DNA from: Flavobacterium psychrophilum
GTDB taxonomy: Bacteria > Bacteroidota > Bacteroidia > Flavobacteriales > Flavobacteriaceae
Direction of reading: 5' to 3'
Assembly: GCA_945878515.1 (NCBI GenBank)
Contig: CAMCTL010000022.1
Location: 1-30,820 of the forward strand
Length of the DNA: 30,820 nt
Part shown: positions 1 to 30,820 of the stretch, piece after piece
How the letters are laid out: each line of letters opens with the position of its first letter
Numbering within the stretch: the stretch's first letter is position 1
Translations under genes and position numbers: made by a program
Notes under the pieces: generated by a model
The model's database searches: none
Told to the model about the DNA's origin: nothing
What the model saw: only the letters and a program-made list of their open reading frames with translations

Positions 1-926
1 TTTAACAATCCAACCACTAAATCTCTGCGGCTGTGGAATGCCTGAACCATGTGATTCAATACGCTTGGATCAGCATCTACAGCAGTAATTGCAGCTCTTT
101 GTGCTACCGAATTTGCTCCTGAAGTTACTTGACCTTGAATTTTCGTACACGCTTTTGCAATAAATTCTGGTCCTCCGATGTAACCAATTCTGTATCCTGT
201 CATGGCGAAAGCTTTGGCAAGTCCATTTACAGTAACTGTTTTTTCTAACATTCCGGGAATAGATCCGATGCTGCAAAATGTTCCCGAGAAATTGATGTGC
301 TCATAGATTTCATCAGCTACAACAATAATATTTGGATAATTTTCTAATACTTTGGCCAAAGCGGTTAGTTCCTCTCTGCTATAAACAGATCCTGACGGAT
401 TACATGGAGACGAGAACCACATCATTTTTGTTTTTGGCGTGATGGCTGCCTCCAATTGTGCCGGTGTGATTTTGAAATCACTTTCGATAGAAGTGGGTAC
501 TTCTACAGGAACGCCGCCAGATAATTTTACGATTTCAAAATACGAAACCCAGTAGGGCGCTGGCAAAATTACTTCGTCACCGTCGTTCAGCATTACTTGT
601 GCAATATTGTATAAAGATTGTTTTGCTCCTGTCGAAACGACGATTTGCGATGGTTTGTAATCCAATCCGTTGTCTCTTTTGAATTTCCTGCAAATGGCCT
701 CTTTTAAATCAGCATAACCTTCTACTGGCGAATAAGTGCTGTAATTTTCATCAATAGCTTTTTTGGCCGCTTCTTTTATAAAATCTGGTGTGTTGAAATC
801 AGGTTCGCCTAAGCTTAAACTGATAATATCTTTCCCTTGTGCTTTTAATTCTCTGGCCAATGCAGCCATTGCTAACGTTTGTGATGTAGCTAAATTATTA
901 ATTCTGTCTGAAAGCAAATTGTTCAT
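1..926 (-). CDS. PLP-dependent aspartate-type aminotransferase, C-terminus cut by window edge
   Basis: Fold-type I aminotransferase of the AspC/class I family. It probably moves the amino group between aspartate (or a related amino acid) and 2-oxoglutarate in the cytoplasm. The protein begins MNNLLSDRINNLATSQTLAM at the ATG on 924-926 and about 308 codons are present; family members have about 395, so roughly 85 C-terminal residues lie outside. Visible family marks are SLGEPDFNTPDF near the N-terminus, STGAKQSLYN for phosphate binding, SSPCNPSG (the NP motif), VADEIYEH (the Asp that binds the pyridine nitrogen) and NGLAKAFAMTGYRIGY, which carries the Schiff-base lysine. The exact substrate cannot be fixed from sequence; prephenate or aromatic amino acid use is possible. 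The desaturase gene upstream on the same strand ends 58 bases away. Confidence 0.93.
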   Translation of the reverse strand, partial: MNNLLSDRINNLATSQTLAMAALARELKAQGKDIISLSLGEPDFNTPDFIKEAAKKAIDENYSTYSPVEGYADLKEAICRKFKRDNGLDYKPSQIVVSTGAKQSLYNIAQVMLNDGDEVILPAPYWVSYFEIVKLSGGVPVEVPTSIESDFKITPAQLEAAITPKTKMMWFSSPCNPSGSVYSREELTALAKVLENYPNIIVVADEIYEHINFSGTFCSIGSIPGMLEKTVTVNGLAKAFAMTGYRIGYIGGPEFIAKACTKIQGQVTSGANSVAQRAAITAVDADPSVLNHMVQAFHSRRDLVVGLL

Positions 927-984
927 TTACGATAATTTTTGGTTTATAAAGTTGATTATTGAGACGCTGTGCAATGCGTCCTTA

Positions 985-2076
985 CTATAAAGCGGGTTGC
1001 ATTCCTAATTCTTTCAAATGTTTAAAATGGGCAATTACTGCGCTTGTAAATGTTTGAAATTCGTTATAAGGTAGTTGACATTCTTTTGCGGTTTCTTTTA
1101 CAATTTCGGCAATTTTATCATAATGCACGTGACAAATATGCGGAAAAATATGATGCTCAATTTGGTGGTTTAATCCTCCTGTGTACCAGTTGATGATTTT
1201 GTTTTTTGGTGCAAAATTTACCGTTGTAAACAATTGATGAATGGCCCATGTGTTTTCCATTTCGCCATTTTCGTTTGGTTCAGGATTTGTTGCATCATCT
1301 GTAATATGTGCTAATTGAAATACGATACTAAGTATTAAGCCCGCAGTATAGTGCATTATAAAATATCCTATAAGCAACTTCCACCAAGTAATTCCAATTA
1401 CTAATGGTAAAACAAACCAAATGGTTGCGTAAATAATTTTGGTAACAATTAATGTGGTCCACAAAGTTTTATGGCTTTTCGGTTCTCCATAAGATAATTT
1501 TCTATCTAGATATTCCTTCATTTGTTTAAAATCGGTAGTCAAGGCCCAATTAAAAGTTAGTAAACCGTACAAAAACACGGCATAATAATGTTGGAATTTA
1601 TGAAACTTTTGCCATTGTGCTGCTCTTGAAAAACGTATAATTCTTCCAGCGTCTAAATCTTCATCATGACCAATAATATTAGTATAGGTATGATGTAAAA
1701 CATTGTGTTGAATTTGCCAATTATGGACATTTCCCGCCAAGATATAAATTGTTCCTCCCATAAATTTATTTACCCAGCTTTTGGTAGAATAAGAACCGTG
1801 GTTGGCGTCGTGCATCACGTTCATTCCAATACCTGCCATCCCAATTCCCATTACAATAGTCAAAAGTAAATGTACCCAAAAAGGCAAAGTTAAAGTGAGA
1901 ATCAAGAAATAAGGAACTATAAAAACAGTAAAGAGAATTATTGTTTTCAGATGGATTTTCCAATTGCCAGTTTTTGGTAGATTATTTTCCTTAAAATAGT
2001 GGTTCACTCGGGAGTTTAACGTTCTAAAGAATTTTAAGTTGTCTAGCTTAGAGAAAGTAGGGGCTACATCAATCAT
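985..2076 (-). CDS. Membrane fatty acid desaturase (acyl-lipid/acyl-CoA type)
   Basis: Di-iron integral membrane desaturase, 363 residues, that would introduce a double bond into acyl chains to adjust membrane fluidity. All three histidine boxes are present: HDANH (H89-H93), HNVLHH (H124, H128, H129) and HQIEHH (H304, H308, H309). Hydrophobic segments lie at about 43-88 and 205-255, as expected for two pairs of membrane spans. The third box follows the HQIEHH pattern common in linoleoyl-CoA/front-end desaturases, but there is no N-terminal cytochrome b5 domain, so electrons must come from a separate ferredoxin or cytochrome. I chose the ATG at 2074-2076 (MIDVAPTFSK). The in-frame ATG 20 codons upstream gives a low-complexity extension that runs across the likely promoter. 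Divergent from rsmG. Regiospecificity is unknown. Confidence 0.92.
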   Translation of the reverse strand: MIDVAPTFSKLDNLKFFRTLNSRVNHYFKENNLPKTGNWKIHLKTIILFTVFIVPYFLILTLTLPFWVHLLLTIVMGIGMAGIGMNVMHDANHGSYSTKSWVNKFMGGTIYILAGNVHNWQIQHNVLHHTYTNIIGHDEDLDAGRIIRFSRAAQWQKFHKFQHYYAVFLYGLLTFNWALTTDFKQMKEYLDRKLSYGEPKSHKTLWTTLIVTKIIYATIWFVLPLVIGITWWKLLIGYFIMHYTAGLILSIVFQLAHITDDATNPEPNENGEMENTWAIHQLFTTVNFAPKNKIINWYTGGLNHQIEHHIFPHICHVHYDKIAEIVKETAKECQLPYNEFQTFTSAVIAHFKHLKELGMQPAL

Positions 2077-2095
2077 TTTATTTTTTTTAGTGGTG

Positions 2096-2103
2096 CAAAT
2101 GTA
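2096..2103 (-). promoter_or_regulatory. Putative -7 box TACATTTG for the desaturase
   Basis: On the minus strand the sequence reads TACATTTG, a full match to the Bacteroidota -7 consensus TAnnTTTG, 19 bases before the chosen ATG. No well-spaced TTG -33 element is evident. It supports the shorter start of the desaturase. Confidence 0.5.
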
Positions 2104-2159
2104 AATATTAAAAATTTTCAATATGTAAATTTGCAATAAATATTCAAAACTAAAAACAG

Positions 2160-2167
2160 TACTTTTG
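2160..2167 (+). promoter_or_regulatory. Putative -7 box TACTTTTG for rsmG
   Basis: TACTTTTG matches TAnnTTTG and ends 15 bases before the rsmG ATG, implying a very short leader. The nearest upstream TTTG (2130-2133) is 26 bases away, longer than the usual 17-23 base spacing, so the -33 element is uncertain. Confidence 0.45.
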
Positions 2168-2182
2168 TTAAAATTTTAAAAG

Positions 2183-2812
2183 ATGGATGAAATTCACAAG
2201 TATTTCCCTTATTTAACTGAAATTCAATTGGAGCAGTTTGCCAAGCTAGACTTTTTATACCATGATTGGAATGCTAAAATCAATGTTATTTCAAGAAAAG
2301 ATATAGACGAATTATACACCAAACACATCTTGCATTCTTTAGGAATTGCTAAAGTTATCCAATTCGAACCCGGAACTTTTGTTCTCGATGTGGGTACTGG
2401 CGGTGGTTTTCCTGGAATTCCGTTGGCGATTCTCTTTCCACAAACCCGTTTTTATTTGATTGATGTTATTGCCAAAAAAATAAAAGTTGTTCAAGCTGTT
2501 GCTGATGCATTGGAACTCAAAAACGTGAAAGCCGAACAAATCAGGGCCGAATTGGTAAAAGGCGATTTCGATTTTATCGTCAGTCGTGCGGTAACCAATA
2601 TGCCTGATTTTGTATCTTGGGTAAAAGACAAAATCAAGAAAAATAGCAAGCATGAACTTAAAAACGGAATTCTTTATCTCAAAGGCGGAGATTTAACAGA
2701 AGAATTAAAAGATTTTCCGAAAGCTAAAGAGTATAACTTATCAGATTCTTTCGAGGGTGAATTCTTTGAAACGAAGAAAGTGGTGCATTTGCCACTAAAA
2801 TTCATCATTTGA
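2183..2812 (+). CDS. rsmG: 16S rRNA (guanine527-N7) methyltransferase RsmG
   Basis: SAM-dependent methyltransferase (GidB family) that methylates N7 of G527 in the 530 loop of 16S rRNA. The protein has 209 residues, the usual family length. Motif I is VLDVGTGGGFPGIPLA (about residues 67-82), preceded by the family-typical stretch with LYTKHILHSL (about 44-53); SRAVTNMPD near residue 133 is the conserved SRAV motif. The ATG at 2183 follows a TACTTTTG -7 box closely and no better upstream start exists. It is monocistronic and divergent from the desaturase. The DNA downstream is degraded and gene-poor. Confidence 0.97.
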   Translation: MDEIHKYFPYLTEIQLEQFAKLDFLYHDWNAKINVISRKDIDELYTKHILHSLGIAKVIQFEPGTFVLDVGTGGGFPGIPLAILFPQTRFYLIDVIAKKIKVVQAVADALELKNVKAEQIRAELVKGDFDFIVSRAVTNMPDFVSWVKDKIKKNSKHELKNGILYLKGGDLTEELKDFPKAKEYNLSDSFEGEFFETKKVVHLPLKFII

Positions 2813-3123
2813 TAATAATGATCCAGAAAATTCAATGAAACCCATGTAAAAGCAACTGGGCTAGGAGTAATGAGAACCGTCGCAACTGTAGCATCAAATT
2901 TATTAATTTAGCCAGCCTTATTCATTGGCTATTCGGGAATGTAAAAAGGGGACAAAACTAAGCCCAAGACCAAAAACAAAAGCCAATCATTAGTAAAAAG
3001 CCAAATGATATCCTCTAGTTTTCCGAGCTATAGAGACTAAGGTGCAGCGGGAAATTTATTTTCAAAGTTTATTTCTTTACGTATAAAACAAAAAAAGTTT
3101 TCTTGTGAAACTGTTCGTGTTGA
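2813..3123. other. Gene-poor stretch with a possible decayed reading frame
   Basis: No intact gene is seen. One plus-strand frame (2822-3040) reads as plausible protein, including FNETHVKATGLGVMRTVATV then a hydrophobic run, interrupted by stops after SNLLI and after GYSGM and ending in a basic Lys/Gln-rich tail. This is suggestive of a small membrane protein gene in decay, but it matches no family I recognise and could be chance. Confidence 0.25.
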
Positions 3124-3433
3124 TACCAAAAGCAGCGCGTTTATAGCCAAACTGACTGGATTCACTCTAAACGCAGCGCGTCTGGAGCCAAACTGACTGG
3201 ATTCACTCCAAAAGCAGCGCGTTTGGAGCCAAACTGACTGGATTCACTCCAAAAGCAGCGCGTTTGGAGCCAAACTGACTGGATTCACTCTAAACGCAGC
3301 GCGTTTGGAGCCAAACTGATTGGATTCACTCTAAACGCAGCGCGTTTGGAGCCAAACTGATTGGATTCACTCTAAACGCAGCGCGTTTGGAGCCAAACTG
3401 ACTGGATTCACTCTAAACGCAGCGCGTTTGAAG
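3124..3433. repeat. Tandem array of eight 41-bp hairpin-forming units
   Basis: The core GCAGCGCGT recurs at 3132, 3173, 3214, 3255, 3296, 3337, 3378 and 3419, exactly 41 bases apart each time. Each unit has a 23-base inverted repeat (CTCTAAACGC, loop AGC, GCGTTTGGAG; ten pairs with one G-U) and an 18-base linker CCAAACTGACTGGATTCA. Two units carry CTCCAAAAGC as the left arm, which turns the G-U pair into G-C while losing another pair. The first and last units are degenerate. A period of 41 is not a multiple of three, so the array does not encode a repeated peptide. Function unknown. Confidence 0.95.
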
Positions 3434-3618
3434 CCAATCGGTATGGATTGATGTCAAAACCCGAGTTCATTTCATAGCACCTATTATAAACCCCAGTTCG
3501 ATTGTTAGATTTTCAACCACATCGAAACACAGAATTATAGCGTATTTATAGAAATTTCATTTTGACCCTAGTAATAGAACTTAAATTAGAGCGAAGCGTC
3601 TTTTTTTAATTTATTATG

Positions 3619-3969
3619 CTATGTTTCTATCTGATAAAATAATTGGTTGGGAATCATTGAACTCAGGTCAATAAGAATTTGTAATGGACTAGAGGGTACT
3701 TTGGTAATTTTAATCGTTTTAATGTTAAATCCAGCGTATTGGATAATAATTCAAAATGGGAATTCTTTGTATTAGATGATAAATTTACTATTAACATCCG
3801 AAGTTGAATTATAAGTGGTTCATTTTATACTGATATTAACCGCTTCTTTTGATAAATTTTGATTGTTTTTTAAGACTCCTTAAATAGTACTTTGAGCATA
3901 AGAGTTGGCGAAGATTAATATAAAAATTAAAGCCGAAATTGTTCTGGTATAGATAGTTTTTAGCTGTAT
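3619..3969 (-). pseudogene. TonB-dependent receptor N-terminus (signal peptide plus carboxypeptidase-like regulatory domain), with four stops
   Basis: One minus-strand frame of 117 codons reads as the start of a SusC/TonB-receptor-type protein. It shows a secretion signal (TISALIFILIFANSYAQ), then GVLKNNQNLSKEAVNISIK, a stop, TTYNSTSDVNSKF, then IIIQYAGFNIKTIKITK. This is the layout of the CarboxypepD_reg-like domain (GxVxD..G..L..A.VSIKGTT.GT.TD.NGKF...V..GF). Internal stops fall at codons 30, 50, 66 and 73 of the frame; the second sits where family members have the Gly of IKGTT. The presumed start is ATA instead of ATG. No plug or barrel sequence follows, so the gene is both point-mutated and truncated at its 3' side by the repeat-containing region. 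Confidence 0.85.
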
Positions 3970-3997
3970 ATAATATTTGTTTTTTTATTGGAAGATA

Positions 3998-4050
3998 AAA
4001 CACCTCCGACAATTATCTCTATGTTTTAATGATAATTGTCGGAGGTGTTT
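3998..4050. repeat. Perfect 20-bp inverted repeat, terminator-like
   Basis: AAACACCTCCGACAATTATC (3998-4017), a 13-base loop, and its exact complement (4031-4050). It could act as a bidirectional terminator for the Rrf2-side transcripts arriving on the minus strand, although no strong T-run follows the stem on either strand. The perfect conservation inside otherwise decayed DNA is notable. Confidence 0.8.
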
Positions 4051-4106
4051 CATTATTTTATAACCTATTTGTAATGAGTAGCGTTTTAATTCATTTTTTT
4101 TAAATG

Positions 4107-4275
4107 CTACACATCCACATCAGCATAGATTTCGGTTTTTTTAATTGGTTTTAATTCCTTTTCTAAAAAAGCGAACTTCTTTGTCCTCGTTTTCATTCGT
4201 TTTCAATAGTAAGGCTAATACTATTTGAAAATCTGCGGCAGGAATACTTAATTCTATAATTTTAGTAGCGTTTAT
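4107..4275 (-). pseudogene. Small-gene remnant downstream of rrf2, frameshifted and without ATG
   Basis: Immediately after the Rrf2 stop the minus strand reads (ATA)NATKIIELSIPAADFQIVLAL, continues to NENEDKE, and then in the +1 frame FAFLEKELKPIKKTEIYADV to a TAG at 4107-4109. Joined, the two frames give a compact protein of about 55 residues: a beta-strand-like opening, a helix, then a charged linker. That resembles small antitoxin-like or ribbon-helix-type proteins, but I cannot assign a family. An ATA at the expected start and the single frameshift argue that it is dead. The alternative is a chance open stretch. Confidence 0.5.
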
Positions 4276-4286
4276 GAGATATTTTT

Positions 4287-4700
4287 TTAATTTTTTGCTA
4301 AAGAAGCTATAGTAATACCTTCCATCGCTACCAAAGTTTTTTCTCGAACGGCGATTAATCCCAGTCTTAAAAGGCATTCCGACTCAGTTGTGCAATCTGA
4401 ACAAGGTTCGTAAAAATTTAAGGAAGCGCAAGGAAGTAAAGCAATTGCCCCATCAAATAATCGATGAATATCGGCCAGCGTTATCGTGTTTTTGGATTTT
4501 ATCAAATAATAACCTCCTAATTTTCCCTGTTTGCTACTCACAAAATGGCCTCTTTTTAATTCCAATAAGATTTGTTCCAAAAACTTTTTGGGGATATTAG
4601 CACCTTCTGCAATTTCGACAGTTCTAGCTATATAGCCTTCTTCTTGCTGGGCAAGATAGAGTAAAGCTTTAAGAGCATATTTGGTTTTTTGTGAGAGCAT
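4287..4700 (-). CDS. Rrf2-family transcriptional regulator (possible Fe-S sensor)
   Basis: 137-residue Rrf2-family DNA-binding protein. The N-terminal winged helix (MLSQKTKYALKALLYLA... IPKKFLEQILLEL, then GKLGGYYL for the wing) is typical. The C-terminal half has four cysteines, C91, C100, C103 and C109, in the region where IscR-type members bind an iron-sulfur cluster, so redox or Fe-S/sulfur sensing is plausible. In this phylum such regulators often sit beside sulfur-assimilation genes, but none are present here. The gene lies 61 bases downstream of the TPM gene on the same strand, and that spacer contains a duplicated AAACTGAACACT (4723-4734 and 4737-4748). Target genes unknown. Confidence 0.9.
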   Translation of the reverse strand: MLSQKTKYALKALLYLAQQEEGYIARTVEIAEGANIPKKFLEQILLELKRGHFVSSKQGKLGGYYLIKSKNTITLADIHRLFDGAIALLPCASLNFYEPCSDCTTESECLLRLGLIAVREKTLVAMEGITIASLAKN

Positions 4701-4761
4701 TTATTATAAAATTGAAGATTTGAAACTGAACACTTAAAACTGAACACTGATTACTACATTA

Positions 4762-5586
4762 CTACCAACTTCCGCCACTTCCTCCACCAGAGAAACCTCC
4801 GCCACCAAAACCGCCACCGAAACCTCCGCCACCGCCAGACGAACCTCCGCCAAAGCCACCAAATCCACCAGAGCCACTGCCACCGCGACCTAAACTGCTT
4901 AAAAGAATGACATCCATCAAATCAAATCCGCCTCCAGAATTTCCTGAATTTCCACCACCTTTTTTGTTTTTAGATACTATGACAAGAATAATGACCACTA
5001 TAATTATGAGCGGTACAATAGGAAAATTTTTCCCTTTTTTTTGTTTTCTTTCACCTTTGTATTTGCCCTTGAAAACATCAAACAGCGCATCGGCACCTTT
5101 GTCTAATCCGCTGTAATAACTTCCGGCTTTAAATTCGGGAATGATTATATTTCTGGTAATTTCCCCACCAATTCCAGCGGTTAACTTGTCTTCAAGTCCA
5201 TAACCTGGTGAAATCCAAATTTTTCTTTCGGCTTTTGCCAATAAAATAATCACACCATTATCATTTTCTTTGCTTCCGCCGATTCCCCAAGTATGTCCCC
5301 ATTTTGGAGTCAAAATTCCAATATCTTCGCCTTTCAGACTTTCTATTGTAATAACAACGATTTGGGTTGAGGTAGAATCAGAATAGCGAATAAGTTTTTC
5401 TTCAAGTTGTGTTTTTTCATCAGCACTTAAAACATTGGCATAATCATAAAGTGAGGTTTGGAAACTAGGTTTTTCGGGAATGGTAAACTGCGCAAAACCA
5501 CAATGTAAACTTAATAACGCTAAGAGCAAAAAGGTAAATTGAAAAATCCTTTTGGAATTTGGTGTTTTGATTTTGGAATTTTTCAT
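4762..5586 (-). CDS. TPM-domain protein with signal peptide, membrane anchor and Gly-rich tail (YgcG-like)
   Basis: 274 residues. A secretion signal (about 1-33, ending HCGFAQ) precedes a TPM domain (about 40-170; note YDYANVLSADEKTQLEEKL, STQIVVITIESL and NDNGVIILLAKAERKIWISPGYG). A membrane helix follows at about 189-205 and then a Gly/Ser/Phe-rich tail of about 70 residues. The TPM domain would lie in the periplasm. TPM proteins have been linked to photosystem II repair and weak phosphatase activity in plants, but their bacterial role is poorly known. The start lies only 3 bases from the stop of the second TPM gene, so the two are surely co-transcribed with lemA. Confidence 0.92.
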   Translation of the reverse strand: MKNSKIKTPNSKRIFQFTFLLLALLSLHCGFAQFTIPEKPSFQTSLYDYANVLSADEKTQLEEKLIRYSDSTSTQIVVITIESLKGEDIGILTPKWGHTWGIGGSKENDNGVIILLAKAERKIWISPGYGLEDKLTAGIGGEITRNIIIPEFKAGSYYSGLDKGADALFDVFKGKYKGERKQKKGKNFPIVPLIIIVVIILVIVSKNKKGGGNSGNSGGGFDLMDVILLSSLGRGGSGSGGFGGFGGGSSGGGGGFGGGFGGGGFSGGGSGGSW

Positions 5587-5589
5587 TAT

Positions 5590-6027
5590 TTATCCTTTAG
5601 ATATTTCGTTTGATAATTCATCCGAGTCGCCTTCTTGATATGGAAAGTATTTTTTTAGCTGTTCGCCAGCACTTAAAATACCATCAACAATACCTTGCTT
5701 AAAATTGCCTGCTTTGAACTGCATCGCCATCGCATCTTTTGTGCTTTCCCAAAAATCATTAGCCACAACATCGTTGATGCCTTTGTCGCCACAAATAACA
5801 AAATTTTTATCATTTACCGCAAAATAAAACAGAACCCCATTTTTGAGTTCTGTGGAATCCATTTCCAACTCATTAAAAACCTCCAAAGCCCTGTCATAAG
5901 GAACTTTGGAAGTTGTTTTTTCTATGTGAACTCTAATCTCGCCAGAAGTTTCCTTTTCAGCCATACGAATAGCTTCAACAACTGCTTGTTCTTCTTCTTT
6001 GGTTAAAAATTCTTCAACTTTTGACAT
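5590..6027 (-). CDS. Short TPM-domain protein without signal peptide
   Basis: 145 residues forming little more than a TPM domain: FLTKEEEQAVVEAIRMAEKE, SGEIRVHIE, LKNGVLFYFAVNDKNFVICGDKGI, then a C-terminal helix with GNFKQGIVDGILSAGEQLKKYFP. It has no signal peptide or membrane segment, unlike the neighbouring TPM protein, so it should be cytoplasmic. A lemA-TPM-TPM triplet is a recurrent Bacteroidota arrangement, which suggests the two TPM proteins and LemA work together, perhaps in envelope maintenance. Function not established. Confidence 0.9.
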   Translation of the reverse strand: MSKVEEFLTKEEEQAVVEAIRMAEKETSGEIRVHIEKTTSKVPYDRALEVFNELEMDSTELKNGVLFYFAVNDKNFVICGDKGINDVVANDFWESTKDAMAMQFKAGNFKQGIVDGILSAGEQLKKYFPYQEGDSDELSNEISKG

Positions 6028-6044
6028 ATTTATTTTTTTTAGTT

Positions 6045-6057
6045 CCCCCTTCGGGGG
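6045..6057. repeat. Short GC hairpin CCCCC-TTC-GGGGG in the lemA/TPM spacer
   Basis: A five-base G/C stem with a three-base loop sits in a 40-base spacer of otherwise A/T-rich DNA, followed by GCTAGGGGGC. It is probably a piece of a dispersed intergenic repeat. It could also modulate expression between lemA and the first TPM gene. Confidence 0.5.
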
Positions 6058-6067
6058 CTAGGGGGCT

Positions 6068-6655
6068 TTAGAATTTTACTTCAACCGGTTTATCAGCACC
6101 TTCAACCGCTTGGAAATATGGTTTTTCTTTGTATTTTCCTAAAAATATACTTTGCGGCATTGCCAACACATAACCATTATAATCTTGAACCGATTCGTTA
6201 AAACGAGTTCTTGCGGTAAGGATTTGATTTTCGGTGCTTGCCAATTCATCTTGTAATTTCAAGAAGTTTTCATTGGCTTTCAAAGTAGGATATTGCTCTA
6301 CACTAACCAATAATCTTGATAAAGACGACGAAACACCAGATTGCGCCGAGTTGAATGCCGCCAACTGTTCTGGAGTTACATTTGCAGGATCAATAGTAAC
6401 TGATGTTGCTTTTGCACGAGCTTCGATTACAGCGGTTAAAGTGCTTTTTTCGAAATCGGCAGCGCCTTTCACAGTGTTTACTAAATTTCCAATAAGGTCA
6501 TTTCTTCTTTGGTAAGCCGTATTTACATTTCCCCATTCTTTATTTACAGCTTGGTCTTTTTGCAAGCCGGTGTTCATTATTCCCATTACCCAAAAAGCAA
6601 TAACTAATATTAATCCAATTCCAATAATCCAAGGTAAAAATTTTTTAAAATCCAT
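6068..6655 (-). CDS. lemA: LemA family protein
   Basis: 195 residues with an N-terminal membrane helix (about 8-28, FLPWIIGIGLILVIAFWVMG) and a long helical LemA domain (AVNKEWGNVNTAYQRRNDLI, then NLVNTVKGAADFEKSTL, with LVSVEQYPTLKANENFLKLQ and ELASTENQI). The family is widespread, N-out/C-in or periplasmic depending on species, and its biochemical role is unknown. Here it leads the lemA-TPM-TPM set (40-base gap to the first TPM gene) and follows the MerR gene by 74 bases. That upstream spacer contains a GCAATTTCAATGGCAAT-type repeat on the minus strand. Confidence 0.95.
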   Translation of the reverse strand: MDFKKFLPWIIGIGLILVIAFWVMGIMNTGLQKDQAVNKEWGNVNTAYQRRNDLIGNLVNTVKGAADFEKSTLTAVIEARAKATSVTIDPANVTPEQLAAFNSAQSGVSSSLSRLLVSVEQYPTLKANENFLKLQDELASTENQILTARTRFNESVQDYNGYVLAMPQSIFLGKYKEKPYFQAVEGADKPVEVKF

Positions 6656-6729
6656 TTTTGTTTAATTTAAAGTTTAGTATTTATTTTCTATTTTTAATTT
6701 TCATTGTTATTGCCATTGAAATTGCCATT

Positions 6730-7062
6730 TCAAAGTTCATTCTTAATATTCATCAACTGCACTTTAATAGCTTCCAGTTTGCTGATAATTTCAAATTTAT
6801 CCAAAGTTTTCTTTTGTCCTTCTTTCAAGTGTGTTCTAGCACCTTCGAGAGTAAAACCTCTTTCTTTTACCAAATGATAAATTAATTGCAGATTTTTTAC
6901 ATCTTCGGGCGTAAACATTCGGTTCCCTTTGGCATTTTTTTTGGGTTTGAGAATGTCAAATTCACTGTCCCAAAATCGAATAAGCGAGGCATTTACGTCA
7001 AAAGCCTTAGCTACTTCACCAATACTGTAATATCTTTTATCTTTAGATAACTCTATATGCAT
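6730..7062 (-). CDS. MerR-family transcriptional regulator (short form)
   Basis: 110 residues. The MerR winged helix-turn-helix is clear (YYSIGEVAKAFDVNASLIRF, then DILKPKKNAKGNRMFTPEDV, KNLQLIYHLVKERGFTLEGA). It is followed by a short coiled-coil dimerisation helix (about 76-110) and no effector domain. No metal-binding cysteines are visible, so this is not a classical metal sensor. It lies between the M23 peptidase and lemA on the same strand, an arrangement common in flavobacteria, and may regulate that envelope gene set. Confidence 0.93.
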   Translation of the reverse strand: MHIELSKDKRYYSIGEVAKAFDVNASLIRFWDSEFDILKPKKNAKGNRMFTPEDVKNLQLIYHLVKERGFTLEGARTHLKEGQKKTLDKFEIISKLEAIKVQLMNIKNEL

Positions 7063-7167
7063 CTGTTTTTTGTTTAAGAGTTTAAAGTTGTTTCAAAAGT
7101 TTAAACTATCTTCTTTAAGCTAAATCTGAAATCTGCAACCTGAAATCTGCCATCTGCAACCTGAAAA

Positions 7168-8145
7168 TTAATCAAACGATTGGTTTTCCTGATTCGCAGC
7201 TTGCGCAATGGCAACATATTCCACTGCCGAGATATTGCCATAATAAAAGTTCAAAGGATTTACGACTTTGCCATTTTTATGCACCTCATAATGCAAATGT
7301 GGTCCTTCTGATCTTCCCGTGCTTCCCACATAACCTATAACATCACCACGTTTGATGCGTTGTCCCGGTCTGCATTTGTACTTGCTAAGATGCGCATATA
7401 AAGTTTCATATCCAAACCCGTGTCTGATCACTATATGATTTCCAAAACCCGATGCAGTATTATCTGCTCTTGCTACAATGCCGTCTCCCGTTGCATAAAT
7501 TGGAGTTCCTGTTTTTGCAGTAAAATCCATTCCTTCGTGCATTTTTCTGGTCTTTGTAAAAGGATCTGTTCGATAACCAAAACCAGATACCATACTTCTT
7601 AAATTCTCGTTCCTCACTGGCTGAATCGCAGGAATCGCAGCTAATAATTTATCTTTGGACTTAGCCATTTTCAAAATATCATCCAACGATTTCGATTGAA
7701 CGGCAAGCTGTTTTCTCAACACATCAATTCTTTTTGTAGTGCTAGTAACCAATTGAGAATTGTTATAACCTTCTAAATCCTTGTACCGATTAGCATCTTT
7801 AAAACCTGATTTTCGCTCCTCTTCAGGAATGGGCGATGAGTTAAAATATACTCTGTACAAGTTATTGTCCCGATCCTCAATGAACTTCAGAACATCTTCT
7901 ACTTCGTCCATTTTTTTGTTCAAAATGGCATAACGCAACTTCAAATTCTCGATTTCTCGAGCCTGTTTTTTATTTTTTGGAGTTTCAAAATACGGTGTAT
8001 TCAATAAAACAATGAAACTTAAAAGACCAAACAAAGCCGAAGCCACCAAAAACAACAAAACAACGCCAATTTTCTTCCTCGTTCTTGTGATAATCTTTCT
8101 ATAGGCTAGATTTTCGGAATCGTAATAATATTTTACTTTCGCCAT
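7168..8145 (-). CDS. M23-family metallopeptidase, membrane-anchored
   Basis: 325-residue LytM-type zinc peptidase that should cut peptide cross-links in peptidoglycan at the periplasmic face. One membrane segment lies at about 27-48, followed by coiled-coil regions (about 60-95 and 135-165). The C-terminal M23 domain has the zinc ligands HEGMD (H203, D207) and HLH (H283, H285), with a further conserved H252 in YAHLSKY. Catalytic residues are complete, so it is likely active rather than an EnvC-like activator. The start follows a TAAATTTG -7 box by about 46 bases. The downstream merR gene on the same strand is 105 bases away, across a spacer of degenerate AATCTG repeats. Confidence 0.95.
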   Translation of the reverse strand: MAKVKYYYDSENLAYRKIITRTRKKIGVVLLFLVASALFGLLSFIVLLNTPYFETPKNKKQAREIENLKLRYAILNKKMDEVEDVLKFIEDRDNNLYRVYFNSSPIPEEERKSGFKDANRYKDLEGYNNSQLVTSTTKRIDVLRKQLAVQSKSLDDILKMAKSKDKLLAAIPAIQPVRNENLRSMVSGFGYRTDPFTKTRKMHEGMDFTAKTGTPIYATGDGIVARADNTASGFGNHIVIRHGFGYETLYAHLSKYKCRPGQRIKRGDVIGYVGSTGRSEGPHLHYEVHKNGKVVNPLNFYYGNISAVEYVAIAQAANQENQSFD

Positions 8146-8518
8146 ATTTTAAAATACCCTATTTTTGCACATCGTAAAAAAGTTAGTCGAACAAATTTAA
8201 TAAATGTTTCAGGTTTTTGCAGTCTTTATTATATAATTTTATTAAAAGACTAAAATCTGCATTCAGAAAACTGAAAACTAGTAACTTTTTTATGTGCCTT
8301 TTCCAGCTATTCGTTGCAAGTTCTCGTTTTGAAATCTTTTTTTCTAATAAGCCAGCAGGAGCTTCCTTTGGTCGCTCTGCCAGCTCAAGAAAAAAATAGA
8401 TTCCAAAACTTCGAAGCTTTCCACTTTTATCTGGGGCAAAAGTTAGTTCGTTGATTGACCTTTCGTTGATGCGAAAGCCGATTTAACAATTAACCAAATA
8501 ACCGATTAAAAAATAAAA
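8146..8518. other. 373-bp divergent intergenic region between the M23 peptidase and alaS
   Basis: It contains the minus-strand -7 box at 8192-8199, a degenerate AAATCTGCATTCAGAAAACTG segment near 8251 that resembles other spacers in the window, and a duplicated GCCAGC (in the 8340-8395 stretch). No coding or RNA gene is supported. A 60-codon plus-strand frame here has low-complexity, Lys/Phe/Ser-rich composition and is not credible. Confidence 0.6.
8192..8199 (-). promoter_or_regulatory. Putative -7 box TAAATTTG for the M23-merR-lemA set
   Basis: The minus strand reads TAAATTTG, a match to TAnnTTTG, about 46 bases before the M23 peptidase ATG. No clear TTG element at the expected distance. 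Confidence 0.45.
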
Positions 8519-11149
8519 ATGAAATCACAAGACGTACGCAAACAATTTCTAGATTTTTTCGAAAGCAAAGGACATTTAATTGTTCCTTCGGCGCCAATAG
8601 TTCTCAAAAACGATCCAACGCTGATGTTCAACAACTCGGGAATGGCGCAGTTTAAGGAATATTTTTTAGGTAACGCCACACCGAAAAGCAAAAGAATTGC
8701 CGATACACAAAAATGTCTTCGCGTTTCAGGAAAACACAACGATTTAGAAGAAGTAGGAATTGATACCTACCACCACACCATGTTCGAAATGTTGGGCAAC
8801 TGGTCATTTGGCGATTATTTCAAAAAAGAAGCTATCAATTGGGCATGGGAATTGTTGACTGAAGTTTATAAAATTCCAAAAGACATTCTTTACGTATCCG
8901 TTTTTGAAGGAAATGCTGAAGAAAATGTACCTTTCGACCAAGAAGCTTACGATATTTGGAAAACTTTAATCGATGAAGACCGAATTATTCTTGGAAATAA
9001 AAAAGACAATTTTTGGGAAATGGGCGATCAAGGACCTTGTGGGCCATGTTCAGAAATTCACGTGGACATTCGTTCAGCCGAAGAAAAAGCTTTGGTTTCA
9101 GGGAAATCTTTGGTAAACAATGACCATCCACACGTTGTCGAGATTTGGAACAACGTATTTATGGAATTCAACCGTAAAGCCGATGGTTCCTTAGAAAAAT
9201 TACCAGCACAACATGTCGATACCGGAATGGGATTCGAACGTTTGTGTATGGTTCTGCAAGGCGTTCAATCGAATTATGACACTGATGTTTTTACACCATT
9301 AATTAGAGAAATCGAGTTAATTACAGGAGCAAAATACACCATCAAAGCGTCCAACGAAGACGAAGATAAAGTAAATATTGCCGTTCGTGTCATTGCGGAT
9401 CACGTTCGTGCCGTGGCTTTCTCAATTGCCGATGGTCAATTGCCGTCTAATACTGGAGCAGGTTATGTGATTAGAAGGATTTTGCGTCGCGCTATTCGTT
9501 ACGGTTTTACTTTTTTGAATACCAAACAGCCATTTATTTATAAATTAGTCGAAACTTTGAGCAGTCAAATGGGAAGTTCTTTCCCTGAGATAAAATCACA
9601 AAAAATACTTTGTGCCAATGTGATTCGTGAGGAAGAAAATTCTTTTTTAAGAACATTAGATCAAGGATTGATTTTGTTGGAAAATATAATTATCAATTCA
9701 AAAGGCACTGTTATTTCAGGAAAAAAAGCTTTCGAATTGTTTGATACTTATGGTTTTCCGATTGATTTAACGGCTTTAATTCTTTCTGAAAAAGGCTTGA
9801 GCTTAGACGAAGCCGCTTTTGAATCGGAATTACAAATACAAAAAGAGCGTTCTCGTGCTGCATCTAAAGTAAAAGCTGGCGATTGGAATGTTTTAATCGA
9901 TGACGAAGAACAGGAATTTATTGGCTACGATTATACAGAAGCCAATGTAAAAATCACTCGCTATCGAAAGGTGGAAAGTGTGAAAGATGGTGAAATTTAC
10001 CAATTGGTTTTAAATATGACCCCTTTTTATCCAGAAGGCGGAGGACAAGTGGGAGATACTGGAGTGCTTGAAACGGCAAACGGCGATATTATTTATATCA
10101 TTGACACCAAAAAAGAAAACAACCAAATTATCCATTTTACAAAAGAATTACCGTCTAATTTGACCGAGATTTTCAAAGTAATTGTTGGGTCGGATCTAAG
10201 ACGCAAGTCGGCAGCCAACCATTCGGCAACACACTTGATGCACCAAGCTTTAAGAAGTATTCTCGGCACGCATGTGGAGCAAAAAGGATCATTGGTTAAT
10301 CCAAAAAATTTGCGATTTGATTTTTCACATTTCGCTAAAATGACAGCCGACGAATTGAGTCAAGTAGAAGACTTTGTTAATGCGCGAATTCAGGAGCAAT
10401 TGCCTTTAATTGAAAGAAGAAATATTCCAATTCAACAAGCTTTAGACGAAGGAGCAATGGCGTTGTTTGGAGAGAAATATGGTGATACGGTTCGTGCCAT
10501 CAAATTTGGAGAAAGCATGGAGTTGTGCGGCGGAATTCACGTCAAAAACACCGCTGAAATTTGGCATTTCAAAATCATCAGTGAAGGTGCTGTTGCAGCC
10601 GGAATTCGTCGTATTGAAGCAATTACCAGTGATGCCGTAAAAGCATATTTTGAAAATCAAGAAAATACTTTAACTGAGGTAAAAACGGTTTTGAAAAACC
10701 CACAAGATGTTGTCAAATCAGTTCATTCATTACAAGATGAAAATGCGAAATTGAAAAAGCAATTGGAAGTTTTATTGAAAGATAAAGCTAAGAATATGAA
10801 AGGCGAATTGGCACAAGAACTTCAAATAGTTAATGGAATACAATTCCTTGCAAAACAAGTCGATTTGAGTCCAGAAGGAGCTAAGGATTTGGCTTATGAA
10901 TTGGGAACTTATGGCAAAAATATTTTCTTAGTTTTGGCTACAGCCGATGAAGAAAAACCAATGTTGAGCTGTTATATTTCCAAAGAATTAGTTGCCGATA
11001 AAAACCTGAATGCTGGTCAAGTTGTTCGAGAATTAGGAAAATATATTCAAGGTGGAGGCGGAGGTCAACCGTTTTTTGCAACCGCTGGAGGTAAAAAAGT
11101 AGAAGGAATTCAGGAAGCTTTAGAAAAAGCAATTGATTTTGTGAAGTAA
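8519..11149 (+). CDS. alaS: Alanine--tRNA ligase
   Basis: 876 residues, the normal full length. It charges tRNA(Ala) with alanine and clears mischarged Ser and Gly. The N-terminal class II catalytic core starts [19 protein letters not shown] and includes [15 protein letters not shown] and DTGMGFERL. The editing domain has the zinc ligands NHSATH (H568, H572) and CGGIH (C670, H674). The C-Ala domain ends with the glycine-rich [14 protein letters not shown]. The ATG at 8519 is at the family-standard position. All key motifs are intact. A 15-bp hairpin (11189-11223) lies 40 bases downstream. Confidence 0.99.
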
Positions 11150-11188
11150 AAGTTGTACTTTTATATGACTAAATGTAAATATATTTCT

Positions 11189-11223
11189 AAACCTCAAAGG
11201 TTTTTTTCAAACCTTTGAGGTTT
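11189..11223. terminator. Perfect 15-bp hairpin downstream of alaS
   Basis: AAACCTCAAAGGTTT (11189-11203), loop TTTTC, and the exact complement (11209-11223). It sits between alaS and the next plus-strand gene and probably terminates alaS transcripts, although no long T-run follows the stem. Its AACCT...AGGTT ends resemble the hairpin at 21773-21805, which suggests a dispersed terminator/repeat family. Confidence 0.7.
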
Positions 11224-11239
11224 CATTTCCAAAATAATA

Positions 11240-11503
11240 ATGACAAGAGAAGAATTCATAACGAAAAACGCCCATCTTTTTTGGTACATTAAGAAAGACG
11301 CCATTCCTAATATTGGGAATGAAGTTTTGGTGGAATTTATTTTTAATTATGGCACTTGGCAAGATGTAAAAGATTTGATAAAAATAATCGGTTACAATGA
11401 ATTGAAAAGGGTTTATGAGGATGTTACCGATAGAAAAATTGGGAATTACATTCCTGAAATGCTAGATTTAATGGGCAGAATTACACATAAATATGCATCT
11501 TGA
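11240..11503 (+). CDS. DUF6922-like small protein, probable antitoxin partner of the AbiEii gene
   Basis: 87 residues, starting MTREEFITKNAHLFWYIKKD, then NEVLVEFIFNYGTWQDVKDL and GYNELKRVYEDV. The HLFW motif followed by a helical YG..D...L...G..E pattern fits the DUF6922-type proteins found beside AbiEii nucleotidyltransferases in Bacteroidota. It overlaps the start of the AbiEii gene by 11 bases, so the two are translationally coupled. In this arrangement the small upstream protein is inferred to act as antitoxin or regulator. There is no enzymatic motif. The family assignment rests on pattern recognition alone. Confidence 0.7.
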   Translation: MTREEFITKNAHLFWYIKKDAIPNIGNEVLVEFIFNYGTWQDVKDLIKIIGYNELKRVYEDVTDRKIGNYIPEMLDLMGRITHKYAS

Positions 11504-12119
11504 AATTTTAAATAAAGACCAATTAGAACTTCTGCCAATAATTTCCCAGTTTAAAAGGGAATACTATTTGGTTGGCGGAACGGCAATTGCGCTGCATATT
11601 GGTCACCGAGAGTCGATTGATTTTGATTTATTTAAAGAAAAAGCTATTAGGAAGCAAGATGTTTTTTCTAAACTTAAGAAAATCGATTATAAAGTTTCGT
11701 TTGCAGATTATAATCAAATAAATATGTTGTCAAATGGTGTGAAAATTACTTTTTTCTCTTTTCCTTATTCAGTTCCGTTGAATTCTGAGTTAAAAGGTAT
11801 TCTCAAAATGCCCGATTTATTGACACTTGCTGCAATGAAAGCTTTTGCTTTGGGCAGACGCGCAAAATATAAAGACTATGTTGATTTGTATTTTATCATA
11901 AAATTTCATTATTCTATTTACGATATTTCTGCAAAAGCGGCATCTATTTTTAAAGAACAGTTTATTGAAAAGCAATTTATTGCTCAGCTTGGCTATTATA
12001 AAGGAATTGACTACCGAGAAGAAGTTACTTATTTAATTCCAAATCCACCAACTGAAGCGGAAGTTCAAGATTTTTTAATTAATGCAAGTATAGAAGGATT
12101 AGAAATATCTCAAATTTAG
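11493..12119 (+). CDS. AbiEii/AbiGii-family nucleotidyltransferase (toxin-type)
   Basis: 208-residue member of the DNA polymerase beta-like nucleotidyltransferase fold. The signature is YLVGGTAIALHIGHRESIDF followed by DLF: the GG motif (G28, G29) and the DxD metal ligands D43 and D45. Later elements include LLTLAAMKAFALGRRAKYKD and DYVDLYFI, the conserved Lys and Asp block of the family. Characterised relatives (AbiEii, MenT) are toxins that add nucleotides to RNA, and the AbiE system gives phage abortive infection. It overlaps the upstream DUF6922-like gene by 11 bases, and its stop directly abuts the GSCFA start. Motifs are complete, so it is probably active; its target is unknown. Confidence 0.9.
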   Translation: MHLEILNKDQLELLPIISQFKREYYLVGGTAIALHIGHRESIDFDLFKEKAIRKQDVFSKLKKIDYKVSFADYNQINMLSNGVKITFFSFPYSVPLNSELKGILKMPDLLTLAAMKAFALGRRAKYKDYVDLYFIIKFHYSIYDISAKAASIFKEQFIEKQFIAQLGYYKGIDYREEVTYLIPNPPTEAEVQDFLINASIEGLEISQI

Positions 12120-13079
12120 ATGCAATTCCGAACCAAAATTCCCATTCCACAGTCTGATTTCAAAATAGATTACAATTCAAAAATTGTATTGTTGGGTTCT
12201 TGTTTTGCCGAAAATATGGCCGGTAAGTTCGATTATTTCAAGTTTGACAACAACTGCAATCCGTTTGGCATTTTATTTCATCCGTTGGCAATCGAAAAAT
12301 TGATTGATTTTGCCATTTCTGAAAAACATTTTAACGAGGACGATGTTTTCTTTCACAATGAGCGTTGGCATTGTTTTGATGCGCATTCGGATTTGAGCAA
12401 TTCTAGTCAGCCTGCATTAATTGCTAACTTGAATAGCATTGTAAAGTCTTTAAAATTAGAGCTTCAAGCTGCTTCTCATATCATTATTACTTACGGAACA
12501 TCTTGGGTTTACCGAAATATTGCGACCAACAAGATTGTTGCCAATTGCCATAAAGTTCCTCAGGCAGCATTCGGAAAAGAAATTTTATCAGTTGATACTA
12601 TCCAAAAATCGATGCAAAATACTTTGGATTTAATTCAAAAAATAAATCCAAACTGCAATTTTATTTTCACCGTTTCGCCAGTGCGTCACATCAAAGATGG
12701 TTTTGTCGAAAATCAGCAAAGTAAAGCGCATTTATTTTCCGCAATCCATCAAATTTTGCAATCTGAAATCTGCAATCTGCAATCCGCAATCTATGTTCCA
12801 AGCTACGAAATAATGATGGACGAATTGCGCGACTATCGGTTTTATGCCGAAGATATGATTCATCCAAGCCAAGTGGCGATAGATTATATTTGGCAACGAT
12901 TTACCGAAACCAATATTTCTCAAGACGGTCTTACAATTATGAAAGAAGTCGAAATAATTCAAAAAGGATTGGCTCATAGGCCGTTTAATCCAAATTCTGA
13001 AAGTCACCAGCAATTTTTATCTAAACTTCAGGGAAAAAGAACTAAATTGGTATCGAAATATCCATTTATAAAATTTTAA
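12120..13079 (+). CDS. GSCFA-domain protein
   Basis: 319 residues. The family signature is near the N-terminus (KIVLLGSCFAENMAGKFDYF, G26-S27-C28-F29-A30), followed by NNCNPFGILFHPLAIEKLID. The C-terminal part has HPSQVAIDYIW. GSCFA proteins resemble SGNH-type hydrolases (the Ser of GS, and the D..H block near DMIHPS), but their substrate is not established. No signal peptide. The ATG is adjacent to the AbiEii stop. An unusual internal segment, about residues 213-225 (ILQSEICNLQSAIY), is encoded by a degenerate repeat, CAATCTGAAATCTGCAATCT (12759-12778) and on to about 12790, of the sort found in intergenic spacers. This looks like in-frame repeat expansion. Confidence 0.93.
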   Translation: MQFRTKIPIPQSDFKIDYNSKIVLLGSCFAENMAGKFDYFKFDNNCNPFGILFHPLAIEKLIDFAISEKHFNEDDVFFHNERWHCFDAHSDLSNSSQPALIANLNSIVKSLKLELQAASHIIITYGTSWVYRNIATNKIVANCHKVPQAAFGKEILSVDTIQKSMQNTLDLIQKINPNCNFIFTVSPVRHIKDGFVENQQSKAHLFSAIHQILQSEICNLQSAIYVPSYEIMMDELRDYRFYAEDMIHPSQVAIDYIWQRFTETNISQDGLTIMKEVEIIQKGLAHRPFNPNSESHQQFLSKLQGKRTKLVSKYPFIKF

Positions 13080-13081
13080 TT

Positions 13082-13702
13082 ATGCAAAATAGAATTATAG
13101 CTGGAATAGGAATCGTTATTGCAATTTTTTTACTTTTCAAATTCTGCGATTTCAAAAAAGAAGACGATGCCACATTAGATTACAACACCAATCTTATTCA
13201 GCAACAAATTGTCAATGTTGGAAAAATAGTGGTTACCGAAGGTCATTTTGCCGAAGTGATTACCTATAAAGACCAAGATGAATATTTAATGGGAGTAGTT
13301 TCTTTTGAAAAAAAAGCCATCGTTATTATCAATGCAGATGTAACTGTGGCTTATGATTTACACCAAATGAAATATGATATTGACGAAAAAACCAAGACGA
13401 TTACCATCGTAAATATTCCAAAAGAAGAAATAAAAATTAGTCCAGATATTAAATATTATGATGTACAGCAAAGCACTATGAATCCTTTTACAGGCGATGA
13501 TTACAATAAAATAAACAAACTCGTTCGTGCTAATCTCGCTAAAAAAATCGATAAGTCGTCCTTGAAAACCAATGCTAAAAACAGATTGATTTCGGAGCTT
13601 TCGAAAATGCTAATTCTAACCAATACAATGGGATGGAAGTTGCAATACAAAGGAAATGTTATTGCAAATGAAACTGATTTTAATCAAAAGATAAAAGGGT
13701 AA
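13082..13702 (+). CDS. DUF4230-domain protein, membrane-anchored
   Basis: 206 residues with one N-terminal membrane helix (about 5-22, IIAGIGIVIAIFLLFKF) and an extracytoplasmic DUF4230 domain: VGKIVVTEGHFAEVITYKD, KAIVIINADVTVAYDLHQM and TITIVNIPKEEIKISPDIKY. The N-terminal Cys at about residue 22 lies at the end of the helix but lacks a proper lipobox. The function of DUF4230 is unknown. The start is 2 bases after the GSCFA stop, so they are co-transcribed. It converges with the DUF5522 gene with only 9 bases between their ends. Confidence 0.9.
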   Translation: MQNRIIAGIGIVIAIFLLFKFCDFKKEDDATLDYNTNLIQQQIVNVGKIVVTEGHFAEVITYKDQDEYLMGVVSFEKKAIVIINADVTVAYDLHQMKYDIDEKTKTITIVNIPKEEIKISPDIKYYDVQQSTMNPFTGDDYNKINKLVRANLAKKIDKSSLKTNAKNRLISELSKMLILTNTMGWKLQYKGNVIANETDFNQKIKG

Positions 13703-13711
13703 TTAGCGCAC

Positions 13712-13888
13712 TTATTTCTTTATTGTTCCAGTTTTTTTATCAAATCCATAAGGACAATGCCGACAGCCACTTTTGCAACAGTAACCTCTTTTTAAATGGT
13801 GTCGCTCAGTAAAACATTTGTAACCTTCAGGCGTATAATAAAAATCCTCGCCTTCAATTATTTTATTTTCATTACTTTGTTCATTCAT
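13712..13888 (-). CDS. DUF5522-family small Cys-rich protein
   Basis: 58 residues with a cysteine cluster GYCCKSGCRHCPYGF (C37, C38, C42, C45) plus C25 in YKCFTERHHL. The spacing suggests a zinc or iron-sulfur site. It is a small conserved Bacteroidota protein without known function. I chose the ATG at 13886-13888 (MNEQSNENK). A longer frame adds 21 residues that overlap the start of the divergent neighbouring gene and look unlike the family. Confidence 0.85.
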   Translation of the reverse strand: MNEQSNENKIIEGEDFYYTPEGYKCFTERHHLKRGYCCKSGCRHCPYGFDKKTGTIKK

Positions 13889-13916
13889 AATCGCAAATTT
13901 ATATACTTTTAATAGA

Positions 13917-14246
13917 ATGTTTCTAATTGTGGCAAAATATTTAATACCCAAAGGCTACAAAGGATTGGCTTTGTTTCCGTTTGTCTTACTAAAATATCAA
14001 TGTGATAAAAATGACAAAATTTTTTTAAATCATGAACGAATTCATTTGCAGCAACAGTTAGAAATGTTCATCTTCCCTTTTTATATTTGGTATTTTCTTG
14101 AGTTTTGTTTGCGGTGGATTCAATATAGAAACTTTGATTTGGCTTACCGAAATATTGGTTTTGAACGAGAAGCTTACAACAAAGAGAATGACCTTGACTA
14201 TTTAAAGCAAAGAAAATTCTGGAAATTTTTGAAGTATATTCCTTAA
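13917..14246 (+). CDS. Small HExxH-containing hypothetical protein
   Basis: 109 residues. A motif NHERIHLQQQLEMF (H39, E40, H43) has the HExxH zinc-metalloprotease pattern. It is followed by a hydrophobic segment (about 50-66, MFIFPFYIWYFLEFCL) and then YRNIGFEREAYNKEND, where a glutamate (E83 or E85) could be the third ligand. It resembles a minimal membrane-associated peptidase seen as a hypothetical protein in flavobacteria, but activity is unproven. No signal peptide is evident beyond a weakly hydrophobic start. Its start is 28 bases from the divergent DUF5522 start. Confidence 0.8.
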   Translation: MFLIVAKYLIPKGYKGLALFPFVLLKYQCDKNDKIFLNHERIHLQQQLEMFIFPFYIWYFLEFCLRWIQYRNFDLAYRNIGFEREAYNKENDLDYLKQRKFWKFLKYIP

Positions 14247-14369
14247 TTAAGTACAGTACATAAAATATTGTCGTGTTTATTTCTACTGAAAGTATTGTAA
14301 TTATTGGCAATTTTACATAATACAATACGACATTATATAATTCTTACTACTTACCTATTTTCTGTATTG

Positions 14370-14377
14370 TATATTTG
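14370..14377 (+). promoter_or_regulatory. Putative -7 box TATATTTG before the ACC deaminase-like gene
   Basis: TATATTTG matches TAnnTTTG and lies 18 bases before the TTG start codon at 14396. It supports a start at 14396 and argues against a longer upstream product. Confidence 0.45.
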
Positions 14378-14395
14378 TTCTAAATTATCTTTATT

Positions 14396-15301
14396 TTGCA
14401 AGAAATTCTTACTCAAAAAATAAATGTAGCTTGTAGCACAATTTCCGTTTCCATTAGGCGGGAAGATCTTATTCATCCTTTTATTTCAGGAAACAAACTC
14501 CGAAAACTAAAATACAATTTACTTCAAGCAAAGGCCGAAAATCACAATACTTTACTCACTTTTGGCGGCGCTTTTTCTAATCATATCGCTGCGACCGCTT
14601 ATGCTGGAAAAGAAAATGGTTTCAAAACTATTGGAGTTATTCGTGGTGACGAATTGGAAAGTAAAATAGATGAAAACCCAACTTTAAAGTTTGCTCAGGA
14701 ATCTGGCATGCAATTTAAATTTGTTACAAGAGAAATGTATCGTCAAAAAACCGAGGCGTATTTTATCGAAGATTTAAAATACGAATACGGCAATTTTTAT
14801 TGTGTTCCAGAAGGCGGAACCAATGATTTAGCAGTTCAAGGTTGCGAAGAAATTTTGTCTCAAAAAGATTCCGAATATGATTTTGTTTGCTGTTCAGTAG
14901 GAACTGGCGGAACAATTAGTGGTCTTATAAACAGTAGTTTACCGCATCAAAAAATTTTGGGATTTCCCGCCCTGAAAGGTGATTTTTTAAACGATGAAAT
15001 TTGTAAATTTGTCCAAAATCAAAATTGGGAATTAATTACCGATTATCATTTTGGGGGTTATGGGAAAGTGAATCTAGAATTAATTACTTTTATCAATCAG
15101 TTTTATACAGAAAATCAAATTCCTTTGGATCCAATTTATACTGGAAAAATGGTTTTTGGTATTTTGGATTTAATCAATAAAAATTATTTCCCAGAGCATT
15201 CAAAGATTTTGCTCATTCACACTGGCGGTATTCAAGGTGTTTCAGGAATGAACAACAAATTAAGAAATAAACATTTGCCAATAATAAACATACATGTATA
15301 G
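14396..15301 (+). CDS. 1-aminocyclopropane-1-carboxylate deaminase / D-cysteine desulfhydrase-like PLP enzyme, TTG start
   Basis: 301-residue fold-type II PLP enzyme. The Schiff-base lysine is K34 in [12 protein letters not shown], equivalent to the GNKTRKLEY lysine of ACC deaminase. Other family marks are [48 protein letters not shown] and [10 protein letters not shown]. Members break ACC or D-cysteine to 2-oxobutyrate or pyruvate plus ammonia (and sulfide). The Tyr and Glu pair that defines true ACC deaminase cannot be judged by eye, so D-cysteine desulfhydrase is at least as likely. No ATG lies near the family start; TTG at 14396 is the best choice. Its last 8 bases overlap the GH73 gene. 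Confidence 0.88.
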
Positions 15302-16133
15302 AAAGATAATATTAACAGTAGCAATTTTGATGTTTATAGGATGTAACAGTTCTAAATCTGTTATTGTAACCACTAAAAATAGGAATTCAAAACCAACAAA
15401 GGTTAATTCTTCTCAAAAAAATGGTTCAAGATTTGAAGAAAATAAATCAACATCTAAAACGATGTCAACTTCGGATGTTGTAAATGGTTACATTTTAAAT
15501 TATAAAGATATTGCTATGAGCAACATGAAAAATTTTGGGATTCCAGCAAGTATCATTTTGGCACAAGGTATCTTAGAATCTGGTGCTGGTCAAAGTAAAT
15601 TGGCAACTACATCAAACAACCATTTTGGAATAAAATGTCACACCGATTGGAAAGGCGAAACAACCTATCACGACGACGATACAAGTCAGGAATGTTTCAG
15701 GAAATATAAAAAACCAGAAGAATCGTTCCAAGACCACGCTGATATTGTTTCTAAAAGACAACGATATGCTTTGTTGTTCGATTTGCCCAAAGGAGATTAC
15801 AAAGCTTGGGCAAAAGGATTGAAAAATGCTGGCTATGCAACCGACCCAAATTATCCGCAAAAACTGATAAATTATATAGAAAGCTATCATTTAGATGATT
15901 ATGATGCTATTGTTTTAAAAGGTAAAGTTTCAAATTCAGAGATAAAACGTGCAAGAAAAAATTCATCCGAAGGCAACAGTCAAAATGTAAATTTAAAACA
16001 ATACGAAGTGCAACAAGGAGATACGTTGTATTCGATTTCAAAGAAATTTAATATTTCTATCGAAGAAATTAAAAAGCAAAATAATATTTCTGACAATTCT
16101 ATTTCAATAGGGCAAAGCTTAAAAATTCAATAG
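15294..16133 (+). CDS. Glucosaminidase (GH73) lipoprotein with C-terminal LysM
   Basis: 279 residues. The signal peptide ends at a lipobox-like FIGC (C17), so it is probably a lipoprotein of the outer or inner membrane facing the periplasm. A Ser/Lys/Asn-rich linker leads to a GH73 glucosaminidase domain (about 66-205) with [20 protein letters not shown], where E95 is the likely catalytic acid, then NNHFGIKCH and [12 protein letters not shown] LysM domain (about 232-279, [20 protein letters not shown]) binds peptidoglycan. It cleaves the glycan backbone in cell-wall turnover or daughter separation. It overlaps the PLP enzyme by 8 bases. Confidence 0.94.
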
Positions 16134-16216
16134 CAATTTCAATAGCAATTTCAATGATAAATCTTTACGCTTTATTCTATACTCTAATATCTATACTCTA
16201 AAATCTACAATCTAAA

Positions 16217-17503
16217 ATGATATACCAAAGAAGCAGTCAGTTTTTTGCAGAAGCTGAAAAAGTAATTCCCGGAGGCGTAAACTCTCCAGTTCGTGCCTTC
16301 AAAGCGGTTGGAGGAACTCCAATTTTTGTCAAAAGTGCTAAAGGAGCTTATCTCTTTGACGAAGACGGACACAAATTAATAGATTACATCAATTCTTGGG
16401 GGCCAATGATTTTGGGACACGCTTTTCAACCCGTTGTTGACGCCGTAATCGAGAAAGCCAAACTAGGAACATCGTTTGGAATGCCCACCGAATTAGAAAC
16501 TCAAATCGCAGCTTTGGCAGTTTCGATGGTTCCAAATATTGACAAAATACGTTTTGTAAATTCAGGAACTGAAGCCTGTATGAGCGCCATCCGATTGGCA
16601 CGTGGATTTACCAAAAAAGATAAAATAATCAAATTTGCAGGTTGTTATCACGGACATTCCGATTCGTTTTTGATTCAAGCAGGAAGTGGTGCCATTACTT
16701 TTGGTTCACCAAATAGCCCTGGAGTTACCGCTGGAACTGCCAAAGATACTTTGTTGGCGAAATACAATGATTTGGACAACGTCGCCACTTTAATCGAAGC
16801 CAACAAAAACGAAATTGCAGCTATAATTGTCGAGCCGGTAGCAGGAAATATGGGTTGCATTCCACCCAACAAAGGATTTCTAGAAGGCTTGCGCCAATTG
16901 TGTACAGACAACGGAATTCTCTTGATCTTTGATGAGGTAATGACAGGATTCAGACTCGCTAGAGGTGGAGTTCAGGAATTATTCAACATCAAAGCCGATA
17001 TTGTTTGCTTCGGAAAAGTAATTGGTGGCGGTTTGCCAGTGGGAGCATTTGCAGCTAGAAACGAAATAATGAATTATTTAGCGCCACTTGGTCCTGTGTA
17101 TCAAGCGGGAACATTATCGGGAAATCCGTTAGCAATGGCAGCTGGATTAGCAATGTTGCAAGCATTGGATTCTGATAGAGAAATTTTCAAAAGGTTAGAA
17201 GAAAAAACGGCTTATTTGGCCGCTGGAATGGACAAAGTTTTGAAAGCAAATAAAGTAGATTTTACCATCAACAGAGTGGGTTCAATGGTTTCAGTACATT
17301 TTGCTGAAACTCCAGTTGTAGATTTTCAATCTGCTGCAAAAGGCGACAATGAAACCTTCAAAAAATTCTTCCATGGTTTGTTGCAAGAAGGAATTTATAT
17401 TGCGCCATCAGCTTATGAGACCTGGTTTATCACCGATGCACTTTCTTATGCAGATTTGGATTTTACCATTCAAGCCGTTGATAAAGTATCAAAAACATTT
17501 TAA
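16217..17503 (+). CDS. hemL: Glutamate-1-semialdehyde 2,1-aminomutase
   Basis: 428-residue PLP enzyme of tetrapyrrole synthesis that converts glutamate-1-semialdehyde to 5-aminolevulinate. It starts [20 protein letters not shown], then [37 protein letters not shown] and [19 protein letters not shown] are family blocks, and the catalytic lysine is K267 in [32 protein letters not shown] is also present. Length and motifs are complete. The 83-base upstream spacer holds CAATAGCAATTT and ATCTATACTCTAAAATCTA degenerate repeats. A hairpin terminator follows at 17560-17588. It converges with the Spy-like gene. Confidence 0.98.
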
Positions 17504-17559
17504 TAAATACATATTTCCTGCTCTCTTCTCCTCTGGAGAAGGGTTGGGGATGAAGAAAA

Positions 17560-17588
17560 AAAACTTCCGGTAAACAGCCGGAAGTTTT
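17560..17588. terminator. Bidirectional terminator between hemL and the Spy-like gene
   Basis: AAAACTTCCGG (17560-17570), loop TAAACAG, CCGGAAGTTTT (17578-17588): an 11-bp perfect stem preceded by a long A-run and ending in T4. It lies between convergent genes and can serve both. Confidence 0.85.
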
Positions 17589-17620
17589 ACAATCTAACCA
17601 ATTTAACCACCTATTATATT

Positions 17621-18067
17621 TTAACCTTGTCTTTTTCCTTCTTGTTTTCTTTGAGGTTTTCCTTGAAATTTATCTTGGTGATCTTCTTTTAGTGAAGTCC
17701 ATTTTTCAAATTGCTTTGCATTTAAGATTTTTTCCATTCTTTTTTTAGTTGCAATTTGTTCGTCTAGCATTTTCATCTGCATCGCAAATCGCTCGTCATT
17801 TGTGGGTTTTACTCCTTTTTCTCTGTTGGTTTTCATCGTCTCTTTATGAGCTTCCATTTTTGCAATTTTATCCGAAATAACGGCACTTATTTCTTTTTGT
17901 TGCGCCTCATTCAAATCCAATGCTAAAGTCATTTTTTTCAACATCAACTGACTTTTTTGCTCTGGAGTAAATTGCTCCATTTCGTTTTTGCGATGTTTTC
18001 TGTTTCCTTCTTGTGCCATTATAGTTGTCCCAACTAGTAATAATGTCATAATAATTAATCTTTTCAT
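17621..18067 (-). CDS. Spy/CpxP-like periplasmic protein
   Basis: 148 residues. The signal peptide MKRLIIMTLLLVGTTIMAQ is followed by a mostly helical, charged domain: FTPEQKSQLMLKKMTLALDL, NEAQQKEISAVISDKIAKME, then RFAMQMKMLDEQIATKKRM and FEKWTSLKEDHQDKF. The two hydrophobic-Thr-x-x-Gln-like helices resemble LTxxQ repeats of Spy/CpxP, which act as ATP-independent periplasmic chaperones or stress/metal sensors. The C-terminus is a Lys/Gln/Gly-rich tail. It is divergent from the Cys-rich gene of the probable copper locus. Copper or envelope-stress control is possible but not shown. Confidence 0.75.
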   Translation of the reverse strand: MKRLIIMTLLLVGTTIMAQEGNRKHRKNEMEQFTPEQKSQLMLKKMTLALDLNEAQQKEISAVISDKIAKMEAHKETMKTNREKGVKPTNDERFAMQMKMLDEQIATKKRMEKILNAKQFEKWTSLKEDHQDKFQGKPQRKQEGKRQG

Positions 18068-18169
18068 TTATGTTATATTTTTAAAGTTATTGTTTTAGGA
18101 CTAGTATGTTATTTAAAGGTTTAGTCTTTAACAAAAAATTATTATAATAAAAAATTGCCATAATTTTAA

Positions 18170-18565
18170 ATGGAAACTTATATTTACAAAGTGAAAAAAA
18201 TAATATTCCTTTTAGCGTTGATGATGTTACTAAAACCGGTGCTTCCGGTTGTGGACTATATTGTTAATTATGAATATATTTCTAAAGTGCTTTGTGTCAA
18301 TAAAGCCAAGCCAAAGCTGCAATGTAATGGTAAATGCCATTTGATGAAAGAGCTTGCCAAAACATCCGAAAGCGAAACTCCCATTTCTTCCAACAAGAAA
18401 ATAGCTTCCCACGAATTAGAAGTATTGTTTTGTGCAGAAATAAAATCATTTAAAATTACTTGTCTGTTTTTTTATAAAAAACAAATACCAAACAACAACT
18501 ATTCTGACTTTTACTCTTATTTGAATAGTGATTCCGTTTTTAGGCCACCCATTTTTATTTCTTAA
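18170..18565 (+). CDS. Small membrane protein with CX3CH motif, unknown function
   Basis: 131 residues with an N-terminal hydrophobic segment (about 8-30, a signal or anchor). It is followed by LCVNKAKPKLQCNGKCHLMKEL: C42, C52, C56, H57. The CNGKCH group is a CX3CH pattern that could bind a metal or, less likely, covalent heme. The remainder is hydrophilic with another Cys pair (about C89 and C98). The motif pattern recurs in short Bacteroidota proteins beside metal-related genes, but I know of no assigned function. It lies 161 bases upstream of the MbnP gene on the same strand. A GTG seven codons in (18191) is an alternative start. Confidence 0.7.
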   Translation: METYIYKVKKIIFLLALMMLLKPVLPVVDYIVNYEYISKVLCVNKAKPKLQCNGKCHLMKELAKTSESETPISSNKKIASHELEVLFCAEIKSFKITCLFFYKKQIPNNNYSDFYSYLNSDSVFRPPIFIS

Positions 18566-18726
18566 AGTTATTGCAAAAAAACAAAGCTTTCATTCTATAT
18601 AATTGCTTTAGTTGTTTGCATTTATTTCAATTTTATCAACAAATTGAAAGTATTTTTATGTTCAAATAGTTTTGATTACTGCTGTTTTCAAGACGCAATC
18701 TTTTATAAACTTTAATAAATAAAAAA

Positions 18727-19506
18727 GTGAAATTTCAATTCAAAAATATAGTAGCCATTTTGGCTTTAGCATTAATATTCACTTCTTGTGAAGACAATAA
18801 CACCGAAACAATTTCTGGCGAAGGTGCATTAAAAGTAGAATTCGACAACGTTTATGGTACCGCAAATTTAGCATTCAACACCGCATACACTAACACAAAC
18901 GGCGAGGTAGTCAAAGTAAACAACGCAATTTACATCATTAGTAATATCGTTCTAACAAAAGAAGATGGTTCGACTTACACCGTGCCAAAAGCCAACAGTT
19001 ATTTCTTCGTAAACGAATCGAACGCTGCCAGTACTATTTTAAACTTACCAAATATTCCAGCTGCTAATTATACCAAAGTTTCATTTGGTGTTGGAGTAGA
19101 TAAAGCACAGTTTGATGCAGGATCCGATGGGCAAGGTACAATGTGGACCGATGCTCAAGCACTTGGAATGACTTGGTCTTGGGCTGCAGGATACAAATTT
19201 GTAAAACTGGAAGGTACAGTAACTTCTACAACGCACACTAATGCAAATTTTAGAGTTCATACCGGAAAAACAGGGGATATTTATAATTATGCCACAGTAA
19301 CTTTAGACCTTCCGAACAAGGCTTTAGTAAGAACAAATGTTACACCACAACTTCATATTCTTACTGATCTAAAGAAAGTAATCGAAGGCACAACGGTCAT
19401 CAATTTTAATGAAGGATTAGACGTAATGGGCGGTACAAAAGTGCAAAACATTTCAGCGAACAACGTTCCTAAAATGTTTACTATAAATCACGTACACAAC
19501 GATTAA
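18727..19506 (+). CDS. MbnP-family copper-binding lipoprotein, GTG start
   Basis: 259 residues. The signal peptide ends in lipobox FTSC (C21). The body is beta-rich, with VKVNNAIYIISNIVLTKEDG and the signature MWTDAQALGMTWSWAAGYKF (W140, W150, W152), VKLEGT, TPQLHILTDL and a C-terminal NHVHND. Characterised MbnP proteins bind copper at a site that depends on a tryptophan oxidised to kynurenine by the partner di-heme enzyme MbnH, whose homologue is encoded next. There is only one Cys (the lipid anchor), so the four-Cys motif of some relatives is absent; candidate ligands are H170, H178, H210, H255 and H257. GTG at 18727 is the only sensible start. Confidence 0.85.
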   Translation: MKFQFKNIVAILALALIFTSCEDNNTETISGEGALKVEFDNVYGTANLAFNTAYTNTNGEVVKVNNAIYIISNIVLTKEDGSTYTVPKANSYFFVNESNAASTILNLPNIPAANYTKVSFGVGVDKAQFDAGSDGQGTMWTDAQALGMTWSWAAGYKFVKLEGTVTSTTHTNANFRVHTGKTGDIYNYATVTLDLPNKALVRTNVTPQLHILTDLKKVIEGTTVINFNEGLDVMGGTKVQNISANNVPKMFTINHVHND

Positions 19507-19557
19507 TTTATGTTTAAAGTCTAAACAATTTAATTTAACCAAGCTAGATAGTTTAAT

Positions 19558-19625
19558 AAACCATTAAGATCAATAAGAAAATTGAGAAATAATACTCTTG
19601 ATGAACCTTAATTTCTTAATGGTTT
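19558..19625. repeat. Imperfect long inverted repeat between the MbnP and MbnH-family genes
   Basis: AAACCATTAAGA (19558-19569) and its exact complement TCTTAATGGTTT (19614-19625), with outer arms TAGTTTAAT / AGAAACTA also partly pairing. The inner 44 bases are A/T-rich. It may be a processing or attenuation element that sets the ratio of the two proteins, or an old repeat insertion. Confidence 0.55.
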
Positions 19626-19678
19626 AGAAACTATTGCTAACGGGCTTTTCATTCCCATCCTTGCTAAAAATATCTAGT

Positions 19679-20719
19679 ATGAAAACAATATTTTTAATCC
19701 TAATTACTTCGGTTTTTTTTATCGGATGTTCTCCCGAAAGCGAGGACGAATACCAAAACCTCCCTATAAACTATCAAGTTCCCTCAAATTTTCCGCCTTT
19801 GGTTTATAATATGGCAAATAATCCTCTTACAGAAAAAGGCTTCGAGTTAGGAAAAAAAATCTTTTATGATGGTCGTTTGGCCTCTGACGGAGTGGTCGCT
19901 TGTGGCTTTTGTCACCTGCAAGAAAATGCCTTTACGCACCACGGTCACACCTTTAGTCACGGGGTGGGGGACGGTGTAGGCACACGCAATGCACCTCCAA
20001 TTCAAAATATGGCGTATCAAACTCAATTTTTTTGGGACGGAGCTGCCAACCATATCGAGTTATTGTCTATGGGACCCATTTCTAACGAAATTGAAATGAA
20101 TGGAAACATTATCAACATTATCAATATGATGAAAAATGATGCCGATTATAAAAAATTATACAGTCAAGCCTTTCCAAATAAAGAGATTAATTCTGAATAT
20201 ATGCTGAAAGCTTTAGGGCAGTTTATGACGATGCTAACTTCCTCCAATTCAAGATTTGATAAATACAGACGCAACGAAACCGGAGGAACTTTGTCCGCCG
20301 AAGAAATTGAAGGTTACAAAGTATTTAATTTAAAATGTGCTTCTTGTCATGCTACGGATATTTTTACTGACAATTCTTTTCGCAACAATGGATTACCGAT
20401 AAATCCAGCCATAAAAGATGTGGGCCGATTTCGAGTTACCGAGCAAGAAAATGATAAATACAAATTCAAAGTGCCCAGTTTACGCAACATAGAAAAAACA
20501 GCACCTTATATGCACGATGGGAGATTTTACACCCTCGAAGGCGTGCTGGATCATTATTCAAATGGCGTTGTAAACACACCAAATTTGGACACAAGTTTAA
20601 GCAAAAATGGCACTTTAGGAATACCAATATCCACCACCGAAAAATCACAATTGGTTGCGTTTTTAAAAACCCTAACCGACAATGAATTCCTCACCAATCC
20701 CAAATTTGCTGAATTTTAA
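19679..20719 (+). CDS. Di-heme cytochrome c peroxidase / MbnH-family lipoprotein
   Basis: 346 residues. Signal peptide with lipobox FIGC (C17). Two c-type heme motifs are visible: CGFCH (C75, C78, H79) and CASCH (C220, C223, H224). Family blocks include GKKIFYDGRLASDGVVACGF, AFTHHGHTFSHGVGDG, TRNAPPIQNMAYQTQFFWDG and PSLRNIEKTAPYMHDGRFYT with VLDHYSNG. It belongs to the bacterial cytochrome c peroxidase/MauG superfamily. Beside an MbnP gene it is best read as the MbnH-type enzyme that oxidises a partner tryptophan, not a detoxifying peroxidase. The ATG at 19679 is preferred over TTG at 19634, since it starts exactly at the signal peptide. Confidence 0.9.
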   Translation: MKTIFLILITSVFFIGCSPESEDEYQNLPINYQVPSNFPPLVYNMANNPLTEKGFELGKKIFYDGRLASDGVVACGFCHLQENAFTHHGHTFSHGVGDGVGTRNAPPIQNMAYQTQFFWDGAANHIELLSMGPISNEIEMNGNIINIINMMKNDADYKKLYSQAFPNKEINSEYMLKALGQFMTMLTSSNSRFDKYRRNETGGTLSAEEIEGYKVFNLKCASCHATDIFTDNSFRNNGLPINPAIKDVGRFRVTEQENDKYKFKVPSLRNIEKTAPYMHDGRFYTLEGVLDHYSNGVVNTPNLDTSLSKNGTLGIPISTTEKSQLVAFLKTLTDNEFLTNPKFAEF

Positions 20720-20723
20720 AATA

Positions 20724-21689
20724 ATGAAAAATATATATAAGTTTGTTTTGCTTTTGTTTTTTCAATTTGCTTTTGCAACAGAAAAAGACAGTTTATCTAA
20801 GCACAATCCGTTCGTGAAGTTTCATCAATTTGCCATTGCATTAGACGATGATTGCGATACTTGTGGCTGTTCAGCAAGTGGCGGTAGTATGGGTTTTGCT
20901 TCAATGTTGAACTCTAATTTTGTGGGAATTCGCTATTTTAATCAATCCTATAAAAGTACCGATGGTTTGTACAGCAATTCTTCTTGGTACGATGAAAAAT
21001 ACAACACCATGCAAATTTGGACAAGAATTCCTGTAGTAAAACGGGTTCAAATTACAGGCTTATTCCCGTATCATTTTCACAATCGAGAAACGGCAAATGG
21101 AAAACAAAATATTAGTGGCATTGGCGACATTACAGTGTTAGCAATGTATCAACCGTACCAAACCCACAAAGACAGCACTATGTTGGTGCATACGCTACAA
21201 GTTGGCGGTGGAATGAAAATCCCCACCGGAAAGTTTGACCAAGCTAATAATGGCAGTTTCAATCCGAGTTATCAGGTAGGGACGGGTAGTTGGGATTATC
21301 TTTTGGCTTCGGAATATGTAATTAGAAGAAAACAATTTGGCCTCAACACGATGCTCAATTATGTGATTAAATCTGAAAATGATAGAAAGTATCGTTTCGG
21401 AAATCAATTCAACTATTCGGGAACTTTTTTCTATTTGCACGAAAATGATGGTTTCTCTTTTGCACCACAAATTGGTTTTGCCGGCGAAGTTTATGAAGAA
21501 AATTACCAATTAGGACAACAAGTAGGTAACACAGCAGGCGATATTTTCCTAGGAAAGATAGGTTTTGAAATGGCAAAAAACAAATTGTCTGTTGGTGCAA
21601 ATCTAATGTTACCAATCAATCAAAACTTAAACGGAGGAAACCTTGAAGCTAATTATCGTTGGAGTTTAAATTTGAATTATAGTTTGTAG
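20724..21689 (+). CDS. Outer-membrane-type protein of the MbnP/MbnH locus with a Cys cluster
   Basis: 321 residues. Signal peptide (about 1-18), then a cluster ALDDDCDTCGCSASGGSMGF (C44, C47, C49) followed by alternating aromatic/polar strands to the end (MQIWTRIPVVKRVQITGLFP, FSFAPQIGFAGEVYEE, YRWSLNLNYSL). The terminal Leu/aromatic pattern suggests a beta-barrel inserted in the outer membrane. The Cys-X2-Cys-X-Cys cluster at the mature N-terminus could hold copper. Its start is 4 bases after the peroxidase stop. It may be a transport or sensing partner; the family is usually annotated only as a transporter or hypothetical. I chose the ATG at 20724, dropping 14 residues that overlap the upstream gene. 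Confidence 0.78.
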   Translation: MKNIYKFVLLLFFQFAFATEKDSLSKHNPFVKFHQFAIALDDDCDTCGCSASGGSMGFASMLNSNFVGIRYFNQSYKSTDGLYSNSSWYDEKYNTMQIWTRIPVVKRVQITGLFPYHFHNRETANGKQNISGIGDITVLAMYQPYQTHKDSTMLVHTLQVGGGMKIPTGKFDQANNGSFNPSYQVGTGSWDYLLASEYVIRRKQFGLNTMLNYVIKSENDRKYRFGNQFNYSGTFFYLHENDGFSFAPQIGFAGEVYEENYQLGQQVGNTAGDIFLGKIGFEMAKNKLSVGANLMLPINQNLNGGNLEANYRWSLNLNYSL

Positions 21690-21772
21690 TTTAAAAAAAT
21701 CGGAAACTTCGGTCAAAGAAATTAGATTTCAGTAAAAAAATACTTTACAAATAATGGAATAACTTTTTGGGC

Positions 21773-21810
21773 AGACCTAACAGGTTTTTGAAACCTGTTA
21801 GGTCTTTTTT
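21773..21810 (+). terminator. Rho-independent terminator of the MbnP/MbnH operon
   Basis: A 15-bp perfect stem AGACCTAACAGGTTT (21773-21787), loop TTG, its complement (21791-21805), then further T residues to 21810. It lies 84 bases downstream of the last gene of the locus. Confidence 0.92.
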
Positions 21811-21835
21811 AAAACCCACGAGGTATTATTAAACC

Positions 21836-23368
21836 TTAATTCGAAGTATTAATCTTCACAAAACCACCACGATTTTCCGCTCGTTCGATAGATTGATGAA
21901 CGATTAAAGTTCCAATAGTGATCAGATTTTGCAACTCGCACAAGTCGGCATTAATTTGATAATTATTTATTTTTTCTTCGATTTCATTTTTCCAAAGGGT
22001 GAGTTTCTCTTTAGCTTTAAGTAAATCAGCATCATTTCTAACAATTCCAGCATTTTGACGCATCAAAAGTTGTAATTCGGCCTTTCTTTTGGCGACATAA
22101 TCTGGATTGATTGCTGGTTTTGGAATCAATTTCCAATCGTTAACTTTTCCTTCAAATTGACTTTTATCGAAAGTAGTTTTGGACAAATATTTAAAAATTT
22201 TAACCGAATATACTAAGGCTTCCAGCAAAGAATTGGATGCCAATCTATTCGCACCGTGCAAACCCGTCCTAGAACATTCACCGCAAGCAAATAAATTTTC
22301 GACCGAAGTTCGACCAGTTTTATCTACTACAATGCCGCCACAAAGATAGTGTTGAGCAGGAACCACTGGAATCCAATCTTTGGATAAATCTATTCCAAGG
22401 CTCTGGCAATATTTATAAATCATTGGAAAATGTTTTATAAAAGCTTCCATATCTAAATGAGAACAATCGAGATAAACGCAGTCATCACCTGATTTTTTGA
22501 TTTCTAAATCAATGCATTGAGAAACAATATCACGCGAAGCCAAATCGCCTCGAGCATCATAATCGGGCATAAATCGATGGCCATTTTTGGTACGCAAATG
22601 CGCTCCAAAACCACGAACCGCTTCCGAAATCAAGAAAGAAGTTCCCGTAGAAGCATCATACAAAGCGGTAGGATGAAACTGAATAAATTCCATTTCTTTT
22701 ATGAGTGCTTTGGCCCTATAAGCCATTGCAATTCCATCGCCAGTGGCAATTATGGGGTTTGTAGTGTGTCCATAAAGATGACCAATTCCGCCTGTGGCAA
22801 GCAAGGTAAAATCGGATTGGAACGTTAGAACTTCATTGGTTTTTTCGTCCAAAACATAAGCTCCAAGGCAGCGATTATTTTCGGTAATTAAATCTGTAGC
22901 AAGATGGTAATCTAAAACTAAAATATTTTCTTTTTGATGTACTTGTTGCGAAATCGCCCGCTGAATTTCCTGACCAGTTTGGTCTTTATGATGCACTACT
23001 CTGTTTTCTGAATGACCGCCTTCTTTGCCTAAATCGAAAGTGCCTTTACTATTTTCGTCAAATTTTGCTCCCCATTCGATCAATTCTTTCAATCGTTTTG
23101 GGCCTTTGGTAATGACCATTTTTACAACGGCTTCATCACACAATCCGTCACCACAAATGATAGTGTCTTCGATGTGTTTTTCGTAGGAATCAACAATTTT
23201 GTCCGTTACAATAGCAATGCCTCCTTGAGCATATTTGGTATTGGATTCATCGGCATTTGCTTTGGTAACAATTGTAACTTTTTTATCTGGAAATTCCTCG
23301 GCAATTTTTAGTGCAAACGTCAGTCCAGCAACGCCAGACCCTATAATTAAGTAGTTTGTTTGGATCAT
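21836..23368 (-). CDS. nadB: L-aspartate oxidase
   Basis: 510-residue FAD enzyme that oxidises L-aspartate to iminoaspartate, the first step of de novo NAD synthesis. The N-terminal FAD motif is IIGSGVAGLTFALKIAEEFP. NTKYAQGGIAIV, SENRVVHHKDQTGQEIQRAI, FIQFHPTALYD and CGECSRTGLHGANRLASNSL (with the substrate Arg region) are present. The C-terminal helical domain is complete. Its ATG directly abuts the nadA stop, so nadA and nadB form one operon and their products can hand iminoaspartate directly to quinolinate synthase. nadC is not in the window. Confidence 0.98.
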   Translation of the reverse strand: MIQTNYLIIGSGVAGLTFALKIAEEFPDKKVTIVTKANADESNTKYAQGGIAIVTDKIVDSYEKHIEDTIICGDGLCDEAVVKMVITKGPKRLKELIEWGAKFDENSKGTFDLGKEGGHSENRVVHHKDQTGQEIQRAISQQVHQKENILVLDYHLATDLITENNRCLGAYVLDEKTNEVLTFQSDFTLLATGGIGHLYGHTTNPIIATGDGIAMAYRAKALIKEMEFIQFHPTALYDASTGTSFLISEAVRGFGAHLRTKNGHRFMPDYDARGDLASRDIVSQCIDLEIKKSGDDCVYLDCSHLDMEAFIKHFPMIYKYCQSLGIDLSKDWIPVVPAQHYLCGGIVVDKTGRTSVENLFACGECSRTGLHGANRLASNSLLEALVYSVKIFKYLSKTTFDKSQFEGKVNDWKLIPKPAINPDYVAKRKAELQLLMRQNAGIVRNDADLLKAKEKLTLWKNEIEEKINNYQINADLCELQNLITIGTLIVHQSIERAENRGGFVKINTSN

Positions 23369-24298
23369 TTATTTGGATAATTCTAACATTCGTTCAATAG
23401 GAATTAATGCCTTTTTCATAATGTCTTCGGGTACAAAAATCTCGGGAGTTTCGTTAAGTAAACAATTGTACACTTTTTGTAAAGTATTCATTTTCATATA
23501 ACCGCATTCGCTACAAGCACAAGTGTTGTCTTCGTTTGAAGGCGCTGGAATCAATATTTTATCTGGAACTTCTTGTTTCATTTTATGCAAAATACCCGCT
23601 TCCGTAGCCACAATAAATTTGTTACTAGGATTGGTTTTCACATAATCAATCATCCCTGCAGTTGAGCCAATATAGTTGGCCGTTTTTAGAATATGCGTCT
23701 CCGATTCTGGATGCGCGATAATCTGAGCATCGGGATTTTGTTTGTATAAAGCAATGAGTTTGTCCAATGAAAAAGCTTCGTGAACCACACAAGCACCGTC
23801 CCAAAGCAACATTTCTCGACCGGTTTGTTCCATTACATATTTTCCTAGATTTTTATCTGGAGCAAATATAATGGGTTTGTCTTTTGGAATGGAATTTACA
23901 ATTTTAACGGCATTTGCAGAAGTTACTACAATGTCAGTCAGTGCTTTCACCTCTGCGGAACAATTGACATAAGTGATGACAATATGGTCAGGATGAGCCT
24001 CGGTAAATTTTTTGAAATCTTCTGGAGGGCACGATTCGGCAAGTGAACAGCCCGCTTTCAAATCAGGGAGAATTACTTTCTTACTTGGATTTAATATTTT
24101 TGCGGTTTCTGCCATAAAGTGTACACCTGCAAAAAGGATAATATCAGCATCTGCTTTCATCGCTTCTTGCGACAATCCTAGGCTATCGCCCACATAATCA
24201 GCTACATCTTGAATATCTGCTTCTTGATAATAATGCGCTAAAATAACTGCATTTTTCTCCTTTTTTAGTGCTATTATGCGTTCTTTAAGACTGTTCAT
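23369..24298 (-). CDS. nadA: Quinolinate synthase
   Basis: 309 residues. It condenses iminoaspartate with dihydroxyacetone phosphate to quinolinate using an oxygen-sensitive [4Fe-4S] cluster. Motifs include [36 protein letters not shown] and [20 protein letters not shown]. Cluster cysteines are probably C84 ([10 protein letters not shown]), C170 (WDGACVVHE) and C265 ([10 protein letters not shown]). Length matches the short NadA type of many anaerobes and Bacteroidota. It is the first gene of nadA-nadB and is preceded by a near-consensus promoter. Confidence 0.98.
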
Positions 24299-24336
24299 TG
24301 GATAACAAATTTAACTAAAAGATAATTTTACAATTA

Positions 24337-24365
24337 CAAAGATACATATATATATTTAACACAAA
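24337..24365 (-). promoter_or_regulatory. Near-consensus Bacteroidota promoter for nadA-nadB
   Basis: On the minus strand TTTG (24365-24362) and TATCTTTG (24344-24337) are separated by 17 bases. This fits the TTG-N17-23-TAnnTTTG pattern, and the inferred transcript start is about 30 bases before the nadA ATG. It is the best-formed promoter seen in the window. Confidence 0.75.
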
Positions 24366-24412
24366 TCAAGCCTTATAATAGATTGTGTTTTTTTAACTTT
24401 TGTCAACGTTGA

Positions 24413-24823
24413 TTTTCAAATACATGTGAAAACATTTTTCTGTGTAAAAGAAAAATTCGCTTTAATCTGTTATTTGGAAAGCTTCGGGAGTATAATCTGT
24501 GGAATGATTTTCATTTAGCAATAAGCAAAGTATCAGAAAAAAAACACCAAAATACTTTAGCTAATGACTATTTTGACAGAATTATTAATACCTATAATTA
24601 CAGAAACCAATTGCCAAGATATTCTCGAAGAGTTTCAGTAGAAAAAATTAAAAGAAAGGTTATAATTTGAACGTCTCTCGGTCTGTAGATGCTTCTATTT
24701 AATGATGTTAAAATAGATTTGAAAGAAGTAAATATAAATCTTGTTTCGATTATTACAAAAATAAACAATGGTACTGCACTACATGATGAATTTCTGAAAG
24801 ATGTAGGTTTGCCTTTGATTTAA
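24413..24823 (+). pseudogene. Unrecognised gene remnant with two in-frame stops and no start
   Basis: One plus-strand frame of 137 codons reads as credible protein from end to end: KIRFNLLFGKLREYNLWNDF, then SKVSEKKHQNTLANDYFDRI, INTYNYRNQLPRYSRRVSVE. A TGA falls at 24668-24670 and a TAG at about 24686-24688, after which the same frame continues LLFNDVKIDLKEVNINLVSI, then ITKINNGTALHDEFLKDVGL up to a proper TAA. Keeping one frame across both stops argues for point-mutation decay of a real gene whose 5' part is missing or upstream-degraded. I do not recognise the family. The tail looks like the C-terminus of a helical protein of mobile-element or defence type, which is inference only. Confidence 0.65.
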
Positions 24824-24931
24824 AAAAATGTTTTAAAACAAAAATCATTGCAACATAAAAATCCTCCAATATCCTTTTTTATAACCAATAGATTGTCGAT
24901 TTTTGCCAATCTTAAAATTAAATCAATTCAA

Positions 24932-26167
24932 ATGGCAGTAGAAGATAAGGAGATTATTTTGTTAAAAGTTTCTGGACAGGACAAACCTGGAGTAACCGCT
25001 GGTTTAACATCAATTTTAGCTAATTATGATGCCATTATTTTAGACATAGGTCAGGCTGATATTCACGATACGCTTTCTTTAGGAATTTTATTTGAAGTAC
25101 AATCAGGTTCTAATTCTGGAGCTGTTTTGAAAGATTTATTATTCAAAGGTTATGAGTTGGGAATTAAGGTTGTTTTTATTCCCATAACAATTCCAGACTA
25201 CGAAATTTGGGTGAAAGGACAACGCAAACAACGCTATATTATTAATGTTTTGGGCGAAAAACTAACCGCGGTACAACTGGCAGCGGTAACCAAAATTATG
25301 TCCGATCAAAAGCTGAATATCGACTCTATCATAAGATTAACCGGAAGGACTTCTGTTGTTGAGAAAGAAGAATATCCTCGTTCTTGCGTGCAGTTATCCG
25401 TAACCGGAAATATTGTAGATAAAGCGATGATGACGTCCCAATTTATGCAAATTTCTGGAGAATTAGATGTCGATATTGCGTTTCAAGAAGACAATATGTA
25501 CCGAAGAAATAGACGGTTAGTATGTTTTGATATGGATTCTACCTTAATTCAAACCGAGGTTATAGACGAATTGGCCGAGTTAAATGGAGTAGGAGAGCAA
25601 GTCAGAGCCATTACAGAATCAGCAATGAATGGCGAAATAGATTTTAGCGAAAGCTTCAAAAAAAGAATGGCTTTGTTGGAAGGTTTGAGTGAAGACGTTT
25701 TGCATAATGTTGCCATCAATTTACCAATAACAAAAGGTGCGCATCGATTAATGAAAGCTTTGAAATATTACGGATATAAAACCGCAATTCTTTCTGGAGG
25801 ATTCACTTATTTTGGCGATTATTTGCAAAAAGAATTGGGAATAGATTACGTTTACGCCAATCAATTGGAGATTAAAGACGGTAAACTAACCGGAAAATAT
25901 CTTGGCGAAATTGTTGATGGTGCCAAGAAAGCAGAATACCTCAGAGCAATAGCAGAAAAAGAGGGCATACACATTAACCAAACCATTGCAGTGGGTGATG
26001 GAGCCAATGATTTACCAATGTTAAACTTGGCGGGTTTAGGAATTGCTTTTCACGCCAAACCTAAGGTGAAAGAAAATGCCGCAACTTCAATTTCCAGTTT
26101 GGGTCTTGATGGAGTTTTATATTTGTTGGGCTATCACGATAGACATATTGATATGATGCAGGAATAA
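24932..26167 (+). CDS. serB: Phosphoserine phosphatase with N-terminal ACT domains
   Basis: 411 residues. It hydrolyses O-phosphoserine to serine, the last step of serine synthesis. The N-terminal half holds two ACT-type regulatory domains (about 5-80 and 100-175; KVSGQDKPGVTAGLTSILA is an ACT start), which probably sense an amino acid. The HAD domain has VCFDMDSTLIQTEVIDELAE (D200 nucleophile, D202), SGGFTYFGDYL (motif II) and AVGDGANDLPMLNLAG (motif III and IV). I chose the ATG at 24932 (MAVEDKEIIL); the longer frame from 24848 adds a 28-residue stretch of irrelevant composition. The stretch before it carries a degenerate pseudogene. Confidence 0.96.
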   Translation: MAVEDKEIILLKVSGQDKPGVTAGLTSILANYDAIILDIGQADIHDTLSLGILFEVQSGSNSGAVLKDLLFKGYELGIKVVFIPITIPDYEIWVKGQRKQRYIINVLGEKLTAVQLAAVTKIMSDQKLNIDSIIRLTGRTSVVEKEEYPRSCVQLSVTGNIVDKAMMTSQFMQISGELDVDIAFQEDNMYRRNRRLVCFDMDSTLIQTEVIDELAELNGVGEQVRAITESAMNGEIDFSESFKKRMALLEGLSEDVLHNVAINLPITKGAHRLMKALKYYGYKTAILSGGFTYFGDYLQKELGIDYVYANQLEIKDGKLTGKYLGEIVDGAKKAEYLRAIAEKEGIHINQTIAVGDGANDLPMLNLAGLGIAFHAKPKVKENAATSISSLGLDGVLYLLGYHDRHIDMMQE

Positions 26168-26579
26168 GCAATTTATCTTATGACTGCATAATTTGTATAT
26201 AAAGGCAACATAAGTAGAAGGAATCAATTAATGTCGTATTGAAACAATTATACATTTAATCTTACCACATAAGGCATATAAATTCACATAAGCGATACAA
26301 TCAAAAACTTAAATGTTCTTATATGACTTATATGGTGAAAAAAAACGACACTATTTTTTCTCACTACTTATTTTGGTGCAAAATAAAATAATTGGGTTGA
26401 CGTTTCAAGAAAAGAATTAATTACATTTTGCCGCATTTAGAAAACAAACAGGATTATTGGCATAGAGTATACGTTATAGAAATTGTTGTCCGCTATTTTT
26501 TCTAAAAAACAACAAAAAAATCCTAAACCATCAACTTGATAATTTAGGATTCTTTTTTTAATTGAAATCTACAAACTGA
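26168..26579. other. 412-bp gene-free spacer between serB and galE with repeat-type elements
   Basis: No coding sequence is supported. It holds a partial inverted repeat (26265-26337) made of CCACATAAGGCATATA and CTTATATGACTTATATGG, and AATGTCGTATTG (26230-26241), whose exact complement occurs at 14323-14334. The galE terminator lies at its end. It looks like dispersed flavobacterial spacer repeats and decayed DNA. Confidence 0.6.
26519..26551. terminator. Bidirectional terminator at the 3' side of galE
   Basis: AATCCTAAA (26519-26527), a 15-base loop, TTTAGGATT (26543-26551). A7 precedes the stem and T7 nearly follows it, so it serves galE on the minus strand and could serve serB on the plus strand. 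Confidence 0.82.
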
Positions 26580-27596
26580 TTATTGCTGTCTTATTTTTTG
26601 CTCCCATTTCCAAGCGCTTTCCATTGCTTGATCTAGTGTAGATTCTGCTTTCCAGCCCAAAACATTATTTGCTTTATCGGTATTGGCATAAGCTGAAATT
26701 ACGTCGCCTTCTCTTCGATCTACAATTTTATAAGGTAGTTTTTGTCCGCTTACTTTTTCGAAAGAATGAATTACTTCTAAAACTGAACTTCCCGTTCCTG
26801 TTCCCAAATTAAAAATTTCGACTTTCTCTATATTCTTTTTATCCAACAAACGCTTCATCGCAATTACGTGGGCTTTCGCCAAATCAACTACATGAATGTA
26901 ATCTCTTATTGCTGTTCCGTCTGGTGTTGGATAGTCGCTGCCGTACACAGATAATTCTGACCGTAAACCAATTCCAGTTTGAGTGATAAACGGAACTAAA
27001 TTTTGTGGAACACCCAATGGCAATTCACCAATTTCGGCCGTAGGATGTGCTCCAATCGGATTGAAATAACGCAATAAAACCGCATTGATGCTGGTTACTT
27101 TGGCAGAATCTGTTATAATTTCTTCGCCAATTTGTTTGGTGTTTCCATAAGGTGACATTGCAATTTGTATGGAGGCATTTTCGGTAATTGGCATTTTTTC
27201 AGCCTGACCGTAAACTGTGCAAGACGAACTAAAAATTAAGTTAGATTCAGGCATTTTTTGCAATTCTTGAAGCAAGAAAACCAAAGCATTGACGTTGTTT
27301 TCATAGTATAGCAAAGGATTTCCAACACTTTCGCCAACAGCTTTAGAAGCCGCAAAATGAATTACTCCTGAAATATCTTGATGCTTTTTGAAAAAATCCT
27401 GAACTTTTTCTTTTTCACGCAAATCCAACTTTTCGAAAAGTGGCTTTTTGTTCGTGATAGCTACAATCCCTTTCAAAACATCTTCTGATGAATTGGAAAG
27501 ATTATCAACAATTACGACTTCAAAACCTTGATTTTGCAATTCGACAACGGTATGAGAACCGATAAAACCTAAACCTCCTGTTACTAATACTTTCAT
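26580..27596 (-). CDS. galE: UDP-glucose 4-epimerase
   Basis: 338-residue extended SDR enzyme that interconverts UDP-glucose and UDP-galactose. The NAD motif is VTGGLGFIGSHTVVELQNQG and VVDN-type DNLSN follows. The catalytic triad is S124-region (FSSSCTVYG), Y150 and K154 (SPYGNTKQ). NPIGAHPTAEIGELPLG, IRDYIHVVDLAKAHVIAM and REGDVISAYANTDKANNVLG are also seen. Length is usual. The gene lies downstream of the DegT aminotransferase and NTF2-like genes on the same strand (21-base gap), so it may feed polysaccharide synthesis; whether it also acts on the N-acetyl sugars is not decidable here. Confidence 0.97.
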   Translation of the reverse strand: MKVLVTGGLGFIGSHTVVELQNQGFEVVIVDNLSNSSEDVLKGIVAITNKKPLFEKLDLREKEKVQDFFKKHQDISGVIHFAASKAVGESVGNPLLYYENNVNALVFLLQELQKMPESNLIFSSSCTVYGQAEKMPITENASIQIAMSPYGNTKQIGEEIITDSAKVTSINAVLLRYFNPIGAHPTAEIGELPLGVPQNLVPFITQTGIGLRSELSVYGSDYPTPDGTAIRDYIHVVDLAKAHVIAMKRLLDKKNIEKVEIFNLGTGTGSSVLEVIHSFEKVSGQKLPYKIVDRREGDVISAYANTDKANNVLGWKAESTLDQAMESAWKWEQKIRQQ

Positions 27597-27617
27597 AATT
27601 ATTTTTTAAGTTGTTGT

Positions 27618-28052
27618 TTATTTAAAAGCTTGTCTGGCAATGAGCAACCATTTATTTTTTTGTTTTTGCCAAACGAGCATTATCCCAATTTTAATATCTT
27701 TATCTATACCGCCATCTTTGGTGTGAGCAACTAAAGTGTGGCGAACAATGGCAGCATCGCCAAAAATCTCAATTGTTTGATTTTGAAACTCAATAGCCAC
27801 AAAATCAGATTCTCCATTCACAATTTTTTCTATAAATGCGGCTTTATTTTGAACCATTCCATTAGAATGTCCGTAACTTAACCCCGCAGAAGTAATTTCG
27901 TTCAGCTTTGTCCCATCGGCATCAATCATCGATTGACGTAAAGTTTCGACTCGAGCAGCAACCGCTATTTCATCTTTCGATTTAGAACTATTTTGCGCCG
28001 AAACTGAAAACTTAAAAAAAACTAAAACTAGAGTTAGCAAAAAATATTTCAT
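27618..28052 (-). CDS. Secreted NTF2-like (SnoaL/DUF4440-type) protein
   Basis: 144 residues. Signal peptide (about 1-19, MKYFLLTLVLVFFKFSVSAQ) followed by a cone-shaped NTF2-like fold: VAARVETLRQSMIDADGTKL, EITSAGLSYGHSNGMVQNKA, FVAIEFQNQTIEIFGDAAIV and IGIMLVWQKQKNKWLLIARQ. Such domains bind small molecules or act as isomerases or structural units; here no catalytic residues can be named. It sits between the DegT and galE genes, 2 bases after the former's stop, so it is surely in that operon. Confidence 0.88.
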   Translation of the reverse strand: MKYFLLTLVLVFFKFSVSAQNSSKSKDEIAVAARVETLRQSMIDADGTKLNEITSAGLSYGHSNGMVQNKAAFIEKIVNGESDFVAIEFQNQTIEIFGDAAIVRHTLVAHTKDGGIDKDIKIGIMLVWQKQKNKWLLIARQAFK

Positions 28053-28054
28053 TC

Positions 28055-29188
28055 CTATTTATATAAAAATTCTAAAACACTATCGGTTATGAATTTGATT
28101 TGTTCATCGTCTAATTCGGTGTGCATTGGCAACGCTATCACTTCTTTTACCAATTGATTCGTCACCGGAAAATTCTCTTCTTTGTAGCGAGAATCAGCAT
28201 AAGCCTTTTGCGAATGCAACGGAATTGGATAATAAATCGCACATGGAATTCCTTTGTTTTGCAAATATTGCATCAAACCATCTCTATCAGCATCAATAAT
28301 TCGCAGTACATATTGATGAAAAACATGGCAATCACAAATGTTGCAAATACTTGGAGCAACAATGTTTTTATGCCCAATAAATGCGGCTGAATATTTTCGG
28401 GCTGCATTTTGGCGCGCTGCGTTATATTCGTCTAATAAAGGCAATTTAGCATTCAAAACCGCTGCTTGAATACTGTCTAATCTTGAATTTACGCCCACCA
28501 CATCGTGATGGTAACGTTCGTACATTCCGTGGTTTACAATTCCGCGAATGGTGTGTGCCAAAGCATCGTCATTGGTAAAAATCGCTCCACCATCACCATA
28601 ACAACCTAAGTTTTTTGAAGGAAAAAACGAAGTCGCTCCAACGTGTCCAATTACTCCAGCTTTCTTTTTGCTTCCGTCAGAAAACTTGCAATTCGCTCCA
28701 ATAGCTTGTGCATTATCTTCAATTACATACAAGTTATATTCTTTGGCAATAGCCATAATCGCTTCCATATTGGCGGCACGACCAAACAAATGTACAGGCA
28801 CAATGGCTTTAGTTTTTGGGGTAATTGCTTTTTTGATGGCTTCAATAGAAATGTTCATATTAAACAGATCCACATCGACTAAAACGGGCGTGAGTTGTAA
28901 CAAAGCAATCACTTCGACCGTCGCAGCAAATGTAAAATCGGCAGTAATAACTTCATCACCACGCTTTAAACCCAATCCCATCATTGCAATTTGCAAAGCA
29001 TCGGTTCCGTTAGCACAAGGAATTACATGTTTTACATCGAGATATTCTTCTAGATTTTTTTGAAATTGGTGAACTTGTGGTCCGTTAATGTAAGTGTTGG
29101 TGTCGAGAACTTCTTGAATCGAAGTGTTTACGGTATCTTTAATTTTATCGTATTGACTTTTTAGGTCAACCATTTGTATTTTTTTCAT
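28055..29188 (-). CDS. DegT/DnrJ/EryC1/StrS-family sugar aminotransferase
   Basis: 377-residue PLP enzyme (fold type I) that transfers an amino group to a nucleotide-linked keto sugar. MVDLKSQYDKIKDTVNTSIQ, PCANGTDALQIAMMGLGLKR, DFTFAATVEVIALLQLTPVL, EDNAQAIGA and the lysine motif SFFPSKNLGCYGDGGAI (K192) are typical. The ATG at 29186-29188 (MKKIQMVDLK) is preferred; the longer frame needs a TTG and adds nine unconserved residues. Leader of the operon with NTF2-like and galE genes, probably for surface polysaccharide; the exact sugar (4-amino or 3-amino) is unknown. Confidence 0.93.
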   Translation of the reverse strand: MKKIQMVDLKSQYDKIKDTVNTSIQEVLDTNTYINGPQVHQFQKNLEEYLDVKHVIPCANGTDALQIAMMGLGLKRGDEVITADFTFAATVEVIALLQLTPVLVDVDLFNMNISIEAIKKAITPKTKAIVPVHLFGRAANMEAIMAIAKEYNLYVIEDNAQAIGANCKFSDGSKKKAGVIGHVGATSFFPSKNLGCYGDGGAIFTNDDALAHTIRGIVNHGMYERYHHDVVGVNSRLDSIQAAVLNAKLPLLDEYNAARQNAARKYSAAFIGHKNIVAPSICNICDCHVFHQYVLRIIDADRDGLMQYLQNKGIPCAIYYPIPLHSQKAYADSRYKEENFPVTNQLVKEVIALPMHTELDDEQIKFITDSVLEFLYK

Positions 29189-29342
29189 TTTCACATTGCT
29201 TGGCAAAGGTGCCAACTCATATTAGTTATAATTATTTTTAGTCAAAGCATATCATTGAAGCTTTAGTAAAGTACTTTTTGCCTTAATTCCTTCTAAAAAT
29301 CGCTGTGTAAAAATAGGAATTATTTTTTATAATTTAATTTAT

Positions 29343-29350
29343 TATATTTG
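29343..29350 (+). promoter_or_regulatory. Putative -7 box TATATTTG of the toxin-antitoxin genes
   Basis: TATATTTG matches TAnnTTTG and lies 17 bases before the antitoxin ATG at 29368. No TTG at standard spacing. It is probably also a promoter for the downstream waaA. Confidence 0.5.
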
Positions 29351-29367
29351 TGTAAAATATCAAACCA

Positions 29368-29607
29368 ATGGAAACAGTTCAATTCAAAACCAAATCAAAA
29401 AAAGATATGAATTTATTGGTAAATCTTGCCAAAAAAATGGGTATCGAAGTAGAAAAAATTAGTTCTAAAAAGGATTTTGTAGATGAAAACTCGCCTGAAT
29501 ATGAATTAAAAGTGGAAAGAAATCTTGGGTTGATGATGGATGAATGTCGCAATTCGCCAAGTGTAAGTTATGAAGAGGTTCAAAAAGTTTTGAATAAATG
29601 GAAGTAG
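29368..29607 (+). CDS. Antitoxin of a RelE/ParE-type pair (putative)
   Basis: 79 residues: METVQFKTKSKKDMNLLVNL, then AKKMGIEVEKI, and a charged acidic C-terminus ending SVSYEEVQKVLNKWK. The plan (small beta-strand and helix for dimerisation, then a disordered toxin-binding tail) fits a type II antitoxin. It overlaps the toxin-type gene by 10 bases, as is typical. No recognised DNA-binding helix-turn-helix is seen. The toxin it would neutralise appears broken. Confidence 0.7.
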   Translation: METVQFKTKSKKDMNLLVNLAKKMGIEVEKISSKKDFVDENSPEYELKVERNLGLMMDECRNSPSVSYEEVQKVLNKWK

Positions 29608-29863
29608 ATTTCACTAAAAATTTTCTCAAAATTATAGAAAATTTGAAAAATGAAGAATTACTTCAAAAAATTCAGGATACAATTGATAATGTAATTGCAG
29701 CAAATTCTATTGTCGAAGTTTCCAACATTAAAAAACTATCGGGGCACAAAGTTTATTACAGAATAAAAGTTGGGACTACCGCATTGGAATAGAAAAGATT
29801 GAATACCAAATGAGATTTTTAACTATTCAACACCGCAAAGACATCTACAAAAAATTCCCTTAA
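29598..29863 (+). pseudogene. RelE/ParE-type toxin, frameshifted by one missing base
   Basis: The first frame reads MEVDFTKNFLKIIENLKNEE, with IKKLSGHKVYYRIKVG, the usual RelE/HigB sequence up to KVG. It then turns into TTALE and stops at 29790-29792. In the next frame, from the same point, the family C-terminus continues: DYRIGIEKIEYQMRFLTIQH, then RKDIYKKFP, to a TAA at 29861-29863. KVGDYR is almost invariant in this family, so a G has been lost from the run GGG at 29772-29774 (expected GGGG). A repaired protein would have 88 residues. Either the toxin is dead or this is a base-calling error. Its stop TAA overlaps the waaA ATG (TAATG). Confidence 0.85.
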
Positions 29864-30820
29864 TGCTTTTTCTTTACAACCTTCTCGTACATTTTTCGGA
29901 ATTTTTTCTCAAAATCATTGCTAATTTCAATCCAAAAATCAAACTTTTTGTCGATGGTCGAAAACCTGTTTTTGAAATTTTATTGTCTAAAATTAACTCT
30001 GACGACAAAACCATTTGGTTTCACGCCGCTTCATTGGGCGAATACGAGCAAGGTTTGCCTGTAATTGAAAAAATAAAAGAGAAATTTCCCAATCATAAAA
30101 TCGTCGTTACTTTTTTCTCGCCTTCGGGTTATGAAGTTCGGAAAAACAACACCATTGCTGACGTTACCGTTTATTTGCCTTTAGATACCAAACATAATGC
30201 GCAACATTTTGTGCGCCTACTTCATCCTGAAATGGTTTTCTTCATCAAATATGAATATTGGATTAATTATTTGAGCGAACTTCGAAAGCTGGAAATTCCA
30301 ACCTATTTGATTTCGGGAATTTTTAGAGAAAATCAACTATTTTTTAAATGGTACGGCGGATTTTACAGAAATGCGCTGGAAACATTCACCTATTTTTTTG
30401 TACAAAACGAAAGTTCCAAAAAATTATTATTTCAGCTCGGGAAAACCAATGTAGCTGTTTCTGGAGATACGCGTTTTGACCGAGTTGCTTCTATTTTAGA
30501 AAAAGACAACTCTTTAGATTTTATTTCGGAGTTTATAAATAATACTTTGACCATTGTCGTGGGAAGTTCTTGGCCAAAAGACGAAAGTTTATTGGTCGAT
30601 TATATCAATCAAACTTCTGAAAAAGTTAAGTTTATCATTGCTCCGCACAACATTAAAAGTGAACAAATTCTGGAATTGAAAAATAGTATCTCTAAAAAAA
30701 CAGTTTTGTTTTCGGAAGTAGATACAAGTCGCAAACTGTCTCCACAAGATTTCGATGTTTTCATCATTGATACCATCGGGATTTTGACTAAGATTTACAG
30801 TTATGCCGATATTGCTTACG
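29863..30820 (+). CDS. waaA: 3-deoxy-D-manno-octulosonic acid (Kdo) transferase, C-terminus off the window
   Basis: Adds Kdo from CMP-Kdo to lipid IV A in lipopolysaccharide core synthesis on the inner membrane. About 319 codons are present of roughly 410. An N-terminal hydrophobic stretch (MLFLYNLLVHFSEFFLKIIA) is followed by the GT-B fold: TIWFHAASLGEYEQGLPVIE (with the likely catalytic E60 in LGE), VVTFFSPSGYEVRKN, EYWINYLSELRKLEIPTYLI, SGDTRFDRV, TIVVGSSWPKDESLL and IIAPHNIKSEQI. The ATG at 29863 shares its A with the toxin's original TAA. That arrangement ties its translation and transcription to the TA genes upstream. Confidence 0.95.
   Translation, partial: MLFLYNLLVHFSEFFLKIIANFNPKIKLFVDGRKPVFEILLSKINSDDKTIWFHAASLGEYEQGLPVIEKIKEKFPNHKIVVTFFSPSGYEVRKNNTIADVTVYLPLDTKHNAQHFVRLLHPEMVFFIKYEYWINYLSELRKLEIPTYLISGIFRENQLFFKWYGGFYRNALETFTYFFVQNESSKKLLFQLGKTNVAVSGDTRFDRVASILEKDNSLDFISEFINNTLTIVVGSSWPKDESLLVDYINQTSEKVKFIIAPHNIKSEQILELKNSISKKTVLFSEVDTSRKLSPQDFDVFIIDTIGILTKIYSYADIAY

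Follow-up and report, generated by a model that had tools for sequence, protein, structure and literature searches.

A recurring four-gene unit of Bacteroidota with an MbnP/MbnH pair, a candidate copper-capture cassette

Genes at the locus

The window (the whole stretch of DNA analysed, 30,820 nucleotides) holds four neighbouring open frames on the forward strand, in the order small protein, MbnP, di-heme enzyme and barrel protein (Table 1). The first-pass annotation had placed this set in this order at 18170..21689, and a check of the ORF list and the sequence agreed. The di-heme enzyme was taken from the ATG at 19679 (a longer TTG frame starts at 19634) and the barrel from the ATG at 20724 (a longer frame starts at 20682).

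Table 1. Features of the four-gene unit, positions in the window.
Feature	Position	Strand	Basis or remark
Small CX3C protein, 131 aa	18170..18565	+	ORF; N-terminal hydrophobic segment, C-terminal RPPIFIS
LCVNKAKPKLQCNGKCH, three conserved Cys (42, 52, 56)	18290..18340	+	sequence, conservation
MbnP-family lipoprotein, 259 aa, GTG start	18727..19506	+	
Lipobox Cys21 followed by EDNNTE (acidic, like a surface-export signal)	18787..18789	+	C21 invariant in 18/18 aligned, window included
WxW site, M-T-W150-S-W152	19168..19182	+	conservation; aligns with MAWNW of 7L6G
C-terminal H255-V-H257-N-D	19489..19503	+	goes with third Cys of barrel
MbnH/MauG-type di-heme enzyme, 346 aa, lipobox-like Cys17	19679..20719	+	CCP_MauG, 2.6e-48
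Heme-binding motif CGFCH	19901..19915	+	sequence
Heme-binding motif CASCH	20336..20350	+	sequence
Outer-membrane beta-barrel, 321 aa, COG4313/FapF-like	20724..21689	+	
C44-D-T-C47-G-C49 ahead of first barrel strand	20853..20870	+	C44, C47 invariant in 26/26 chosen barrels, C49 variable

The MbnP identity suggested at first reading was confirmed by a score of 149.5 bits against Pfam PF20243 (cut-off 27) and by profile and fold searches, which both matched the solved MbnP 7L6G and its fold; a single-sequence PDB search returned one weak unrelated match only. Against TIGR04052 the protein reached 44.2 bits, missing the curated cut-off of 140, and it is therefore not filed under that equivalog. 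As the annotation had stated it lacks a four-Cys motif, since its only Cys is the lipobox Cys21. Its only tryptophans are the three close ones that had been pointed out (140, 150 and 152), but W140 lies outside the conserved site: it is kept in 18/18 close sequences but not throughout a wider set, exceptions including the Flavobacterium loci L021 and L022, and was rejected as a site residue. W150, W152 and H178 are invariant in 35/35 chosen divergent MbnPs. WxW was found in 106/119 MbnP frames, and none of the 13 frames without it belongs to a barrel locus.

The di-heme enzyme carries two CXXCH motifs (residues 75 and 220), a PYMHDG motif and a PF03150 domain. Its best NCBIfam match is TIGR04039 with 224.5 bits, under the cut-off of 362.85 that all 12 other Bacteroidota genomes scanned also missed, and its best PDB match is the 'Di-heme enzyme' 6E1C (6.7e-45), which we take to be MbnH of Methylosinus trichosporium. 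Domain and best matches thus agree with the MbnH-type identity first proposed.

The last protein has the COG4313/FapF barrel fold and three Cys in total, all in the cluster. This cluster had been described as lying directly after the signal peptide; in the window it lies about 24 residues past the apparent signal-peptide end as read by eye, and in many distant relatives it sits at the apparent cleavage site. Two barrels outside the 26-barrel alignment (L315, L334) lack the CDxC form. The window barrel matched no Pfam family, and 5/26 relatives matched Phenol_MetA_deg (PF13557) at E <= 0.1 (best 1.4e-11). Compared with the COG4313 channel (4RL8) and the FapF amyloid secretion channel (5O65), the window barrel adds the N-terminal CDxC[GN]C cluster and the MbnP neighbourhood.

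The motif LCVNKAKPKLQCNGKCH reported for the upstream membrane protein is present in the small protein, which also has Cys at 88 and 98. It has 721 relatives at E <= 0.001, and C42, C52, G54, C56, P126 and P127 do not vary among 40 divergent members chosen for comparison. Neither Pfam nor NCBIfam gave a family assignment: the commonest Pfam match, an animal-type domain, occurred in 4/40 members with a best E of 0.0017, and the best NCBIfam E was 0.011.

Recurrence and neighbourhood of the unit

Across the phylum Bacteroidota the four genes recur as a unit. By tblastn MbnP, MbnH and the small gene were found in 22/22 Flavobacterium loci and the barrel in 21/22; the small gene of L001 is truncated by the contig end, and in L019 the contig ends just past MbnH, where the barrel is missing. 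The complete set, in two versions of gene order, is present in 28/93 MbnP regions of the first sample and in 26/60 additional regions of a second sample, used for validation. The second sample comes from other genomes of the same phylum, three of which gave two regions each, and consists of top-scoring new matches (36 among the matches listed and 24 from another listing); it leans to stronger MbnPs because it was built from the best new matches by score. Three matches below the Pfam cut-off were removed ahead of region retrieval, and G002, G005 and G007, all over the cut-off, were not taken again because they lie inside L004, L012 and L014.

The barrel keeps close company with MbnP: across 296 genomes, 22 of the 23 strong matches (E <= 1e-25) are no more than 6 kb away from a match to MbnP, and 29 of all 44 matches are near one, both compared by hand. 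At least four of the 15 barrel matches away from MbnP adjoin the small gene (L237, L238, L239 and L243). Barrels without the Cys cluster (L334, 54 bits, and L337) were kept in the barrel counts, and 40 extra regions were chosen going down the barrel list and a second match list, so that they do not all represent matches remote from MbnP. A DNA search of a plasmid collection gave zero matches.

The pairing of MbnP with MbnH that the annotation relied on holds in the first sample, with an MbnH-type gene within the region in 92/93 cases and adjacent in 91/93, but it is not constant, as 13/60 regions of the second sample lack MbnH beside MbnP; 8 of these 13 retain the small gene and the barrel. 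The 12 genomes concerned have TIGR04039 matches elsewhere, all below the cut-off, in a search that also matches in 2/14 control genomes.

The small protein begins other gene sets as well, with TonB receptors, YtkA, SCO1 or PCuAC. Bacteroidota sets with a TonB-copper-like receptor and YtkA, or with SCO1 and PCuAC, start with the identical small three-Cys family, and there a TonB receptor, or a barrel with SCO1 and PCuAC, replaces MbnP/MbnH; in some loci (L005, L120-L123) both set types lie side by side. The best NCBIfam match of the TonB receptors was TonB-copper in 3/4 tested, all below cut-off, and NosZ lies near the small protein in two loci. Such copper-related sets strengthen the copper theme of the annotation. 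In ten loci the small protein is accompanied by another type of TonB receptor, and the two members of this type that were tested fit a siderophore-receptor model best, again below cut-off. By eye two neighbour clusters (29 and 47) resemble metal efflux genes, which speaks against an import reading.

The His-x-His end, the third Cys and the cell side of MbnP

The 'His-rich tail' first reported for MbnP is indeed present, as an HxH end (NHVHND, His 255 and 257), but it is more than His-rich, as it associates with the third Cys of the barrel. Tail and third Cys agreed in 100/100 discovery rows, on which the pattern was tuned; these rows include 8 of the 22 Flavobacterium loci and exclude L143 and L156 for want of an adjacent MbnH. 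A rule fixed ahead of the second sample, that an F-x2-4-HxH end occurs if and only if the barrel has C-x2-CGC, was correct in 53/60 regions; five of the seven misses end in HxH at a different spacing and two are true misses. A loosened pattern that also accepts CNC fits 57/60 of the second sample, which is not a prediction because the pattern was chosen after those data, and 145/151 overall. The exceptions are L108, L109 and L126 (third Cys without tail), L317 and L323 (tail without third Cys) and L312 (tail without barrel).

The association is partly due to common descent, and the supported independent pairs are few. The first count gave five pairs (three the same way, two with no difference) and the 100-row count four, all the same way (p 0.125); a tree with the loosened pattern, excluding rows below 150 bits for MbnP, gave six (5.4 the same way, 0.6 with no difference; median p 0.0625), and the barrel loci alone gave three to five (median p 0.25). 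Zero pairs ran the opposite way in any count. The present six independent changes are too few to judge co-variation of the HxH end and the third Cys.

The route had been called periplasmic, which is doubtful because acidic residues come after the lipobox of MbnP, as they do in surface lipoproteins of Bacteroidota. Lipobox and acidic residues occur together in 53/62 MbnPs of barrel loci against 52/182 other lipobox genes, the latter taken from the window, the Flavobacterium loci, the first sample and the extra regions, and none from the second sample. Two sets of barrel-less MbnPs were acidic after the lipobox in 25/35 and 5/12 cases. Lipoboxes were called by a simple pattern and signal-peptide ends read by eye, and the window sequence, C-EDNNTE, differs from the LES consensus SDDFE. 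The barrel N-terminus faces the periplasm, therefore a surface MbnP would need a Cys cluster that reaches through the lumen, which speaks against this arrangement.

A possible copper route and its alternatives

The MbnP/MbnH pair of Methylosinus is the model for a copper site made by turning Trp into kynurenine. By this analogy, and that of MopE/CorA, a Trp of the WxW in MbnP is expected to become kynurenine. The unit looks like a variant of the known pair; a matching account of the unit or of its partners was absent from the literature searched, which left most subscription papers outside, in line with the claim that it had not been described. The pair of the methanobactin loci (7L6G, Methylosinus trichosporium; TIGR04052/TIGR04039) differs in that the window MbnP lacks the four Cys of the 7L6G chain name, the window pair is under both TIGRFAM cut-offs and has an extra HxH end, and it is accompanied by the barrel and the small three-Cys protein. 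A Pfam scan recognised zero methanobactin genes among 24 window proteins scanned, a scan that short precursor peptides would escape. CorA/CorB and MopE/SACCP of methanotrophs share the combination of a copper protein with a di-heme partner; the available text of PMC3912023 describes CorA and MopE as copper-repressed cell-surface proteins with kynurenine near copper, the CorA site being Kyn62, His64 and His114. Compared by described ligands and not by alignment, the window site is W-S-W and not Kyn-x-His, and the available text of PMC3621798 calls MbnP not markedly similar to CorA/MopE. The TonB-dependent copper receptor OprC/NosA resembles the unit as an outer-membrane copper entry with Cys and His motifs. 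In OprC both belong to a single TonB-dependent barrel and form CxxxM-HxM, the Cys motif being placed in its N-terminal plug and the His motif in the barrel wall (available text of PMC8610252). In the present unit they are split: a small barrel that matches no TonB receptor carries the Cys motif, and a lipoprotein of its own carries the His motif.

With about an even chance of being right, we read the unit as a copper-capture cassette of Bacteroidota, with an MbnH-modified MbnP, entry through the barrel and the small protein as acceptor; we infer copper from the neighbours and the family. MbnH would oxidise one Trp of the WxW to kynurenine and so make a high-affinity copper site on MbnP, an outer-membrane lipoprotein that probably faces outward. 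The HxH end might hand copper to the Cys-x2-Cys-x-Cys of the FapF/COG4313-type barrel, which would admit it, and the membrane-anchored small protein may take up or sense periplasmic copper, possibly as a general partner in copper import, TonB-type receptors included. A more specific version is possible though distinctly more tentative: a TonB-independent entry machine for copper at the cell surface of Bacteroidota, in which the kynurenine-site lipoprotein sits on a gated FapF/COG4313-type barrel, its HxH end gives copper to a CxxCxC N-terminal plug, the two motifs are kept or lost together, and the small protein is an acceptor that this machine shares with TonB copper receptors.

The same parts could serve copper safety, a surface MbnP binding and detaining copper while copper or its chelate, delivered by the small protein, leaves through the barrel. 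We consider this unlikely, since TonB receptors, YtkA, SCO1 or PCuAC occur in several of the small protein's contexts, with NosZ nearby in two, and since copper represses the comparable proteins MopE and CorA in the available text of PMC3912023. Somewhat less probable again is that another metal or metal complex is handled (e.g. zinc or a community-shared copper chelate), MbnP being named after a relative only. The indirect case for copper and the siderophore-receptor-like proteins of the ten loci leave room for this, and against it stand the WxW and H178 kept in every aligned MbnP and SCO1, PCuAC and NosZ, copper proteins by family.

That MbnH is an H2O2-reducing cytochrome peroxidase, with MbnP as electron-transfer or docking partner and its Trp unmodified, appears improbable. 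The superfamily includes peroxidases, the PDB peroxidase match (2e-37) is only somewhat weaker than that to 6E1C, and MbnPs without an adjacent MbnH do occur in the second sample; the best scores nevertheless fall to MbnH and MauG models, and both the near-constant adjacency in the first sample and the prevalence of WxW speak against this reading. Very improbable is a chance or inherited gene order of functionally unlinked genes beside a gene for a class-III aminotransferase, hemL as judged by eye, in Flavobacterium. This gene lies near the unit in 14/22 loci, but the set is also kept in different surroundings, occurs in two orders and extends to other Bacteroidota genomes, and the strong barrel matches lie near MbnP with one exception; for the core unit the census argues against mere synteny with hemL.

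For the copper-capture cassette, the paired His/Cys motif and the dedicated barrel would amount to a concrete, testable outer-membrane copper route in a large phylum. MbnP/MbnH pairs are widespread, with MbnP above cut-off in 77/296 Bacteroidota genomes, and the unit highlights two families without a function in Pfam or NCBIfam, the small three-Cys protein and the CDxC barrel. The cassette may also bear on the copper supply of NosZ-bearing Bacteroidota.

Composition and recurrence of the four-gene unit

The window carries a cassette of four consecutive open frames, separated by intergenic gaps of 161, 172 and 4 bases when the ATG starts listed below are used.

Frames of the cassette and other features of the window
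Feature	Position	Strand	Length	Remarks
Small protein	18170-21689, first frame	+	131 residues	carries LCVNKAKPKLQCNGKCH
MbnP	18170-21689, second frame	+	259 aa	
Di-heme enzyme (MbnH type)	18170-21689, third frame; ATG at 19679	+	346 aa	
Barrel protein	18170-21689, fourth frame; ATG at 20724	+	321 aa	
Small secreted protein, LTXXQ/CpxP-like	17621-18067	-		divergent; 19.5 bits vs Pfam cut-off 24.3
AbiEii-type nucleotidyltransferase domain	11493-12119	+		43.7 bits; GSCFA-family gene downstream

Judged from its nearest relatives, the window is Flavobacterium-like. No Rfam family reached its cut-off in the window, and a Pfam scan of 24 window proteins recognised no methanobactin genes; PMC3621798 describes the MbnP/MbnH pair as conserved far beyond methanobactin producers, with unclear relevance. 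Counting the window, 18 loci have the LTXXQ/CpxP-like protein next to the cassette.

By a neighbourhood census the four genes form a unit, as the first-pass annotation had considered possible. Each of 22 MbnP relatives in named genome contigs, whose record titles are all flavobacterial, is accompanied by MbnH and by the small gene (in L001 truncated by the contig end), and 21/22 also by the barrel, the contig of L019 ending. In 14 of these 22 loci a gene for a class-III aminotransferase, read by eye as hemL, lies near the cassette, so gene order alone is weak proof there. Outside this close set, PF20243 scored above cut-off in 77/296 Bacteroidota genomes as against 0/14 control genomes, and 92 of the 93 regions fetched around its matches hold an MbnH-type gene. 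The full set was found in 28/93 of these regions, the small gene without the barrel in 13, the barrel without the small gene in 2, the MbnP/MbnH pair only in 49 and MbnP alone in 1; in a second sample, from other genomes, 26/60 regions hold all four genes. The commonest order is small gene, MbnP, MbnH, barrel, while L075, L102, L306 and L311 have the barrel between the small gene and MbnP. By a comparison made by hand in the 296 genomes, 22 of the 23 strong barrel matches (E <=1e-25) have an MbnP match no more than 6 kb away, and the small gene adjoins the barrel in the single one that does not (G055). Barrel matches of any strength are near MbnP in 29/44 cases, the weaker ones being mixed. 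The literature searched, from which subscription papers were mostly absent, yielded no description of these four genes as a unit.

In the close locus L011, MbnH (6888-7821) lies in two frames, a frameshift or assembly error. MbnP or MbnH genes stand in tandem, with the barrel absent, in L117, L139, L151, L128, L132, L138 and L141, perhaps another use of the pair. In L240, L242, L244-L247 and L249 distant barrel relatives adjoin another recurrent gene of ~374 aa.

An adjacent MbnH is missing in 13/60 regions of the second sample (L307, L308, L312, L313, L315, L316, L317, L323, L330, L332, L335, L338 and L364), 8 of which have the small gene and the barrel. The WxW site (W150/W152) is kept in all 13 MbnPs. 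Because TIGR04039 matches elsewhere in 12/12 genomes of these regions, none of them above cut-off, and the same search also matches in 2/14 control genomes, it is only possible that a di-heme enzyme acts on MbnP from a distant locus.

The MbnP tail and the third cysteine of the barrel

The barrel protein of the window has C44, C47 and C49 as its only cysteines. Among 26 chosen barrels the first two are invariant and the third varies; the CDxC form is missing from the barrels of L315 and L334. In a first set of 100 rows, made up of the window, 8 Flavobacterium loci and 91/93 regions, a Phe-spaced HxH end of MbnP and a C-x2-CGC barrel occurred together in 31 and were both missing in 69, with 0 mismatches. 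The HxH spacing had been narrowed after four looser ends had been seen in this set, hence the strict rule was fixed in advance and then checked on the 60 regions from other genomes, where 53/60 agree (22 both, 31 neither). Five misses have the cluster without the strict end, all still ending in a differently spaced HxH, and two have the end without the cluster. With other HxH spacings allowed, and CNC accepted as well as CGC, agreement was 112/116 in the first set (window, 22 and 93 loci) and 57/60 in the second. L317 and L323, with the tail and no cluster, are true exceptions, to which the loosened pattern adds L312, where MbnP ends in HxH and no barrel was found.

Much of this link is the presence or absence of the barrel. 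In the set of 151 MbnPs used for the last tree below, the 17 barrel loci not having both traits comprise 12 with neither, 3 with the third Cys only and 2 with the tail only. Shared descent was weighed on trees. A first MbnH tree gave 5 supported independent pairs, 3 going the same way and 2 without difference, and a tree of MbnP and MbnH gave 4/4 pairs the same way (p 0.125). On a tree of 151 MbnPs with the ends removed the two traits show 12 and 15 changes, and the other trait follows in a mean of 5.4 of 6 supported pairs (median p 0.0625); barrel loci alone leave 3 to 5 pairs (median p 0.25). No pair went the opposite way in any tree test. We thus regard the link as strong as a pattern, and as suggestive but not proven as co-evolution.

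Side of the membrane, metal and possible route

A simple pattern found a lipobox in 62/68 MbnPs of barrel loci, and 53/62 of these carry at least two acidic residues immediately following the Cys, compared with 52/182 other lipobox genes of the regions. The stretch is similar to C-x-K-(D/E)2 and SDDFE, which PMC5080379 gives as signals for surface export in Capnocytophaga and Flavobacterium; the window stretches C-EDNNTE and C-SPESED are off consensus. Lipobox-bearing MbnPs without a barrel also show it (25/35 and 5/12), so the acidic stretch is not tied to the barrel. MbnH in barrel loci has a lipobox in 42/60 cases, with the acidic stretch in 32/42. We lean towards MbnP at the cell surface, in place of the periplasmic route proposed earlier.

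Away from MbnP the small protein is often the first gene of other sets, as seen in 40 extra regions (L217-L256) with families assigned on representatives. One type joins YtkA with a TonB receptor, another has a second TonB receptor type, and a third holds the barrel together with SCO1 and PCuAC, a copper chaperone (L238, L239, L243). For the first receptor type TonB-copper (TIGR01778) was the best NCBIfam match in 3/4 tested, all below cut-off; for the second (2 tested) a siderophore-receptor model scores best, below cut-off. A Sec-dependent nitrous-oxide reductase, a copper enzyme, lies near the small gene in L219 (928 bits) and L005 (919 bits). Two neighbour clusters (29 and 47) resemble metal efflux genes by eye, hence import is not favoured by them. 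MopE and CorA, analogous copper proteins, are copper-repressed and surface-located, with kynurenine near the copper, according to PMC3912023. Taken from these neighbours and analogues, copper would be the metal of the cassette.

The identities of the parts, their recurrence and the association of the two motifs follow from the sequences compared; metal, modification, direction and cell side are inferred. For the mechanism, we suggest that MbnH would build a kynurenine copper site in MbnP. MbnP at the outer membrane would hand copper to the barrel, from its own HxH end to the barrel's Cys cluster, for which copper import by OprC, where a Cys motif in the plug faces a His motif (PMC8610252), offers a precedent. 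The small protein inside may then take up or sense the copper.
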